Source of the DNA: Flavobacteriales bacterium
GTDB lineage: Bacteria > Bacteroidota > Bacteroidia > Flavobacteriales_D > Parvicellaceae
NCBI GenBank assembly: GCA_025210295.1
Contig: JAOASC010000016.1
Span: 62,001-126,000, forward strand
Direction of reading: 5' to 3'
Length of the DNA: 64,000 nucleotides
Shown here: piece by piece, positions 1 through 64,000 of the stretch
Layout: each line of letters opens with the position of its first letter
Position numbering within the stretch: position 1 is the stretch's first letter
Position numbers and translations under genes: made by a program
Notes under the pieces: model-generated
What the model was told of the DNA's origin: nothing
Databases searched by the model: none
What the model saw: the letters and a program-made list of their open reading frames with translations, nothing else

Positions 1-221
1 TTAATCGCTTTCTGTAACTGTGAGTCAAGAAGTGTTTCATCTGGAATTAACAAATTGTCTTTGTTTTCTATTTCCCATTCTTTCCATGCCTCTTCGAGTA
101 ATTTTCTATTGCTATTCCAAAACTGTGAGACAGATGCTTCACGTCTTAGTGAAGCTTCACGCGATGGTAATATAAGCTCACGAGTTTTTGCGAGAGCATT
201 ATTCTTGGTTATTGTTTTCAT
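1..221 (-). CDS. Hypothetical protein, 3' end cut off by the window edge
   Basis: The minus-strand frame starts at an ATG at 221 and stays open to base 1, giving about 73 N-terminal residues. The TTA at bases 1-3 is out of frame, so no stop is seen. The piece is charged and probably helical, with two adjacent Arg-Glu-Ala-Ser repeats near residue 23 and an acidic, Trp-rich stretch after it. There is no signal peptide. It begins 9 bases after the DUF4437 gene stops and so is probably co-transcribed with it. I do not recognise the family. Confidence 0.6.
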   Translation of the reverse strand, partial: MKTITKNNALAKTRELILPSREASLRREASVSQFWNSNRKLLEEAWKEWEIENKDNLLIPDETLLDSQLQKAI

Positions 222-230
222 GATTTAATT

Positions 231-1079
231 TTAATTTGAGAAGACTTTATAATTACCATTCGTTCTGATGTAAATTAAACTTTCAGCACTTGAATTAATT
301 ATATGACTAGCTATTCCTTTAGAAGTAAAACTTGAACCTGGTTTTAATTGGTATTGAATGGAATCATTTGGTATCTGATACTGTAATTCTTCAGTTATTA
401 CAACTCCCCTAAAAATACTACCCTCACTATAAATTGTTCCATTATATCCTTTAGGAAGCTTTAATAATGTACCATAAAGACTATCTTTTGTATGTGTTTC
501 CCATAAATATGAAATCTTAGCAGCACCTTTAAGGTTTGAAAGATTTTGTTCTGATAACCAAACTAGATTGGTGATATCGACATTTATAGGCTTTTCACTT
601 GATTCGAAAGCTTCACTTACAGGCTTAACTAAATACGGGCTATTTTCTATTTCGATATAAGCTATGTTTTCTTCTCCTTTTGCAGCTGTGATGTGTTGCT
701 GTCCTTTTGGCTGTGTCCAATAAGAGCCCTTTGGCATCCACATTGCTTGAGCCGACGAATCATCATTATGAACAAGACCTTTTATTACAATTCCTCGATA
801 ACTCACATTATGAATATGGGGAGGCGATGAAAAACCATCAATGAATTTTACTAAAAACCCTGTAGGTTCAGCCCCTTTCCTATTTCCCCATATTGTTCCA
901 GCTAATGGACTTTTTTTTCCTCTGGCTGGATTTAACATTTCCCAACGAATATCTTTTGCTAATTTAACTTCATTAGTTACAGGTTGAGTTTCTAAAACTT
1001 TTTGCTGGTTACTTTTTTCTTCATTTGAACAAGAAGATAGTATCATTAAAGCAAAGCAAGAGATTATAATTTTATTCAT
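231..1079 (-). CDS. DUF4437 cupin-fold lipoprotein
   Basis: A secreted lipoprotein of 282 residues. The start at 1079 is chosen because it gives a classical lipoprotein signal (MNKIIISCF, then LSSC with the lipidated Cys at residue 17); a longer frame to 1136 would bury it. The mature part has two cupin-like halves. The first carries a PPHIHN motif (His-x-His, metal-binding type) followed by a Gly-rich turn; the second half has the same spacing but no histidine pair. This matches the DUF4437 family (ChrR-like cupins), whose substrate is unknown. A -7 box lies at 1100-1107. The AraC gene diverges 151 bases away and may control it. Confidence 0.75.
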
Positions 1080-1099
1080 TATTCTAATATTTAATACTA

Positions 1100-1107
1100 C
1101 AAAGTTA
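1100..1107 (-). promoter_or_regulatory. -7 promoter box (TAACTTTG) for the DUF4437 gene
   Basis: On the minus strand TAACTTTG fits the Bacteroidota -7 consensus TAnnTTTG and sits 20 bases before the DUF4437 start codon. No clear TTG element is visible 19-20 bases upstream. Confidence 0.5.
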
Positions 1108-1193
1108 GCTGTAATAGACTTGTATGAATTGTACATCTACGGGATAATGATGTATAAAAAAAGGTTTTGAAGTGATCTTTTAACTTAATATTC

Positions 1194-1201
1194 TATTTTT
1201 G
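1194..1201 (+). promoter_or_regulatory. -7 promoter box (TATTTTTG) for the AraC gene
   Basis: TATTTTTG fits TAnnTTTG and lies 29 bases before the AraC-family start codon. A TTTTG at 1165-1169 is the nearest -33-like element, but its 24-base spacing is longer than usual. Confidence 0.45.
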
Positions 1202-1230
1202 ACGGAAATAAAACCCTAAAGTGATATAAA

Positions 1231-2112
1231 ATGCAAGTTTTAGAGACAAAAAAACCTTTTGAAATACAAGAAATCAAACTCAATGAATGGAAACAGAGAC
1301 CTGCTAAAAATAATTTTTTTGAACTGGTATTAATAAAGGAAGGCGAAGGAACGCAATGTATTAATTACAATCATTATGAATATCAGAAAGGCAGTATCTT
1401 TTTATTACCTCCTTTAAATTGTCATTCTTTCAATATTGGATCGCCTACTTCATTTGTATTTCTAAAGTTTACAGCAGATTTTTTTAAGAATACTTCTCAA
1501 ACCTTTGAAACTGATGAATGGTTTAGAGAGGCTTCATATATTCTTTCGAATTATAATCAATTACCTGGAGATATCATTAAAAGTGATTTGGATAAAAGTT
1601 ATATTGAACGTTTGATCATAATGATTTTGGAAGAGGCTAAAAATTATGAGCCGAATTCGATAACATTAATAAAAAGTTTGATGTCTAGCATTTTAGAAAT
1701 ACTTATCCGAAATATAAAAAAAGGGGCGTTATATGAAGTCCCACAGCAAGCGACTGATAGTAAAATCAACCAAATGTTATTGTATATCAATGATCATATA
1801 AACAACAATGATTCTTTGAAAATTGAAAGTATAGCTGAAACGTTTTTAATGTCTCCCACTTATGTTAGTGAGTATTTTAAAAAACAAGTAAAGATTTCAC
1901 TTCGAGAATATATTATTAAAGCTAAACTTAAACTCGTTGAAATTCGTTTAATCAATTCTGATTACACACTTAGCGAAATTGCTGATGAATTGAACTTTAC
2001 TGACGTCAGTCATTTGTCCAAAACATTTAAAAAGTATACAGGAGTCTCCCTATCTGAGTTTCGAAAGAAAGGAGAATATATGCTTTTAAAAAGAGGAAGT
2101 TGTGCTCTATAG
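1231..2112 (+). CDS. AraC-family transcriptional regulator
   Basis: A DNA-binding regulator of 293 residues. The N-terminal 130 or so residues look like the AraC sensor cupin: a beta-rich stretch with a Pro-Pro-x-x-Cys-His segment. The last 100 residues form the paired helix-turn-helix domain, with typical SIAE and EIADELNF segments and a final FRKK. It diverges from the DUF4437 lipoprotein gene, the usual arrangement for an AraC regulator and its target. It ends one base before the convergent FKBP gene. The inducer cannot be told from sequence. Confidence 0.85.
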   Translation: MQVLETKKPFEIQEIKLNEWKQRPAKNNFFELVLIKEGEGTQCINYNHYEYQKGSIFLLPPLNCHSFNIGSPTSFVFLKFTADFFKNTSQTFETDEWFREASYILSNYNQLPGDIIKSDLDKSYIERLIIMILEEAKNYEPNSITLIKSLMSSILEILIRNIKKGALYEVPQQATDSKINQMLLYINDHINNNDSLKIESIAETFLMSPTYVSEYFKKQVKISLREYIIKAKLKLVEIRLINSDYTLSEIADELNFTDVSHLSKTFKKYTGVSLSEFRKKGEYMLLKRGSCAL

Positions 2113-2113
2113 C

Positions 2114-2551
2114 TCATTCTATCAAATGCACATCAAAAATCAAAACTGAATTAGCAGGAACTCCTGGTTGAGCGTTTCTTCCATAACCTAAAGCTGATGG
2201 AATTAATAGCATTCCTTTTCCTCCAGGTTTAAAATAAGGAATTCCTTCTTGCCAACCTTCTATTACTGAAGTCAGAGAGAAAGTAATACCAGTGGTATCT
2301 GACTCATCAAAAACTGAATCATCAGAAAAATAGCCTTTATAAGCAACGGTCACTGTTGAGTTATTAGTAGGGTGCGCTCCTACTCCAACTTCGTCAATAA
2401 TATAATAAAGTCCAGATTCAGTTTTTGTAGCATTTAACCCATACTTGGCGATATAACTCGTAATAATATCATCATCTATTTGGGCTTGTTTCTTTTTCTT
2501 ATTACAAGAAAGTAATCCAACTAACAGAAGTAAATAGATTATTGGTTTCAT
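2114..2551 (-). CDS. FKBP-type peptidyl-prolyl isomerase, lipoprotein
   Basis: A 145-residue lipoprotein with an FKBP domain, which isomerises Xaa-Pro bonds during folding of exported proteins. The signal ends in LLSC (Cys16), followed by a run of lysines, so it is anchored in an envelope membrane. FKBP hallmarks are present: a Val-Phe-Asp segment, VIEGWQEG, and the IPSALGYG turn before the final beta strand. It is the last gene of a tight operon behind the secreted hydrolase (11-base gap). It lacks the longer N-terminal dimerisation arm seen in Mip or FkpA. Confidence 0.88.
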   Translation of the reverse strand: MKPIIYLLLLVGLLSCNKKKKQAQIDDDIITSYIAKYGLNATKTESGLYYIIDEVGVGAHPTNNSTVTVAYKGYFSDDSVFDESDTTGITFSLTSVIEGWQEGIPYFKPGGKGMLLIPSALGYGRNAQPGVPANSVLIFDVHLIE

Positions 2552-2562
2552 TGGAATTTAAT

Positions 2563-3786
2563 TTAATGATTAATGACAATTGGAACAGCTGTTTCAGGAG
2601 ATTTAAAAATATAAACTCCATTCTTATAGTTCGAAACATCTAGTGAAATAATGTTATGATAGGTCTGAACCAAAATTCCATAAATACTATACACCTGAAC
2701 TGTTTTCAAAGTTTTGGAAAAGTGTAAAATTGATTTTACTGGATTGGGATAAACTGTAAAATCATTCTTTTGTTCAATAATCGAAACCGCTCCTTGGCAA
2801 TATACTGCTCTTAAGTTTTGTGTAGCACTACAAGGAAACTGATATTTACTTTCAGGATATACAACCATTGGGGAATCAGATTGTTCTATGGCTTTTAGAC
2901 CTCCTGGCATTGTAATTTGATTGCTACTGCCATTACCTAGAGCAACAGTTTTTCCCGCAGAACTTCCATTAAAGGTATAATCTGCTAAAGCATCAATAAA
3001 ACGATAATATGCATAATAATCGTAGGCATCAAAAGCATTGGATGTATTAGGAACAATATGATCTGCAAGGTAACTGTATCCATTTATTGTATCACCTTTT
3101 AAGGTTAAAAAGTCTTTTTCTGCTATAGGAATGTTTATTGAAGAAAAGATATCGATGGCCATTCGATGGTCATTGGTTTCATCATCGTCAAAAACTTCAA
3201 TCAATAACTTTGTATCTGATGGGAAATTTTGTAATTCTGTTTGACTAATATTAAAGGAATACCATTGGGCTAAAGCATAGATAAACCGACCATTTTGTCC
3301 CCAATTATCTTCAGTGAAACATTGGTATGCATTTCCAAAAGAGGCTCCACCTCCAAATGAATGCCCCATAAAACCAACTTGTGTAGTATCAATAATATTG
3401 GAATAATCTCTAGCTGCTTTTCGAAAGCCTTCTAAAAGGTTAGTATAACGTTCCGAAACAGTTGAGCCAACAGTTTTATAGGGAACATAAACTATTGCAT
3501 ACCCTTTTTTGGCAACAAACTCCAACATTCCTGCAATTGCACTTGAATTATTTCCACCATATGCATGGCTATAGAAAATTGTCGGTACTTGGGAAGTCAC
3601 ATCAGTTGGATAGTGAATTTCAATATTCTTTGTTAAAAAGTTGGGGTTAGCAAATGAAATCGTCCCAACAGTATGCGTCCCATCAGCACCATAACCAGTA
3701 GTTGGTTTTGATATATTTGGGTCACTGTACTGACTAAAAAGCCAATCAACGGTTACCATACAAAGCAGCAACAATTTAATCTTCAT
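2563..3786 (-). CDS. Secreted alpha/beta hydrolase with type IX secretion tail
   Basis: A 407-residue exported esterase-like enzyme. An N-terminal Sec signal (KIKLLLLC) is followed by an alpha/beta-hydrolase domain with the nucleophile elbow GHSFGG (Ser143), resembling the chlorophyllase / PAF-acetylhydrolase group. Candidate acid and His residues lie in an FDDDETND stretch and an ADHIVP stretch further on. The last 65 residues (from about FTVYPNPV) are a type A Por secretion sorting domain, which directs export through the type IX system and is removed on delivery. Its start lies 4 bases after the DHS-like gene stops. The substrate is unknown. Confidence 0.82.
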   Translation of the reverse strand: MKIKLLLLCMVTVDWLFSQYSDPNISKPTTGYGADGTHTVGTISFANPNFLTKNIEIHYPTDVTSQVPTIFYSHAYGGNNSSAIAGMLEFVAKKGYAIVYVPYKTVGSTVSERYTNLLEGFRKAARDYSNIIDTTQVGFMGHSFGGGASFGNAYQCFTEDNWGQNGRFIYALAQWYSFNISQTELQNFPSDTKLLIEVFDDDETNDHRMAIDIFSSINIPIAEKDFLTLKGDTINGYSYLADHIVPNTSNAFDAYDYYAYYRFIDALADYTFNGSSAGKTVALGNGSSNQITMPGGLKAIEQSDSPMVVYPESKYQFPCSATQNLRAVYCQGAVSIIEQKNDFTVYPNPVKSILHFSKTLKTVQVYSIYGILVQTYHNIISLDVSNYKNGVYIFKSPETAVPIVINH

Positions 3787-3790
3787 CCAA

Positions 3791-4762
3791 CTACATTTCT
3801 AATAAATAAGCAAAAATCAAAGGAGCCACGATTGTTGCATCTGATTCAATAATAAACTTAGGGGTATCTAGATCCAATTTGCCCCAAGTTATCTTTTCAT
3901 TGGGAACTGCTCCTGAATAACTTCCATAACTTGTTGTAGAATCTGAAATTTGACAAAAATAACTCCAAAAAGGAGTATCCGTTAATTCCATGTCTTGATA
4001 AAGCATAGGTACAACACAAATTGGAAAATCTCCTGCTATCCCTCCTCCTATTTGAAAAAAGCCTGTTCCAGTTTTTGAATTTTGAGTATACCAATCTGCT
4101 AAATAAGCCATATACTCTACTCCAGATTTCATTGTACTGGGTTTCAACTTCCCTTTCATGACATAAGAGGTAAATATATTGCCTAAAGTAGAATCTTCCC
4201 ACCCAGGAACTACAATTGGAAGTTTTTTTTCAGCAGCTGCATACATCCAAGAATCTTTCAATGGAATTTCATAATATTCTTCCAATACACCTGACAATAG
4301 TAATTGGTATAAAAATTCGTGAGGGAAATAGCGTTCCCCTTTAGCTTCAGCTTCTTTCCAAATCTTATAAATATGCTGTTGTAGCCTCCTAAAAGCTTCT
4401 TCTTCTGGAATACAAGTATCTGTTACACGATTTAACCCTTTCTCTAATAAATCCCATTCATCTTGTGGAGTTAAATCTCTATAATTAGGAACTCTTTTAT
4501 AGTGTGAATGCGCCACTAAATTCATCACATCTTCCTCTAAATTAGCTCCAGTACAGGAAATAAAATGAACTTTATCCTGACGAATCATTTCGGCAAATAT
4601 TTTACCCAGTTCTGCTGTGCTCATTGCTCCTGCTAAAGACACTAGCATTTTATTACCCTTTTCTAATTGTTCCTGATAACCTTTAGCCGCATCAACCAAT
4701 GCTGCAGCATTGAAATGTAAAAAATACTTTTCTATAAAGTTTGAAATTGGTTTTTCTACCAT
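3791..4762 (-). CDS. Deoxyhypusine synthase-like protein
   Basis: 323 residues, cytoplasmic, of the deoxyhypusine synthase fold (NAD-dependent transfer of an aminobutyl group from spermidine). Visible family marks: the early SLAGAMSTAELG and CTGANLEED segments, a GTGFFQIGGG motif, and the C-terminal TWGKL, whose Lys295 matches the lysine that carries the aminobutyl intermediate. The SGARP-like segment reads SGAVP, so an Arg is replaced. Bacteria have no eIF5A, and some bacterial relatives make homospermidine instead, so polyamine chemistry is the best guess. It lies between two exported-protein genes with gaps of 4 and 6 bases. Confidence 0.85.
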   Translation of the reverse strand: MVEKPISNFIEKYFLHFNAAALVDAAKGYQEQLEKGNKMLVSLAGAMSTAELGKIFAEMIRQDKVHFISCTGANLEEDVMNLVAHSHYKRVPNYRDLTPQDEWDLLEKGLNRVTDTCIPEEEAFRRLQQHIYKIWKEAEAKGERYFPHEFLYQLLLSGVLEEYYEIPLKDSWMYAAAEKKLPIVVPGWEDSTLGNIFTSYVMKGKLKPSTMKSGVEYMAYLADWYTQNSKTGTGFFQIGGGIAGDFPICVVPMLYQDMELTDTPFWSYFCQISDSTTSYGSYSGAVPNEKITWGKLDLDTPKFIIESDATIVAPLIFAYLLEM

Positions 4763-4768
4763 AATAGA

Positions 4769-6346
4769 CTAGTCTAGTTTTTCTAACTTATCAAAATTTT
4801 CATCTAATGTTTGAATAATCACTTTTAAGCTGTTTTGCTCTTTATCTCGTATTTTTAAACTAAGATTGGTTTTGTTTTTATTTGATAATTTATAATCAAT
4901 TGACTCTGACAATTGTAATAATACTTTCATCAATTCATTTTCAGCAGTTGTTTGCTCTCGTTCAATTGATTCCCTGATTCCCTTTGATAATTTAGTTTCA
5001 TCAAGCAACAGATTAATGTATAACCCATTATCGTCAATAGCTGAAGCTATCGGACTATCAGCAAGATTATTACTCACACTTTCGCCAGCTTTAAATGCTT
5101 TGATAACTGCTTCTTTGTTACTCAATAAACATACTGAAGAATTAAAAGCCAAATAAGCATTTTCCTTAGCTCCAGTTTTGATTTGATAATAGCCAGATTT
5201 TTCTTCAAAAGCTTCTGCTGGTATGATTGACATTAGTTCTTCTAAAAGCTCCTTATCTTTTATATCAAAAACTAACGCCACCGATGGTTTGATATCGTAC
5301 GAAGCATTTGAGCCTTCAATATTAGATACAACAAACGCAATACTTCCTTCCATATTTTCAAGGAACTCTTGTGGTGTTACTTTACTCATATTCCCCATCG
5401 AAACCATTCTGTTGTCTTTAATTCTTTCAAATAATTCAGAGGGATTAATCGACAAAGCAATTAAACCTAAATTATCCTCAGAAAAGTGCGCTAAAATTGC
5501 TGTATTAAAATTGTCAGCTAAAACCTTGTTTTCATCTATTAACTCTTCAATAGATTGATTCCCTTTAAATGAAGCATCTAAATCTACTTGTCCTTCATCA
5601 AACGTTAAATAGAAAGAAAGATAGTTATCTGAAGCTATAATTTGATATTCTTCTTCAAACTCTTTAAACTCTATTTCGTCTTTAAATAAATTTGAAGATA
5701 CCCACAAGCTTATATCTTTTTTTTCCTTGTAAAAACTTTTAAACCCATCCTCTTTAATCAATTGATTTTCTGGAGTTAAACCAAATAAATATTCCATTTT
5801 AGCTTGAAGACTCTTTTCATCTCCACGATAACTTTCCTCAGCTAGAATTAACAGTTTTTCTTTATCCCATGCAAAAGCAGTTCGTTTATCTGTCAAAGTA
5901 TATTTATAGTTACCAGCATCTTTAATTTCATAGGCAGCACCTGATACCTCTAAAAATTCATTCATAAAATCAGTTAAAGCCTCTTCTTGAATAACGCTAA
6001 GTGCCATCCCAAAATAACGTTCTTCGTTTTCGTCCTCATCCAAATAAAAAGAAAACCAATCTTTTTCATAGTTTAATCCAATTGAAAGTGGCTTTTCAAA
6101 AATTCGATCAATCAGTTTAATTTCTTCCTTTTTTAAATCTTTTCGATGACTTCTGACTTTTTGAACTGTTTCCAATTGATTAGCATTAAACAAGTCGCCT
6201 TTATTAATGAGTTCAGGAATATTATAAACAGTAACTAAATTAGCTTCTTTCGGAAGTACGGAAATATTCTCTGGAGCTTTAGTACAAGAGGTAATCAAGA
6301 GTATAGACAAGCTAATAAATAGTGTTAAATTAATCAGTCTTTTCAT
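4769..6346 (-). CDS. DUF4836-type lipoprotein
   Basis: A large lipoprotein of 525 residues. The start at 6346 (MKRLINLTLF) is preferred over the frame start at 6370 because it gives a standard signal ending in ITSC. The mature protein begins with a short 'P-x-x-A-N-L-V-T-V-Y-N' strand typical of DUF4836, then alternates acidic helices and strands, ending in an amphipathic FDKLEKLD helix. The family is common in Bacteroidota and has no known function. It heads the operon with the DHS-like, hydrolase and FKBP genes. The 158 bases upstream show no convincing promoter box. Confidence 0.75.
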   Translation of the reverse strand: MKRLINLTLFISLSILLITSCTKAPENISVLPKEANLVTVYNIPELINKGDLFNANQLETVQKVRSHRKDLKKEEIKLIDRIFEKPLSIGLNYEKDWFSFYLDEDENEERYFGMALSVIQEEALTDFMNEFLEVSGAAYEIKDAGNYKYTLTDKRTAFAWDKEKLLILAEESYRGDEKSLQAKMEYLFGLTPENQLIKEDGFKSFYKEKKDISLWVSSNLFKDEIEFKEFEEEYQIIASDNYLSFYLTFDEGQVDLDASFKGNQSIEELIDENKVLADNFNTAILAHFSEDNLGLIALSINPSELFERIKDNRMVSMGNMSKVTPQEFLENMEGSIAFVVSNIEGSNASYDIKPSVALVFDIKDKELLEELMSIIPAEAFEEKSGYYQIKTGAKENAYLAFNSSVCLLSNKEAVIKAFKAGESVSNNLADSPIASAIDDNGLYINLLLDETKLSKGIRESIEREQTTAENELMKVLLQLSESIDYKLSNKNKTNLSLKIRDKEQNSLKVIIQTLDENFDKLEKLD

Positions 6347-6505
6347 TTTATTTTTAGGTTTTATTTTCAAGTTTACAAAGCAAAACTAATTGCTATTTAT
6401 TCGATACAAACCTACTATTATTTTAGAAATAATAGTTTAGACATCATACGGAATTACTAACAATACAATTAACTTATTAGAGAACAAAATTGGATTCATT
6501 TTTTA

Positions 6506-7105
6506 TTACAGCACAATTGTTCTAAAAGTCAAATTGATTCTTGGAGACTTTACATGTGTTGTAGGTGGTAAACGGTGCAACCAATAGGTTTGAGTAACAC
6601 CTTTCATGACTAATAAACTACCATGTTCTAAGAGTAGCTTCACTTTTTCGTTGGTTTTCTTATGTTTAAAACTAAAATAGCGTTGAGCTCCAAAAGTTAA
6701 GGATGCTATTGTTGTATTTTTACCTAATGCTTTTTCATCATCACTATGCCATGCCATTCCTTCATTTCCAGTTGGGTAAAGATTGAGTAAACAAGAATTA
6801 AATTGACAATTTAATTTTTGCTCAACAATCGTCTTTAAATCAAGTAATTCCTTAGTCCATGGCAACCCATATTTAGTCGTTCCAGAATAGCGATAAGCAA
6901 ACGCTTTGTCTCCATACCAAGCTACTTTTCTGGCTGTAACAATATGTTTGTTAAATAATATAGCTTCATCATTTTTCCATGGAATATTTGAGCGTAAATA
7001 TTGATAATAACGTTGAGCTTGTTCAACAGAAACTATTCTACCGTAATAGTTGACAGTCCCATTATAGGGCAAAAGGTTGGTATTTTCATCAGAAAACAAA
7101 TCCAT
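6506..7105 (-). CDS. alkB: AlkB-family 2OG-Fe(II) dioxygenase (DNA dealkylation)
   Basis: Oxidative demethylation of alkylated bases with 2-oxoglutarate, Fe(II) and oxygen. It has 199 residues if started at MDLFSDEN (7105). Iron ligands are visible as HSD (His120, Asp122) and His177, and the 2OG-binding R-x5-R pair is Arg189/Arg195. The NLYPTG-x4-MAWHSDDE block is the family signature. Its ATG overlaps the stop of the upstream AraC/alkyltransferase gene by one base (TAATG), so the two are translationally coupled. It is closer to the ALKBH2/3-like bacterial group than to E. coli AlkB in the residues I can compare. Confidence 0.9.
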   Translation of the reverse strand: MDLFSDENTNLLPYNGTVNYYGRIVSVEQAQRYYQYLRSNIPWKNDEAILFNKHIVTARKVAWYGDKAFAYRYSGTTKYGLPWTKELLDLKTIVEQKLNCQFNSCLLNLYPTGNEGMAWHSDDEKALGKNTTIASLTFGAQRYFSFKHKKTNEKVKLLLEHGSLLVMKGVTQTYWLHRLPPTTHVKSPRINLTFRTIVL

Positions 7106-7950
7106 TATTCGTGTTTTTTTGATAATTCCCAGGCTAATAAAGCTTGTTTCCTTGTTAGCCCCCACATATACCCTCCTAACTTCCCTGAAGTTTGAATTAC
7201 TCTGTGGCAGGGAATCAACAAAGCAACAGGGTTTTTCCCAATTGCAGTTCCAATAGCTCTTGAAGCTTTAGGACGTTCTATTTCGTTAGCAATGTTTTGA
7301 TAGGTAGACAATTCTCCTTGCGGTATTTTTAATAGAGATTCCCAAACCTTTAATTGAAAATCAGAACCTTTTAAATGTAATTTAAGCGCTGTTATTTCTG
7401 ACCATTCTTGAGTATAAATCGCTCTAGCCTTACGATGAAATACTGTTTCTTGCTCTAGCAATTGAGCTTTTGAAAAATGTTGCTTTAGCAATGCTATTCC
7501 TTCTAATTTTGTAGCGATAAAATGCATAAAACAAACACCTTTATGTGTAGAAGCTATCAACATTAATCCAAATTGGGACTCAAAAAAACTATAATCAATT
7601 TTCAAGTTTTGACCATCATTTTTATATTCTGCAGGAGTCATTCCCTCTATTTTGATAAACAAATCATGCAATCGACTAGTGCTCGAAAAACCCGATTCAA
7701 AGCTAGTGTCAAATAAGGTTAAAGCCTCCTCTTTTAAAAGATATTTAGCATAGTTTAGAGTGACATATCTTAAAAATTGTTTAGGACTAACGCCTACCCA
7801 CTCTTTAAACAACCGTTGAAAATGATAGGGACTTAAATTAACATAAGCTGCTAGCTCTTCTAAAGAAGGTTGTTGCTGATGGTTTTGATTTATATAAGCT
7901 ATGACCTTAGCTATTCTCTTGTAGTTGATATCTTGCTGTTCTGCATTCAT
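7105..7950 (-). CDS. AraC HTH / O6-alkylguanine-DNA alkyltransferase fusion (Ada-like)
   Basis: 281 residues joining two functions. Residues 10-110 are an AraC helix-turn-helix domain (SLEELAAYVNLSPYHF onward). Residues 115-281 are a suicide methyltransferase with the active site IPCHRVI (Cys248) and the FQLKVWESLLKIP and YQNIANEI segments. The N-terminal zinc/phosphotriester Cys4 domain of E. coli Ada is missing, so it cannot be triggered by methyl-phosphotriesters in the same way. It overlaps alkB by one base, which fits a regulator-plus-repair unit. The gap to the membrane-protein gene upstream is 50 bases. Confidence 0.92.
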   Translation of the reverse strand: MNAEQQDINYKRIAKVIAYINQNHQQQPSLEELAAYVNLSPYHFQRLFKEWVGVSPKQFLRYVTLNYAKYLLKEEALTLFDTSFESGFSSTSRLHDLFIKIEGMTPAEYKNDGQNLKIDYSFFESQFGLMLIASTHKGVCFMHFIATKLEGIALLKQHFSKAQLLEQETVFHRKARAIYTQEWSEITALKLHLKGSDFQLKVWESLLKIPQGELSTYQNIANEIERPKASRAIGTAIGKNPVALLIPCHRVIQTSGKLGGYMWGLTRKQALLAWELSKKHE

Positions 7951-8000
7951 TGTTTCAAATCTAAGGTATAATTACCTTTGAAAAAATCCGTTTCTTGCTT

Positions 8001-8681
8001 TTATTTTTTAACTGCTCTATGCAATTTTATTATATCCGTTATATGAGTATAAACAACCACAGGAACAATTAAAGCAGGCAATAATACATACGGAGGATAT
8101 TCCAATGCTTTATTCGGTTGATCAAAGGCAAATTGTTGAAATGGTAATTCAGCCGATAAAATACCATTGATTAAAATAAACAGCACTAAACCTAAACCAA
8201 TCCAATTCCAAATCAATAATATTTTATTAGCTATTTTCTGTTTAGCATACAACCAACTCATCAATGGAGCTGTTAAACCAGCTATAATATCAAAATTTCG
8301 TCCTTCGAATGTCATCAGTTCGGGGATCATTTGATATTGAAATAAATAGAACAAACAAATTTCAACAGGGACTCTAACAACATGAGACAACGTACTGATT
8401 TTAAGGTTTCTGCCCTGTATTATTGCTTCTTTTTGTTTAGGCAACAAACCATAAACAATGGCAAGCGTTGATGGAACCAATACAAATGTGAAATGTGGAG
8501 GAAAATCATCTGTATCGTGATAAAACCCAGTAAATGCGATGAGCAATTGTAATAAACTACCAATAATCAAAAGTAACACTGCTTTTTTAGCATTTTTATT
8601 TGCTAAATGAAAGAATACAATTGTTATAATTGCTGTACATAAAAACAATGCATTGATAGTATATGGTAGCCCTTCTATCAT
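8001..8681 (-). CDS. Integral membrane protein of unknown function
   Basis: 226 residues with about six or seven hydrophobic segments, starting with an N-terminal one right after MIEGLP and ending in a basic tail (KLHRAVKK). No transporter or enzyme motif is recognisable. Its ATG follows the stop codon of the acetyltransferase gene with no base between them (TAAATG), so the two are almost certainly translated together. It lies inside the priA-to-alkB run, but nothing in the sequence ties it to DNA repair. Confidence 0.7.
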   Translation of the reverse strand: MIEGLPYTINALFLCTAIITIVFFHLANKNAKKAVLLLIIGSLLQLLIAFTGFYHDTDDFPPHFTFVLVPSTLAIVYGLLPKQKEAIIQGRNLKISTLSHVVRVPVEICLFYLFQYQMIPELMTFEGRNFDIIAGLTAPLMSWLYAKQKIANKILLIWNWIGLGLVLFILINGILSAELPFQQFAFDQPNKALEYPPYVLLPALIVPVVVYTHITDIIKLHRAVKK

Positions 8682-9230
8682 TTATTTAATATTTTGAAAA
8701 GCTTGTTGGGTTAACTGCCAACGTTTTACTTTTTGTCTAAAATTAATTGAGCCTGGAATTGTACTATATTCTTCGATTAATGAAAAACCTAATTTTTCTA
8801 ACGTTTTATTTGGCGCAGGATTATAAGCATAGGGTTCACAAATCAATTCTTGTAAGTTAAACTTTTGAAAATAGTTAGCTATTGATAATTTTAATAATTC
8901 AAGCCCAATTCCTTTTTGTCTATTGGCTTTTTCCCAAATGTGTAAATGCATTTTAGCAGTTTTCCCAAAGTTTATCTCATTAATGTTCGAATGGCCAATT
9001 GGTTTACCATCCAGCAACCAAATCAATGCGTAGGACTCCTTAACTTTAATGGGGAGACTTATTTGTTCAGTTAAGTATTTAGTCAACTTTTCTTCTGTAG
9101 GTACCTTTTCTAAGTCAACTCCCATAGCAATTAAGTGTTCAGGAGAAGATCTTAACCAATATTGAATGATCAGTGGAATTTCTTTTTCAGTTAATTCTTG
9201 TATCCTTATTGAATTATTCTTAACGCTCAT
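8682..9230 (-). CDS. GNAT-family N-acetyltransferase
   Basis: 182 residues with the GNAT fold. The acetyl-CoA binding region is the KANRQKGIGLELLKL stretch (the Q/RxxGxG/A motif), and the C-terminal strand has YNPAPNKTLEKLGF, the usual beta6-beta7 region. A preceding IGHSNINEI strand also fits. The substrate could be a small amine or a protein N-terminus. It sits 5 bases after priA and directly abuts the membrane-protein gene. Confidence 0.8.
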   Translation of the reverse strand: MSVKNNSIRIQELTEKEIPLIIQYWLRSSPEHLIAMGVDLEKVPTEEKLTKYLTEQISLPIKVKESYALIWLLDGKPIGHSNINEINFGKTAKMHLHIWEKANRQKGIGLELLKLSIANYFQKFNLQELICEPYAYNPAPNKTLEKLGFSLIEEYSTIPGSINFRQKVKRWQLTQQAFQNIK

Positions 9231-9235
9231 TTTCT

Positions 9236-11713
9236 TTATACTGGATCTACATCAATTTTAACACGTACAGCTTTATAAGCGGAGTTCACTTGCCTTAAAT
9301 CGGCTATTTTTTCCAAGATATAATCTTTCACTTGTTTAGTAGAAGCTTGGCGTTCATACTTTACTGTAACAACTTTATTGTAGACATTTTTAATTCTCGG
9401 TATTGCTCCATATTCAGGGCCTAAAACTCGATTCCCCAATTTCCCTCTTAAAGACTTAGCAAAAACATTACTTGCATCATCGACAACTTGTTTATCACGA
9501 TGTCTTACCGTTAGGCGAATAATTCGATAATATGGAGGGTATTGAAAGTTCGAACGCTCATACAATTCTTGTGTATACATGCCTTCATAATCATTTTGCA
9601 TCACTCTTTGGATAATCCAATGATCCGGGTTATGTGTTTGAATAATTACTTTCCCTCTCTTCTTGTTTCTTCCTGCTCTACCACTTACCTGAGCCATCAA
9701 TTGATAAGCTCTTTCAAAAGCTCTATAATCTGGATAAAACAACATGTCATCAGCATTCAAAACACCTACTAAAGAAACATTATCAAAATCTAACCCTTTG
9801 GTGACCATCTGCGTCCCTACCAATATATTGATTTTACGTTGCTCAAAGTCACTAATGATATTTTGATAAGCATGTTTTGAACGTGTTGTATCTAAGTCCA
9901 TACGTTGAATGACAACTTTAGGCCCTAAATGAACAGCCAACTCCTCCTCTATTTTTTCGGTCCCAAAACCTACCATTTTGATATCAGAACTACCGCACGC
10001 ACCACATTTATTGGGCGGTCTCAATGTATAGCCACAATAATGACAACTCAATAGTTGAGTATACTTATGGTAAGTTAAACTTACATCGCACTGTGTACAC
10101 ATAGGAATCCAACCACAATCTTCACACATCCATTTGGGAGCATATCCTCTTCTATTCTGGAATAAAATAATTTGTTCCCCTCGTTTTAGTACTTCTTTCA
10201 TCTCTTCCATTAAAAAGGCTGAAAAAATACCATACATTTCTTTTTTACGCTTAGCCTTTGCTATATCAGCACATTGAATTTCGGGTAATTGCACTCCTCC
10301 AAAGCGCTTTTTCATTTCTACTAAGCCAAAATTTCCTTCCCTGGCATTCCACATGGTTTCAATTGCTGGAGTAGCAGAGCCTAATAACACGTCTGATTTA
10401 AATGCTCTAGCTAACATTACAGCAGTATCTCTAGCGTTATACCTTGGTGCAGGGTCATGTTGCTTAAATGATGATTCATGTTCTTCATCAACAATGATTA
10501 GTCCTAGATTTTTAAAAGGTAAAAACACCGCTGAACGAGCGCCTAGAATCACATCATATTGGTGCAATTTATCGTTAAGAACTGCATTCCAAATCTCAAC
10601 GCGTTCATGTGGAGAAAACTTTGAGTGATAAACTCCTATTCGATCCCCAAAATACTTTTTTAATCGGGTTATAATTTGGGTCGTTAAGGCTATTTCTGGC
10701 AATAAATACAATACTGTTTGTCCTTTAGCAATATATTTATTCATCAATTCTACGTATACTTCCGTTTTACCACTTCCTGTTACTCCATGTAACAAACAAA
10801 CCGGTTTTTCTAAAAAGCTTGCTTCTATTTCACTTAATGCTCGATGTTGATCTTCGGTTAATTGCTTAACTTCTATTCGATCACCTTCATACTTTTTTAA
10901 TCGACCTACTTCAACCTCATATTCTTGAAGAATTTGTTTATCGTATAAACTTTTAATAATCGCAGAGGACACTCCTGACTCTTGCAGTAAATCAGCTTTC
11001 TTTACTTCATTTTTCACCCCAAAATGATTACTCACTTGAAGATATTTTAATAACAGTTCTTGTTGTTTTACTGCTCGTTTTAGCCCGTCGAAGATTTCTT
11101 GTAATTGTTCTTCAACTTGAATTGAATGATGTAAGGTTACATACTTTTCTTTTTTCGGTTTGTATACAGCTTTGATTTCCTCTTCAACAACGATTACCCC
11201 TTTATCTATTAAACGCTTAACAATTGGATAAACTGTTTTTCTATCAATTATTTGTGCTATCTCAGCAAGATCTAAAGTCCCTCTAATTGACAAGGCATCT
11301 TGAATGATATACTCATTATCTGTAAGTTGAACTGCTTCGCTTTCTTGATAATTATCATTGAGTAAGACTTTTGTTTCACTAGCTAATTTAAAACTACTTG
11401 GTAATGCGGCAGTCATTACCTCACCAATATTACACATATAATAATTAGCTATCCATTCCCACAATTTTAATTGAATTTCAGTAACAATAGGAATATCATC
11501 TAAAATATAGTCCAGCAGTTTGGTGGTATAAGGAGGGATATTTTCATGCACCTTTCTTATTATTGCTGTATGCAATTTATTACGCCCAAAAGGAACAATA
11601 ATACGTACACCAGGTTGAACAAACTCATTTAGTTCATAAGGAACTCTGTATGTGTATAGATTGGGAACTGATAAGGGCACAATCGCATCAACAAACAAGG
11701 TTTTTCTCTCCAT
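9236..11713 (-). CDS. priA: Primosomal protein N', PriA replication-restart helicase
   Basis: ATP-driven 3'-5' helicase that rebuilds replication forks. The start MERKTLFVD at 11713 is preferred to the longer frame (11749), giving 825 residues. Order of parts: DNA-binding 3'BD domain (1-100), winged-helix region, helicase lobe 1 with Walker A GVTGSGKT (about 310) and the DEEH box, the zinc region with four CxxC pairs (CEDCGW, CTQCDV, CHYCGY, CGACGS), and lobe 2 with GTQMVTKGLDF. All key residues are present. It is the first gene of a run leading into alkylation-repair genes. Confidence 0.96.
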   Translation of the reverse strand: MERKTLFVDAIVPLSVPNLYTYRVPYELNEFVQPGVRIIVPFGRNKLHTAIIRKVHENIPPYTTKLLDYILDDIPIVTEIQLKLWEWIANYYMCNIGEVMTAALPSSFKLASETKVLLNDNYQESEAVQLTDNEYIIQDALSIRGTLDLAEIAQIIDRKTVYPIVKRLIDKGVIVVEEEIKAVYKPKKEKYVTLHHSIQVEEQLQEIFDGLKRAVKQQELLLKYLQVSNHFGVKNEVKKADLLQESGVSSAIIKSLYDKQILQEYEVEVGRLKKYEGDRIEVKQLTEDQHRALSEIEASFLEKPVCLLHGVTGSGKTEVYVELMNKYIAKGQTVLYLLPEIALTTQIITRLKKYFGDRIGVYHSKFSPHERVEIWNAVLNDKLHQYDVILGARSAVFLPFKNLGLIIVDEEHESSFKQHDPAPRYNARDTAVMLARAFKSDVLLGSATPAIETMWNAREGNFGLVEMKKRFGGVQLPEIQCADIAKAKRKKEMYGIFSAFLMEEMKEVLKRGEQIILFQNRRGYAPKWMCEDCGWIPMCTQCDVSLTYHKYTQLLSCHYCGYTLRPPNKCGACGSSDIKMVGFGTEKIEEELAVHLGPKVVIQRMDLDTTRSKHAYQNIISDFEQRKINILVGTQMVTKGLDFDNVSLVGVLNADDMLFYPDYRAFERAYQLMAQVSGRAGRNKKRGKVIIQTHNPDHWIIQRVMQNDYEGMYTQELYERSNFQYPPYYRIIRLTVRHRDKQVVDDASNVFAKSLRGKLGNRVLGPEYGAIPRIKNVYNKVVTVKYERQASTKQVKDYILEKIADLRQVNSAYKAVRVKIDVDPV

Positions 11714-11883
11714 TCTATTTAATTCTCTAAAAACGAGTACAAGGTACAATGAAGGTTGGTCAACTCGAAATTAATTGTAACTTTTTTCTCGTTTCCGTCA
11801 AAAAAAGAGACAAAAAATAAATTGTTAACATTTTTAACACAATAAGCTTTCAAATTTCATTGCTAACCACTAGTTTTACTCGC

Positions 11884-13731
11884 ATGCCAACGGATCAAAT
11901 AGAACAACTACTTTCAGAGATTAGGGAAAGCCCTGAAAATATCAACACGATATTGGCCATTGCTATTGATCTTTTTTTACAAGTTAAACAAGATGAAATC
12001 GCTGAATTAATCTTAAAAGCTGTTCCTGTTTTTGAAGAAATAGAACACACTAATGACCTCAGTTATTACATTTCTATTTTTGAAGCATTAGATTTAATCC
12101 ATTCAGGTAATTATTTTTTAGCTTTAGATAAATTAAATGGTACACTTGTTAGTACAGCAAAAGATGAGAATATAGTTGCAGAAGCTGTTGTATATTGTTT
12201 AAACGGTATTTGTTATAGAAGTATTGGAGAGCATGCTTTTTCTTTATTTTATCACCTCAGATCCAATGAACTGATTGAATATAACACTGCTTTTATAAAA
12301 GTAAGGCTAATAAACATTTATCAGATTGGTGAGCTACACACCGAAGAGGGCGATTATGAAGCAGCGATAGAGTTTTTGATGAACACGATCAAAACAGCTA
12401 AAAAGACAACAGATACAGACCCTATAAAATTTAGAACATACAGTGGTTTGACCAATGTTTTTATTAAGAAAAATAAACTAAGAGAAGCCGAACAATGCCT
12501 TTCTCATCAACGTTTATTTATGGGAAAAAACTTAGTCAATCAATCACGATATTATTCCGACAAAGCCCTTTTCCTTCAAGCCTCTTCCGCTTACCAAGAA
12601 GCTATTTCTTTTGAGTTAAAGAGTTTAAACATACGAGAAAAGCTGGAGAAACATGATGCTAAAGTAAGTTGTTATATTTCTCTAGGAAAAAGTTATTTTA
12701 AAATAAAAGCTTATGACAAAGCCATTGAATACGCCGAAAAAGGTTTGGAGTTAAGCATTCTCAATAATACCAAAAACAAAGTGCTACTTTGTCATCAATT
12801 GATGGCCTCTATTTATAAAGCAATTGATAAGAAAGATATTGCTTTTTACCATTTAGAAGAATACGTTACATTAGCCGACCGAATCAAACAAGAAGAAAGA
12901 AGACTCAACAACGAAATCAAACAACGCATACTCTCTACTCAAAAAATCATGTTTGAAGAGTCATTAAAAGAATTATCTTCAAGTATAAGATATGCAGAAC
13001 GAATTCAGAGGGCCATGTTGCAACCAACAGAGAACCTTAAATCTGTATTACCAGAATCTCTTATCTTTTTTAAACCTCATAGCGTCGTAAGTGGTGATTT
13101 TTATTGGTTTGGAAATGTAGATGGAAAAACAGTCATTGCCGTTGGTGATTGTACTGGGCATGGTGTACCTGCTGGTATGCTGACAATGAAAGGGCACGGG
13201 ATTCTGACAGGGATTGTCTCAGATAGTAAAATAACTCAACCAGATGAAATTTTAAATGTATTAGCGGAGAAGTTTTACCAGGATTTAGACTATGAAAACT
13301 CTAAGGTTGAAGATGGTATGGATATTAGTATTTGTACAATTGATCAGGAAAATCAGAGCATTTTATTTGCTGGAGCTAGAAGTCCATTATTAATTATTGA
13401 CAATCACCAAGCAACTAAAATACATGGAGACAGAATTAGTATTGGAGGAGCTTTAAAACAAGAAAAGTTTACCTGCCATAAAATAACCATTTCTAAAACA
13501 GCGAATTATTTTATGTATACAGATGGTTACACGGATCAATTTGGTGGAGAGAAAAACAAAAAGTTTAAAAACCCAAATTTTGTTCGTTTACTTCTTGAAA
13601 CTTATGGACATGGTGCAAACTATCACCTCAATAAGATAGAAGAAACATTTATGAATTGGAGAGGTTTAAATCAAAGAAAATTAACTCCTCAAACTGATGA
13701 TGTTTTAATTATTGGCTTTTCAATCCAGTAA
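11884..13731 (+). CDS. TPR-containing SpoIIE-type PP2C phosphatase
   Basis: A signalling phosphatase of 615 residues. The open frame reaches a TTG at 11860, but the ATG at 11884 is the likely start. Residues 1-330 are helical tetratricopeptide repeats (for example ISLGKSYFKIKAYDKAIEYA), followed by a coiled-coil linker (about 335-385). The C-terminal SpoIIE domain has SGDFYWF, AVGDCTGHGVPAG and the late DD pair (QTDDVLIIG), which bind the two metal ions. Such proteins usually act on anti-anti-sigma factors; no partner is encoded nearby. No TAnnTTTG box is visible. Its end overlaps the convergent patatin gene by 12 bases. Confidence 0.88.
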   Translation: MPTDQIEQLLSEIRESPENINTILAIAIDLFLQVKQDEIAELILKAVPVFEEIEHTNDLSYYISIFEALDLIHSGNYFLALDKLNGTLVSTAKDENIVAEAVVYCLNGICYRSIGEHAFSLFYHLRSNELIEYNTAFIKVRLINIYQIGELHTEEGDYEAAIEFLMNTIKTAKKTTDTDPIKFRTYSGLTNVFIKKNKLREAEQCLSHQRLFMGKNLVNQSRYYSDKALFLQASSAYQEAISFELKSLNIREKLEKHDAKVSCYISLGKSYFKIKAYDKAIEYAEKGLELSILNNTKNKVLLCHQLMASIYKAIDKKDIAFYHLEEYVTLADRIKQEERRLNNEIKQRILSTQKIMFEESLKELSSSIRYAERIQRAMLQPTENLKSVLPESLIFFKPHSVVSGDFYWFGNVDGKTVIAVGDCTGHGVPAGMLTMKGHGILTGIVSDSKITQPDEILNVLAEKFYQDLDYENSKVEDGMDISICTIDQENQSILFAGARSPLLIIDNHQATKIHGDRISIGGALKQEKFTCHKITISKTANYFMYTDGYTDQFGGEKNKKFKNPNFVRLLLETYGHGANYHLNKIEETFMNWRGLNQRKLTPQTDDVLIIGFSIQ

Positions 13732-15504
13732 CTCTCGATCTTCTAAATCTTTAATAATCATTTGATTTAGCATCTTATATATTTTCTTTACATAAAGAAT
13801 CTTAATAATCTTACGCATTAATTTCTTATTTTTAGAAGTATTTTTTTCTTCTTTTAAAGACAGGTTGAGATGGTCAATTACAGCTCTTATCCTTGTCTTA
13901 ATTTCCTTTTCATAAGGTTTTAATAAAGTAGAAGATACTTTAGGCCTTTTTATTTTTGAAAAGTAGGTGTCGTCATCCTCCAAGATCGCTATATCTGGAA
14001 CAATAGGCAGTACAGGAATCTTAATCGTTGTCCCTGCTTTACTGATTTTATGATAACGTAAAAATTTTTCTTTTGCTTGAGGAAATTGGTTCCAAATCGA
14101 ACGAATATTATCATAATTAATGCCTACTTCATCTGATTTATTGACGGGAAAAAAGTATTTATACCTTAAAAAGTTTCTGGCATTTTCTCTTCCTAATTGA
14201 TAATCGTGTTCTCTAAATTTTCTAGAAAGTATCCCACCAAAAGCTTTTAAGCTTGATGTTGCTAAAACTTTAGCATCTGGAATAGGTTTACCATTTTTGA
14301 CACGTTGTGTAGGAAAAATCTCTCCAATAACAAAATCACCTATATTCTGATTGGTGATTTCATCTCTTTTTGTCTTGTTCCCTCCCCATAAAGTAGTGAT
14401 GATATCTTGTGCAAAGGGCAGCATTTTCCACCTTGGAGCATAATGATCTTTTTGGGTATCATAACGATTAGGATAAGGGTCTATTTGAATCAACCCAAAA
14501 GTGTTGTCATGTATTGCTGTTCTTTTTGACCTCAATTCTGCTATAATTTGACCTATTGGAGCATTATTCATCGCTCCTCCATCAACGGTCAATGACTCAA
14601 ACTGATCATTAACATGTTTAAAGACATTTTCCCAATCGGTTAAATCTTCAGCTAAAACAGCTTTTTCTCCTATTTTAATATTTTGATAACGACTAAGGAT
14701 ACTTTTTTTTACTGAGGCTAACACCAAATCCTTTGAGAATAATTCATTACTAAACATTCTTGGACTTAATCCAATAGGGAAAGCTCCAGTCGCTTGGGTT
14801 GCAACTTTTATTTTTTCAACACTTTCTTCAAGGAAGGGGTTAAACCAAATGTAAGCTGAAGTTTTATTTTGTTTGGAATGTGAATGATTTTTATTAATGT
14901 TGAAGAATGAGAAAAAGCTGTGTTCATAGGTTACATAATCTAATGATTCAACATCATCTTCTTCTGTCTTATCTTCACTTTTAACTCTTCTGTAACTCGT
15001 ATATTCTGACCCCAAATCTAAACTCAACGGAACACCATTGAGTAAAGCATGAGATAATATTACGCTGAAATCCTTTGATAGATATGGTGGTAATCCCATT
15101 ACTGACTCTTGAAAATTTCCAGACAATTCAAAAGCCCTTTTTGTAATGTTATCAATGAATTGACTATTCAATAAAGACGGTACTCTTTTTAACTTAGTAA
15201 TATCAGTACTATCTAACGCCTTACTCAAGGTCTTTTGGTTATTATCATCATCCAGGTTAACCCATGCATCATACAACAATTCTTGCTTACCAAATAATTG
15301 TAGCAAAAGCATGATAGACGACATCCCTCCTGCTGAAGTCCCTCCTACGGTAGAAAGTTCAATATAAGGATTAGGAATATTTTCGTTATCTTTTTGAACC
15401 TCCCATTGATTCAATACTTCTATAATATAATCGATTGCTCCTGCTGTATATGCACCAGACGTAACTGCTCCTGGCATACATACTCCTAATTGAAACTTTT
15501 TCAT
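13720..15504 (-). CDS. Patatin-like phospholipase
   Basis: 594 residues with an N-terminal patatin domain. The oxyanion-type glycine loop is GVCMPGAVTSGAYTAGA, the nucleophile is Ser57 in GGTSAGG, and the catalytic Asp is in VDGGAMNNAP, so the Ser-Asp dyad is complete. The long C-terminal half (about 330-594) is basic and helical and is unlike short patatins; it may bind membranes. No signal peptide is seen, so it is probably cytoplasmic. It lies next to phosphatidylserine decarboxylase (divergent, 88 bases apart), consistent with phospholipid turnover. Confidence 0.88.
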   Translation of the reverse strand: MKKFQLGVCMPGAVTSGAYTAGAIDYIIEVLNQWEVQKDNENIPNPYIELSTVGGTSAGGMSSIMLLLQLFGKQELLYDAWVNLDDDNNQKTLSKALDSTDITKLKRVPSLLNSQFIDNITKRAFELSGNFQESVMGLPPYLSKDFSVILSHALLNGVPLSLDLGSEYTSYRRVKSEDKTEEDDVESLDYVTYEHSFFSFFNINKNHSHSKQNKTSAYIWFNPFLEESVEKIKVATQATGAFPIGLSPRMFSNELFSKDLVLASVKKSILSRYQNIKIGEKAVLAEDLTDWENVFKHVNDQFESLTVDGGAMNNAPIGQIIAELRSKRTAIHDNTFGLIQIDPYPNRYDTQKDHYAPRWKMLPFAQDIITTLWGGNKTKRDEITNQNIGDFVIGEIFPTQRVKNGKPIPDAKVLATSSLKAFGGILSRKFREHDYQLGRENARNFLRYKYFFPVNKSDEVGINYDNIRSIWNQFPQAKEKFLRYHKISKAGTTIKIPVLPIVPDIAILEDDDTYFSKIKRPKVSSTLLKPYEKEIKTRIRAVIDHLNLSLKEEKNTSKNKKLMRKIIKILYVKKIYKMLNQMIIKDLEDRELLD

Positions 15505-15577
15505 TTGTTGGTCGTCTAAATTTAATGTCCTAAAGTTAATTAACCAGATTTAAATATTTCTATATCATCAAAAAAAA

Positions 15578-15585
15578 TAACTTTG
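15578..15585 (+). promoter_or_regulatory. -7 promoter box (TAACTTTG) for psd
   Basis: TAACTTTG matches TAnnTTTG and ends only 7 bases before the psd ATG, so the transcript would have almost no leader. No TTG element is obvious 19-20 bases upstream. Confidence 0.5.
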
Positions 15586-15592
15586 CACTCGT

Positions 15593-16471
15593 ATGAAGAT
15601 CAAATACATTGATAGAGCATCTGGAGATACAAAAACAGAACATCCACCAGCTGAAGGATTGTTAAAGTTTTTATATGATAATCCTTTTGGTAAGACTTTA
15701 GCTCTTCCACTTATTAAAAGAAAGCTTTTATCCGAAATCTATGGTCGAAGAATGGATGCTAAAACTTCAATAAAAAAAATAAAACCTTTTGTTGAAGATC
15801 TAAATATTGACATGACTGAATCTTTACTCAAAATAGATCAATTTAGCTCTTTCAATGATTTTTTTTATCGAAAACTAAAACCAGAATCCCGTCCTATTGG
15901 TGATGGTTTTGTTTCTCCTGGAGATGGTAGACTACTTGCTTTTGAAAATATTGACTCCATTCACTCTTTTTTTGTGAAAGGTCGAAAATTTACATTATCT
16001 GAATTTTTGCAAGATCATAAATTGGCAAAAAAATATGAGGGAGGAACACTAATTATACTTCGCCTAGCTCCCAATGATTATCATCGCTTTCATTTTCCTT
16101 TTGATGGGACACCTTCTGAGGTTACTAAAATTAAAGGAAGCTATTTTTCAGTATCTCCCTACGCCTTAGCCAATAATTTTACAACAGTTTTTTGTGAGAA
16201 TAAACGTGAGTTCTGCACATTAACAACAAAAGAGAAAGGAGACTTGTTATTAGTACCTATTGGTGCTACCATGGTGGGAAGTATTATCGAAACTTATCGT
16301 CCCAATGCCTCCTTAAAAAAAGGAGCTGAAATGGGGTATTTTGCTTTTGGAGGGTCTACAGTTGTCGTTCTTGCCGAAGCAGGAAAACTTACGATAGATC
16401 AAGATATATTGACTAATACCGCCAACCAAATAGAAACTTTTGTTAAAATGGGTGAAAAGATTGGTTCATAA
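15593..16471 (+). CDS. psd: Phosphatidylserine decarboxylase proenzyme
   Basis: Decarboxylates phosphatidylserine to phosphatidylethanolamine at the inner membrane. 292 residues. The self-cleavage site is FGGST (Ser255 becomes the pyruvoyl group), and the conserved HRFHFP and FxRxLKPxxRP-like segments are present, with the SPGDG box near residue 105. It is the longer PSD type rather than the short archaeal-type form. It is transcribed away from the patatin gene and toward the arsenic operon, with a 60-base gap before arsR. Confidence 0.93.
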   Translation: MKIKYIDRASGDTKTEHPPAEGLLKFLYDNPFGKTLALPLIKRKLLSEIYGRRMDAKTSIKKIKPFVEDLNIDMTESLLKIDQFSSFNDFFYRKLKPESRPIGDGFVSPGDGRLLAFENIDSIHSFFVKGRKFTLSEFLQDHKLAKKYEGGTLIILRLAPNDYHRFHFPFDGTPSEVTKIKGSYFSVSPYALANNFTTVFCENKREFCTLTTKEKGDLLLVPIGATMVGSIIETYRPNASLKKGAEMGYFAFGGSTVVVLAEAGKLTIDQDILTNTANQIETFVKMGEKIGS

Positions 16472-16487
16472 AAAATAGGACTATTTC

Positions 16488-16518
16488 TTTGTTCTTTTTT
16501 TAATTAATCGTAATATTG
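16488..16518 (+). promoter_or_regulatory. Promoter of the arsenic operon
   Basis: TTTG at 16488-16491, a 19-base spacer, then TAATATTG at 16511-16518, one base off TAnnTTTG. The -7 element lies inside the palindromic ArsR site, so a bound repressor would block it. The start point would fall near 16525, just ahead of the arsR ATG at 16532. Confidence 0.6.
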
Positions 16519-16524
16519 CAATAT
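16507..16524. promoter_or_regulatory. ArsR operator 1
   Basis: ATCGTAATATTGCAATAT contains the perfect 12-base palindrome ATATTGCAATAT. Sixteen of its 18 positions recur at 16886-16903, in front of the second gene. It overlaps the -7 box, the expected place for ArsR autorepression. Confidence 0.65.
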
Positions 16525-16531
16525 AATTATT

Positions 16532-16867
16532 ATGGGATTAACAAAAACAAATCTTTTTACTGACGAGCAAAACAACATTGCTGTACTTGCTAAAGCTTTT
16601 GGCCACCCAGCCAGAGTAGCTATACTTCAACACTTATTAAAGGCAAATGCTTGTATCAACTCCGACTTAGTCAATGAACTAGGCTTAGCACAAGCCACAA
16701 TTAGTCAACATTTAAAAGAATTGAAGAACCTTGGTATCATACAAGGAACTGTTGAAGGTGTTTCTATGAGTTACTGTATTAATTCTGAAAAATGGAAAAC
16801 GATAAAAGAAACCTTTAATAACCTATTTGATCAACTGATCTGTTGTGACGATAATAATTGTTGCTAA
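16532..16867 (+). CDS. arsR: ArsR/SmtB-family arsenic-responsive repressor
   Basis: A winged-helix metalloregulator of 111 residues that releases DNA on binding arsenite. The DNA-recognition helix region reads LAQATISQHLKEL, and HPARVAILQHLL precedes it. The alpha3-type CxC of classic ArsR is absent; instead there is a single Cys in NACINSD and a C-terminal cluster ICCDDNNCC, which may bind As(III). It is the first gene of the operon and probably represses its own promoter through the palindrome at 16507-16524. Confidence 0.88.
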   Translation: MGLTKTNLFTDEQNNIAVLAKAFGHPARVAILQHLLKANACINSDLVNELGLAQATISQHLKELKNLGIIQGTVEGVSMSYCINSEKWKTIKETFNNLFDQLICCDDNNCC

Positions 16868-16885
16868 AAAAATTTAAAACAAATC

Positions 16886-16903
16886 ATCGCAATATTGCAA
16901 TAA
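16886..16903. promoter_or_regulatory. ArsR operator 2, upstream of the DUF6428 gene
   Basis: ATCGCAATATTGCAATAA is nearly identical to operator 1 and contains the perfect palindrome GCAATATTGC. It lies 20 bases before the next start codon. No TTG is found at the usual distance, so it may act as an internal roadblock or secondary operator rather than over a second promoter. Confidence 0.6.
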
Positions 16904-16923
16904 TATAATAAAAATAATTCACT

Positions 16924-17388
16924 ATGAAATTATCAGAATTTAAATCGCTATTAAAATTACAGGACAAGATTGAAATTGAATTACCTAATGGAGAACTTGT
17001 TCCTAGGCATTTTCACGTAACAGAAGTAGGCCAAATTAACAAACGTTTTATTGATTGTGGAGGGACACTAAGAAATGAAAGTGTTGTCAACTTCCAACTA
17101 TGGGAAGCTAATGATTATGATCATCGCCTTCACCCTCAAAAGCTTGTCAATATTATAGAGTTATCTGAAACTCAATTGGGCTTAACAGATGAAGAAATTG
17201 AGGTAGAATACCAAGGTATTACTATCGAAAAATATGGGATTTCTTTTGATGGTAACCGTTTTATTTTAACTTCAAAAGCAACGGATTGTCTAGCAAAAGA
17301 TAATTGCGGAATTCCTGTAGAAAAAATAAAAAAACCATTAGCTTCAATTACTAATAACTCATGTACGCCAGATTCTGGATGTTGCTAA
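16924..17388 (+). CDS. DUF6428 family protein of the arsenic operon
   Basis: 154 residues, soluble, acidic. It matches the DUF6428 family, found in Bacteroidota arsenic operons between arsR and arsC, with no assigned activity. Visible features: a central LHPQKLVNIIELSE segment and a Cys-rich end with TDCLAKDNCG and a final CTPDSGCC, suggesting metalloid or thiol chemistry. An ArsR-type palindrome precedes it, and arsC starts 10 bases after its stop. Confidence 0.75.
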   Translation: MKLSEFKSLLKLQDKIEIELPNGELVPRHFHVTEVGQINKRFIDCGGTLRNESVVNFQLWEANDYDHRLHPQKLVNIIELSETQLGLTDEEIEVEYQGITIEKYGISFDGNRFILTSKATDCLAKDNCGIPVEKIKKPLASITNNSCTPDSGCC

Positions 17389-17398
17389 AAAATAAATT

Positions 17399-18010
17399 AT
17401 GACAGATCAACTTCAAGCAATTATTTCGAAATTAGATTTAAAAAATATTGCTAATACAAGAAAGAAAGAACTTCAAGTTTTAATTGACTACATTGACTCT
17501 AAAACAACTATAAATGAGAGCGTTAATTTAAATTTCATTTGCACTCACAACTCTAGAAGAAGTCAATTCTCTCAACTGTGGGCGCAAGTTGCTGCAAATT
17601 ATTTTGGTGTTCCAGTAAATAGTTATTCTGGTGGAGTTGAAGTAACAGCTTTTAATAATAGAGCTGTAGCATCTATTATTCGAATGGGTTTTGATGTTAT
17701 AAAAGATCGTACAGCGAATAACCCTATTTATAGCGTTAAATGGGGCTCCTCTTCTACTCCATTGAAGCTATTCTCGAAGTTGTTTGACGATGACAGTAAT
17801 CCGGTTTCAAATTTTGCTGCGATAATGACATGTTCTCATGCTGATGAGAACTGCCCATTTATCCCTGGTGCGGAAGCAAGAATCCCTATTAGATACGAAG
17901 ATCCTAAAGCATTTGACAATACATCATTAGAATCTAAAATGTATGATCAACGTTCGATAGAAATTGCTACAGAGCTATTTTATGTCTTCTCTAAGATCAA
18001 AAAACAATGA
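17399..18010 (+). CDS. arsC: Thioredoxin-type arsenate reductase / LMW phosphatase fold
   Basis: Reduces arsenate to arsenite. 203 residues, with a 45-residue helical extension before the phosphatase-like core. The P-loop is CTHNSRRS (Cys48-x5-Arg54). A second pair, Cys145 and Cys152 in MTCSHADENC, has the spacing of the Staphylococcus ArsC relay (Cys10/82/89), so the protein should use a disulfide relay with thioredoxin. The extension and the HNSRR form match the Bacteroidota subgroup. It overlaps acr3 by four bases (ATGA), so translation is coupled. Confidence 0.87.
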   Translation: MTDQLQAIISKLDLKNIANTRKKELQVLIDYIDSKTTINESVNLNFICTHNSRRSQFSQLWAQVAANYFGVPVNSYSGGVEVTAFNNRAVASIIRMGFDVIKDRTANNPIYSVKWGSSSTPLKLFSKLFDDDSNPVSNFAAIMTCSHADENCPFIPGAEARIPIRYEDPKAFDNTSLESKMYDQRSIEIATELFYVFSKIKKQ

Positions 18011-19056
18011 ATAAAATGCCTAAAAAAATCGCGAGGTTTGAAAAATACTTAACACTATGGGTTAGTTTATGTATTCTGTTGGGCATTTTATTGGGGAATT
18101 TCTTTGAACCTGCATTTGTGAATTTAAGCAATTGGAATATTGGTTCAATAAATATTCCTGTAGCAATACTGGTTTGGTTGATGATTTATCCAATGATGGT
18201 TCAAATAGATTTTTCATCGATTAAAAACATTTCTAAAAACCTTAAAGGATTGTGGATTACGCTAACAATAAATTGGTTAGTAAAGCCTTTTACAATGGCT
18301 TTCTTTGCTTACTCTTTCTTTTATTTTCTTTATCAAACCTGGATTACACCTGAAGAAGCAGAGCAGTATTTAGCAGGCGCTATATTATTGGGAGCTGCAC
18401 CATGTACAGCTATGGTTTTTGTATGGTCATACCTCACTGATGGAGATGCCAACTATACCCTAGTTCAAGTTTCAGTAAATGACCTTATTTTACTCGTTGC
18501 CTTTATTCCTATAATAGCATTCTTGTTCGATGTTTTTGAAATCACGATTAATGATTCTATAGGTTTGCCCTATAAAACACTCCTATCTTCTATATTAATA
18601 TTTGTTGTATTTCCATTAGTCACTGGATACATTTCCAATCGTTTTTTAATTAAAACAAAAGGAATTACATGGTTTAAGTCGATATTTCTAAAACGGCTAA
18701 AACCACTTTCAGTAATAGCTTTATTGTCGACCCTTATATTTATTTTTGCGTTTCAAGGTCATACAATATTAGCGCAGCCTCTAACCATTTTATTGATCGC
18801 CATTCCCTTAACTGTTCAAACATATTTTATTTTCTTCTTAACTTGGGGATTAGGAAAATATTTTAATTTAAAGCATAGCATCTGCGCTCCTTCAGCAATG
18901 ATTGGTGCAAGTAATTTCTTTGAACTTGCTGTTGCAATTGCAATTTCCTTATTTGGCCTAAATTCTGGGGCTTCTTTAGCCACAGTAGTAGGAATACTCA
19001 TAGAAGTCCCAATTATGTTGTCGCTGGTTAAACTAGCCAATAATTGGAAATATTAA
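18007..19056 (+). CDS. acr3: ACR3-family arsenite efflux permease
   Basis: Exports arsenite driven by the proton-motive force. 349 residues with about ten membrane segments. The family-defining Cys133 is in LGAAPCTAMVFVWS, followed by DGDANYTLVQVSVND; a second signature, GASNFFELAVAIAIS, lies near the C terminus. It starts at the ATGA overlap with arsC (MNKMPKK; a second Met at codon 4 is also possible). It is the last gene of the four-gene arsenic operon. Confidence 0.93.
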   Translation: MNKMPKKIARFEKYLTLWVSLCILLGILLGNFFEPAFVNLSNWNIGSINIPVAILVWLMIYPMMVQIDFSSIKNISKNLKGLWITLTINWLVKPFTMAFFAYSFFYFLYQTWITPEEAEQYLAGAILLGAAPCTAMVFVWSYLTDGDANYTLVQVSVNDLILLVAFIPIIAFLFDVFEITINDSIGLPYKTLLSSILIFVVFPLVTGYISNRFLIKTKGITWFKSIFLKRLKPLSVIALLSTLIFIFAFQGHTILAQPLTILLIAIPLTVQTYFIFFLTWGLGKYFNLKHSICAPSAMIGASNFFELAVAIAISLFGLNSGASLATVVGILIEVPIMLSLVKLANNWKY

Positions 19057-19068
19057 TTCATTGATAAA

Positions 19069-21387
19069 CTACCTAAACAAGGAAAAATGTCCAAAATAAT
19101 CCTCTTTACCATTATCATATAAATTTTTGATAGTAATTTTCCATGAGTATACACCATCTTGAACAAGTCTACCTTTATATTTACCATCCCAACCCACATT
19201 GGGTGTATCCGTCATAAATAACAAATCTCCCCAGCGGTTAAAGATTTGAAACGAATAATCATTAGGATCAAACCCTGCTTTCATAACTGGGACATAGATA
19301 TCATTGTGACCATTAGCATCTGGAGTAAAAGCATTGGGAACATAAAACAATAATCGATCAAGAACCTCTATCTCATTTTTAGTTGAATCAGCACAGCCAA
19401 TTTCATTCTCAACAATAAGTGTTACTTGGTAACTTCCAGGTTCGCTAAATGGAAAACTATGAGATGGATTTTCCTCTACACTATTCTCTCCATCTCCAAA
19501 ATTCCAATAACTTGAAAAAGTATTGGTCGAAACATTATTAAAATCAACATGTGGTTCATCAATAAAAATATGTTGAGGAGTTGAAGTAAAACTGGCTACT
19601 GGCCACTCATGTACCTCTATTAAATCCGCAAGTTCTATACTCGAAACACATAAATCATCATTGATAATCATCAGGGAAACATCATAATTCCCCCCTGTCT
19701 CATATACTGTGTTAACATTTCCACAGTCTAGAACTTCTACATTACCTAAATTCCAAAAGCAGGAACTATTATAAAGGTTAGTACTTAAATTCAAAAAATT
19801 AACTGCTAAAGGAGGACACCCAACAGTAGTTGATGGCTGGAAATTTACTGTAGGATATTCTACTACTGCTATTGAAACTTTTGCAGTATCGAAAACGCAT
19901 GGTTCTGGTGCTTCAACAATATAATTAAAAGTATAAACTTCTGAATTGAGGTTATTAGCTGAAAAAACACCATTATTTAATTGCCCTGAGAGCATCATTG
20001 AAGTTTCAGTCCATAGACCATTAGGAGTTGCTCCAACTTCTAGTAAATCATTTAAAATAACTTGATCTGTAGCACCATTACAGCTTCTTAATAAAGAGTC
20101 TTTTCCTGCATTAGGCTGGTTATTGACGATCACTTCAATCAAAGCGGTATCGGCAGGGCATTCTTGACCGTTAACAACAAATAAAAATTGATACATCCCT
20201 GGAGCACAATTACCAACAGCTAATACTCCAGTATTCAAGTCAAATTGTCCAGATACAGGTGCTATTTCAGACCACTCCCCATTTGTGTTTACACTCAACA
20301 AATTATTCAAATCAACTTCGTTTTCACTATTACAAGAAGCTACGATATTATTATCTCCTGCATTGGGAGAAAATCCTGCTTCTGTAACATTAATCTGACG
20401 AACAAATTGAGCACACCCCTCTAATGTAACAGTAACACTATAAATACCAGCTTGGCTTACATCTATTGTTGGCGTAACACTCCCATTATTCCATAAATAG
20501 CTCGCCCCATCAATGACTTGTCCAATCGTTATATTTTGCCCTTGGCAAATAATAGTATCATACATATCATAATTTATTGACGAAACAGAAATATTATCAA
20601 TAGTTCCAGTAGGTCCCGCCTCTTGGTCATAAGCCATTCCGTTAATATTATTGGGGTTCGATTGATTATTTCCACCGGGGGTAAACCCAGCGTTTATTCC
20701 TTGAAAATCTTGTATGGGAATCCAATTTCCATTGTTTCCCAAATCACGATAGCAAACTGAAATCTCACCTTGTCCTCCATTTGCTTTAACATCAACAAAT
20801 ACACTATATCTGCACCACTCTGGTGGCCTAGTTGTTACAGCGACTATAGCACCTGAAGCATTATGAAGCCTCAAGTTCTGTTCAGAGGTGCTTAACCCAA
20901 AACTTTGTTCATTTGCGTCAACTGAGGAACAGCCATTTGAAAAATTACCATCATTGTTTTGATCATACCCCAAAAAGAAAGATTTTCCCCATAGGTTTCC
21001 TGAGAAGTCAAACTCAACGACTAAATATTCTGCACCTAAAAATGTTGGTAGCGCCCATGACAAATCATTGACTCTACTAGCATAGCCATGTTGACTTCCA
21101 AAGCTCCAGTTAACACATGACAACGCTTTTGATCCTACATAACTACCTGAATTCGTTGTTGAATTTACAATTGGTCCCAATTCAGTTCCTTGAACTGGCG
21201 GACATACATTTCCATTATTCACAGTTGAATGACTACTTTCTACAACCCAATTATCTTGACCATGAATAGGTCCTAGCGTCAAACTTTCAAAATCATAAGT
21301 TGAAGTGACCAGTTGACTTGAAATTGGGGTAGTAAAAAACAACTGAGAGATAAACAGACAACATAATTTATCTATCGATTTTTTCAT
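19069..21387 (-). CDS. Large secreted PKD protein with type B gliding-motility tail
   Basis: About 772 residues, exported. The start at 21387 (MKKSIDKLC) gives a Sec signal; the frame continues to a TTG at 21405. The first 250 residues form a beta-rich lectin-like domain. Repeated Ig-like modules follow, each with Cys pairs and 'PNAGxD' segments, then PKD domains (WNLGN and WNFGDGENS). The final 85 residues (VPNAFTPDANGHND to FSLFR) are the CHU_C / type B sorting domain for type IX secretion. It is probably a cell-surface adhesin; the ligand is unknown. Confidence 0.85.
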   Translation of the reverse strand: MKKSIDKLCCLFISQLFFTTPISSQLVTSTYDFESLTLGPIHGQDNWVVESSHSTVNNGNVCPPVQGTELGPIVNSTTNSGSYVGSKALSCVNWSFGSQHGYASRVNDLSWALPTFLGAEYLVVEFDFSGNLWGKSFFLGYDQNNDGNFSNGCSSVDANEQSFGLSTSEQNLRLHNASGAIVAVTTRPPEWCRYSVFVDVKANGGQGEISVCYRDLGNNGNWIPIQDFQGINAGFTPGGNNQSNPNNINGMAYDQEAGPTGTIDNISVSSINYDMYDTIICQGQNITIGQVIDGASYLWNNGSVTPTIDVSQAGIYSVTVTLEGCAQFVRQINVTEAGFSPNAGDNNIVASCNSENEVDLNNLLSVNTNGEWSEIAPVSGQFDLNTGVLAVGNCAPGMYQFLFVVNGQECPADTALIEVIVNNQPNAGKDSLLRSCNGATDQVILNDLLEVGATPNGLWTETSMMLSGQLNNGVFSANNLNSEVYTFNYIVEAPEPCVFDTAKVSIAVVEYPTVNFQPSTTVGCPPLAVNFLNLSTNLYNSSCFWNLGNVEVLDCGNVNTVYETGGNYDVSLMIINDDLCVSSIELADLIEVHEWPVASFTSTPQHIFIDEPHVDFNNVSTNTFSSYWNFGDGENSVEENPSHSFPFSEPGSYQVTLIVENEIGCADSTKNEIEVLDRLLFYVPNAFTPDANGHNDIYVPVMKAGFDPNDYSFQIFNRWGDLLFMTDTPNVGWDGKYKGRLVQDGVYSWKITIKNLYDNGKEDYFGHFSLFR

Positions 21388-21510
21388 ACTAAAAGCATGA
21401 CGCAAGTAAAACTTGACAAGTTGCTTAAACTTTAGTACTACAAAGCTTTATCCTTGTACAAAAGCTAGAGCAAAAAAAGACTAGATAAAAGTAGTTTTTA
21501 AATGCTACCC

Positions 21511-22545
21511 CTACATCAAGATTCCTCTTTTAGATTGAATTGCTGGAGGTAATTCTGTTTCTCCTAACATTTCTCTTAAATCAATTTCAATTGTTCTACT
21601 AAGTGCCAACATAGGAATATCATTGGCCATTCCTTGAAAAGGGTTTTCAGAATAGTCTCCAACCAATTCCATCATAATATAGACCCAACCAATTAATGCT
21701 GTAATTGGAACGGATAGCCACAATGCTAACTCTCCAACTTTTAATAGTTCTGGCATCATACTAAATGGTAGAAAAAAGATAAAAATTCCAACAAATACTC
21801 TACTTAAGTTAGCATACTGTCTAGGTAAAGGAAACTTTTTAATACGTTCTGCTTTTCCTTGATGTATATAAAAATCATAAAGCGTTTTAGACATATCCAT
21901 GTGACGAAAATCATCTATTACAGCCGCTTGTCTCAAGTCTCTTAAGTGACGAGACTGTTCATTAATAATTTGAGTTGCTGTATTTTTATGCTTTAATAAA
22001 CGTTCGTATTCTTCTTCAGATAAATATTTGTCTAGGCTTGCTTCTGTTACTTCATCAACAACTAATCCAATCCCATATTTTTCTCGATAAAGCTGTGCTA
22101 CTTTTCTAACCCCTCCGCGTTGATTAATATGTTCCCAAGGTGTTGTTTGTAAGAGTTGATTTCTCAATGCATATAACCAAGCTATATGTCTATAAATCAA
22201 CTTCTTTTTAATTGATGCGATTTCTTTTTCTGATAAATGATCTTCGTTAAAGTTGTTGGTAATATATCCATCGACTTGCATTCCCCAAGCACGACTACTA
22301 TTGACAATGGCGCCCCAAATTTTACGAGCTTCCCACATTCTATCATAAGCTTGATTATTCTTAAAACCAACAAAAAAAGCTACAGCTGTACCAATTACTG
22401 AAGTTGGCAACCAAGGGATTACAAAATCTAAAACTTTATAATCATATAAAGCAGCTACTATCCCTGAAAAAGCCATTAACCATATCATGTGAAACCATGA
22501 CATTTTTAGTGTTCTAAAAAAACCTAAACTTCTTCTTTCTATCAT
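21511..22545 (-). CDS. Bestrophin-family channel protein (first of two)
   Basis: 344 residues with four hydrophobic segments, of the bestrophin/UPF0187 family, whose bacterial members are pentameric ion channels in the inner membrane. The family marks are the FFVGFKNNQAYDRMWEARKIWG block near residue 55 and an ENPFQGMANDIP segment near the C terminus. It resembles the gene at 27768-28817 throughout. A -7 box lies at 22571-22578. It is a single-gene unit. Confidence 0.88.
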   Translation of the reverse strand: MIERRSLGFFRTLKMSWFHMIWLMAFSGIVAALYDYKVLDFVIPWLPTSVIGTAVAFFVGFKNNQAYDRMWEARKIWGAIVNSSRAWGMQVDGYITNNFNEDHLSEKEIASIKKKLIYRHIAWLYALRNQLLQTTPWEHINQRGGVRKVAQLYREKYGIGLVVDEVTEASLDKYLSEEEYERLLKHKNTATQIINEQSRHLRDLRQAAVIDDFRHMDMSKTLYDFYIHQGKAERIKKFPLPRQYANLSRVFVGIFIFFLPFSMMPELLKVGELALWLSVPITALIGWVYIMMELVGDYSENPFQGMANDIPMLALSRTIEIDLREMLGETELPPAIQSKRGILM

Positions 22546-22570
22546 ATTTTTAATTAAAAAATTAAGACTC

Positions 22571-22578
22571 CAAAACTA
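22571..22578 (-). promoter_or_regulatory. -7 promoter box (TAGTTTTG) for the first bestrophin gene
   Basis: On the minus strand TAGTTTTG fits TAnnTTTG and lies 25 bases before the ATG at 22545, leaving a short leader. It falls just after the terminator of the preceding gene, so the bestrophin gene is its own unit. Confidence 0.5.
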
Positions 22579-22598
22579 AACATTTATCCATGAATAAA

Positions 22599-22625
22599 AA
22601 AAAGCACTTATTTTAAGTGCTTTTT
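22599..22625 (-). terminator. Rho-independent terminator after the SDR gene
   Basis: A perfect 12-base stem (AAAAAGCACTTA / TAAGTGCTTTTT) with a 3-base loop, followed on the minus strand by a T-rich run. It lies 20 bases past the SDR stop codon. Confidence 0.8.
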
Positions 22626-22644
22626 CATCTTTTTGATGCATATT

Positions 22645-23424
22645 TTATTTTACTTCTTGCATTTTTCTCATTTGTTTTAACAGCATTTTCTTTGGCGTCA
22701 ATGGAATCATGTTCATCATCATTTTTTGACCAAATGTAACCCCTGAAATAATATCTAGTTTACCCGACAACATACCATAATAGCCATCTAAAGCAACACT
22801 TTTTGCTGAAAATGTTTTATTAAACAACTCCGTTTTATCCATCCCAGATGTTTTTGCAAATTCCGTTTCTGTTGCTCCTGGCATTAAATTGGACACTGTA
22901 ACATTGGTATCATGTAATTCTTCAGCTAAACCATTACTTAAAAAGGTCACATAAGCTTTGGTTGCAAAATATACTGCCTGTAATGGTCCTGGCATTAATG
23001 ATGCAGTTGAAGAAGTATTTAAGATTTTTCCACTATTTTTTGCTACAAAATCAGGTAAAAACTGATAAATCATTTCTGACAATGCAATCATATTTAGTTG
23101 CATCATTTGATGTTGTCTCTCCCAAGATAACTCATGGTATTTCCCTCTTAAACCGAAACCTGCATTATTGATTAAATAATCAACCGTTACGCCAGCTGCT
23201 TTAACATCATCATAAATTTCTTTTGCAATTCCTGGCTGACTTAAATCTTTTACTAAAGTCATTACTGTTATACCGTGTTTATCTTCCAACTCAGCTTTTA
23301 AGGCATTCAATTTTTCTTCTCTTCGAGCTATAATAATTAAATCTCCTCCTTTTTCAGCATGAATTTTAGCTAATTCTTTACCTATTCCACTACTTGCTCC
23401 AGTGATTAATGCTACTTTTTTCAT
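22645..23424 (-). CDS. Short-chain dehydrogenase/reductase (SDR)
   Basis: NAD(P)-dependent oxidoreductase of the classical SDR type, 259 residues from MKKVALITG (23424); a second ATG at 23433 would add three residues. Cofactor loop TGASSGIGKE, the NNAG motif, and the active site Tyr-x-x-x-Lys in YFATKAYV are all present. An Arg pair after the first strand suggests NADP preference. It ends in a basic, Met-rich tail. It follows the epimerase gene by 12 bases and is probably co-transcribed. Confidence 0.88.
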   Translation of the reverse strand: MKKVALITGASSGIGKELAKIHAEKGGDLIIIARREEKLNALKAELEDKHGITVMTLVKDLSQPGIAKEIYDDVKAAGVTVDYLINNAGFGLRGKYHELSWERQHQMMQLNMIALSEMIYQFLPDFVAKNSGKILNTSSTASLMPGPLQAVYFATKAYVTFLSNGLAEELHDTNVTVSNLMPGATETEFAKTSGMDKTELFNKTFSAKSVALDGYYGMLSGKLDIISGVTFGQKMMMNMIPLTPKKMLLKQMRKMQEVK

Positions 23425-23436
23425 TGTTCTCATTTT

Positions 23437-24498
23437 TTATTTGATGATTCCTTCATCGATTAGCATTTGAAAAGAATCTTCCATCGTTTTTTTCATAGGT
23501 AAGAATTCTATCCCTAATTCTTTCTTAATTTTAGAGTTGTCAGCTTTCCATGGAATATTGACATTGTTTCTAATGAATTTACGGGTAAACAATTTATTAA
23601 CCATTGGTCCAAAAATCATTAACATCCATTTGGGTAAAGCTTTTTTAGGTATTGGATATTTGTCACCATATTTAGCTGCCAAAGTCAACCCCATTTCAAC
23701 AAAATCGGTATTGTGAGCAGAAGTGATATAACGACCATGTGCTGCTGGAGTATAACCAGCTTTAAAATGTGCCTCAGCGACATCTCTCACATCAACTAGA
23801 CCTAACCCCATTTTTGGTGCTCCCATTTTCATTTGCCCATCTCCCATCATTTTCAAAATATTCATCGACTCAGAAGTTGTTTGATTAGGATTTAGAGATG
23901 GCCCCATAACTAAACTCATGTTGATGGTTATTAAATCCCATTTACTTTGAGCTTTTGCGATTTCCCAAGCTTTCTTTTCTGCCAATGTTTTGGAATAAGC
24001 ATAAGGTTGATAAGTTAATGATGCTGTAGTATTCCATACTTTCTCTGTAAGGACACCTCCTGGTGCATTTACTGCATCAATAGCATCAGTATATATTGCT
24101 ACACAACTACTTGTAACTACAACACGTTTCACAGAATCAACTTCATTCGCTGAATTTAAAACATTAGCCGTTCCATTTTCTGCTGGTTCTATTAATTCTT
24201 TTTGTGGGTCTTTTACGCTTGTGATAAAAGGCGAAGCTGTATGATATACTAATTCACAGCCCTCCATAGCCTCTTGATAAGCTCCAGGCGTTAATAAATC
24301 AGCTTTAAATAACTTTAACGCTCCAGGTGCATTTTGTGCGATTTGTTTTAAGTGCCCAACTTTTTTATCATTCTCAGGACTTCTCACAGCAGCATGAACA
24401 GTGATTCCTTCTTCTAATAATTGTTTAACAACCCAACTTGCAACATAACCGTTGGCTCCTGTTACTAATACTGGTTTTGTTTTATCTATGTTTACCAT
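23437..24498 (-). CDS. NAD-dependent epimerase/dehydratase (dihydroflavonol-reductase-like)
   Basis: 353 residues of the extended SDR class. Cofactor motif TGANGYVASWV near residue 14, then AAVRSPEN, the segment that recognises NADP in dihydroflavonol/aldehyde reductases. The active site is YAYSKTLAEK. Relatives reduce small aldehydes and ketones. A -7 box at 24516-24523 gives it its own promoter, and the SDR follows directly. Placed behind an aldehyde dehydrogenase, it fits carbonyl detoxification. Confidence 0.87.
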   Translation of the reverse strand: MVNIDKTKPVLVTGANGYVASWVVKQLLEEGITVHAAVRSPENDKKVGHLKQIAQNAPGALKLFKADLLTPGAYQEAMEGCELVYHTASPFITSVKDPQKELIEPAENGTANVLNSANEVDSVKRVVVTSSCVAIYTDAIDAVNAPGGVLTEKVWNTTASLTYQPYAYSKTLAEKKAWEIAKAQSKWDLITINMSLVMGPSLNPNQTTSESMNILKMMGDGQMKMGAPKMGLGLVDVRDVAEAHFKAGYTPAAHGRYITSAHNTDFVEMGLTLAAKYGDKYPIPKKALPKWMLMIFGPMVNKLFTRKFIRNNVNIPWKADNSKIKKELGIEFLPMKKTMEDSFQMLIDEGIIK

Positions 24499-24515
24499 AA
24501 TGTTTTTATTTTCTA

Positions 24516-24523
24516 CAAATTTA
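24516..24523 (-). promoter_or_regulatory. -7 promoter box (TAAATTTG) for the epimerase gene
   Basis: TAAATTTG on the minus strand fits TAnnTTTG and lies 17 bases before the ATG at 24498. No correctly spaced TTG is seen. Confidence 0.5.
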
Positions 24524-24589
24524 GGTCAAGTAAACATTAAATATAAAACACTAATTACAGATTGTCTAACATTATTTACGGAAAAACAT

Positions 24590-26185
24590 TTAAAAATCTG
24601 GTTTTAACCACCTGTTATATAAACTAGTACTAATAATTTTAGATAAACCTCTCCAACTAGGTTTGAACACATAATTAGAAACATTAAGTGCTAGTTTAAA
24701 AAATGCGTTTTTATTGGTTCTCAATAAATGATGAATAGACATAAACTGGTCAACTAAAATTGATTTTTCTACTTGACTTATACCGTAAATATTTGAAAAA
24801 TTTTGATCTAAAGCCGCTTCTGTCCTATGGTTTGAAGTAGAAAAATAAGGGTTCAACAACAATAAAGGTAAGATAGAATTTACTGCGATATTTCTATATT
24901 TTATCTTTTCAATGCTTCGATTTAGCACATGTTCAAACCTTAGTTTAGTTGCATCATCAATAATAAACATACATCCTAAGTCTCCGTGTAAGTTTTCGTT
25001 ACAATACATCACTGCTTCTTCAAGAAACTCTTCGGGGTTGGGAGCTGTATTTAATGTTGTTTCATTTAAAAATTGGAAAAAGGCTTCATGCTGATGACTA
25101 TAGTCTACTTCATCACTATTGGTTTGGGTAAAGATAAAATCACTGTATTTATATTTACCAAATTCAGGATGAAGAACCTCTGTTTGATTGATATGTGCTA
25201 AAAACTCTTGTCGAGAATCTAATGAAGAAGGGTAATAAGTTCCTGCAGCAGGAGTAGTATTCGTAATTGCTTTTTTTAACTCCATTAAAAACAAATGTCT
25301 TTGTTTCCATTTTTTACAAGTTATAATTGTTTGTGGCCTACCACATGTTGCTCCTCCATTAAGTTTTGCTACTGTAGCTATTTCATTGGTCTGATGCTGT
25401 ATTTCTTCCAGTGACCAAGGTTTAATCCCTGGAACAATAATTACAGGATTATTTCCTCCTGTTTGTGCTACCACAGTAATATTAGAATGCTTTTTTATTG
25501 TCGTAGCTGTATTTTCACTTCCATGAAAGTATATTTGATGCAAATCATTTAATTGAATTAATTGTTCTTCTTCATCTACATCACAATAAGACAATACTTT
25601 TGCCTGATTTATTGGTTTAAACACTTTTTTCCAAATTCTTTCTATCCCCTCATTGAGTCGATGTGGTTTATGAATAACTGCTTTGTTTTCAAGAAATATT
25701 GCTTTTAAGATTTCTAAGTTCGCACTCGTACTTCCAGAACTAATTATTGCTATAACTCCAGGAGATTTATCGAGGGGATTAATCTGTTGGGGTTGGCCTT
25801 TTACATGGAGATAAAAAGCTTGTGTAGCAGTTAATATCCTGTCTTTAAAATTTAATGGTCTAATTCTTACCCTACAATTAAAGTCATCTAATTTTGAGAC
25901 CAAAAACGGTTGGGGCATAAAATCTTTTAATAAAGTTTTATAAAGATTAATCAATGCGTTGATTAAATAATCTACGGGGGCCATTGTTGCTAAATAAGAT
26001 TCAGGACTAAAATAGAGTTGCTCTCCCATTAATCCATTTTTCAATCGATTTTCTTCATGGGCTAATTCTTTTTTGTAAGTCTGTAAATTACGCCTTACCT
26101 CCTCTAATAATCTTATTTTGTATAGAGGAGACAGGGTAATCCATTTGTTGGGGGTTAGGTAGTCAAATGCATCATTTGGTTTCAT
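24590..26185 (-). CDS. Aldehyde dehydrogenase family protein
   Basis: 531 residues, longer than the usual 480 or so. The N-terminal 110 residues are an unusual helical extension. The ALDH core follows: IISSGSTSANLEILK is the cofactor region, AQTGGNNPVIIVPG holds the general-base region (Gln where most have Glu, in the ELGG motif), and GGATCGRPQTIIT carries the catalytic Cys. The Glu-to-Gln change resembles acylating or fatty-acid-reductase-type members, so oxidation versus CoA-acylating activity is open. It lies 89 bases downstream of an AraC gene on the same strand. Confidence 0.82.
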   Translation of the reverse strand: MKPNDAFDYLTPNKWITLSPLYKIRLLEEVRRNLQTYKKELAHEENRLKNGLMGEQLYFSPESYLATMAPVDYLINALINLYKTLLKDFMPQPFLVSKLDDFNCRVRIRPLNFKDRILTATQAFYLHVKGQPQQINPLDKSPGVIAIISSGSTSANLEILKAIFLENKAVIHKPHRLNEGIERIWKKVFKPINQAKVLSYCDVDEEEQLIQLNDLHQIYFHGSENTATTIKKHSNITVVAQTGGNNPVIIVPGIKPWSLEEIQHQTNEIATVAKLNGGATCGRPQTIITCKKWKQRHLFLMELKKAITNTTPAAGTYYPSSLDSRQEFLAHINQTEVLHPEFGKYKYSDFIFTQTNSDEVDYSHQHEAFFQFLNETTLNTAPNPEEFLEEAVMYCNENLHGDLGCMFIIDDATKLRFEHVLNRSIEKIKYRNIAVNSILPLLLLNPYFSTSNHRTEAALDQNFSNIYGISQVEKSILVDQFMSIHHLLRTNKNAFFKLALNVSNYVFKPSWRGLSKIISTSLYNRWLKPDF

Positions 26186-26274
26186 GATATTTCGGGGTAT
26201 TTATGTCTTTTTCATACACTAAAGGTAATATTAAACTCCCTTTAATAACATAATAAATATCATATTTAAAACTG

Positions 26275-27189
26275 CTAATTGTAATGTTTAGCCCTAAATG
26301 CATTAGGTGTCTCTCCTGTTTTCTTCTTAAATAAACGGCTAAAGTAATGTGGGTAGTTAAAACCTAAATTAAAAGCTATTTCACTTACATTATCATTCGA
26401 ATTCAACAATTGGGTTTTAGCCAAATTAACAATATAATCGTCTACGTGCTCTTTGGTGTTTTTTCCTGTTTCTTTTTTTAATAAATCACTTAAATAATTA
26501 GCAGATAAATTAACCTCTTCGGCAAAATATTTAGTTGATGGGAGTCCAGTTTCTAATTGTTTTTCTTCTTGGTAATACTTTTTCAGAGCCTGTTCAACTT
26601 TACTTACTACATCTGAATTACTGTTGGCACGTGTGATGAATTGACGTTCGTAAAAACGTTTAGAATAATTCAACAACAATTGCAGATTAGAAACTAATAA
26701 TTCTTGACTATGTTTATCAATATTTTCACCCAATTCGAATTCTATATTTTTTACACAGTCTATTAATATTTTTTCTTCTTTATGTGATAAATGTAATGCT
26801 TCATGTACAGCATAATCGAAAAAAGAGTAGCGATCTATTTCCTTTCCTAAAGGAAAATTACGAATCAAATCAGGATGAAAAAATAATACAAAGCCATAAC
26901 TACTATCTACAGATTCAGTGACAGTCAACACTTGATTTGGAGCTAAAAATCGCAATACTCCCTCTTCAAAGTCGTATTGGTTTCGACCATATTGCATTCC
27001 ACAATCTCCATCTTTTAGAATTATATAATATAAATTAGATACTGTTTTAACATTAAGATACTCCTTTCTATAATTAAAGACTTTTGCATCAACGACTCCA
27101 ATTAAAGGATGCTGGGGTTTTCCTAAACCTAGTACATTAAAAACTGCTGTTACAGAATTGAAGTATATTATATCATCATTTTTCATCAT
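26275..27189 (-). CDS. AraC-family regulator A
   Basis: About 305 residues from the double Met at 27186-27189; the longer frame (27267) is unlikely. The N-terminal sensor half is a divergent cupin. The C-terminal 100 residues carry the paired HTH (AEEVNLSANYLSDLLKKE, then EIAFNLGFNYPHYFSRLFKK). It is clearly paralogous to the regulator at 43960-44871: both share RFYERQFI and the recognition helix PxYFSRLFKKKxG. It faces the thioredoxin-like gene and precedes the aldehyde dehydrogenase, so it may control both. Confidence 0.87.
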   Translation of the reverse strand: MMKNDDIIYFNSVTAVFNVLGLGKPQHPLIGVVDAKVFNYRKEYLNVKTVSNLYYIILKDGDCGMQYGRNQYDFEEGVLRFLAPNQVLTVTESVDSSYGFVLFFHPDLIRNFPLGKEIDRYSFFDYAVHEALHLSHKEEKILIDCVKNIEFELGENIDKHSQELLVSNLQLLLNYSKRFYERQFITRANSNSDVVSKVEQALKKYYQEEKQLETGLPSTKYFAEEVNLSANYLSDLLKKETGKNTKEHVDDYIVNLAKTQLLNSNDNVSEIAFNLGFNYPHYFSRLFKKKTGETPNAFRAKHYN

Positions 27190-27209
27190 TCTTGTATAGA
27201 AATTAAGTT

Positions 27210-27217
27210 CAAAGTTA
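27210..27217 (-). promoter_or_regulatory. -7 promoter box (TAACTTTG) for AraC regulator A
   Basis: TAACTTTG on the minus strand, 20 bases before the start codon at 27189. It supports the short start over the frame start at 27267, because that start would lie upstream of this box. Confidence 0.5.
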
Positions 27218-27272
27218 ATTTTTAATTCATTGTTTATGTAACACATATCACTTATTTCATAGCACAAATTAC

Positions 27273-27280
27273 TAATTTTG
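27273..27280 (+). promoter_or_regulatory. -7 promoter box (TAATTTTG) for the thioredoxin-like gene
   Basis: TAATTTTG fits TAnnTTTG but ends only 4 bases before the ATG at 27285. The transcript would start at or after that ATG, so the second ATG at 27291 may be the true start. Confidence 0.45.
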
Positions 27281-27284
27281 CATC

Positions 27285-27734
27285 ATGAATATGAAGCAGT
27301 TTAAACGATTAGATAGTATTCTTGTTAAAAATTTTAACGGAAAGACAGTAAATCTGTTAGAAAAGCACACCAACACTCCTCTTCTATTAATCATCTATAA
27401 TAATCAATGTTTAGGTTGTACTGGGAGAGCTATTCCGCTTGCATATGAATATCAGCAACAATATGATCGACTGCAAGTTATCGGAATTCATAGCAACTTT
27501 AACACGAATAAAGTAACTGAACAAGATATCAAAAGTATTTTCACGATAGACGAACTTCCTTTCCCTATTTATATAGATGAGGACCATCAAGTGTTTGATC
27601 AGTTTAACTCAGAAGGTACTCCACAATGGATTTTAATTACTTCAAAAGGGATGCTTTACCGTTCAATATTTGGTTCTCAATTAAATGTTCAGAACCGGTT
27701 AAGTTATGCCATTGAAGATTTAATGCATCAATAA
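27285..27734 (+). CDS. Thioredoxin-fold (redoxin/AhpC-TSA-like) protein
   Basis: 149 residues with a thioredoxin fold and no signal peptide. The active site is CLGC (NNQCLGCTGRA), a CxxC redox pair near residue 45, followed by the cis-Pro region (EGTPQWILI). It resembles short TlpA/redoxin proteins that reduce disulfides or peroxides in the cytoplasm. It diverges from the AraC regulator A gene, with 95 bases between start codons. A bidirectional terminator follows. Confidence 0.78.
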   Translation: MNMKQFKRLDSILVKNFNGKTVNLLEKHTNTPLLLIIYNNQCLGCTGRAIPLAYEYQQQYDRLQVIGIHSNFNTNKVTEQDIKSIFTIDELPFPIYIDEDHQVFDQFNSEGTPQWILITSKGMLYRSIFGSQLNVQNRLSYAIEDLMHQ

Positions 27735-27738
27735 AAAA

Positions 27739-27765
27739 AGCTTCCAATATTTTGGAAGCTTTTTT
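27739..27765. terminator. Bidirectional terminator
   Basis: Perfect 9-base stem AGCTTCCAA / TTGGAAGCT with a 4-base loop (27739-27760). It has T runs on one side and A runs on the other, so it can end transcription both of the thioredoxin-like gene and of the convergent bestrophin gene. Confidence 0.85.
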
Positions 27766-27767
27766 AT

Positions 27768-28817
27768 TTACATTTGAATACTGTTTTTATTTTCGAATGG
27801 CTCAGGTATATTTTGAGTTTCTTCATCTATAATTTGAAGAATATCTCTTGTGATTCCTCTCGAAATATTAGAAATTGGAACATCATTAGGCGATCCTTCA
27901 AAAGGATTCTCTCCTGCTAAGCCAATTCTTAACATGGTATTAAACACCCAAATAACTATTACAGTAAATGGAATATTTAACCATACAAAGTATTTCCCTA
28001 TAAAAGAACTTCCCTCTAATATGTCTGCACCCATTGTTGCAAAAGCAGGAATAATTGCCATAGGTAGTAACCACATAAAGATATGCACAAAATGGTAGCC
28101 TATACTTCCATATTGTTTAGGGTATGGAAAGTTTTTAATTCGTTCAGACTTACCTTGCAAAGCTGTTAACTCTTGGAGTAACTCTTGAAGTTTTAACAAA
28201 CTAAAATCCCAAAGTTTTTTTTCGTTTGTCAATTTTCTTAAATGTTGAGATTGGAGACTAATAATTGCATTCGGTTTATTATCCTTAGTCATTACATATT
28301 CAAATTCACTTTCTGATAAGTATGGTTTAAGCTCCTCTTCTATTGGCGTTGTATACTCTGGGACGTTATATTCGAAATTAGACTTCTTTCCTATTGCTTG
28401 ATAGGTAGCTTCCCATTCTTTTTTAGTTCGCATTGCATATCTCAATGCTGTCAACCAAGCGATATGACGATTGGTGATTATTTTTAGCTCAGCTGATTCA
28501 TCTTTTAAAGCTTCAGTCCTATGCATATAGAAGCTATCTTTTACAGTGATAATTAATGTTCTAGATGTATTTACGATTCCTCCCCAAATTTTTCGCGCTT
28601 CCCATATTCTATCATAAGCAGCATTGTTTTGAAACCCTACAATAAAAGCTACAGCAGTACCAATTAAAGCTACAGGAGACAAAGGTACTTGCAACCATTT
28701 GACATCAAAAACCTCATACAAAGCGGTAATTACTGCAGTGTATGCGATAAAAAATAGAATCTCGCGTTTAGTCCAAATAATAACGCTTTTAAATGAAAAC
28801 CTTCTTTGTATATACAT
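27768..28817 (-). CDS. Bestrophin-family channel protein (second of two)
   Basis: 349 residues, four hydrophobic segments, paralogous to the gene at 21511-22545. It has the same FIVGFQNNAAYDRIWEARKIWG block and a GENPFEGSPNDVPIS segment near the end. Because the two differ through the central loop, they are not a recent duplication. It ends next to a bidirectional terminator. Ion selectivity cannot be told from sequence. Confidence 0.87.
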   Translation of the reverse strand: MYIQRRFSFKSVIIWTKREILFFIAYTAVITALYEVFDVKWLQVPLSPVALIGTAVAFIVGFQNNAAYDRIWEARKIWGGIVNTSRTLIITVKDSFYMHRTEALKDESAELKIITNRHIAWLTALRYAMRTKKEWEATYQAIGKKSNFEYNVPEYTTPIEEELKPYLSESEFEYVMTKDNKPNAIISLQSQHLRKLTNEKKLWDFSLLKLQELLQELTALQGKSERIKNFPYPKQYGSIGYHFVHIFMWLLPMAIIPAFATMGADILEGSSFIGKYFVWLNIPFTVIVIWVFNTMLRIGLAGENPFEGSPNDVPISNISRGITRDILQIIDEETQNIPEPFENKNSIQM

Positions 28818-28858
28818 TGTTTAATCTTTTAAGTAAAAGTAATAATTAATTTGATATC

Positions 28859-30598
28859 TTAAATTCGACTTTGATAAGTGTACAATTCATAATATCTTCC
28901 TTTAGCTTCTAGTAATTCTTCATGCTTCCCTGACTCTTTTATATTTCCATCTTCAATAACTAAAATTTGGTCAGCTTGACGTATGGTACTTAAACGATGT
29001 GCAATGACAAATGTCGTCCTGTTTTTCATTAATACATCTAAACTCTTTTGTATAAAAGTTTCACTTTCTGTATCCAGGTTTGAAGTCGCTTCATCTAGAA
29101 TAATAATTTTGGGATCGGCCAATAAAGCCCTAGCTATAGAAATTCGTTGCTTCTGCCCTCCAGAAAGCTTTACTCCTCTTTCTCCAATAACCGTGTCTAA
29201 CCCTTCTTCAAATCGATCAGTAAACTCATCTACATAAGCACCTTTTACGGCTTCCATTAATTGATCTTCAGTAGCATTAGGTCTAGGGAATAATATATTC
29301 TCTCTAATGGTTCCTTCAAAGAGAAAATCATCTTGTAATACCACTCCTAAATGTTGACGATAACTAGCTAAATTTACTGTTTCTAAATCAATTCCATCTA
29401 ATAAGACCTTTCCTTGATTGGGTGCTAAAAATGTCGCGACTAAACCTGCAATAGTTGATTTACCAGAACCAGAAGATCCTACCAAAGCGGTAACGCTTCC
29501 TGCTGGAGCAGAGAAATTAATTCCATGAAGCACTTCTTTATTAGATTCATAGCTAAAATAAACATCTTTAAATTCAAGTTCACCTTTTAATTCCTGAATA
29601 ACCTTCGTTCTTACTTCGGGATTATTCTCTTCTTCCATTTCCATGAGTTCTTGCGTACGATCTAGTCCAGCTAAAGCTTCAGTTAACTGACTTCCTATAT
29701 TCCCCATTTGTACGATAGGAACAATCATAAATCCTAAGACTCCAATAAAAGCTAAAAAGTCACCTGCTGTTAATGTTCCTCCAGCCATAAAATAGCCCCC
29801 TATTCCCATAATTCCTGCTGAGGCAAGCCCTAAAAGTAATGTAGCAGAACTTTGAATAAAGGCATTAGCTGTTAAACTTTTTTTGATGTTTAAAAACAAC
29901 TGTTCTACTCCTTTTTCAAAAGTTTTACTTTCTTGTTCTTCGGCATTAAAAGCCTTAATAACTCTAACTCCATTTAACGTTTCGGTTAGTCGTCCTGTTA
30001 CTTCAGCATTGATTTTTCCTCTTACTCTAAAAATTGGGCGGATATAACCAAAAGCTTTTAGGGCGACTAATGCAAATACTGAAATTGGCAGTAAAACAAA
30101 CAGTGTCATCCAGGGGTTAATACTAATCAGAATCGCAAAAGCCCCTATTGCAGTAAGGGAACCTCCAATTAATTGAACAAATCCAGTTCCAACTAAATTA
30201 CGTACACCTTCAACATCGTTCATTACTCTTGAAACTAAACCTCCTGACTTATTGTCATCAAAAAAATGGACTGGTAATCTTAATAGCTTTTTGGCAACTT
30301 TCACTCTCAAAATTGAAATCATGTGTTGTGCTTCTACACTCAGAAGCCTTGTTAAAGCAAAGGATGTAGATGCTTGAACAACTAGAGCACCACAAACTAC
30401 AATGAGCAAATTAACCAATAAATCCATGTCCTTATTAGGGACTACTTCATCAATCAAAATCTTACTCGCATAAGGTGTAATCAACCCTACAATACTTCTA
30501 ATAATAATCAATATTAATCCTATTGATAAATATTTCCTTCTGGGCCAAATAAATGTTTTAAACGCCCACGAAAAGGATACTTTCTTTTTTTCAGTCAT
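28859..30598 (-). CDS. ABC exporter, fused permease and ATPase (MsbA-like)
   Basis: 579 residues: a six-helix membrane domain (1-320) and an ATPase domain (340-579). ATPase motifs: Walker A GSSGSGKST, signature LSGGQKQR, Walker B IIILDEATSNLD and the switch histidine in IAHRLSTI. It is a half-transporter that forms a homodimer. The substrate could be lipids or drugs; nothing nearby settles it. A 6-base-arm inverted repeat lies just upstream at 30636-30652. Confidence 0.93.
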   Translation of the reverse strand: MTEKKKVSFSWAFKTFIWPRRKYLSIGLILIIIRSIVGLITPYASKILIDEVVPNKDMDLLVNLLIVVCGALVVQASTSFALTRLLSVEAQHMISILRVKVAKKLLRLPVHFFDDNKSGGLVSRVMNDVEGVRNLVGTGFVQLIGGSLTAIGAFAILISINPWMTLFVLLPISVFALVALKAFGYIRPIFRVRGKINAEVTGRLTETLNGVRVIKAFNAEEQESKTFEKGVEQLFLNIKKSLTANAFIQSSATLLLGLASAGIMGIGGYFMAGGTLTAGDFLAFIGVLGFMIVPIVQMGNIGSQLTEALAGLDRTQELMEMEEENNPEVRTKVIQELKGELEFKDVYFSYESNKEVLHGINFSAPAGSVTALVGSSGSGKSTIAGLVATFLAPNQGKVLLDGIDLETVNLASYRQHLGVVLQDDFLFEGTIRENILFPRPNATEDQLMEAVKGAYVDEFTDRFEEGLDTVIGERGVKLSGGQKQRISIARALLADPKIIILDEATSNLDTESETFIQKSLDVLMKNRTTFVIAHRLSTIRQADQILVIEDGNIKESGKHEELLEAKGRYYELYTYQSRI

Positions 30599-30635
30599 AA
30601 ATGACCTATGACTAAGATTGAGCCAAAATAAAATC

Positions 30636-30652
30636 TCTGTCTATATGACAGA
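30636..30652. repeat. Inverted repeat upstream of the ABC exporter gene
   Basis: TCTGTC, five bases (TATAT), then GACAGA. It lies 38 bases before the exporter's ATG, a position suited to an operator, but no regulator is known. Confidence 0.35.
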
Positions 30653-30714
30653 TTGTATCCTTATAACAAACTTATAATCTCCGGAATCCAATCTTCTTAA
30701 AATAAGAATAAAAA

Positions 30715-33087
30715 TTAAAATCTTTTTTGCCCAGAAAACTCCATAGCTTCCCCTTTTCCAAATCCAAAACTTAGCCCAAAAGTAATGTAACGACCTCTCA
30801 TACTATAAACATATCGATCAAAGCTAGTTTGATTGGATTTAAATTCTCTAAACCTTGAAGCGAAGACATCACGAACACTTAAATTTGCATTTAACTTCCC
30901 TTTCAACATCTTTTTTCGTACTCCTATGTTCATATAAGCATTATCACTATATTCTCCTTGAACAGTTTGATAACTAGAATTATAGTTTCCAGCAACTTCT
31001 AAGGTAATATTTCCTTTGAGTTTAACCTTGGTTGATAATCTTGAGTACCATTTATCACCATTAAAATCGAAACTTACATTTTGATAATTTCCTCTTCTTA
31101 TAAATTCGTTATAATTAAATTCCCCAACAAAAGTAATCCACTTTATTGGCGTATATTTTGCATTAAGCTCAATACCTGTGGAATTATTTGTTCCAATATT
31201 TTCTGGTTGAGTAATGGTCACATTATTTTGAAAGTCAATAATTCTTTCAATTACGTCTGCTGTTCTCAAATGAAACACTCCAATATTGAATGAAACTTTA
31301 TCGAAACTGTAAATCGTATTGATTTCAAATGAGTTAGAATATTCCGGAGTTAGATTTGGATTACCAGTCGATAAGTTAAAATTATCTCTAAAAGAGTTAA
31401 AAGGATTTAAATCCCACAAACGAGGACGATAAATTCGTTTAGTATATCCAGCTTGTACCGAAGCTACTTTATTTATTTTATAGGAAGTATGTACACTAGG
31501 AAACAAATTGGTATAATTTCTACTATTTGACTCGTTTGTATTCACTAATCGGGTATCTAAATCAGTGTTCTCAGCCCTTAATCCCCCTTTAAGTCCCCAT
31601 TTATCTGTTTCATAGGCCAATGTACTGTATAGCCCTAGTACCTTTTGGTTAAAGTTAAAGGTGTTATTAAAATCTGTATTAGCTATCCATGAATTAGCTA
31701 TAAAATCTGTAACCTCATATTGATTATAGACATTGTCTATTATATATTGAGTTCCTGTTTCGAAAGTAGTCTTTTTTGAAAACGGGTGTATATAATCTAA
31801 TTTAAAAGTATATTCATTTTCTTTAAAATCTGTATTTGCCTTTTGTAAATCATCTTCAGTCAATGTATTGGTATAGCTATTGGTAAAATCTGACGTTTTC
31901 TTTTTACTAAATGAATTTCCTGTTGCACTAAATAATAAATTTTGTTCTTTATTTTTCTTGAACTCTTTTTTGTACTGTAATTCATATTCCCATTTAGGAT
32001 TCGTAGCTCTAGTTAGCTCAGTCCTGTTCCATTCTGGGGTTACATTAATTGGTAATGCTGAGTAATAATAATCTTGAGATGAATTTTCTAATTCATCTTC
32101 AAATGCATAATGCCCGGATATTGTTAAAACATTACGCTTATTGAAATGGTAATCCATTCCTAATATTAAATTGAAAAATGTTTCATTTTTATCACTTTCC
32201 CCAATAGAAGTAAGTGTTGTATCACTCAAATTATTACGATTGTTGGATTGGGTGTTATTGAGCATTGTTCTTTTACCTATTCCGAGCTGACTGAATAGAT
32301 TTAATTTTTCTGTTCTTTTATTTAAGCTAAATCCTAAGCTATGATTGTTGGGAATACCTGTATTTATGGTCACAGAGCCATTTAGTCCTTTTTTTTCAGA
32401 TTTTTTTAAGACTATATTAATAATCCCGGAAGTCCCCTCAGCATCATACTTTGCTGATGGATTAGTTATGACTTCCACTTTTTCAATCATATCGGCAGTG
32501 ATACTACCTAATGCATTTCCTTCTTCACTTGCCAACACTGAGGGTTTTCCATTAATTAATATTTGAACTCCTTGATTCCCTCTAAGGCTAATTTGACCTT
32601 CTATATTGACATTAACAGAAGGTACATTGTTTAAAACTTCAAGAGCACTAGCTCCTGTACTGGTTAGATCTTTCCCTACATTAAAAACTTTTTTATCCAA
32701 TCTAAAAACGGTTTGAGATTGTTCTGCTTCCACAAACACTTCATCTAACATGTCATTATCTTCATACAAGACAATTGTTCCTAAATTAATTTGATCATTT
32801 TCTACTACAAAAGTATTTAATTGTTGTGTTTCAAATCCAATAAACTTAAATTCAAAATAGACTTGAGTAGCTTCAATTGTCTCTCTAAACTTCCCCTCAT
32901 TATCTGTGGTTGTTCCTGATTTCATTTCATATGTTAAAGAATCCTTTATTAATACGGTACAAAATGGAACAGGTGATTTTGTTGCATTATCAATAACATT
33001 TCCAGTGACTATAATTTTATTTTTTTGAGCTAAAACATGAAAACTAAATACAATAGCAATAATCAACAAAAAATAATTTTTCTTCAT
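30715..33087 (-). CDS. TonB-dependent outer-membrane receptor (carboxypeptidase-like N domain)
   Basis: 790 residues, exported by a Sec signal ending in VLAQ. Residues 25-110 are a carboxypeptidase-regulatory-like beta sandwich (VTGNVIDNATKSPVPF), then a plug domain (about 130-230; SVNVNIEGQISLRGNQG), then an outer-membrane beta barrel of the OMP_b-brl_3 type ending in FGFGKGEAMEFSGQKRF. No TonB box is obvious before the plug. It has no SusD-like partner, so a polysaccharide role is less likely than peptide or metal-complex uptake. It diverges from a LytS/LytTR pair that may regulate it. Confidence 0.88.
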   Translation of the reverse strand: MKKNYFLLIIAIVFSFHVLAQKNKIIVTGNVIDNATKSPVPFCTVLIKDSLTYEMKSGTTTDNEGKFRETIEATQVYFEFKFIGFETQQLNTFVVENDQINLGTIVLYEDNDMLDEVFVEAEQSQTVFRLDKKVFNVGKDLTSTGASALEVLNNVPSVNVNIEGQISLRGNQGVQILINGKPSVLASEEGNALGSITADMIEKVEVITNPSAKYDAEGTSGIINIVLKKSEKKGLNGSVTINTGIPNNHSLGFSLNKRTEKLNLFSQLGIGKRTMLNNTQSNNRNNLSDTTLTSIGESDKNETFFNLILGMDYHFNKRNVLTISGHYAFEDELENSSQDYYYSALPINVTPEWNRTELTRATNPKWEYELQYKKEFKKNKEQNLLFSATGNSFSKKKTSDFTNSYTNTLTEDDLQKANTDFKENEYTFKLDYIHPFSKKTTFETGTQYIIDNVYNQYEVTDFIANSWIANTDFNNTFNFNQKVLGLYSTLAYETDKWGLKGGLRAENTDLDTRLVNTNESNSRNYTNLFPSVHTSYKINKVASVQAGYTKRIYRPRLWDLNPFNSFRDNFNLSTGNPNLTPEYSNSFEINTIYSFDKVSFNIGVFHLRTADVIERIIDFQNNVTITQPENIGTNNSTGIELNAKYTPIKWITFVGEFNYNEFIRRGNYQNVSFDFNGDKWYSRLSTKVKLKGNITLEVAGNYNSSYQTVQGEYSDNAYMNIGVRKKMLKGKLNANLSVRDVFASRFREFKSNQTSFDRYVYSMRGRYITFGLSFGFGKGEAMEFSGQKRF

Positions 33088-33270
33088 GACAAACAGTTAA
33101 ATTACACTACAATTATCTCTTTTTATTTAAAGAATAAAAAAAATAAGCCTATAAACGACATTTATAAGTGTATCAACACCAAGTCACTTTTTGAAAATTA
33201 CGATTAGTGCTGTTTATACTTGTTTTTTTGTCGTTTAAAGACGACTTTCATTCATGCTTTAATTTTACGT

Positions 33271-33278
33271 TATATTTG
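33271..33278 (+). promoter_or_regulatory. -7 promoter box (TATATTTG) before the first LytS gene
   Basis: TATATTTG matches TAnnTTTG and ends four bases before the ATG at 33283, implying a very short or absent leader. Confidence 0.4.
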
Positions 33279-33282
33279 GTTT

Positions 33283-34296
33283 ATGATCGCTTCAAAAAAA
33301 CACCTTAACGAGTGGCTATTTCAACTCTTTGTAATTTCAGTGCTCTTTATCTTATTTTCTTTTGATAAATATGATAATTCAGGGTTTGAGTTAAGAAAAC
33401 TTTATTTTTTTATTTCTTATGCCATCTATGCGCTAATTATTGGATACGTACTTTTGCCAAAATTCTTATTCAAAAAGAAATATGGTGCATTTATAATCTC
33501 AATATTAATCGTTTTTTCAGCAGCATATTATCTTGAAGAATTCGTTTTAGAAAAAATATTTTATCACGATAAAAGAGGTCAATATGTTTCAGGTGTTCTA
33601 GTCACATTATTACAAATATTTCCAATTGTAATAACTATGGTAAGCTTTAAACTTGTATGGGATGCTTCGAAAAAACAAATAGAATTTGAACAATTAAAAA
33701 CCATAGCAAAGGAACATGAACTCTTGTATTTAAAAGCGCAAATTCATCCTCATTTTTTATTCAATCACCTAAACAATCTCTATGCACACGCTATTGAAGA
33801 ATCTAAAAAGACACCATCTATTATCCTAGAATTATCATCTGTATTAAGATACATGCTTTATGACTGCAAAGAAAATTTTGTTTCACTATCTGATGAAGTA
33901 ACACATTTAAAACACTATGTAGTTTTAAACGAATTACAGATAGAGGGGCGTGGTCAAGTAATATTCAATACTCAGATTAACAATGAAAATTATACGATAG
34001 CTCCATTGATTTTAAACGTTTTTGTCGAAAATGCATTCAAACACTCTACCTCAAGTCTAGATCAAACTATTCATATTTTTATTGACGTTAAAGTAGACCA
34101 AGATGGAAAGCTTTATTTTAGCTGTAAAAATAGCTACTCTCCTACCACTAATGCTCAAGGGCTACCAAGAGGTATTGGATTAGAAAATGTTAAAAAACGA
34201 TTAGAAATGATTTACCCAAATAAACACCTACTTTCCATTTCTGCATCAAATAATGAGTATAATGTGAATCTAGAAATCCAATTAAATAAATTATAG
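33283..34296 (+). CDS. LytS-family sensor histidine kinase (first pair)
   Basis: 337 residues from the ATG at 33283; the frame reaches a TTG at 33220, which is less likely. Four hydrophobic segments (about 15-130) are followed by a cytoplasmic kinase core of the His_kinase family: phospho-acceptor HPHFLFNHLNNL, N box NVFVENAFKHS and G box GIGLENVKKR. There is no periplasmic sensor domain. The LytTR response regulator starts 2 bases after it. It diverges from the TonB-dependent receptor, a likely target. Confidence 0.9.
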   Translation: MIASKKHLNEWLFQLFVISVLFILFSFDKYDNSGFELRKLYFFISYAIYALIIGYVLLPKFLFKKKYGAFIISILIVFSAAYYLEEFVLEKIFYHDKRGQYVSGVLVTLLQIFPIVITMVSFKLVWDASKKQIEFEQLKTIAKEHELLYLKAQIHPHFLFNHLNNLYAHAIEESKKTPSIILELSSVLRYMLYDCKENFVSLSDEVTHLKHYVVLNELQIEGRGQVIFNTQINNENYTIAPLILNVFVENAFKHSTSSLDQTIHIFIDVKVDQDGKLYFSCKNSYSPTTNAQGLPRGIGLENVKKRLEMIYPNKHLLSISASNNEYNVNLEIQLNKL

Positions 34297-34297
34297 T

Positions 34298-34975
34298 ATG
34301 AGAACCTGTATCATCATTGAAGATCAACCGCCAGCTCAGAGAATACTAAAAAAGTATATTCAAGAAATTGATACATTTGAATTAAAGGGTACTTTTTCAA
34401 ATGCTATTGATGCGCTAAATTTCATTAAAAAAACACCTGTCGACTTAATTTTTTTAGACATTCATTTACCTAAAATATCAGGAATTGATTTTTTACAAAG
34501 AATTAGCCAATCAATACCTATAATTTTAACTACAGCTTTTCCTGATTATGCGATTAAAAGCTATGAGTTTAATGTTGTTGATTATTTATTAAAACCTTTT
34601 TCTTTTCAACGTTTTACCCAAGCTTTAGCTAAAGTTCCACAAGAAAATGATGTAAATACACCAAAAAAAAGCTTCTATTTTAAATCGAGATATGATTTAA
34701 TAAAACTCGATGAAGACCACATTCTCTATATTAAATCAGATACCGACTTTACAAATATCTTTACGAGTGAAAAAAAGTACTATAGCAATGAAATACTTAA
34801 ACAGTGGCTTTTTAAATTGGGAGAAGCCTTTTGCCAGGTGCATAAATCATATATCGTTAATACTAATCATATCTTAAAAATAAGGGGAAACGACATTTTC
34901 TTAAACGACAATTCAACTATTCCTATTGGTCGTGCATACAAAGAAAAATTTATCAAAAAATATGTTAGAGATTAG
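34298..34975 (+). CDS. LytTR-family response regulator (first pair)
   Basis: 225 residues: a receiver domain (1-120) with acidic pair ED, phospho-Asp in LIFLDIHLP and the switch Lys in LKPFS, then a LytTR DNA-binding domain (about 130-225; FCQVHKSYIVNTNHI). It is cognate to the kinase two bases upstream. It is paralogous to the regulator at 46618-47301 (both read VDLIFLDI and HKSY). Confidence 0.92.
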   Translation: MRTCIIIEDQPPAQRILKKYIQEIDTFELKGTFSNAIDALNFIKKTPVDLIFLDIHLPKISGIDFLQRISQSIPIILTTAFPDYAIKSYEFNVVDYLLKPFSFQRFTQALAKVPQENDVNTPKKSFYFKSRYDLIKLDEDHILYIKSDTDFTNIFTSEKKYYSNEILKQWLFKLGEAFCQVHKSYIVNTNHILKIRGNDIFLNDNSTIPIGRAYKEKFIKKYVRD

Positions 34976-34988
34976 TTTTATACACTTA

Positions 34989-35615
34989 CTATAACATCTT
35001 CTTTAAAACTTCCTGAACAGTAAACATTTTTATGATTTTGCTTTTAGGTAAATCGATATCATCATACGCACTGTTGTAGGAATGTAAAATAACTTTCGAT
35101 TCATCTTTATGCTTTTTAATAACCTTTACTAAACGATAATCTTCTGTAACTACAACATAAACACATCCATAGAAAATTACAGAGATGTCTTTGACTTCCT
35201 TTATAGCAATTTTATCTCCTCCCTCAATATTCGGACTCATGCTATTTCCTATGACTGGCAGAATAAAATCTGCTGAACTATCTGGAATAACATAACTTGC
35301 TGTTGGTTCCAATAATGCATTATCTAACCAAAAAGGTAACTCATTAGAAGTGATGTCAACTTCTCCAAAGTATGGAATTACAGCTACATCAGAACTTAAA
35401 GAATTATTTTTAGTACTATTTTGCTCATCAAAATAACTAACAATATCTACATCTAAGACTTTATTTATTGCATCAATGTATTTGTTGGGAATAGACTTTC
35501 TATTCAACCAAACACTAACACGAGTTCTAGGTAAATTGAGTTGTTCTTCCAACTCTTTTTGTGAGATCCTCTTCTCAAGCAATAATCGTTTGAATTTGTG
35601 GGTATCAATATTCAT
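34989..35615 (-). CDS. XRE/S24-family repressor (LexA/CI-like)
   Basis: 208 residues. An N-terminal XRE helix-turn-helix (SQKELEEQLNLPRTRVSVWL, about 19-38) is followed by a linker and a C-terminal S24 domain (about 105-208). The Ser-Lys dyad is Ser125 in VIGNSMSP and Lys164 in RLVKVIKK, spaced as in LexA/CI. No Ala-Gly or Cys-Gly cleavage bond is visible in the linker, so RecA-stimulated self-cleavage is uncertain. It diverges from a small HTH gene across a 98-base operator region. Confidence 0.85.
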   Translation of the reverse strand: MNIDTHKFKRLLLEKRISQKELEEQLNLPRTRVSVWLNRKSIPNKYIDAINKVLDVDIVSYFDEQNSTKNNSLSSDVAVIPYFGEVDITSNELPFWLDNALLEPTASYVIPDSSADFILPVIGNSMSPNIEGGDKIAIKEVKDISVIFYGCVYVVVTEDYRLVKVIKKHKDESKVILHSYNSAYDDIDLPKSKIIKMFTVQEVLKKML

Positions 35616-35713
35616 AGTAAGAATATATTACGTCAAATTTGGAATCTTTTGTAATTTTCATTACTTTTGATTACACATTTTTTTACGTCTAACACTACAA
35701 ATATAATAGAAAA
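35616..35713. promoter_or_regulatory. Divergent operator region of the S24/HTH pair
   Basis: On the minus strand GTAATCAAAA and GTAATGAAAA follow each other at a 10-base step (35655-35674), and an inverted GTAAT-tttc-ATTAC sits at 35651-35664. TTACGTC occurs twice, at 35628-35634 and 35683-35689, near each start codon. The symmetric layout suggests repressor binding between two opposed promoters. No perfect TAnnTTTG box is seen. Confidence 0.5.
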
Positions 35714-35992
35714 ATGACTACTCCACACCATTACAAGTACAATATTTTAGAACTCCTCAATGAGCTATCTGTAAAGCAAAACAAGATGGCCAAAAAAGTA
35801 TTACCCTTAGCGCTTAAGATTAGTAAACGTACATTTGAATTATACTGCTATATCAAAATAGGTGAACGCAATAACATCTCACCTGATAAGCTACAAATTA
35901 TAGCGCAGTATTTCAATTGCAAAGTTGACGATTTATTAAATGAGAAAGTACCTCCAATAAATTATGAACTTCTATTAGAAGAAAGTAAATAA
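35714..35992 (+). CDS. Small HTH (XRE/Cro-like) protein
   Basis: 92 residues. A helical core (QNKMAKKVLPLALKISKRTF) is followed by a segment typical of XRE proteins (ISPDKLQIIAQYFNCKVDDLLNE), so it is a likely DNA-binding or Cro-like antagonist of the divergent S24 repressor. The start ATG at 35714 is unambiguous. Its recognition helix is less orthodox than that of the S24 protein. Function is inferred mainly from position. Confidence 0.65.
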   Translation: MTTPHHYKYNILELLNELSVKQNKMAKKVLPLALKISKRTFELYCYIKIGERNNISPDKLQIIAQYFNCKVDDLLNEKVPPINYELLLEESK

Positions 35993-36034
35993 AGACTATT
36001 TTATTCTTCAAAAAAAGAAAAACACCATAACCTC

Positions 36035-36049
36035 ATGGCAATATGCCAT
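36035..36049. repeat. Inverted repeat before the small ORF at 36055
   Basis: ATGGCA, three bases (ATA), then TGCCAT: a perfect 6-base inverted repeat directly upstream of the 36055 start, possibly an operator. Confidence 0.4.
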
Positions 36050-36054
36050 AAAGC

Positions 36055-36315
36055 GTGAAAAAATGTACAAAATTAATTACCCCAATAACAACTACAATGA
36101 GAAAAATTTTCCCTATAGAAGAGCTAGGAGTTTTACTAAAAACACAAGAACTAGTTCACAAAGTTTACCCCACAAAAAGTATCAAAATTTCAATAGAAAT
36201 TTTGTCACTTCCGAAAGATACTATTATTGCTTTTTTTGAATATGAAAACCCTAATATGCTATTTATCTTTGCTCAGCAATACGAATTTCTAAAGCATTAT
36301 TCATCACTTAAATAA
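36055..36315 (+). CDS. Small hypothetical protein
   Basis: 86 residues if the GTG at 36055 is used, or 72 from the ATG at 36097 (MRKIFPIEELG), which I find more plausible. A mixed charged and hydrophobic protein with no motif I recognise. It follows the small HTH gene by 62 bases and is preceded by a 6-base inverted repeat, so it may belong to that transcription unit. Coding status is uncertain. Confidence 0.4.
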   Translation: MKKCTKLITPITTTMRKIFPIEELGVLLKTQELVHKVYPTKSIKISIEILSLPKDTIIAFFEYENPNMLFIFAQQYEFLKHYSSLK

Positions 36316-36328
36316 GCTTCCATTTTTT

Positions 36329-36958
36329 TCAACAACAAGCTTGTACTTGAATTCTTGCCATATCAAACACCTTAGTGTTTTGATGATCTAAAACAATAGA
36401 GAGTTCAGTACAAGCTATTACTACTGTTGTATAAGCAGCATATTTATTCATTAGTTTATTTAAACGTTTAATGATAGATGCTGATGCCTTTCGTTGGTAA
36501 ATCAGTTTTCTACAGTTGTCAATAAACTCTTTTTCTTTTGGATCTGGAAAAGTACAATGAATTTTATGTTCTTTTAATGCATTAGTCAAATAGCCTTCTT
36601 GCATCGTATAACTTGATCCAAAAATTACCACCTCATGAATCGTTTCTATTTGAAGGGCTTTTATGGTCAATTGAACTGGATGCAATAAAGAAAAGGGAAG
36701 TTCTGTTGTTGTAAATAACTCATCTAGTGTCTCATGGATCGTTATATTTGGTACCAAAAGATGCGTAATATTTTTTATTGGTTTTAGATACAACAACAAT
36801 AATTGTTTTAGTTCTTCAGACGGACGAGGTAATAAATTATTTAAACGTTCAAAATCAGTAGGAAATACTGGTAAATTAACCTTTTGTTCTCTTGCTAGCT
36901 TTAAGTACAATTGAGTAGAATCCTCAGACATCCCTAAAATTCCTATTTTCTTGTTCAT
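36329..36958 (-). CDS. Asp/Glu racemase-fold protein lacking one catalytic Cys
   Basis: 209 residues of the aspartate/glutamate racemase superfamily, which normally uses two cysteines as acid and base. The second site is intact (IACTEL, Cys183). The first site reads VPNITIH instead of the usual (P/A)CNTxH, so the first Cys is replaced by Asn71. This cannot be a standard two-base racemase. It may be a one-base isomerase or lyase, as in related superfamily members. It ends in Ala-Cys-Cys. Its ATG follows egtD by two bases, so it is part of the egt operon and a candidate for the missing last step. Confidence 0.8.
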   Translation of the reverse strand: MNKKIGILGMSEDSTQLYLKLAREQKVNLPVFPTDFERLNNLLPRPSEELKQLLLLYLKPIKNITHLLVPNITIHETLDELFTTTELPFSLLHPVQLTIKALQIETIHEVVIFGSSYTMQEGYLTNALKEHKIHCTFPDPKEKEFIDNCRKLIYQRKASASIIKRLNKLMNKYAAYTTVVIACTELSIVLDHQNTKVFDMARIQVQACC

Positions 36959-36960
36959 TA

Positions 36961-37908
36961 CTACTGTTTTTCAAAAATATAATTCGAAAAGTAACCTTTA
37001 CGATCAGTTAATTTTCCCGTAATTTTCCATGCAGTATTAGCTGTTATTTTTTTTAAGATAGCATCATTATACTTTCTAGAAATTTCAGTATGTATTTTTT
37101 CATTAGCTTCAAATTGAATCACTAAATCTAGCGCTTTAATTGTTACTGTTTGTTGTTGAAGACTTTGGATGGAACTTTTTGCCACTCCAATTTCTTCGTC
37201 ATACTCAGGAGAATGTTTGAATTTTGACAGATCAAAATTGGCATCAAACTCACGATTGATTCGTTCCAATAAATTCAAATTAAAAGCACTCGTTACTCCA
37301 TTTGCATCATTGTAAGCTGGTAAAACAATGTTTTTACTTTTCTTAAGGTCAACGCCTAAAACTAGCTGATCTCCTGTAGATAAGTTATCGGCCAACCTTT
37401 GTAAAAAAACATTAGCTACGCCATCTTCCATATTTCCTATATTAGAACCTAGAAAAAACAGCACTTTAGGATAGTCTGATTTTTTTAAATCATGGAGAAT
37501 TTGAAAGTAATCTCCTTTTTTGGGATAAATTGTTGTTTGAGCTAGCTGGGTAGCTACCGTTTCCTTAATCTGATCTAATGCTTTTTGAGAAATATCTATT
37601 GGGATATATTGATACTGATACTGTTCGTTTTCTAAAACTTTTAAGAACTCAATTGTTTTATAACCATCTCCAGCTCCAAGCTCAATCAATTCAAATGGAG
37701 TTGATTTTTTTATTTTTAATTGCTGAATAATAGCTCTTGATCGCAATTGAAAAATTTCTAATTCAGCATTGGTTAAATAATATTCAGGTTGCTTCATGAT
37801 TTCGGAAAACAATGAAGAACCTCTTTGATCATAAAAGTACTTAGATGGAATTCTTTTAGGAGATTGACTAAATCCCTCTTTAACATCTTTGGCAAAAACT
37901 TGATTCAT
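36961..37908 (-). CDS. egtD: L-histidine N-alpha-methyltransferase, EgtD-type
   Basis: SAM-dependent enzyme that trimethylates histidine to hercynine. 315 residues from MNQVFAKDV (37908), overlapping the egtB stop by four bases (ATGA); the longer frame (37938) is not needed. Visible marks: SKYFYDQRGSSLF and the SAM loop ELGAGDGYKT, then LGSNIGNM and GDQLVLGVDLKK, all typical of EgtD. The downstream racemase-fold gene follows by two bases. Confidence 0.92.
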   Translation of the reverse strand: MNQVFAKDVKEGFSQSPKRIPSKYFYDQRGSSLFSEIMKQPEYYLTNAELEIFQLRSRAIIQQLKIKKSTPFELIELGAGDGYKTIEFLKVLENEQYQYQYIPIDISQKALDQIKETVATQLAQTTIYPKKGDYFQILHDLKKSDYPKVLFFLGSNIGNMEDGVANVFLQRLADNLSTGDQLVLGVDLKKSKNIVLPAYNDANGVTSAFNLNLLERINREFDANFDLSKFKHSPEYDEEIGVAKSSIQSLQQQTVTIKALDLVIQFEANEKIHTEISRKYNDAILKKITANTAWKITGKLTDRKGYFSNYIFEKQ

Positions 37909-39056
37909 TTTACTAATCTTATTCCGGTGAACTGCCATCTCTCGTTGGCATGAAAAAAATTACGATAACTTACCCTACTGTGATTAGGAGAAGTTGCTAT
38001 TGAAGCTCCTCTAAGAACCATTTGGTTCACCATAAATTTACCATTATACTCTCCTATTGCACCTTCTGCTTTTTTATATTTTGGGTAAGGCAAATAAGCA
38101 CTGTTCGTCCATTCCCAACGTTTTCCCCAATTGAACTGCTTAGCAGCTACTTCCCATTCAAACTCGGTTGGGAGCCGCATCCTTTTCCATTCAGCAAAAG
38201 CCATTGCTTCATAAAAACTAATATGCTTCAAAATATGTTGAGGGTTGATTTGCTCAAAACCTTTTAAGGTATAAGAGCACCAATCCCCTTTAACTTTATG
38301 CCAATACAAGGGAGCCTCTATTTTATTCTTTTGGACCCAACTCCACCCTTCATCTAACCAAAGATTAAAATCAGTATACCCTCCAGCTTCTATAAATTCT
38401 ATATATTCTCCATTAGTAACCAATTGTTGAGCTATTTCAAACTCATGTAAGAACACTTTGTGCACCCCCAATTCATTATCATAACAAAAATCAGATCCTT
38501 TATACCCTATTTCATATATCCCCTCAGCGATTTTTATTTGACCCGAAGTTTCATTTAATTCATGATCCAATAGTAAAGTATTCGTATCGTAAACTGGAAA
38601 TAAAGGATTCTGCCCAAACATATATTTAATATCAGTCAATAATAATTCTTGATGTTGTTGTTCATGGTTTAATCCTAAAGTAATAAGCTGCTCTATTTCA
38701 GCTGCAACTTCCTCTTTTAAAAACAGTTGCATTGCTTCATCTACATGTTTACGATAAGTATATACTTCATCGACTGTTGGTCGAGATAAATTCCCTCGAT
38801 TGGCTCGTAAAACCCTATCCCCAGCGTTATTATAATAACTATTAAATAAATAAGGAAAATCAATATTATAAACTTGATAATCTTTTAAATAAGGCGCTAA
38901 TATAAAAGTCTCAAAAAACCAAGTTGTATGTGCCAGATGCCATTTTGCAGGACTTGCAAATTCAACTACTTGAACAACATAATCCTCAGGCTTTAATGGC
39001 TTACACAGCAACTCTGTGTATTTGCGTATTTCCTGATACTGCTTTATTAAATTCAT
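37905..39056 (-). CDS. egtB: EgtB/OvoA-type sulfoxide synthase
   Basis: Iron enzyme that joins hercynine (EgtB) or histidine (OvoA) to a thiol as a sulfoxide. 383 residues. A DinB-type N-terminal domain supplies iron ligands: His43 in WHLAHT and the H-x3-H-x-E motif HEQQHQE (His131, His135). The C-terminal half is a formylglycine-generating-enzyme fold (RGASIATSPNHSRVSYRNFF to GIRLVK). No methyltransferase is fused, unlike OvoA, and egtD is adjacent, so EgtB activity is favoured. The thiol donor (cysteine or gamma-Glu-Cys) cannot be decided by eye. Confidence 0.92.
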   Translation of the reverse strand: MNLIKQYQEIRKYTELLCKPLKPEDYVVQVVEFASPAKWHLAHTTWFFETFILAPYLKDYQVYNIDFPYLFNSYYNNAGDRVLRANRGNLSRPTVDEVYTYRKHVDEAMQLFLKEEVAAEIEQLITLGLNHEQQHQELLLTDIKYMFGQNPLFPVYDTNTLLLDHELNETSGQIKIAEGIYEIGYKGSDFCYDNELGVHKVFLHEFEIAQQLVTNGEYIEFIEAGGYTDFNLWLDEGWSWVQKNKIEAPLYWHKVKGDWCSYTLKGFEQINPQHILKHISFYEAMAFAEWKRMRLPTEFEWEVAAKQFNWGKRWEWTNSAYLPYPKYKKAEGAIGEYNGKFMVNQMVLRGASIATSPNHSRVSYRNFFHANERWQFTGIRLVK

Positions 39057-39062
39057 AAATTA

Positions 39063-39833
39063 TTAAAACTTTCCTGTATTTGCCCATTCACTTCTTGGAG
39101 GAATAGGTTCCATATTATCCCAATGTTCGACTATTTTACCATTTTCGACTCTAAAGATATCAAATATACATATTTCTTCCATGTTATGTATTACTTTTGA
39201 AAAAGCTACAACATAGTTCCCTTGTCCCATTACTTTGAAAACAAAATCATAATTAAAATCTTCGTTTTTTATAAAACTTTCAAGATTTTCAAAACCACTA
39301 GAACGATTGGCATTGTGCTCAATAAACTGTTCCTTTGAAATATATTCCCCTAAGTTCTTAGCATTTCTGTTTTGAAAAACATCAGTTAAATACATTCTCA
39401 CTAGCGCTTTATTTTCAGCTGTTTTTTCATGGTCTTCAATTTTAAACTCTCCAAAGATTACATCATTTCCCGTTTTGGTCTCTCCAATCTCTCGATAAGG
39501 AGCTATGACATCCCAATGTTCAACTATTTTATCATTTTCATCGGTATTAAAAAGATCAGTAGTAATCCATTTAGCAGCCCCATTATCTATATCTTGGAAT
39601 ACGTGTACAAAAACATAATTTCCATCTTCAATTGCCCTAATAATTTGAATATCACGTTCGTTTGTTCGTTCTAAAAACCCTTTAAAAAAGCTTTTAAAAC
39701 CTTCCGTACCATCTGCAACACCTGTACTGTGTTGAGTATAGCGACTTCCAGTATAGATATCGACAACATCTACATTTCCTTCCTTAATTCCTTTGAGGTA
39801 AAGTCCTTTAGCATTTTCTAATTTTTTACTCAT
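39063..39833 (-). CDS. Tandem NTF2/SnoaL-like protein
   Basis: 256 residues, with two copies of a small alpha+beta fold of the nuclear-transport-factor-2/SnoaL superfamily. Each ends in a conserved KIVEHWD strand (about residues 102-108 and 234-240), and each includes a YTQHSTG or FIEHNAN segment. The pocket could bind a small molecule or simply act structurally. It is the first gene of a tight operon; egtB starts 6 bases after it stops. The upstream 158 bases contain no clear -7 box. Confidence 0.75.
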   Translation of the reverse strand: MSKKLENAKGLYLKGIKEGNVDVVDIYTGSRYTQHSTGVADGTEGFKSFFKGFLERTNERDIQIIRAIEDGNYVFVHVFQDIDNGAAKWITTDLFNTDENDKIVEHWDVIAPYREIGETKTGNDVIFGEFKIEDHEKTAENKALVRMYLTDVFQNRNAKNLGEYISKEQFIEHNANRSSGFENLESFIKNEDFNYDFVFKVMGQGNYVVAFSKVIHNMEEICIFDIFRVENGKIVEHWDNMEPIPPRSEWANTGKF

Positions 39834-39991
39834 AATTATTCTTTTAATTAAACATTATTTAATATTACTCATTATCAATTATTTACCCTAAAAATCCAGG
39901 TTCAACTTTTACTATATCCAACTAAAGTTTATCAAATTTGTTTCACATTACTGATGTAACTGCGATATCCATTATCCCGCTTTTTTTTGAA

Positions 39992-40396
39992 TTACTCAGG
40001 TAATATTACTTGCCTAATTTTGGCTTTTTGAAAGTGTACCATTTTACCTCTTATAATGGCACTTCCATATAGAATGTTTTGGTCATAATTAATCAATAAA
40101 GTGACATAATCACCATAGCCTTTTTCGAACCATGAAACAAAGTGTTCATTGTTTTCTGTTTTCATATAATTGTATGGAAACTTCCCCCACCACTTGTTTG
40201 GTTTTCCTCCTGTTCTATATTGATAACTCATCCCTCCTTTTTCAAATTTAACCGCATATTCATTTCCTCCTGAATAAGTATAGTGCATTTCAACACCCTC
40301 CAGATTTTCAGGGACTTTTATATTATTTTGATTGGATGAATTTTTACACGAATATGCAAAAATGACAAAAGTAAATAGATAGAAAAAAACTTTCAT
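39992..40396 (-). CDS. Small lipoprotein of unknown function
   Basis: 134 residues. Signal peptide ends FAYSC (Cys17), giving a lipid anchor. The mature part is a compact, mostly beta domain rich in Gly, Tyr and Trp, with a WWGKFPYN motif. It ends in RQVILPE. No recognisable family. It is separate from the egt operon by 158 bases. Confidence 0.65.
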   Translation of the reverse strand: MKVFFYLFTFVIFAYSCKNSSNQNNIKVPENLEGVEMHYTYSGGNEYAVKFEKGGMSYQYRTGGKPNKWWGKFPYNYMKTENNEHFVSWFEKGYGDYVTLLINYDQNILYGSAIIRGKMVHFQKAKIRQVILPE

Positions 40397-40500
40397 AGCT
40401 TCTTGTTTTTTAATGATTAATATTCACAACAAAACTACAAAGCCTTCCTGTTTTAATAAAGGTAAAAGAATAGTGAAAAATGGTAAAAATAAAACCAAGA

Positions 40501-41373
40501 CTATAAGTTCACCTTATAAGCTTTGGGAGATATTTGGGTGTGTTTTTTAAAAAACTTTGTAAAATTAGTGACTTCATCGAACCCCGCATCAAAGGCTATT
40601 TCTTTTAAACTCTTGGAAGTACTCTGAATAGCACGTTTGATTTCCAATAAAACATATTGATCAATAAAATGTTTTGAAGTATTGAGTGTAAAGCTTTGAA
40701 CTATTTGATTTAAGTGTTTTGTAGAAATTGATAACATTTCTGCATAGTCTTTAACATTACGTGTTTTTTTATAGTGATTTTCAACCAAGGTTTTAAACTC
40801 AAAAAACAAAGCATAATGCGTTTTATTACTATCGCTCCAATCAATAATACTAGAAAGCTGCTCTATCTTCATTAAATACAACTCCATTAGCTTTGCAATA
40901 ATATTTTTCTGAGCAATAGACTCTTCTTTATTTAACTCTTCAGAGAATAAGTCTAGAAACAATGGATTAAAAGAACAATTTTGTATTAAAGGTTGAGAAA
41001 TATGGTAGTTGTATAAATGTGAAATCAACTGTATTGAAGATTTTGAGAAATATTTTAACACAAAATCTTCAGTAAAAAGAATCAAATAGCCTTTATAACC
41101 TAACTGACCACGAAAAGCATGAACCTGACCTTTAGCAACCTTAACAATATCGCCGGCTTGGATATTATAATTCTTAAGATCCACTTGATGAATACCAGCA
41201 CCTTCTGTTACAACTAACAATGCATAAAAATCAATACGATGGGGTTGTTTAGGATTGTGATTAGGAATCTCTCCTATCCTAGCAAATAAACTATCCAATT
41301 CCAAGAACTCTATATCAGTTGCATTCTTACTACTATTAAAAGCTATATTTGGAATATTATTCAAAAGGTGCAA
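40501..41373 (-). CDS. AraC-family regulator (TTG start)
   Basis: About 290 residues. No ATG exists in frame at the N terminus; TTG at 41373 (MHLLNNIPN) is the best start, and an in-frame TAG lies just upstream. The N-terminal half has the AraC sensor cupin (GAGIHQVDLKNYNIQAGDIV), and the C-terminal HTH pair reads MLSISTKHLNQIVQSF and IAFDAGFDEVTNFTKFFKK. The target is unclear: the neighbours are lipoproteins on the same strand. Confidence 0.82.
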   Translation of the reverse strand: MHLLNNIPNIAFNSSKNATDIEFLELDSLFARIGEIPNHNPKQPHRIDFYALLVVTEGAGIHQVDLKNYNIQAGDIVKVAKGQVHAFRGQLGYKGYLILFTEDFVLKYFSKSSIQLISHLYNYHISQPLIQNCSFNPLFLDLFSEELNKEESIAQKNIIAKLMELYLMKIEQLSSIIDWSDSNKTHYALFFEFKTLVENHYKKTRNVKDYAEMLSISTKHLNQIVQSFTLNTSKHFIDQYVLLEIKRAIQSTSKSLKEIAFDAGFDEVTNFTKFFKKHTQISPKAYKVNL

Positions 41374-41455
41374 TATGATACTATTTATGGCCTAAAGGTA
41401 AGAAGTTTTTAATAAGCACTAAGAATTTAAACCAATAGTTTAAAACATTACTCAA

Positions 41456-42304
41456 CTAACCTTTTATTCGAGTGCCTAAAGTCATCTCATAGTTGACATC
41501 TAATGTCATTGGAACCCCTTTATTGATCATAAAGTTCAACACATTTTGTTGATGTATATTCAATTTACTCTCTTGCCCAGCAAATTGAATTGCCCACACT
41601 TGATGAATATACTCGTTAACAGCTGTAACCTTGTCGTAATTTCCATTTTCCTCCTTATTTTGTTGGGAAATATCATAGGTTCCTGCATTGATATCAGCAT
41701 CCATATTAGCTCTTAATAATCCACCTTCCTTAAAGCTAAAATCAGCATCATATCGATTATAAGCTTCAGTTATTGTATGAAAGACTTCTTCCCATAATGC
41801 ATTAAAATTATTTGGCCTCCACGTTGAAGAATTAAGCTGATTCAATGTCCACCCTTTACCACTATATGTTTTTATATATGGCCATTTATTTGTTTGCATT
41901 GCCATTGCATATAGTCCTTTGTTTTCTAATGCCTTGGCTACAGAAACCTTATTAACAAAACGTTTATGACCAGAAACGAATAACATGTTTTCTTTAAGGC
42001 TATGGAGTAAAGCTACTTTGTCATCATCTACTACACCATCCATATCTTGGTCAAGAAAATTACTAAAAAGTGTTACTGAATGTTCAAAAACCTCTTTAGC
42101 TGTAACATCACTCGACGTCTCATTTGCATTGGGTTTTTGGTTGCTCGAAACAATATAAAACCCATCTATTTCATGAACATAAGCACACCTACTTTTTAAA
42201 TAAGGTTCTAATTCCGTAATCCTTTTTTCTTTAGAGCAAGAAGAGATAAACAATCCTATAACGGTACTAACCATCAATAAAGCTACTTTTTGACTTACAA
42301 TCAT
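41456..42304 (-). CDS. Lipoprotein with EF-hand-like calcium loop
   Basis: 282 residues. The signal ends in FISSC (Cys23). The mature domain contains an acidic loop DQDMDGVVDDD near residue 94, the DxDxDG form that binds calcium in EF-hands and dockerin-like repeats. A WEEVFHTITEAYNRY helix near residue 172 recalls the metallopeptidase helix but has no full HExxH. I do not recognise the family. It is upstream of the AraC gene on the same strand. Confidence 0.6.
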   Translation of the reverse strand: MIVSQKVALLMVSTVIGLFISSCSKEKRITELEPYLKSRCAYVHEIDGFYIVSSNQKPNANETSSDVTAKEVFEHSVTLFSNFLDQDMDGVVDDDKVALLHSLKENMLFVSGHKRFVNKVSVAKALENKGLYAMAMQTNKWPYIKTYSGKGWTLNQLNSSTWRPNNFNALWEEVFHTITEAYNRYDADFSFKEGGLLRANMDADINAGTYDISQQNKEENGNYDKVTAVNEYIHQVWAIQFAGQESKLNIHQQNVLNFMINKGVPMTLDVNYEMTLGTRIKG

Positions 42305-42456
42305 TTTTCACTGTTTTTTGTTATACAGTATTATGAACGATAAAAAACTCTAGATATTTTAAGGTTTATTTTATTTCCAACTATTTATTCTTTAACAAAA
42401 CCAAAATGTATACATGAAACGAAAATGCGTATAAGAGCTCTCCTTTGTTGTCTATC

Positions 42457-42464
42457 TACCTTTG
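42457..42464 (+). promoter_or_regulatory. -7 promoter box (TACCTTTG) for the SDR gene
   Basis: TACCTTTG fits TAnnTTTG and lies 26 bases before the ATG at 42491. Upstream ATGs such as 42425 would be before the promoter, which supports the 42491 start. Confidence 0.5.
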
Positions 42465-42490
42465 TGGTAAACAATTTAAAACAAATAATC

Positions 42491-43438
42491 ATGAGTAATC
42501 AATTTGGTAAACAAGGATGGACGCCTGAAAGAATCAGTAATTTAAAAGGAAAAACTTACGTTATAACAGGTACTACAAGTGGAACAGGCTACGAAGCAGC
42601 AAGAATATTATTATCTAAAGGAGCCAAAGTTGTGATGCTTAATCGCAACCCTAAAAAGTCCGAAGATACTATAACAATGTTAAAACAAACACTCGGAAAT
42701 AACATTGATGTATCTGCTATTAAAATGGACTTAGGAGAACAAAACTCTGTAAAAAAAGCTGCTCAAGAAGTTTTAAATACCGTTTCAAAAATCGATGCTT
42801 TACTTTGTAATGCAGCAATTGCTCAAACCCCAAAACATTCGTTAACTGTAGATGGTTGGGAAGCTCAAATGGGCGTAAATTATTTCGGTCATTTCACCCT
42901 TCAAGGATTACTATTCCCCTTAATTGAACAATCGAACGGACGTATTGTAACAGTGGGTAGTATGGGCTATGATATGGGGATCAAAGCGATAAAGTTTGAT
43001 GACTTAAATTGGGAAAAAGATTACACGCCTAATGACGCCTATAGCCAGAGTAAATTAGCGCAAATCATGTCTATGTACGAATTAAACGATAGGTTAAAAA
43101 AAGCTGGAAAAACTACTGTAAAAGCATATGCTTGTCATCCTGGCTCATCTAGAACATCTCTTATCTCAACCAACGGTAGTTTTATGATGAAACTAATTTT
43201 TGGAATTATGAAAATGACCCCTTTAACACAAACTGCTGAAAGAGGAGCTTATCCAGAATTGATGTGTGCTACTGAACCCAATTTGGATGTAGAACGTTTT
43301 TATGGCCCAACTGGTAGAAGCAATTGGGTTGGCCCTGTAGGTGCACATGAAATAAAACCTCATGCCAAAGATAAAACTGCAATGAAAAAACTCTGGGAAT
43401 TATCTGAAAAAGAAACAGGAGTTATCTGGGCTATATAA
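42491..43438 (+). CDS. SDR oxidoreductase (protochlorophyllide-reductase-like subgroup)
   Basis: 315 residues from MSNQFGKQG (42491), rather than the frame start at 42425. NAD(P) loop TGTTSGTGYEA, then LNRNPKKSE, suited to NADP; NAA motif in CNAAIAQ; active site Tyr-x-x-x-Lys in DAYSQSKLAQ. This group reduces varied substrates, and the protochlorophyllide name reflects similarity only. The membrane-protein gene and an AraC regulator follow within 10 and 7 bases. Confidence 0.88.
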   Translation: MSNQFGKQGWTPERISNLKGKTYVITGTTSGTGYEAARILLSKGAKVVMLNRNPKKSEDTITMLKQTLGNNIDVSAIKMDLGEQNSVKKAAQEVLNTVSKIDALLCNAAIAQTPKHSLTVDGWEAQMGVNYFGHFTLQGLLFPLIEQSNGRIVTVGSMGYDMGIKAIKFDDLNWEKDYTPNDAYSQSKLAQIMSMYELNDRLKKAGKTTVKAYACHPGSSRTSLISTNGSFMMKLIFGIMKMTPLTQTAERGAYPELMCATEPNLDVERFYGPTGRSNWVGPVGAHEIKPHAKDKTAMKKLWELSEKETGVIWAI

Positions 43439-43448
43439 TTTAAGAGCA

Positions 43449-43952
43449 ATGACTATTTTAAAAACTTCAATAGAATGGGCTAAAGATGAAATCTTCTCCT
43501 CATGGGTTTTTATCTTGTTTGGGCTTTTATTTTTAATTGCTTCTATTGGTTTTTGGCAATTAGGTAAAACGGAAATTGCTAAAGCTTTTATTGCTCCAAT
43601 GCTAATCGCTGGCTCAATACTTCTAGTCGCAGGAGTCAGTTTTTACTTCTCCAACAAGTCTAGACTTATCAATTTTGAAACTGCCTACCAAACCAATCCA
43701 GTTGCCTTTGTAAATACTGAAATTGAACACACTGAAAAAACAATGAGAGCGTATGAAAAAATAGCTTTCAAAGTTTTCCCTATTATCATAGGAATTGGGG
43801 CACTAATCTTAGTTTTCATAGATTCATCAACATGGAGAGCAATTATTATGACTATCTTAGGATTATTAATGCTTATTCTATTGATTGACAGCCATGCCCA
43901 CGCTCGACTAAAAGCATACCATAAACAACTACAACAAGAACAAAATATTTAA
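43449..43952 (+). CDS. Four-helix membrane protein
   Basis: 167 residues with four hydrophobic segments (about 15-40, 45-68, 100-122 and 127-147) and a basic, Gln-rich C-terminal tail. No transport motif is visible. It lies between the SDR and AraC genes, with gaps of 10 and 7 bases, so all three are probably one transcript. Function unknown. Confidence 0.72.
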   Translation: MTILKTSIEWAKDEIFSSWVFILFGLLFLIASIGFWQLGKTEIAKAFIAPMLIAGSILLVAGVSFYFSNKSRLINFETAYQTNPVAFVNTEIEHTEKTMRAYEKIAFKVFPIIIGIGALILVFIDSSTWRAIIMTILGLLMLILLIDSHAHARLKAYHKQLQQEQNI

Positions 43953-43959
43953 ACCAACA

Positions 43960-44871
43960 ATGGAACATTTTAAAACACTTTCAGCATATTTCGATTACAT
44001 GCAATTACCACGACCTGAACATCCAATGTTTAGTATAATGTCTGCAACTGGAAATAGTTTCCTGCCCTGTCCAAGAGTGAGCTCCCCTCCTATTACCAAC
44101 GACTGTTATACCATTAGTTTAAAGAAAATTGTTAGTGGAACATTAAATTATGGACGAACAAAATATGATTTCACAAATGGGGTTATGTTCTTTATCGCAC
44201 CTAGACAAGTTTTACAATGGCAAAGCAATGCTGTATTTGAACAAAAAGGTTTTTCCATCAATTTTCATAAAGACTTTATAAAAGGTACTGAACTGGCTGA
44301 GCAAATTAAAAAATATGGTTTTTTCTCCTATTCAGCTAACGAAGCATTACACCTCTCTCCTAAAGAAGAAAAGCAATTAGAATCTATTGTTGAAAATATT
44401 GAGTTAGAATACCACAACAATCATGATGTGTTCAGTAAGGATATCATTATTTCGCAATTATCAACACTTTTAAAGTATGCCAATCGTTTTTATGAACGTC
44501 AATTTATAAATAGAAAAGAACTGTCAAATGACTTGCTGGAACAGTTTAATTCTCAATTAGAAAGCTATTTCCAATCCGGCCAACTACAAGAAAATGGAAT
44601 TCCATCTATCGAAGACCTTGCAGAACAACTCTCTGTAACACAACGTTATTTAAGCGACACCCTAAAAAAAGAAACAGGCAGAACAACTACAGAACACCTT
44701 CAATTATTTTTAATAGATGAAGCAAAAAACATGTTATTAAAACCTAATAAAAGTATTGCTGATGTCGCTTATGAACTAGGCTTTGAATACCCTCAATATT
44801 TCTCCCGTTTATTTAAGAAGAAAGAAGGGGTAAGTCCTAGTAAATATATTGAACTATATAAGTTGAATTAA
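43960..44871 (+). CDS. AraC-family regulator B
   Basis: 303 residues. It is a paralogue of the regulator at 26275-27189: both share an HP-rich N terminus, the RFYERQFI segment, and a C-terminal recognition helix PQYFSRLFKKKxG. HTH helices read LAEQLSVTQRYLSDTLKK and DVAYELGFEYP. It is the last gene of the SDR / membrane protein / AraC unit and may regulate that unit. Its stop directly abuts that of the convergent serine hydrolase. Confidence 0.87.
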   Translation: MEHFKTLSAYFDYMQLPRPEHPMFSIMSATGNSFLPCPRVSSPPITNDCYTISLKKIVSGTLNYGRTKYDFTNGVMFFIAPRQVLQWQSNAVFEQKGFSINFHKDFIKGTELAEQIKKYGFFSYSANEALHLSPKEEKQLESIVENIELEYHNNHDVFSKDIIISQLSTLLKYANRFYERQFINRKELSNDLLEQFNSQLESYFQSGQLQENGIPSIEDLAEQLSVTQRYLSDTLKKETGRTTTEHLQLFLIDEAKNMLLKPNKSIADVAYELGFEYPQYFSRLFKKKEGVSPSKYIELYKLN

Positions 44872-46524
44872 CTATTCACAGACAACTTTTTGAAACCATA
44901 CATTTTCGACTCTATTCATATCAATAAAAAAACCAGTAATCGTTCCGTTATTATCTCTAGCATACCTCGCTATTGCCATACCTGACCAATCAATAAGATC
45001 TCTTTTTAAGATGTTAACCGGAAAACTTCCATGCCTACTATGATCCCCTATTAAATGACCATTCTGAATTTTTATTTCATAAAATGTCTCTAGTTCTTGA
45101 CTATAAAACCTACCTAAATAGCCCCGTTTTTCTTTTTCAGTTAATGGTCTGTTGTCGTATGCTTCAAAGACCTCTATTCCTCTATTCCCATCTTGAACAA
45201 TCATTTTTTTCTGCTCTCCATATTCGAACTGAACAATTACTTGTGCTTTAATCCCTCCTATCACAAATTCATTGTCATTGGTCTGCACTAGCTGTGATTT
45301 TATTCCATTATCTCGTAAGTACCATAACGTATCATTTTCGTAGTAAATTTTTCGTGGATAGTTTTTCTTGGTATTCCAATAATCACCAACTACTTTTTTA
45401 GCATTTTCAACATCTAGAGGTAATGGTTTTAAGGCAATGGGCTTCTCTCTTTTGGGGCTTTTATTTTTTAGTAATAACTTCAAAAGTTCCATTTGCTTTT
45501 GTTGAACAGTATAAGCAATAAAATTAGTCAACAGTACGATAGTCATTTCCTCTTCAGGATAGTACTCAGCATAAGAAAGAAAACCTGGAATTCCTCCTGA
45601 ATGCTGTATTCTTTTATTACCAAAAAACTCATCAACAAGTACACCAAAAGCATACTTATTTAATTCACCATTATTGAGTGTATCTGTAGTTTGTAATAGT
45701 TCAAACGCCTTTTCCCATCCTTTGGCTGGTTGCTGAAAATTACTCATCCAAATAGTTAAATCCTCCGCTGTTGTGTAGGTATTAGAAGCTCCTATATTCA
45801 AACTTATATTTTCAGCTAATAAGAATTGGTTTTGCCCCATCTGATTATAAGGTGTTGCCACTTTAGAATTAGCATTAGTATTGGTTTCATCTATAAAAGT
45901 ATGCTTCATATTCAAAGGTTCAAAAACATTGGTTTTCATCCATAATTGAAAGGGTTCTTGTGTAATATGCTCTACAAGTTTAGCCAGCAAAACATAATTG
46001 GAGTTAGCATACATAAACTGTTCACCTGGAGAAAAATTCAAACTGTTTTGTTTACAGAGATAATGATAATCATCTTCGGTTGTGATCGCATCTCCATCTC
46101 TCCAACCGGCTAATGCAAATAACTCTGGAGTACTTCTAAATCCACTTGTATGGTGTAATAAATGACGAATGGTAATTATTTGTTCAAACTCCTGTAGTTC
46201 AGGCAGGTATTTTCGAATATCATCATCAAAAGAAAGTTTATTTTCCAGGTAAAGCTTTACAACTCCCATAGCTGTAAATTGCTTAGAAGTTGAGCCGATA
46301 TTAAATACCGTCTCGTTAGCATTGGGAACCTGATACTTTACATTTGCTTTTCCATAAGCTTTAGAACAGAGTAATTCTCCTTTTTTCTTAATCATTAGTA
46401 CACCTCCTGGATGTCCTTCTTGATTCCATTCTTTAAAAATTTGATCAATTTTTAGTTCTAATTTTTGACTATAACTTATGGACACTAGAACAAGTGCAAA
46501 GGCTCCTACTACTATTTTTTTCAT
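44872..46524 (-). CDS. Class C beta-lactamase-fold serine hydrolase
   Basis: 550 residues, exported by an N-terminal signal (KKIVVGAFALVLVSISYSQ). The catalytic Ser-x-x-Lys is STSK (Ser78, Lys81), Tyr-x-Asn is in FMYANSNY, and the third box is HSGG. About 200 extra C-terminal residues form a lipocalin-like beta region. Members are esterases, D-aminopeptidases or peptidoglycan enzymes; resistance is not implied. It is separated from the LytTR regulator by 93 bases. Confidence 0.88.
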   Translation of the reverse strand: MKKIVVGAFALVLVSISYSQKLELKIDQIFKEWNQEGHPGGVLMIKKKGELLCSKAYGKANVKYQVPNANETVFNIGSTSKQFTAMGVVKLYLENKLSFDDDIRKYLPELQEFEQIITIRHLLHHTSGFRSTPELFALAGWRDGDAITTEDDYHYLCKQNSLNFSPGEQFMYANSNYVLLAKLVEHITQEPFQLWMKTNVFEPLNMKHTFIDETNTNANSKVATPYNQMGQNQFLLAENISLNIGASNTYTTAEDLTIWMSNFQQPAKGWEKAFELLQTTDTLNNGELNKYAFGVLVDEFFGNKRIQHSGGIPGFLSYAEYYPEEEMTIVLLTNFIAYTVQQKQMELLKLLLKNKSPKREKPIALKPLPLDVENAKKVVGDYWNTKKNYPRKIYYENDTLWYLRDNGIKSQLVQTNDNEFVIGGIKAQVIVQFEYGEQKKMIVQDGNRGIEVFEAYDNRPLTEKEKRGYLGRFYSQELETFYEIKIQNGHLIGDHSRHGSFPVNILKRDLIDWSGMAIARYARDNNGTITGFFIDMNRVENVWFQKVVCE

Positions 46525-46617
46525 GATGATTTGATTTTTCTTTCAAATAAATCATGAAACAGCTGATACAACAAGTTTAAATCTGTAACCTCTGGAAAGT
46601 AATCGGTGAAATCAAAA

Positions 46618-47301
46618 CTAACCTTTTAACTGCTTTATAAAACGATGAAAATCGTCTTTGTAAGATGCTGAAATTGGAATTCTTTCTTGTCGGATCATCA
46701 GGCTATTTCGCTCAACAATATCAATTTGATCAATTGCTACCAAATAGGATTTATGTACCCGATGGAACTTTAGTTTAGGAAGTAATTGCTGAAACGCTTT
46801 AAAAGTCTGTAAAGTCATCACTTTTTTGTTAGTAACGGTATGTATTCTTCTGTAATCTCCCATTCCTTCAATGTATAGAATGTCATCCAGATACACTTTT
46901 TCTAATTGGTATCCCGATTGAACAAAGATATGATTCGCAGGTTCATTATTTACACTCTCAAACTTGTTAATGGCTTGTAGAAAACGCTTATAGGTAAAGG
47001 GTTTTAAAAGGTAATCCAATACATTTAACTCATACCCCTTAATCGCATATTCTTCATAGGCTGTTGTAAAAATAACTTTGCTTTTTATATCAGCTGATTC
47101 AAGCAGTTCAATCCCTGTTAATTCATCCATCTGTATATCTAAAAAGATAAGATCAACCTGACTATATAAAAGAAATTGAAGCGCTTCATTGGCATTTTCA
47201 AAGCTTCCCACTAACTCTAAAGCAGGAGTTTTTAGGACATACGACTTTGTTCTTTTTAATGCCAAGGGTTCATCTTCTACTATGATACACGATATTTTCA
47301 T
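46618..47301 (-). CDS. LytTR-family response regulator (second pair)
   Basis: 227 residues: receiver domain (1-120) with phospho-Asp in LIFLDIQMD and switch Lys in LKPFT, then a LytTR DNA-binding domain (about 130-225; FHRVHKSYLVAIDQI). It overlaps the upstream kinase by four bases (ATGA). It is paralogous to the regulator at 34298-34975. Confidence 0.92.
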   Translation of the reverse strand: MKISCIIVEDEPLALKRTKSYVLKTPALELVGSFENANEALQFLLYSQVDLIFLDIQMDELTGIELLESADIKSKVIFTTAYEEYAIKGYELNVLDYLLKPFTYKRFLQAINKFESVNNEPANHIFVQSGYQLEKVYLDDILYIEGMGDYRRIHTVTNKKVMTLQTFKAFQQLLPKLKFHRVHKSYLVAIDQIDIVERNSLMIRQERIPISASYKDDFHRFIKQLKG

Positions 47302-48299
47302 AATGGCAATTTCAAGTTTACAATATAACGATTCTCAAGAACAGTCCTGTTTAAATCATAACTATTTCCATAGAGCAATTGAAGTCTATCTTCAACCAGT
47401 TGATTTCCTATTCCTTTTGGAGTTTTACCCTGATCATTAACTTTATTGATACAAGTAAAATTCACCCACTCATCTTCTATCAGTATGTTAATTTCAATAC
47501 TGTTTCTCTTTTTATTGGAAGCATGTTTAAATGCATTTTCAATAAAAGGGATAAAAAGCATTGGTGGTATTTCTTTAAACGCTGGATTTCCTTGAATGGT
47601 TAATTGAACATAATCTTTATTACTTGTTCGAAGTTTTTGCAGTTCAAGATATTCTTTAATGTAGTTTAATTCATCACTCAAATTAATAAGGGAATGAGAT
47701 GATTTATAAAGGTAGAACCTTAAAATCGAAGAAAGTTTTATGATGTATTCAGATGCTTTTTCACTATCAGTCTCAATCAATACATCAATGTTATTGATGG
47801 TGTTAAACAAAAAGTGAGGATCCAATTTGAGTTTAATCATTTCTAACTCCAACAACTGTGTCTTTTTTCCCAATTCCTCTTTCTCTTTAAGGTCTGTAAA
47901 CCAAGAAATAAAACTATGCAATACAAAACCTATAAAAGCATTAAATCCATTTAAAAAGAAACTGATTAAACCTACTTCCAAAAATGCTTCTTGTAATCCA
48001 ACAATATTGTGAGCTAATGTAAGAGCCATCAAACAAGAAAAAGTTATTAATAGACTTGAATACAGCCATAACTTTAATTTTCCGGTCTTTTTAATGTATA
48101 AATGAAATAAGAAAAAATAGGAACCATAAAACGAAATAATGGATGGAATTAGTACATAACCAATCATTAAAGTCGAAAAATCAACTGTTGATGGTCCTGC
48201 TGTCGAATTTAAGTTTGAAGCAACATATAAAACCACAATTAATATGAGCAAGAGCAACCAGTATCCTATATGTAGCAGTGCGTTATAAATCTTTTTCAT
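47298..48299 (-). CDS. LytS-family sensor histidine kinase (second pair)
   Basis: 333 residues. Four hydrophobic segments (about 10-130) precede the kinase core: phospho-acceptor LDPHFLFNTINNID, N box PFIENAFKHA and G box GIGNQLVEDR. It has no obvious external sensor domain, so the signal is probably lipid- or membrane-derived. The response regulator overlaps it by four bases. The serine hydrolase downstream is a possible target. Confidence 0.9.
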   Translation of the reverse strand: MKKIYNALLHIGYWLLLLILIVVLYVASNLNSTAGPSTVDFSTLMIGYVLIPSIISFYGSYFFLFHLYIKKTGKLKLWLYSSLLITFSCLMALTLAHNIVGLQEAFLEVGLISFFLNGFNAFIGFVLHSFISWFTDLKEKEELGKKTQLLELEMIKLKLDPHFLFNTINNIDVLIETDSEKASEYIIKLSSILRFYLYKSSHSLINLSDELNYIKEYLELQKLRTSNKDYVQLTIQGNPAFKEIPPMLFIPFIENAFKHASNKKRNSIEINILIEDEWVNFTCINKVNDQGKTPKGIGNQLVEDRLQLLYGNSYDLNRTVLENRYIVNLKLPL

Positions 48300-48591
48300 A
48301 ATAATTGGTTTCCATATTCTCTTTTAGCAAAGAGTAGTTTTTATATGACAATATTAAGCATATAATGACCAATTGTATGTCTTTTTATGTTTTTTTGTTT
48401 TCTGATGGTTTTACTTTTAGTATACCATAAATAAGAAAACTTGCTGCAATGAAAATTATGTATTTAAAAAACTATTTTAAACAATCTTTACTTGAAAGAG
48501 TGAGCCTAAAAGTAAAACTCATTTCGTTTTCTTTTTTAATATTTCTAGAATTCTCCTACAGAATAGTACTTCTAATACTTAGGCTTAAAAA
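48300..48591. other. Intergenic stretch without a gene
   Basis: AT-rich, with no credible coding frame. An inverted repeat CTCTTT-4-AAAGAG lies at 48319-48334, just upstream of the second LytS gene, and could be an operator. I see nothing else until the terminator beside tRNA-His. Confidence 0.5.
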
Positions 48592-48622
48592 CAAAAAAAG
48601 CCCGATAAAAATTATCGAGCTT
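48592..48622 (-). terminator. Terminator of tRNA-His
   Basis: Stem of nine pairs (48600-48608 with 48612-48620, loop of three), perfect on the minus strand with one G-U pair, followed on that strand by a T run. It lies 10 bases past the tRNA 3' end. Confidence 0.8.
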
Positions 48623-48631
48623 TTGCTTTTG

Positions 48632-48706
48632 GGTGGAAGATGGGATTCGAACCCACGGCCCCTGGAACCACAAACCAGTGCTCTAACCAACTGAGCTACA
48701 TCCACC
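48632..48706 (-). tRNA. tRNA-His (anticodon GTG)
   Basis: A full cloverleaf can be drawn on the minus strand. The D arm is TAGCTCAGTTGGTTAGAGC, the anticodon loop TTGTGGT carries GTG, and the T arm has GTTCGAAT. The extra 5' G (-1) faces C73, the identity mark of tRNA-His. CCA is not encoded. Two U-U oppositions are visible: 6:67 in the acceptor stem and 31:39 closing the anticodon loop. It has its own promoter and terminator. Confidence 0.93.
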
Positions 48707-48718
48707 ATTTTGCGAGGG

Positions 48719-48749
48719 CAAATATATAACGTTTTATATTTCTACACAA
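48719..48749 (-). promoter_or_regulatory. Promoter of tRNA-His
   Basis: On the minus strand TTG (48747-48749), a 20-base spacer, then TATATTTG (48719-48726): close to the full Bacteroidota consensus. The transcript would start a few bases before the tRNA 5' end. Confidence 0.7.
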
Positions 48750-48773
48750 GAAAAAATCTAAAAAAATATTGAA

Positions 48774-49007
48774 TTATTTTAGGTCAAAGGTCTTGCATGC
48801 TCGTAAGTATATCTTTTCTAGCGCTTTATGATAATGTGGTTCAGCTTTTTTTATTAATAACGTTACCCCTTGCTTTATTAAACGATAAATTAAGCGTATG
48901 ATTTTATAGAGCATTCGAAAAATATATCGCACACTTTTAAAGAAATATACCAAAATAATAATAGCATATTTCTCCACAACCTCCATATATTTTCTCTGAT
49001 TATCCAC
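48774..49007 (-). CDS. Small basic amphipathic protein
   Basis: 77 residues from a GTG at 49007, or 70 from the ATG at 48986 (MEVVEKYAII), which may be the true start. The first half is a hydrophobic helix studded with Lys/Arg (YFFKSVRYIFRMLYKIIRL), the second half a charged helix with HYHKALEKIY. It looks membrane-associated. Two ACTTAA hexamers (49006 and 49018) lie at or just before its start, and a near-match -7 box (TATACTTG) is at 49051-49058. No family recognised; coding is likely but unproven. Confidence 0.5.
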   Translation of the reverse strand: MDNQRKYMEVVEKYAIIILVYFFKSVRYIFRMLYKIIRLIYRLIKQGVTLLIKKAEPHYHKALEKIYLRACKTFDLK

Positions 49008-49188
49008 TTAATATTTTACTTAATTAAATATTGACCTGTTTTGTTATATGCAAGTATACTATCAATAAATACAATGGTTTCAATTATTAAGTAAAAGTTA
49101 AAACTCAAGTAAAACCTTAAGTTAACCACTTAAAAACAACTTAATTTTTACTTAAGTATTTTATTGAGTTACTTAATTTTTTACTTAA
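49006..49188. repeat. Phased array of ACTTAA hexamers
   Basis: ACTTAA starts at 49006, 49018, 49128, 49139, 49150, 49171 and 49183. The steps are 12, then 11, 11, 21 and 12 bases, close to whole helical turns. TTAAGT, its complement, occurs at 49087 and 49117 (with a one-mismatch copy at 49105), and the copy at 49150-49157 is the full palindrome ACTTAAGT. The array fills the gap between two divergent starts and overlaps the promoter of the gene at 49200. It is a candidate cooperative operator. Confidence 0.65.
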
Positions 49189-49193
49189 CTTTG
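49164..49193 (+). promoter_or_regulatory. Promoter of the regulator gene at 49200
   Basis: TTG at 49164-49166, a 19-base spacer, and TAACTTTG at 49186-49193, a full Bacteroidota promoter. Two ACTTAA hexamers (49171 and 49183) lie in the spacer and across the -7 box, where bound protein would block polymerase. Transcription would start at about the ATG itself, giving a near-leaderless message. Confidence 0.65.
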
Positions 49194-49199
49194 TATAGC

Positions 49200-50327
49200 A
49201 TGCTTAAATACAGCTTTATAGAACATCCGCTTTATTACCTCTTACGCACATTGGACACGCTTATTCCGAATGTGCAAAAAGCCTATGTCCTATTTGCTGA
49301 TAACTCAAAAAAAATAAACTTCTATAGTTATACTGAAAAAGAAAAACTCGACTTAAGAAATAAAAAGCACCTGATTCAAAAAACAAGAGCTGAAAAAAGA
49401 AACACTTCTTGGATGCGTACTGATATGCTAGAATTTATTCACGATGGAAAGCGTAAGAATAAAATTCAACAGCTGTCATTAACTGATGAAAATGAGAACA
49501 ACATCCTGTGCTTAAAATTTATTTCTCCTTATGACGATTTATATGATGTATTGTATATTGAATTAAATCAATCCAATCTTTTACAATTTGTTAAAGAGGG
49601 TAAAGAATTCACCACAAGTGAAAAGGCTTTGGTTGCAACTATTCTATACAATGCTATCAAATCGCGTATTGAAACAGAATACAAAAATTTAAATACACAT
49701 GCTTTAATTATAAATAGCTTTAGTAATCAACAATCAAAGATTCGTGGTTCGTTTGAAGAAAATGAACGTTTAAAACGAAACTATGAACAAACATTTAATT
49801 ACTTCTTAAATGCTATAGCAAAAGAAATTAAACAAAAAGAGCAAATTAGATTGGACTACTCTCCTACTTGTATTTCTTATATTGCTACACTAACAAGTAA
49901 TTTAGATGTTATTCGCGCCTCTATTTTAAGAGCTGTTGCTATTGCTCAAAATTTACACTTAGGACAACTAAAACAATTGACTTTAGAACCTGAACACATT
50001 GAAATTGTTCAACCTAAAGAAACGCAAGCTAAAACGGGGTATTATAACAAACACCAAAATGTGATTGACATGCTCGATAAGTATGAAGTGGCTGCTATTG
50101 AATTAAGTGAAAAAGGAATGAAAGTTAATGGAGCTAATGTTGCTCAGCAATGTACACCAAGTATAACACCTGCTGCAATTTCTTTTAACCTAAAAAAATA
50201 TGCTCATGTAATTTTATTATTGATTGAAAAACATGATACCAAATGGAACACCATTAAAAATCAGTTTAAACCTTTAATGAATATTATTGAAAAACATAAA
50301 GGCGATTCAAAAAGTAAAATTGCTTAG
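49200..50327 (+). CDS. GAF-like / NtrC-tail-like regulator of unknown target
   Basis: 375 residues from ATG 49200 (MLKYSFIEHP); the frame's TTG at 49164 lies inside the promoter. Residues 10-165 are alpha/beta with a late DVLYIELN-to-FTTSEKALVATI stretch that resembles a GAF domain. After a coiled linker, LDYSPTCISYIATL to LRAVAIAQNL looks like the lid region of sigma-54 activators, but there is no ATPase domain. The last 90 residues are helical with a possible HTH (VNGANVAQQCTPSITPAAISFNL). This is a structural reading, not a family match. It probably binds the ACTTAA array upstream. Confidence 0.6.
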   Translation: MLKYSFIEHPLYYLLRTLDTLIPNVQKAYVLFADNSKKINFYSYTEKEKLDLRNKKHLIQKTRAEKRNTSWMRTDMLEFIHDGKRKNKIQQLSLTDENENNILCLKFISPYDDLYDVLYIELNQSNLLQFVKEGKEFTTSEKALVATILYNAIKSRIETEYKNLNTHALIINSFSNQQSKIRGSFEENERLKRNYEQTFNYFLNAIAKEIKQKEQIRLDYSPTCISYIATLTSNLDVIRASILRAVAIAQNLHLGQLKQLTLEPEHIEIVQPKETQAKTGYYNKHQNVIDMLDKYEVAAIELSEKGMKVNGANVAQQCTPSITPAAISFNLKKYAHVILLLIEKHDTKWNTIKNQFKPLMNIIEKHKGDSKSKIA

Positions 50328-50334
50328 TTTTCGA

Positions 50335-51126
50335 TTACTTTTTCCCAATTGTAAAATCTATTTGTAGACCATCATAAGCTATTGCTACATTTGAAGGTAA
50401 TAGCTTTGATGTTTCTTCATGTTTCCCCATCAAATGACTGATATGAGTTAAGTACGCTTGTTTAGGTTGGATTCTGTTGATAATCGCTATGGCTTCATCT
50501 AACGTAAAATGACTAATATGTTTTTCTTTTCGTAAAGCATTTAACACTAATACATCAACTCCTTTTAGTTTATCCAATTCTTTCTCTTCAATATAATTGG
50601 CATCTGTGATATAGGCGAAATTCTCTATTCTATATCCTAAAACGGGTAATTTATAATGCATAACTTCAATAGGAATAATCGTATTTCCAAGCACTTGGAT
50701 TGGTTCATCCTTCGTAATGATATTTGCATTGATTTGAGGAATACCTGGATACTTGAACTTTGGGTCAAACACATAATGAAATTCTCTAGCCAGACCTTTA
50801 TACACCCCTTCAGTGCAATAGATTTCCATTGGTTTTTTACTTCTAAAATTAAATGCCCTTACATCATCTAATCCTGCTATATGATCTTTGTGCTCATGGG
50901 TAAATAAAATCGCATCCAACTCCATTACTTTTTCTCGTAACATCTGTTGCCTAAAGTCTGGGCCAGCATCTACATTAATGTTTCCAGTACTTGTTTCTAT
51001 TAAAATTGAAGAACGTAACCTCTTATCTTTAGCGTCTTCTGAAATACAAACCTCACATTGACAAGTAATAACAGGTACCCCTTGCGATGTTCCTGTCCCT
51101 AAAAATGTTACTGATTTCAACCCCAT
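50335..51126 (-). CDS. MBL-fold metallo-hydrolase (PhnP-like)
   Basis: 263 residues. Metallo-beta-lactamase fold with the metal motif THEHKDHIAGLDD, an N-terminal GTGTSQGVP loop, and a Cys-x-Cys-x2-Cys cluster (CQCEVC) at residues 23-28. This resembles PhnP-type cyclic phosphodiesterases, which carry the same extra cysteines. The substrate is probably a small cyclic phosphate, but no phn genes are near. It is the last gene of a tight three-gene run (2 bases after the 84-residue gene). Confidence 0.88.
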   Translation of the reverse strand: MGLKSVTFLGTGTSQGVPVITCQCEVCISEDAKDKRLRSSILIETSTGNINVDAGPDFRQQMLREKVMELDAILFTHEHKDHIAGLDDVRAFNFRSKKPMEIYCTEGVYKGLAREFHYVFDPKFKYPGIPQINANIITKDEPIQVLGNTIIPIEVMHYKLPVLGYRIENFAYITDANYIEEKELDKLKGVDVLVLNALRKEKHISHFTLDEAIAIINRIQPKQAYLTHISHLMGKHEETSKLLPSNVAIAYDGLQIDFTIGKK

Positions 51127-51128
51127 CT

Positions 51129-51383
51129 CTATCCTATCTTTATTTTAGTTGTTTTGATTTCATTGATTATTGTAGCAAAATCTGATGCCGAAACAGTTTC
51201 CCACCTCGCCTCTCTATTTTCTAACATATCTTGAATTAACAATTGTTCAGGAAATTGACTCGCTTCTACTTCAGAGACAGCATATTTACTTCCTATAACT
51301 TTAATTTCCTCAAAATGTTTTGCTGAGTGAATCACAAAATAGGTGGCTATATTCTTATACTTACGATATTGTGGAAAATTCAT
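51129..51383 (-). CDS. Small conserved-looking hypothetical protein
   Basis: 84 residues, probably cytoplasmic and alpha/beta. It starts MNFPQYRKYKN and ends with basic KTTKIKIG. No motif recognised. Gaps of 3 and 2 bases to its neighbours (acetyltransferase upstream, MBL hydrolase downstream) make it part of one operon, which is the main evidence that it is a gene. Confidence 0.7.
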   Translation of the reverse strand: MNFPQYRKYKNIATYFVIHSAKHFEEIKVIGSKYAVSEVEASQFPEQLLIQDMLENREARWETVSASDFATIINEIKTTKIKIG

Positions 51384-51386
51384 AAA

Positions 51387-51920
51387 TCAATCAGTATTTT
51401 TATTAATCTTATAAAAGTTTACAAGTATATCCTTATATGTTATTGATTCCCAAAATAAACACATCTTATTTTTAAGTGCTACTTTTTGAGAAGCGATATT
51501 ATCAATATGGATAACTGAAAACAATTTATCTTCTATATTGTTTTCAAAAGCATAATTTTTGCATTTAACAGCAGCTTCTGTAGCATAGCCTTTTCCCCAA
51601 TATTTCGGTAAAATGGAATACCCTACCTCCAAAAACTCTTTCCCGTCTTTTTCTTGTATCAATAAACCAGATTGACCAATCATTTCTCCAGTATATTTAT
51701 CTTCTAGCACGTTCATCCCTCCAAGATTATTTTCATAACGATGAAAAGCTTTATCAAACCAATGCTGACACAATTCGCTAGGTGATTTAGTTGGATCCAA
51801 CCCTAAAAACTTGGCAGCTTCTTCTTTAAAAAACAACGGTAACCAATCGTTAAAATCAGCTGGTTCTAATAACCTAAAGTGCAATCGCTCTGTTTCCTCT
51901 CCTGTTAATAGATAGTTCAT
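51387..51920 (-). CDS. GNAT acetyltransferase (RimJ/RimL type)
   Basis: 177 residues. RimJ/L-like start (TERLHFRLLEPADF), acetyl-CoA motif PKYWGKGYATEAAVKC near residue 115, and a C-terminal NIASQKVALKNKMCLFWE segment. Such enzymes acetylate protein N-termini or small amines. It heads the three-gene run with the 84-residue protein and the MBL hydrolase. Confidence 0.85.
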   Translation of the reverse strand: MNYLLTGEETERLHFRLLEPADFNDWLPLFFKEEAAKFLGLDPTKSPSELCQHWFDKAFHRYENNLGGMNVLEDKYTGEMIGQSGLLIQEKDGKEFLEVGYSILPKYWGKGYATEAAVKCKNYAFENNIEDKLFSVIHIDNIASQKVALKNKMCLFWESITYKDILVNFYKINKNTD

Positions 51921-51998
51921 ACCTCCTAAAAATAAGCAATAGAATTGAATTCTTAAAGAAAATTAATATTAGTAAATCATTAAATCAGCTATTTCTTG

Positions 51999-52006
51999 TA
52001 TTTTTG
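51999..52006 (+). promoter_or_regulatory. -7 promoter box (TATTTTTG) for the TPR gene
   Basis: TATTTTTG matches TAnnTTTG and ends three bases before the ATG at 52010. This implies a leaderless transcript and supports the 52010 start over the TTG at 52004. Confidence 0.4.
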
Positions 52007-52009
52007 GGT

Positions 52010-52642
52010 ATGAATCTTCAAGAACAAATTACTAAGGCCAAAATTGCTATTCAGGAACAACAATTCGACCAAGCGATTGACTTATTAACTGCTGCATTGG
52101 CTGTATACCCTGATAATCCCAATTTATATTCAGAAAGAGGTGTTGCTCATTTTCATGCTAAACATAACTTAAAAGCATTAGCCGATATGGATAAAGCTGT
52201 TGAATTGGAACCACTTAACAGTTACCGTTACTCAAGTAGAGCTTTTGTAAAAGGTGCTTGCAGAATGACACAAGAAGCTATTGCCGACTATGAAAAATGT
52301 ATTGAATTAGACCCTGAAGACTCGATTGCATACAACAACCTTGGTTTATTGCAAGAACAATTGGGTTGGCAAAAACAAGCTGAGGATAATTTCGATAAGG
52401 CCGACACTTTAGAGGGAGTGCTAAAAGATCGTAAAATTGCTATTCCTGAATCTGAACAAAAAACAGCAGAAGATAAAACACAAGAAAGAACTAAAGAAAG
52501 CGCTAAAGCGGAAAAAAGTATTGAGGATGTTGAGGAAATAACACCGACAAAAATGGAGGTTGCTAAAGCTGTATTCACGCAGAAAAGCGTGTTTAAAGAA
52601 TTTATCGAATTCATCAAAAACGGATTTAAACTTAAAGAATAA
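52010..52642 (+). CDS. TPR-repeat protein
   Basis: 210 residues from ATG 52010. Three to four tetratricopeptide repeats (for example DLLTAALAVYPDNPNLYSER and YNNLGLLQEQLGWQKQAEDN) fill residues 5-130, followed by a charged, Glu/Lys-rich linker and a basic tail. A scaffold for protein contacts with no enzyme domain. It is followed by the AddB-like gene after 18 bases, so the two are probably co-transcribed. Confidence 0.85.
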   Translation: MNLQEQITKAKIAIQEQQFDQAIDLLTAALAVYPDNPNLYSERGVAHFHAKHNLKALADMDKAVELEPLNSYRYSSRAFVKGACRMTQEAIADYEKCIELDPEDSIAYNNLGLLQEQLGWQKQAEDNFDKADTLEGVLKDRKIAIPESEQKTAEDKTQERTKESAKAEKSIEDVEEITPTKMEVAKAVFTQKSVFKEFIEFIKNGFKLKE

Positions 52643-52660
52643 TACGACACCTTACTACTC

Positions 52661-55435
52661 ATGACTACTTTTTTAAAACAAATTGCTGACGACCTCATTG
52701 AGCACTACACTACTGAAGAGTTTCGAAATATTCTTTTAATCGTCCCATCAAAACGTGTAGGTCTGCATTTAAAAAAAGAACTTTCAATACGTTTAAAAAA
52801 AACTTTTTGGTCTCCACAAATCAAAAGCATCGATGAATTTTTAGTCGAAAAACATCCTTTAGGCGTAATTGACAACATTTCAATCCACTTTGAATTATAC
52901 CAAGCTTATGCTAACCTTTTTGAAAGCGAAGAAACTTTTGATTCTTTTCAATCTTGGTCAAGTCAAATTATCAATGACTTTAACGAGATTGATCGCTACC
53001 TGTTGGACCATAAAGCTGTATTTAGCAACCTAAAAGACATCAAAGAAATAGAACAATGGAGTTTTAATTCTACAGAGCTAAGTGAAAACCAGAGTAAGTT
53101 TTTGGTGTTTTGGGAGAAACTTGGAGAACTCTATGAAAATTTCACCAACCAGTTACAGGCAAAACAACTTGCAACTTCTGCGCGAATTTATCGTGAAATA
53201 GCTAGTCAACCTCAAAAGTATTTAAACGAACTTCCTTACCAAAAAATCTATATTATTGGTTTTAATGCTCTCTCTAAAAGTGAAGAAGAAATCTTTAAAT
53301 ACCTCTACCAAACATCTAAGGCAAAACTATTTTGGGATACTGATCAATATTACCTTAACAATAAATTATATGAAGCAGGTCACTTTATTCGCAACTACAA
53401 ATGGGCCACTGAAAGCATAAAATCTTCAGCAGGTAATACCATTTCTACCCAAGCAAAAAACATCAATATTTACCCAGCAAAAACAGCAATTGATCAAGTG
53501 AACATTGCTGCTAAAATCATGGAAAAAGATGTTGCTTTTAGACAAGAAAAGAGCGCTTTAATTTTAAGTGATGAACATTTACTCAATCCTCTTGTGAACA
53601 CTATTCCAGTGGGGCTTGATCAAATGAATATCACTATGGGGTATGCACTTTCTAATACCCTTGCTCAAGAGTTATTAGACACCTGTTTAGAAGTTATTAT
53701 AAACAACCAAAGATTCAACAAATCTAATGCTAAAAGCATTTATTTTAAAGATTTAATTAAACTCTTTGAAAACGCTCTATTTAAACAACTTACCTCAGAA
53801 AAAACATTAACTTTTTCTCGCTTTAAACGAGAAGTTATTCAATATAATTACTCCTTTATTACCTTAAAAAATTTAAGGGACTACTTTGGTGACTTTCATC
53901 AAGTTCTTACCTTTTTATTTTTTGATCGAAACAAGACGATTACTACTGTATTAGATGAGCTCATTACTTTTATTCAATCAGTTCGTCAACAACTCATTTC
54001 AGTAGATGAACTAAACATTGAAATTGAGGCGTTATATCGAATAGAAAAAGTACTCAACAAAGTTAAAGGGCTATTAAACACCTACCCTTTTATTACGACT
54101 TTATCTGGCTTAAGAAAGATCATTCGACAAGTACTAAACAAAGAAAAACTATCATTTTATGGAGAACCTTTGCAGGGACTTCAAGTGATGGGATTTTTAG
54201 AAACTCGAGCACTTGATTTTGAAAATGTGATTTTACTTTCATGCAATGAAAGTTTTTTACCTGGTGTTGCTCCGAGTAATTCATTAATTCCATTCGATTT
54301 AAAGCTTTATTTTAATCTTCCCACAAAATCAGATCGAGAAGCAATTTTTGCCTACTATTTTTATCGGGTAATTCAAAAAGCAAAAAACATTCATTTAGTA
54401 TATAATAATGGTATTGCCAATGGAATTGATTCCAACGAAATCAGTCGATACCTCATTCAAGTTGAAAATGAATTGAACGATTTTGAAAACATCAACATTC
54501 AAACACATCATATTAATTACCTTTTCAATACGAAAAGCAAAGATAAAGCAGTAGAAAAAGATTCCACTACACTTCATAAACTTGATTTGTTTTTTAAAAA
54601 CGGGATCTCTCCTTCTGCGCTCAACAATTACATTGCCTGCTCATTGGATTTTTATTATGCCTATGTTTTAAGAATTAAAGAGCAAGAAGAAGTTGAAGAA
54701 TCTATTGAGAACAGTACTTTAGGAACAATCACGCATCAGGTTTTAGAAAACTTATACACTGATTTAGGACCAATTATTAAAGTAGAGACCATTGATACCA
54801 TGCTCCAATTATTTGAAGCAGAAACGCATAAAATATTTCAGGAGAAATTCCCACAAGGGAATTATAAAAAAGGGAAAAACTTATTGATTTTCTCTATGGT
54901 ATTGAAGAGTATTAAACAATTTCTACTCAATGAAAAGCGTTTTATACAGCAACATGGTTTTATCAAAATTCTAGGGTTAGAACAAGACTTAAGACACACT
55001 TTAACGATAACTACAACTGATGGCGAAAAAGAAGTGTTACTAAAAGGAAATGCTGATAGAATAGACATCATCAACAATACTATTCGGGTGATTGATTATA
55101 AAACTGGATTTATCGAACAGAAAAATGTCAGCAAACAATTCGACAGCTTGTTAACCCATCAGGATAGTTCAAAGGCCAATCAATTAATGTTTTACGCTTA
55201 TTTGTACTATAAAAATTTTGGAAAGACGAATTTAACTTCAGGTATTTTTTCTTTAAGAAATCTTAATGCAGGTCTATTAGAATTGAAATTAAAAGATGGT
55301 AGAACGAGCCTTGATTTCGACACCGAAATTTTTGATGCTTACGAAAAGCATCTAGTTGAGAAAATTAGGGAGATTTATGATACTTCAATACCTTTTACTC
55401 ATAACATTGATGCTAAATATTGTATGATTTGTTAA
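52661..55435 (+). CDS. AddB-like PD-(D/E)XK nuclease/helicase-related protein
   Basis: 924 residues, resembling the AddB subunit of AddAB-type break-processing complexes. The N-terminal Walker loop is degenerate (IVPSKRVGLHLKK). The C-terminal nuclease has YIACSLDFYYAYVLR (first cluster Cys), GTITHQVLENLY, and catalytic DRIDIINN-to-VIDYKTG. The protein ends at KYCMIC, so the C-x2-C pair is present but the later Cys expected of an AddB 4Fe-4S site is missing. A terminator follows. No AddA partner is in the window. Confidence 0.83.
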   Translation: MTTFLKQIADDLIEHYTTEEFRNILLIVPSKRVGLHLKKELSIRLKKTFWSPQIKSIDEFLVEKHPLGVIDNISIHFELYQAYANLFESEETFDSFQSWSSQIINDFNEIDRYLLDHKAVFSNLKDIKEIEQWSFNSTELSENQSKFLVFWEKLGELYENFTNQLQAKQLATSARIYREIASQPQKYLNELPYQKIYIIGFNALSKSEEEIFKYLYQTSKAKLFWDTDQYYLNNKLYEAGHFIRNYKWATESIKSSAGNTISTQAKNINIYPAKTAIDQVNIAAKIMEKDVAFRQEKSALILSDEHLLNPLVNTIPVGLDQMNITMGYALSNTLAQELLDTCLEVIINNQRFNKSNAKSIYFKDLIKLFENALFKQLTSEKTLTFSRFKREVIQYNYSFITLKNLRDYFGDFHQVLTFLFFDRNKTITTVLDELITFIQSVRQQLISVDELNIEIEALYRIEKVLNKVKGLLNTYPFITTLSGLRKIIRQVLNKEKLSFYGEPLQGLQVMGFLETRALDFENVILLSCNESFLPGVAPSNSLIPFDLKLYFNLPTKSDREAIFAYYFYRVIQKAKNIHLVYNNGIANGIDSNEISRYLIQVENELNDFENINIQTHHINYLFNTKSKDKAVEKDSTTLHKLDLFFKNGISPSALNNYIACSLDFYYAYVLRIKEQEEVEESIENSTLGTITHQVLENLYTDLGPIIKVETIDTMLQLFEAETHKIFQEKFPQGNYKKGKNLLIFSMVLKSIKQFLLNEKRFIQQHGFIKILGLEQDLRHTLTITTTDGEKEVLLKGNADRIDIINNTIRVIDYKTGFIEQKNVSKQFDSLLTHQDSSKANQLMFYAYLYYKNFGKTNLTSGIFSLRNLNAGLLELKLKDGRTSLDFDTEIFDAYEKHLVEKIREIYDTSIPFTHNIDAKYCMIC

Positions 55436-55444
55436 ATCAAATAA

Positions 55445-55476
55445 AAAAGCCAGTATAACAAACTATACTGGCTTTT
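55445..55476. terminator. Bidirectional terminator
   Basis: Perfect 13-base stem (55445-55457 with 55464-55476) around a 6-base loop, A-rich on one side and T-rich on the other. It ends the AddB-like gene and the convergent TPR gene. Confidence 0.88.
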
Positions 55477-55497
55477 ATTCTTTATATAAGGCTTTAC

Positions 55498-56781
55498 TTA
55501 TTGTCCTAAAGCTTTTAACTTTTCTTCAACAACTTTATATTCAGCATCTTTTTCTAAATTAAAGTAGATACTTTTCAACACCTTTAATGTATTCACATCT
55601 TTTGGTTGTAACTCATGCGCTTTCTCCAAATATGGGATAGCATCACTTAAGTATTCTTTTGCTGTTGCTAAAGATTTAGCTTCTAATGTTTGATCTTTGA
55701 TATCAGAAGCCATTGAATTTAACTCAATAGATTCATTATAATAAAATACTCCCAAGTTAAAATAAGCATCTGAAAAATCTGGCTTCAATTCGATTGCTTT
55801 TTTATATCCATCAATAGCTTTTTTAGAGAAAACTCCTGCTTCTTCATGCATTCCCTCTTTACGTTTCTTAGCAGTTAACTCATCAAACGTAGCTCCAATA
55901 TTAAAGTGAAAAACAGGGTTATTAGGTTCTTTTTCAATTGCACTTGCTAAACTTGCTTGTGCTTTTTCAGTATCCCCTTTAGATAAGTAATAATTAAACT
56001 CCTCAATAATTAATCCTAAATTGTTAGGATATAACTTTTTCCCTTCTTGAATATAACCAAAAGCTTCATCAGATGGCCCTCCATTTTTCTTATTGGTATT
56101 CGAAATTAAACTTTGATAAGACACATCTGTTTTATATCCTATTTCGGCACTTTGTTTAAAATATTTAATTGCATTATCGTAATCCTCTAATCTTTCAGCA
56201 GCTAATGCAGCATTATAAATTGACAAAGAATCTTTTTCTCCAATAACATCAAATAACTTTTCCGCTGAGACAAAAGCAGCAAGAGCTTCTTCATATTTTT
56301 CTTGTTGGAACATCGCCACTCCTCCTTGTAAACTCATTCCTCTCATCAATTGCATTCTCTTCTTTACATCAGGTTTATATAAACCACGAGAATCCAACTT
56401 CATCACTTTCTTTAAAGACCCTAAAGAAGCTTCTTCGTAAGCTGCTTCATTTTTTGTTAACTCCTCATGCTTTGTTGAATCCATTGCAGAAACCATGATG
56501 TAATCCCAATAAATTAAACCTCTGTAATAAAACATCTTTGCTTCATCCTTTGGCTTTAATGTATTTGAAGCAGTATACTTTTCAAAAGCTTTATCAATTT
56601 CAGATTTGGCTTCCATTAATTTCTTTTTACCACTCCCATCTTTATCCATTTGAATCCACATCTGGTTAGCTTTTAGTGGCTTATATGCTACAGCAGCATT
56701 AGTCGTTTCTAATTTCTGTCCGTAATTAAATGTTGTAATTCCTGCAAGTGCAGAAACAATCATAAATTTTTTAAATGTCAT
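55498..56781 (-). CDS. Exported TPR protein
   Basis: 427 residues with an N-terminal Sec signal (MTFKKFMIVSALAGITTFNYGQ). Most of the mature part is tetratricopeptide repeats (for example LAAERLEDYDNAIKYFKQSA and FNIGATFDELTA), interrupted by an acidic stretch. It is likely periplasmic, perhaps a scaffold for envelope assembly. No other domain. The 240 bases upstream contain the divergent DUF2490 start. Confidence 0.82.
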   Translation of the reverse strand: MTFKKFMIVSALAGITTFNYGQKLETTNAAVAYKPLKANQMWIQMDKDGSGKKKLMEAKSEIDKAFEKYTASNTLKPKDEAKMFYYRGLIYWDYIMVSAMDSTKHEELTKNEAAYEEASLGSLKKVMKLDSRGLYKPDVKKRMQLMRGMSLQGGVAMFQQEKYEEALAAFVSAEKLFDVIGEKDSLSIYNAALAAERLEDYDNAIKYFKQSAEIGYKTDVSYQSLISNTNKKNGGPSDEAFGYIQEGKKLYPNNLGLIIEEFNYYLSKGDTEKAQASLASAIEKEPNNPVFHFNIGATFDELTAKKRKEGMHEEAGVFSKKAIDGYKKAIELKPDFSDAYFNLGVFYYNESIELNSMASDIKDQTLEAKSLATAKEYLSDAIPYLEKAHELQPKDVNTLKVLKSIYFNLEKDAEYKVVEEKLKALGQ

Positions 56782-56983
56782 TGTACTTTTTATTTATTAA
56801 AATCAATTGCAAAGCATTCTATTAGCTCTCTCCAATTAAGATGATGCTAATTTAATGAATTTTCCACAAAGCTAGAAACAAAATCTTTGCCAAAACACCT
56901 TAAAAAGGCATTGTTCCTTTCAAAAAGTATTGAAGAAAAGTAATTTATTTTTTTATTTATACTGCTTTTTTAAACAAGTTCCA

Positions 56984-56991
56984 TAATTTTG
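56984..56991 (+). promoter_or_regulatory. -7 promoter box (TAATTTTG) for the DUF2490 gene
   Basis: TAATTTTG fits TAnnTTTG and lies 30 bases before the ATG at 57022. It overlaps the TTG at 56989, so that alternative start is ruled out if this promoter is used. Confidence 0.5.
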
Positions 56992-57021
56992 CTCTCCAAT
57001 TATTTTAAAATTTCTTTTAAC

Positions 57022-57720
57022 ATGAAATCTTACACTATTCTTATTATTTTCTCTTTATTTCTTAGCACTAACCAACTATTTAGTCAAATTGATGAAAACA
57101 AATTGGGAGCATGGTATATGTACTTCTTTAATACTTCATTTGCAGAAGATGGTAAGTGGGGAATCCAAGGGGACATTCAGCATCGTAATTGGAATTTTGG
57201 AGGTGATTTAGAGCAATTATTAGTACGATCTGGTATAACATACCAACCAGAAAATGCCAATATTAAACTTACTCTAGGTTATGGAAATATTACTACAGGA
57301 GCCTATGGAGATGCTAAAACGGTAACTACAGAAAGTAGAATTTATCAAGAAGCTTTATTTCCTGTTCAATTTGGAAAACGAATCTATACGAATCACCGTT
57401 TTAGGTATGAACAACGCTTTGTACAAGATCAAGATTTTAGAACGCGTTATCGCTACAATATTTTTGTTAATATCCCTATTAACCGAGCAAATATGAAACA
57501 AAATGCGCTTTACATCGCTTTGTATAATGAAATTTTCATCAATGGACAACGAAACATTGGAGACAATCGAACAGTTGAAATCTTTGACCGTAATCGTTTT
57601 TATACTGCCTTGGGTTATGTGATAAAAGACCATCTAAAAGTTCAAATTGGGCATATGATCCAGACGACTAACAGTTGGGAGAAAAACCAACTACAATTAA
57701 GTTTGCATCACAAATTTTAA
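57022..57720 (+). CDS. DUF2490 outer-membrane beta-barrel-like protein
   Basis: 232 residues from ATG 57022, with a Sec signal ending in LFSQ. The rest alternates beta strands rich in aromatic residues (WGIQGDIQHRNWNF, NHRFRYEQRF, RTRYRYNIF) and ends in LSLHHKF, with a final Phe as in outer-membrane barrels. This matches DUF2490, of unknown function. It is a single-gene unit. Confidence 0.78.
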   Translation: MKSYTILIIFSLFLSTNQLFSQIDENKLGAWYMYFFNTSFAEDGKWGIQGDIQHRNWNFGGDLEQLLVRSGITYQPENANIKLTLGYGNITTGAYGDAKTVTTESRIYQEALFPVQFGKRIYTNHRFRYEQRFVQDQDFRTRYRYNIFVNIPINRANMKQNALYIALYNEIFINGQRNIGDNRTVEIFDRNRFYTALGYVIKDHLKVQIGHMIQTTNSWEKNQLQLSLHHKF

Positions 57721-57824
57721 ACACCTTGTTTTGTTAGCTTAGGTAATTGGGAAATAAAAAATCTCCCCAAGAGATTACATGTGATACTTTAAGATCTTTT
57801 TTCTTAAGAAATTGATGATTAAGT

Positions 57825-58382
57825 CTATAAATCTAAATCGTCAATATTTTCGAATCCACCAAACTCATCGTCTAAATCTCCTCCAAATTCATCCCCGTAT
57901 TTTTTATAAAAGTCATCCACTTCATTAGTTGGTGAAACACCTGTATCTAAATCCGTTAATCCATCCAATAAATTAGGGATTTCTTTGTCATCTTCATTGG
58001 GAGAATCTCCTATTTTCATTAAAATAGCTGGTAATTCTTTTGTGGAAGATTCTTCATTTACTTTAATCAATTCAACGTAGAAAATCCACATTTTAAGGAA
58101 GTCATAAACATACAATATCTTTTGATGATCATTGGTAACCATTTGCTCTAAGGTTGTCTCAGCCATTGACTTAACAAAGCCCATATCCATCAAAGCAATC
58201 TCCTCTCCTTTCTCCCAATTTTCATCACTCATATAAAAAGAAGTCATTTGATCACCTTTAAAGTCAAAGGCTTTCACAATCGTTTGGTGAAGCGATTCAA
58301 ACGAAGCACCTGTTGCAATTTCAACATCTCTAAAAATATCCTCCTCTGTATCTACAACAACTCTAAATGTATAGGTTTTCAT
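57825..58382 (-). CDS. Plasmid pRiA4b ORF-3-family protein
   Basis: 185 residues, acidic at the C terminus (DDLDDEFGGFENIDDLDL). The N-terminal part (YTFRVVV-x12-IATGASFESLHQTIVKAF) matches the pRiA4b ORF-3-like fold, named after a plasmid gene and sometimes an insertion-element passenger. There is no transposase or repeat near it, so it is a stable chromosomal gene here. It lies 34 bases downstream of the CCA-transferase gene. Function unknown. Confidence 0.8.
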   Translation of the reverse strand: MKTYTFRVVVDTEEDIFRDVEIATGASFESLHQTIVKAFDFKGDQMTSFYMSDENWEKGEEIALMDMGFVKSMAETTLEQMVTNDHQKILYVYDFLKMWIFYVELIKVNEESSTKELPAILMKIGDSPNEDDKEIPNLLDGLTDLDTGVSPTNEVDDFYKKYGDEFGGDLDDEFGGFENIDDLDL

Positions 58383-58416
58383 CTGTATATAATTTTCTTA
58401 AAATCGTTTATAACTA

Positions 58417-59850
58417 TTAATTTTCTACTGCTTCAAGGTTTAACTCCTTTCCTTTTTCTAACATAAATTCAAAAGCTGCTTCATACGTGTTTTCAATTTT
58501 TCCATCTAAAATTGCCTCTCGTATTGCCAACTTGATATCTCCAATAATTTTATTGGGTTTGAGGTTAAACGTCTTAATGATGACTTCTCCAGAGATAGGA
58601 GGTTGCCAATTTCTTAATTTATCTTTTTCTTCAACCTCTTTTAATTTTTGTTCTACCTTTTCAAAATTAGCTCGAAAACGTCGAACTTTCTCTTCATTTT
58701 TTGAAGTAATATCCGCCTTACACAGCGTCATCAAATCATCTATGTCCTCTCCTGCTTCAAATAATATTCTTCTCAACGCTGAATCTGTAATCTCTTCTTT
58801 AGTCAATGCTATAGGTCTTAAATGTAAGCGTACCAATTTTTGCACATACTTCATTTTAGCATCTAAAGGTAATTTCATTCGTTTAAAAATTCCAGGGATC
58901 ATTCTAGCACCTTTATCTTCATGCCCATGAAAAGTCCAGCCTTGTTTAGGTAAATATTTTTTAGTTGGAGGCTTAGCAATGTCATGTAAAATTGCAGCCC
59001 ACCTTAACCACAGGCTTTGTGTATGTGGTAAAATATTATCTAACACACCTAATGTATGATAAAAATTATCTTTATGTCCTCTTCCATTAACTACATCTAC
59101 CCCTTGTAAAGCTGCCATTTCTGGAAAAATCAAATGTAACAATCCCGTTTTAAACAAAATTTTAAATCCTTTTGATGGATGTTGTGAAAGAATCATTTTA
59201 TTTAATTCTTCAGTAATTCTTTCTTGAGAAATAATTTCGATTCTTTTTTTATTACTAATAATAGAATCAAAGACTTCGGGAGCGACGTTAAAATTGAGCT
59301 GTGAAGCAAAACGAACGGCACGCATCATTCTTAATGGGTCATCGGAAAATGTGATCGATGGATCTAATGGTGTTTTTAGAATTTTAGCCTCCAAATCTTT
59401 TAAACCATTAAATGGATCTACCAATTCGCCATAGTTTTCTTGATTTAGGCTAATAGCCATGGCGTTAATGGTAAAATCCCTTCTTTCTTGATCCTCTTCT
59501 AATGTACCATCTTCAACAATAGGCTTTCTTGAATTGCGATTATAAGATTCTTTTCGGGCTCCAACAAACTCCAATTCATAAGCTTTATGCTTAATCATAG
59601 CCGTCCCAAAATTTTTAAAAACGGATAAATTATCAGCATTTAATTTTTTTGCAACCAATTCGGCCAATTCAACTCCACTTCCTGCAATAACAAAATCAAT
59701 ATCCTTGCTTGGTCTTTCTAAAAACAAGTCACGAACGTAACCTCCAATTACATAAACTGGTTGATTTAATTCTGTTGCACATTCGGAAACCACTCGAAAA
59801 ATTTCTCCCGAGACAGCTTCTTTTAACGCTTTATTTCCTAATAATTTCAA
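58417..59850 (-). CDS. cca: CCA tRNA nucleotidyltransferase / poly(A) polymerase family, HD domain
   Basis: Adds or repairs the CCA end of tRNAs. 477 residues. The head domain has GGYVRDLF and the catalytic DID (KDIDFVIAG), then RRDFTINAMAI, followed by an HD domain with HDIAKPPT. There is no ATG in frame near the N terminus; TTG at 59850 is the start, overlapping the TsaC-like gene by 20 bases. Since tRNA-His here lacks an encoded CCA, this enzyme is needed. Confidence 0.9.
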   Translation of the reverse strand: MKLLGNKALKEAVSGEIFRVVSECATELNQPVYVIGGYVRDLFLERPSKDIDFVIAGSGVELAELVAKKLNADNLSVFKNFGTAMIKHKAYELEFVGARKESYNRNSRKPIVEDGTLEEDQERRDFTINAMAISLNQENYGELVDPFNGLKDLEAKILKTPLDPSITFSDDPLRMMRAVRFASQLNFNVAPEVFDSIISNKKRIEIISQERITEELNKMILSQHPSKGFKILFKTGLLHLIFPEMAALQGVDVVNGRGHKDNFYHTLGVLDNILPHTQSLWLRWAAILHDIAKPPTKKYLPKQGWTFHGHEDKGARMIPGIFKRMKLPLDAKMKYVQKLVRLHLRPIALTKEEITDSALRRILFEAGEDIDDLMTLCKADITSKNEEKVRRFRANFEKVEQKLKEVEEKDKLRNWQPPISGEVIIKTFNLKPNKIIGDIKLAIREAILDGKIENTYEAAFEFMLEKGKELNLEAVEN

Positions 59851-60391
59851 TTTGTCCGTCGATTTGTAATTTAAGAATAGAAGATGACTTCCTGTTTTTT
59901 GAATTGGATGGCAAATTTACAACATGGTTTACCTTTTTTAAAACATTATCAGAAATATCTTCTCTATTTGTTGGCGAAAGTTCTCCAGATATATTTGCTG
60001 AAGTCGAAACAATTGGTTTTTTAAACTTTTTAATTAACTCATAAGCAAACCCTTCCTTAACAATTCTTATCGCTACACTTCCATCCTTTGCGATTAGTTG
60101 CTTAGGCAAATTAATTGCTCCTGGATAAACGATAGTCGTTGGTGTATTCGCATGATCTAAAATATCCCAAGCAACTTCAGGAATTTCTCTGATGTATTTA
60201 TTCAGTTTTCGGTCATCGTCTAATAGAATAATCAGACTTTTTTCTTTAGATCTTCCTTTAACTTCGAATATTTTTTCAACAGCTTCTGCAGATGTTGCAT
60301 CACATCCTATCCCCCAAATCGTATCTGTAGGATAAACAATTGTCCCTTTATTTTCAAGAACTTCAATAGCAATTTCAACTTCTTCTTTCAT
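59831..60391 (-). CDS. Threonylcarbamoyl-AMP synthase (TsaC/Sua5/YrdC)
   Basis: 186 residues. Makes threonylcarbamoyl-AMP for the t6A37 tRNA modification. Signature strands: TIVYPTDTIWGIGCDA near the start, EVKGRSKEKSLIILL, and STSANISGELSPTN. It is a short TsaC-type form without the Sua5 C-terminal domain. It overlaps the CCA-transferase gene by 20 bases, pairing two tRNA-maturation functions. Confidence 0.93.
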   Translation of the reverse strand: MKEEVEIAIEVLENKGTIVYPTDTIWGIGCDATSAEAVEKIFEVKGRSKEKSLIILLDDDRKLNKYIREIPEVAWDILDHANTPTTIVYPGAINLPKQLIAKDGSVAIRIVKEGFAYELIKKFKKPIVSTSANISGELSPTNREDISDNVLKKVNHVVNLPSNSKNRKSSSILKLQIDGQIEIIRK

Positions 60392-60408
60392 AAAGTTTTA
60401 TCAAAATA

Positions 60409-60437
60409 AAACCCCACTGATAGAATCAGCAGGGTTA
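60409..60437 (-). terminator. Terminator of the citrate synthase gene
   Basis: On the minus strand, AACCCTGCTGAT pairs with ATCAGTGGGGTT with a small internal mismatch, followed by TTTTATTTT. It is 24 bases past the citrate synthase stop. Confidence 0.7.
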
Positions 60438-60460
60438 TAATATAGTCGTTCAATTGAATT

Positions 60461-61747
60461 CTATCTGTTTTCTAATTCTACGTAATCTCTTACATTAGCA
60501 CCAGTATAAATTTGTCTAGGTCTACCAATTGGAGACTTGTCTTCTAACATTTCTTTCCATTGTGCAATCCAACCTGGTAAACGACCAATAGCAAACATTA
60601 CTGTAAACATTTCAGTTGGAATTCCTATTGCTCTGTATATAATTCCAGAGTAGAAATCTACATTTGGATATAAACCTCTCTTAACGAAATACTCATCTTT
60701 CAACGCTATTTCTTCAATTTGTTTAGCGATATCTAATACAGGATCATTAATTCCTAATGCTTTTAATACATCATCAGCAGCTTTCTTGATGATTGTAGCT
60801 CTAGGATCAAAGTTTTTGTAAACTCTATGTCCGAATCCCATTAATCTAAACGGATCTTCTTTATCTTTTGCTTTAGCAATCCATTTATCAATATCTCCTC
60901 CATCTTTTCTGATTGCTTCTAACATTTCAATCACTGCTTGGTTAGCTCCACCATGAAGTGGTCCCCATAAAGCAGAAATACCAGCTCCAACAGAAGCATA
61001 TAAGTTTGCTTGAGAAGAACCAACAACTCTTACTGTTGAAGTTGAACAGTTTTGCTCGTGATCTGCATGTAAAATTAACAATGTATTTAATGCTTTAGCA
61101 ACTATAGGATCAACTTTATATTCTTCAGTTGGTAACTCAAACATCATGTTTAAGAAATTCTCAACATAGTTGTATTTATTTTTAGGATAAATTACTGGAT
61201 GTCTTTCAGAGAATTTATGAGACCAAGCTGCAATTGTTGGTAATTTAGCTAATAAACGTACAATTGATAAATCAACAGCCTCTTTGTCTCTATTAGGGTC
61301 TTGAGATTCTGGATAAAAAGTAGATAAAGATACAATTAAAGATGCTGCTACTCCCATTGGATGTGCTCCAGCTGGAAAAGCTCTCAATAAAGTTTTCATA
61401 TCTTCATGTACCATTGTATGACGAGTAATCTCGTTTTCAAAAGCCTCTAACTCTGCTTTTTTAGGTAAATCTCCATAAATCAATAAATAAGCAACCTCTA
61501 AAAACGACGCTTTCTCTGCTAACTGCTCAATTGGATAACCTCTATATCTTAAGATTCCATCTTCACCGTTTAAGAAAGTAATTGCACTAGTAGTAGATCC
61601 TGTATTTTTAAATCCTGGATCAATTGTTACATAACCAGTCTTCCCTCTCAACTTAGAAATATCGATTGCCTTTTCATTTTCTGACCCTACAATAACTGGT
61701 AATTCATGAGTTTCCCCATCTAGTGTAATTTTTGCTATTTCGCTCAT
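60461..61747 (-). CDS. gltA: Citrate synthase
   Basis: 428 residues, catalysing condensation of oxaloacetate and acetyl-CoA. It is of the long, hexameric bacterial type. Active-site segments: HADHEQNCST, HGGANQAV (catalytic His), GFGHRVYKNFDPR (second His and Arg), and NVDFYSGI (catalytic Asp). All are intact. An inverted repeat (CTCGAA-3-TTCGAG) lies 26 bases before the ATG at 61774-61788. It is transcribed alone, between two terminators. Confidence 0.97.
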   Translation of the reverse strand: MSEIAKITLDGETHELPVIVGSENEKAIDISKLRGKTGYVTIDPGFKNTGSTTSAITFLNGEDGILRYRGYPIEQLAEKASFLEVAYLLIYGDLPKKAELEAFENEITRHTMVHEDMKTLLRAFPAGAHPMGVAASLIVSLSTFYPESQDPNRDKEAVDLSIVRLLAKLPTIAAWSHKFSERHPVIYPKNKYNYVENFLNMMFELPTEEYKVDPIVAKALNTLLILHADHEQNCSTSTVRVVGSSQANLYASVGAGISALWGPLHGGANQAVIEMLEAIRKDGGDIDKWIAKAKDKEDPFRLMGFGHRVYKNFDPRATIIKKAADDVLKALGINDPVLDIAKQIEEIALKDEYFVKRGLYPNVDFYSGIIYRAIGIPTEMFTVMFAIGRLPGWIAQWKEMLEDKSPIGRPRQIYTGANVRDYVELENR

Positions 61748-61773
61748 TTTTATTTTTTATTTATTATTATACT

Positions 61774-61788
61774 CTCGAAAAATTCGAG
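61774..61788. repeat. Inverted repeat upstream of citrate synthase
   Basis: CTCGAA, three A, then TTCGAG: a perfect 6-base inverted repeat, 26 bases before the gltA ATG, unusual in being GC-rich in an AT-rich leader. It is a possible operator or mRNA 5' hairpin. Confidence 0.5.
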
Positions 61789-61866
61789 CGTAAACTTACT
61801 AAATAAGAATACATTTTCAAAGTAAAAAAGCGACAATATTTAGGTAAGACTGCCTTAAACCTAGTT

Positions 61867-63087
61867 TTATCTGTTTATTGGCATATTATTTTCCTTTCCA
61901 GCCCAAAAAACTGCTGTAAAAGTTAATCCTCCTAAAACGACAAAACCAAGAATTAAAGGAGCTACAGTACCATCAAAACTTAACCCTATCCATATTCCAA
62001 ATGGCACAGAGATAAATGTTGATAATGCTCCGACAATTGTAGAACCTACTCCTGCAATATGACCTAAAGGCTCCATTGCTAATGAGTTTAAGTTACCAAA
62101 TAAGATTCCCATGTGAAAAAGTGTCAACACAAAAAAGCTTAACAATGTCCAAAGTTCGGGGACTCCACTTGCCCAAAAAACCACTCCATAATAGGTGATT
62201 GACAACAGCAAGATCATTGAAGAAGCAAACCGTACCATCTTACGCATTCCATGTCTTTTGACCAATACTTGACCGTTTAGAAAAGAACCTATTCCTACAG
62301 CAAATGCCAATAATGCGAAAATAACAGCGTATAACTCCCCCATTTTATACGTTTCCTGAAACAATTGTTGAGAAGAATTTAAATACGCCAAAAACATTCC
62401 CGACATACAACCAGCAGCTAATGTATAACCTACAGCTACTCGATTATTAAACACCTCTTTAGCAGCCAATACTACTCTATTCAATGAAAAAGCATGTGCA
62501 TGTTCTTTTTTTAACGTTTCTGGCATTCTAACAGCAAACCATATCAAAAGAATAAGGGCATAGACAATAAACGATATAAAGATTGTTTTCCAAGTTGCAA
62601 AATTTAAAACATATTGGCCTAATGCTGGAGCTAAAATGGGCACAATAATAAAAATAGCCATCACTACTGACATTATTCTAGCCATGTCTTCTCCTAGATA
62701 CCTATCCCTTACTAACGCTACACTTATGATTCGTGGACCTGCTAAACCAAAGCCTTGAATAAACCTACCTAACAACATATAAAACAACGTGTTAGAAAAC
62801 AAAGACATCATACATCCTATCAAGAAAAAGGCAAATCCAATATAGATAGAAAACTTCCTTCCGTAACTATCTGACATTGGTCCATACACCAATTGTCCGA
62901 AAGCAATTCCTAAAAACAAAAATGAAATAATTAATTGATTATCATTGCTATTGACGACGCCTAATTCCGCTCCTATTTTAGGTAAAGCAGGTAACATCAT
63001 ATCGATGGCAAGAGCAACTAAAGCCATCATTAAAGCTACGATTACAATAAACTCTTTCTGGCCTGGAAACGGGTTATTTTTTATCAT
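61867..63087 (-). CDS. MFS multidrug efflux transporter (Bcr/CflA type)
   Basis: 406 residues from ATG 63087 (MIKNNPFPG); a TTG at 63099 would add four residues. Twelve hydrophobic segments. The MFS motif GPMSDSYGRKFS lies in the first cytoplasmic loop, and the first helix has DMMLPALPKIGAELG, as in Bcr/CflA proton antiporters. The substrate may be drugs or peptides. It is separated from gltA by 119 bases. Confidence 0.9.
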   Translation of the reverse strand: MIKNNPFPGQKEFIVIVALMMALVALAIDMMLPALPKIGAELGVVNSNDNQLIISFLFLGIAFGQLVYGPMSDSYGRKFSIYIGFAFFLIGCMMSLFSNTLFYMLLGRFIQGFGLAGPRIISVALVRDRYLGEDMARIMSVVMAIFIIVPILAPALGQYVLNFATWKTIFISFIVYALILLIWFAVRMPETLKKEHAHAFSLNRVVLAAKEVFNNRVAVGYTLAAGCMSGMFLAYLNSSQQLFQETYKMGELYAVIFALLAFAVGIGSFLNGQVLVKRHGMRKMVRFASSMILLLSITYYGVVFWASGVPELWTLLSFFVLTLFHMGILFGNLNSLAMEPLGHIAGVGSTIVGALSTFISVPFGIWIGLSFDGTVAPLILGFVVLGGLTFTAVFWAGKENNMPINR

Positions 63088-63150
63088 TAGGGTGTTCAAT
63101 TAAGAACTGGCAAAGATACTCTAAAATAAGATGCTAAGGTGTTTTTAAAA

Positions 63151-63190
63151 CTAAAAATCCCCTTGTATAATTATACAAGGGGATTTTTAG
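63151..63190. terminator. Perfect 40-base palindrome, terminator
   Basis: Each 20-base arm is the exact reverse complement of the other (arm 63151-63170: CTAAAAATCCCCTTGTATAA). It has a GC core and A/T flanks, which suits termination on both strands. It lies past the 63-residue gene's stop and before the MFS gene. Confidence 0.8.
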
Positions 63191-63214
63191 TTAACATTAA
63201 AGCCGATATAATAA

Positions 63215-63406
63215 TCAATTAGCTATTAATTCAAAGCTTAAGTTTTTCACAGTAGAAGAGTTTTTCACTTCCAACGATTTAGAGAAATTAAGTAAAGTGT
63301 TCAGCGTACTTTTTTTAGCATGCTTTACTTCTTGAATATTTTCAATAAAATCTTGTGTTAATTCGGTTAATAATGTTGGTGTTTTAAAAGTAATTGTTTT
63401 TTTCAT
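63215..63406 (-). CDS. Small basic protein of unknown function
   Basis: 63 residues from ATG 63406 (MKKTITFKTPTLL); the frame extends to a TTG at 63412. Lys-rich N-terminal half, then a helix with LTQDFIENIQEVKHAKKS, ending LSFELIAN. There is no Gly-Gly leader-peptide site. It is flanked by terminators at 63151-63190 and 63483-63512, so it is a free-standing transcription unit. No family recognised. Confidence 0.55.
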   Translation of the reverse strand: MKKTITFKTPTLLTELTQDFIENIQEVKHAKKSTLNTLLNFSKSLEVKNSSTVKNLSFELIAN

Positions 63407-63482
63407 AGGCAATTTTAAAGCTATTTATTCCAAGAACTATAGAAAACCTTTTTTATTGTTTAATCCTTAAATAAAAAACAAA

Positions 63483-63512
63483 AAAGCAGGGATTGGCTCG
63501 CATCCCTGCTTT
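63483..63512 (-). terminator. Terminator after the cut-off gene at the window end
   Basis: AAAGCAGGGAT, eight bases, ATCCCTGCTTT: an 11-base stem, followed on the minus strand by a T run. It lies 28 bases past the stop at 63540. Confidence 0.85.
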
Positions 63513-63539
63513 CAAAAATATGCTTTATAGGCATTGTTC

Positions 63540-64000
63540 TTATTTTTGAACTAATGTTAAGCTTTCTGTTAATTTGTAAGCTCTATCAATGACCGCTCCA
63601 TTATCTCCAATATCAGATGATTTTCTTTCAGACTCTAACAACAACTCCAACTCTTTAGATTTTGACGCTACGACTTTATAAATACTCACATAGTCATGAT
63701 CTGAATATGTTATAGATTTAGAAGAACTTGAACTTGTTGAAGTTCCATTTTCAATAACTGTATTGGTTCCTTTAAAATTCATAGCTGTAGTATAAAAAAC
63801 GAGCAATTCATTTTTCTTAAAATCATCTGTTTTATTTTTACCTAAGAAAGCCCATTTTCCCAAGATTTCATTTTTAGCAACATCAACATAAACGACTCCT
63901 CCATCAGCATTCCTAGTCCAAGTCATTTCATTATTAATACTGAACGTACCATCTTTATTAATGGTATAATCGTAGCACTTTACAGACACTGTCTTATCGA
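63540..64000 (-). CDS. Lipocalin-like protein, 5' end cut off by the window edge
   Basis: The frame is open to base 64000, so the start is outside the window; the GTG at 63989 is an internal Val. The visible 153 residues are beta-rich with a lipocalin-like pattern (NEILGKWAFLGKN, then short strands), followed by a Ser-rich patch (SSSSSKS) and a final acidic helix. It is likely an exported lipoprotein, but the signal is not in view. A terminator follows its stop. Confidence 0.6.
   Translation of the reverse strand, partial: DKTVSVKCYDYTINKDGTFSINNEMTWTRNADGGVVYVDVAKNEILGKWAFLGKNKTDDFKKNELLVFYTTAMNFKGTNTVIENGTSTSSSSSKSITYSDHDYVSIYKVVASKSKELELLLESERKSSDIGDNGAVIDRAYKLTESLTLVQK

Follow-up and report, generated by a model that had tools for sequence, protein, structure and literature searches.

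The window (the whole stretch of DNA analysed, 64 kb) contains two divergent genes separated by a short gap: a small gene on the reverse strand, and a gene starting at 49200 that encodes a regulator-like protein (hereafter the 49200 gene and the 49200 protein). Between 49006 and 49188 there are seven ACTTAA and three TTAAGT hexamers, giving ten sites with nine distinct TTAA cores ( Table 1 ). The ACTTAA copies start on the forward strand at 49006, 49018, 49128, 49139, 49150, 49171 and 49183, in steps of 12, 110 (10x11), 11, 11, 21 and 12 bases, and the TTAAGT copies start at 49087, 49117 and 49152. The original prediction, made from the sequence of the window, had reported seven ACTTAA copies, in agreement with these letters. 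It had counted two exact TTAAGT copies, both of which are present, but a third exists at 49152 as one half of the palindrome ACTTAAGT (49150-49157), which it had correctly recognised as palindromic. The array had also been assigned to the gap between the two start codons. This is true of most of it, but the distal site overlaps the GTG start codon of the small gene (49007-49005), an overlap that is kept within the genus.

Table 1. Features of the locus, with positions in the window
Feature	Position	Strand	Basis
Divergent small gene, 77-aa basic hydrophobic protein, GTG start	48774..49007	-	Small divergent ORF recurs in most relatives
Phased ACTTAA/TTAAGT array, 9 TTAA cores, very probable operator	49006..49188	.	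Letters, shuffles, phasing, conservation beside orthologues
Distal pair ACTTAA-N6-ACTTAA; first copy overlaps GTG start of divergent gene (TTAAGTG)	49006..49023	+	
Possible -7 box of divergent gene, TATACTTG, weak	49051..49058	-	Inferred from sequence; block partly conserved
TTAAGT site within genus-conserved block (GTTTCA...TTAAGTA)	49087..49092	-	
TTAAGT site	49117..49122	-	
Three ACTTAA in exact 11-bp steps, last in palindrome ACTTAAGT	49128..49157	.	
Promoter TTG-N19-TAACTTTG, predicted transcription start ~49198, nearly leaderless	49164..49193	+	Letters and box position rule (PMC9723704)
Proximal pair ACTTAA-N6-ACTTAA in promoter, one in spacer, one on -7 box	49171..49188	+	
49200 gene, encoding a regulator-like protein of 375 aa with a GAF-like domain, a coiled coil, an AAA-lid-like segment and a conserved helical C-terminal domain that has an HTH-like core	49200..50327	+	

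The letters of the promoter are exact (TTG at 49164-49166, 19 bases, and TAACTTTG at 49186-49193), and two ACTTAA copies lie within it, as had been proposed. The promoter matches the flavobacterial sigma-A consensus, in which a TAnnTTTG box occupies -12 to -5 (PMC9723704), and the predicted transcription start is about 2 nt 5' of the ATG at 49200. Since this predicted start lies after the array, the array would act as DNA, being left out of the downstream mRNA.

The array has as neighbours the small protein, a tRNA-His gene and an MBL-fold hydrolase. The small protein is basic and hydrophobic, with a RAxxFF or ACxxFD motif and no Pfam family, both at 48774-49007 (-) and at four loci in relatives (L041, L046, L067, L075). 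The examples tested from family f8 and genus g2 have a transmembrane-like stretch. Homology of the small protein across families is judged by eye from the short motif. A gene at 52661-55435 (+) encodes a 924-aa protein with an AddB-like PD-(D/E)XK nuclease domain.

In the window as a whole ACTTAA is not over-represented (64 copies seen, 85.6 expected); it is the clustering at this locus that is exceptional. The array is the densest 195-bp cluster in the 64 kb, where the next unrelated cluster has three sites, and the best such cluster in a 400-kb sample of the contig has four. In dinucleotide-preserving shuffles of the 195-bp array stretch, the mean number of sites was 1.15 and the maximum 7, and none of 20000 shuffles reached ten. 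The nine TTAA cores are in phase with one another at a period of 11.0 bp (R = 0.90; allowing for the scan over periods, p is about 0.01 or less), which bears out the proposed ACTTAA steps of 11-12 bases or about two turns on one DNA face. It might be argued that the array arose by chance in AT-rich DNA, or is curved low-complexity DNA without specific recognition, given the GC content of 20% in the region and the AT-richness of promoters. The shuffles, the lack of such clusters in other sampled DNA and the retention of the hexamer's C/G letter through deep divergence make this reading extremely improbable, in agreement with the original view that an AT-rich background does not suffice.

The exact triple of ACTTAA at 11-bp steps occurs once in the genome of the window, and ACTTAA pairs elsewhere in that genome are at the control level. 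When 60 relatives were scanned, the triple was found at a 49200-type gene in eight genomes; 41 relatives without the gene yielded three isolated triples, equal to the control rate. In seven genomes, triples were at or below control except at the locus of the 49200 homologue, and in sampled DNA of two genomes (G008 and G072) clusters of array density were seen at the homologue alone. Pattern and cluster scans found no second array in any genome searched, and the other matches obtained while seeking a regulon of further arrays were at the control level. Equal density of the motif in unrelated regions, which the original prediction had named as evidence against itself, was thus not observed: no comparable cluster appeared in the other DNA scanned. 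A literature search on the ACTTAA and TTAAGT hexamers returned a single paper containing both, on an unrelated subject.

Conservation beside homologous genes

Homologues of the 49200 gene were found in 18 of the 59 relatives searched, in 46 of 355 genomes of the order (the window's own genome counted), and also in families outside the order within the same class. Among homologues with upstream sequence read, the array was present in the window's family and in four other families, in more than one order. Array-bearing homologues reach down to about 21% protein identity, and the array is weaker in the most diverged. Upstream regions were counted at 40 loci from the window's family and families f4 (L018, L019), f8, f44 and f62. 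There were 3-12 ACTTAA/TTAAGT sites per 300 bp in the window's family, f4, f8 (L066-L077, L209), f44 (L207, L208) and f62 (L210-L212). ACTTAA occurred at least three times in 38 of the 40 regions, above any other hexamer. The two loci with fewer than three ACTTAA/TTAAGT sites, L215 and L216, carry mostly GCTTAA, and in genome G105 the array is weakened to few sites.

Four loci (L213-L216; f62, genus g137) have a diverged C-terminal helix in the protein (SPPALTDSINKH / SAPALTDSINKH) together with few ACTTAA and more GCTTAA upstream. It is possible, judging from these sequences, that the protein helix and the upstream site co-vary. At two further loci, L014 (G028:C11 10786-11933) and L011 (G023), the homologue is broken by stops or a frameshift and the upstream array is intact.

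Invariant columns account for 39 of 56 site letters versus 39 of 154 in the rest of the intergenic DNA (p 1e-8). Between genera, the positions of the sites shift, while their number and helical periodicity stay. Pooled site distances are periodic at 10.8 bp, a value reached as strongly by 0 of 2000 randomisations, with peaks at about 12, 19-23, 31-32 and 41-44 and troughs between. With one locus per family, which controls the kinship of the sequences in part, the period was 10.7 bp and 4 of 2000 randomisations were as high. Taken one by one, loci of the window's family show the strict 11-bp phase clearly, and many f8 loci do not reach significance. Orthologous regions without the spacing would have spoken against the original prediction; what was found is that the array is kept, and that helical spacing is kept when the loci are pooled. 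Most homologue loci have a TAnnTTTG (or TTCG) box just a few bases 5' of the start codon, and where there is a box, ACTTAA/TTAAGT sites overlap or adjoin it.

The array is phased over a promoter and accompanies the same gene even in distant relatives within the Bacteroidia, which makes a genuine multi-site operator very probable. The flanking genes differ across families while the array stays with the 49200-type gene.

The 49200 protein

Searches of Pfam, NCBIfam, PHROGs and PDB sequences with the 49200 protein and with its C-terminal domain assigned no family. In the AlphaFold2 model one can distinguish a GAF-like domain, a long coiled coil, a segment resembling the lid found in AAA+ activators such as FleQ, and a helical C-terminal domain, none of them assigned to a family with confidence. 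The N-terminal domain resembles GAF domains (Z 7-8; model pTM 0.47) without a Pfam match, and the lid-like segment resembles the FleQ/FlrC lid (Z about 7). The sigma-54 AAA+ domain has no Pfam match in the 49200 protein (P0001) or in 16 aligned homologues, the model having the lid-like segment only. Conservation is highest in the C-terminal domain, which is modelled with a mean pLDDT of 90 and an HTH-like helix pair. Foldseek and VIA-align gave nothing confident for it (best Z 4.2, a DtxR chain), so "HTH" is our reading of the model; Fis-type HTH (HTH_8) has no Pfam match. A phage or plasmid origin of the gene was considered and rejected, as no phage or plasmid homologue was found.

Alternatively, the array could serve as operator for another regulator, with its gene elsewhere, that acts on both the 49200 gene and the divergent small gene. 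An operator need not bind the product of the neighbouring gene, and binding by the 49200 protein is a prediction. The array, however, follows the 49200-type gene across families with different flanks and is absent without the gene, and the gene itself encodes the conserved domain modelled as HTH-like. We regard control by another regulator as unlikely.

Position in the chromosome

GC skew turns from plus to minus near the locus in three genomes (G008:C1 at 1.95 Mb, L088; G105:C1 at 2.07 Mb, L161; G072:C1 at 1.89 Mb, L172). Helically spaced repeats in an AT-rich gap might suggest a replication origin or an iteron-type origin, and six of seven genomes have dnaA at a distance of about 40-390 kb. 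The direction of the skew change, however, has the sense of a terminus, with which the rRNA orientation agrees in two genomes, and the protein lacks a phage or plasmid homologue. No oriC-type change (minus to plus) was seen at the locus in the genomes with readable skew. Because of the skew direction this reading was rejected as hardly credible. The distance to dnaA is about 40-115 kb in G000:C16, G007, G015 and G129, and 1.5 Mb in G008.

The position near the terminus may be inherited, and we take it as a lead and not as evidence for function. It bears on another interpretation, in which the array is a centromere-like partition or anchoring site: the 49200 protein would coat it, the small membrane protein would tether it near the terminus, and autoregulation would be secondary. 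A single array per genome in the searches, the recurrence of the small basic hydrophobic protein, the nearby skew reversal in G008, G105 and G072, and some ten repeats spaced 11-12 bp apart, a feature of parC-type centromeres, are consistent with such a site. On the other hand, the terminus position is less clear in G007 and G000, with the locus roughly 0.1-0.2 Mb off, the genomes are related, there is no ParM/ParA-like partner beside the array, the sites fall to few in some relatives (G105; f62), and a GAF-like domain would be unexpected there. We therefore hold an anchoring site to be improbable. Its wider form, that the array works with the HTH-like protein and its small divergent membrane partner as a Bacteroidia chromosome-positioning system marking the terminus region, seems more doubtful still; if true, a regulator-like fold would have been recruited for anchoring.

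In parC of the ParMRC plasmid partition system, about ten repeats are stepped at 11-12 bp around a promoter, and in these respects the array is similar. It differs in being chromosomal and of mixed orientation, with no actin-like ATPase adjoining.

The proposed operator and related systems

The operator reading for the adjacent regulator, as originally put forward, is supported by the sparsity of the motif elsewhere, its retention beside orthologues and the HTH-like domain in the model. From these sequences, the binder would most likely be the 49200 protein itself, and as a whole the locus probably represents a cooperative autoregulatory operator of this protein that controls both divergent genes. 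The C-terminal domain would read RCTTAA (mostly ACTTAA), and several molecules would be aligned along one DNA face; so lined up, they would be expected to bind cooperatively. Repression appears the likeliest sign, since one site is in the promoter spacer and one over the -7 box. As the distal pair also lies over the divergent gene's start, occupancy of the array most likely represses both genes, combining autorepression with control of the partner. The GAF-like N-terminal domain may sense a signal and loosen or tighten binding in response. A sensor-like domain of this sort would suit a wider regulon as well, but the scans found a single array; a regulon of single sites may nevertheless exist.

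A predicted DNA site and operator, together with a recurrent partner gene, can thus be assigned to an uncharacterised protein family that occurs in several families of Bacteroidia, from more than one order. To our knowledge, it is uncommon for an operator to retain many phased sites over so much divergence, and the specific regulators of this phylum have been little mapped. We consider the locus to present a new regulator family with its operator, and no new principle.

The 49200 protein resembles enhancer-binding proteins of the NtrC/FleQ type in its modelled GAF-like N-terminus, FleQ/FlrC-lid-like segment and C-terminal DNA-binding-like domain. Unlike them, it has no match to the AAA+ ATPase core or to the Fis-type HTH, and its promoter is of the TTG/TAnnTTTG type and not -24/-12. 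A further likeness is to autoregulated repressors whose own divergent promoters carry multi-site operators, where several phased sites likewise lie on the regulator's -7 box and beside a divergent gene. Compared with these, the present array has its nine TTAA cores spread over about 180 bp, has no second copy in the genomes searched and is kept over orders, and its protein family is absent from Pfam, NCBIfam and PHROGs. Judged from the sequences, the element would seem to be ordinary in kind, an autoregulatory multi-site operator, and unusually dense, phased and deeply conserved in form.
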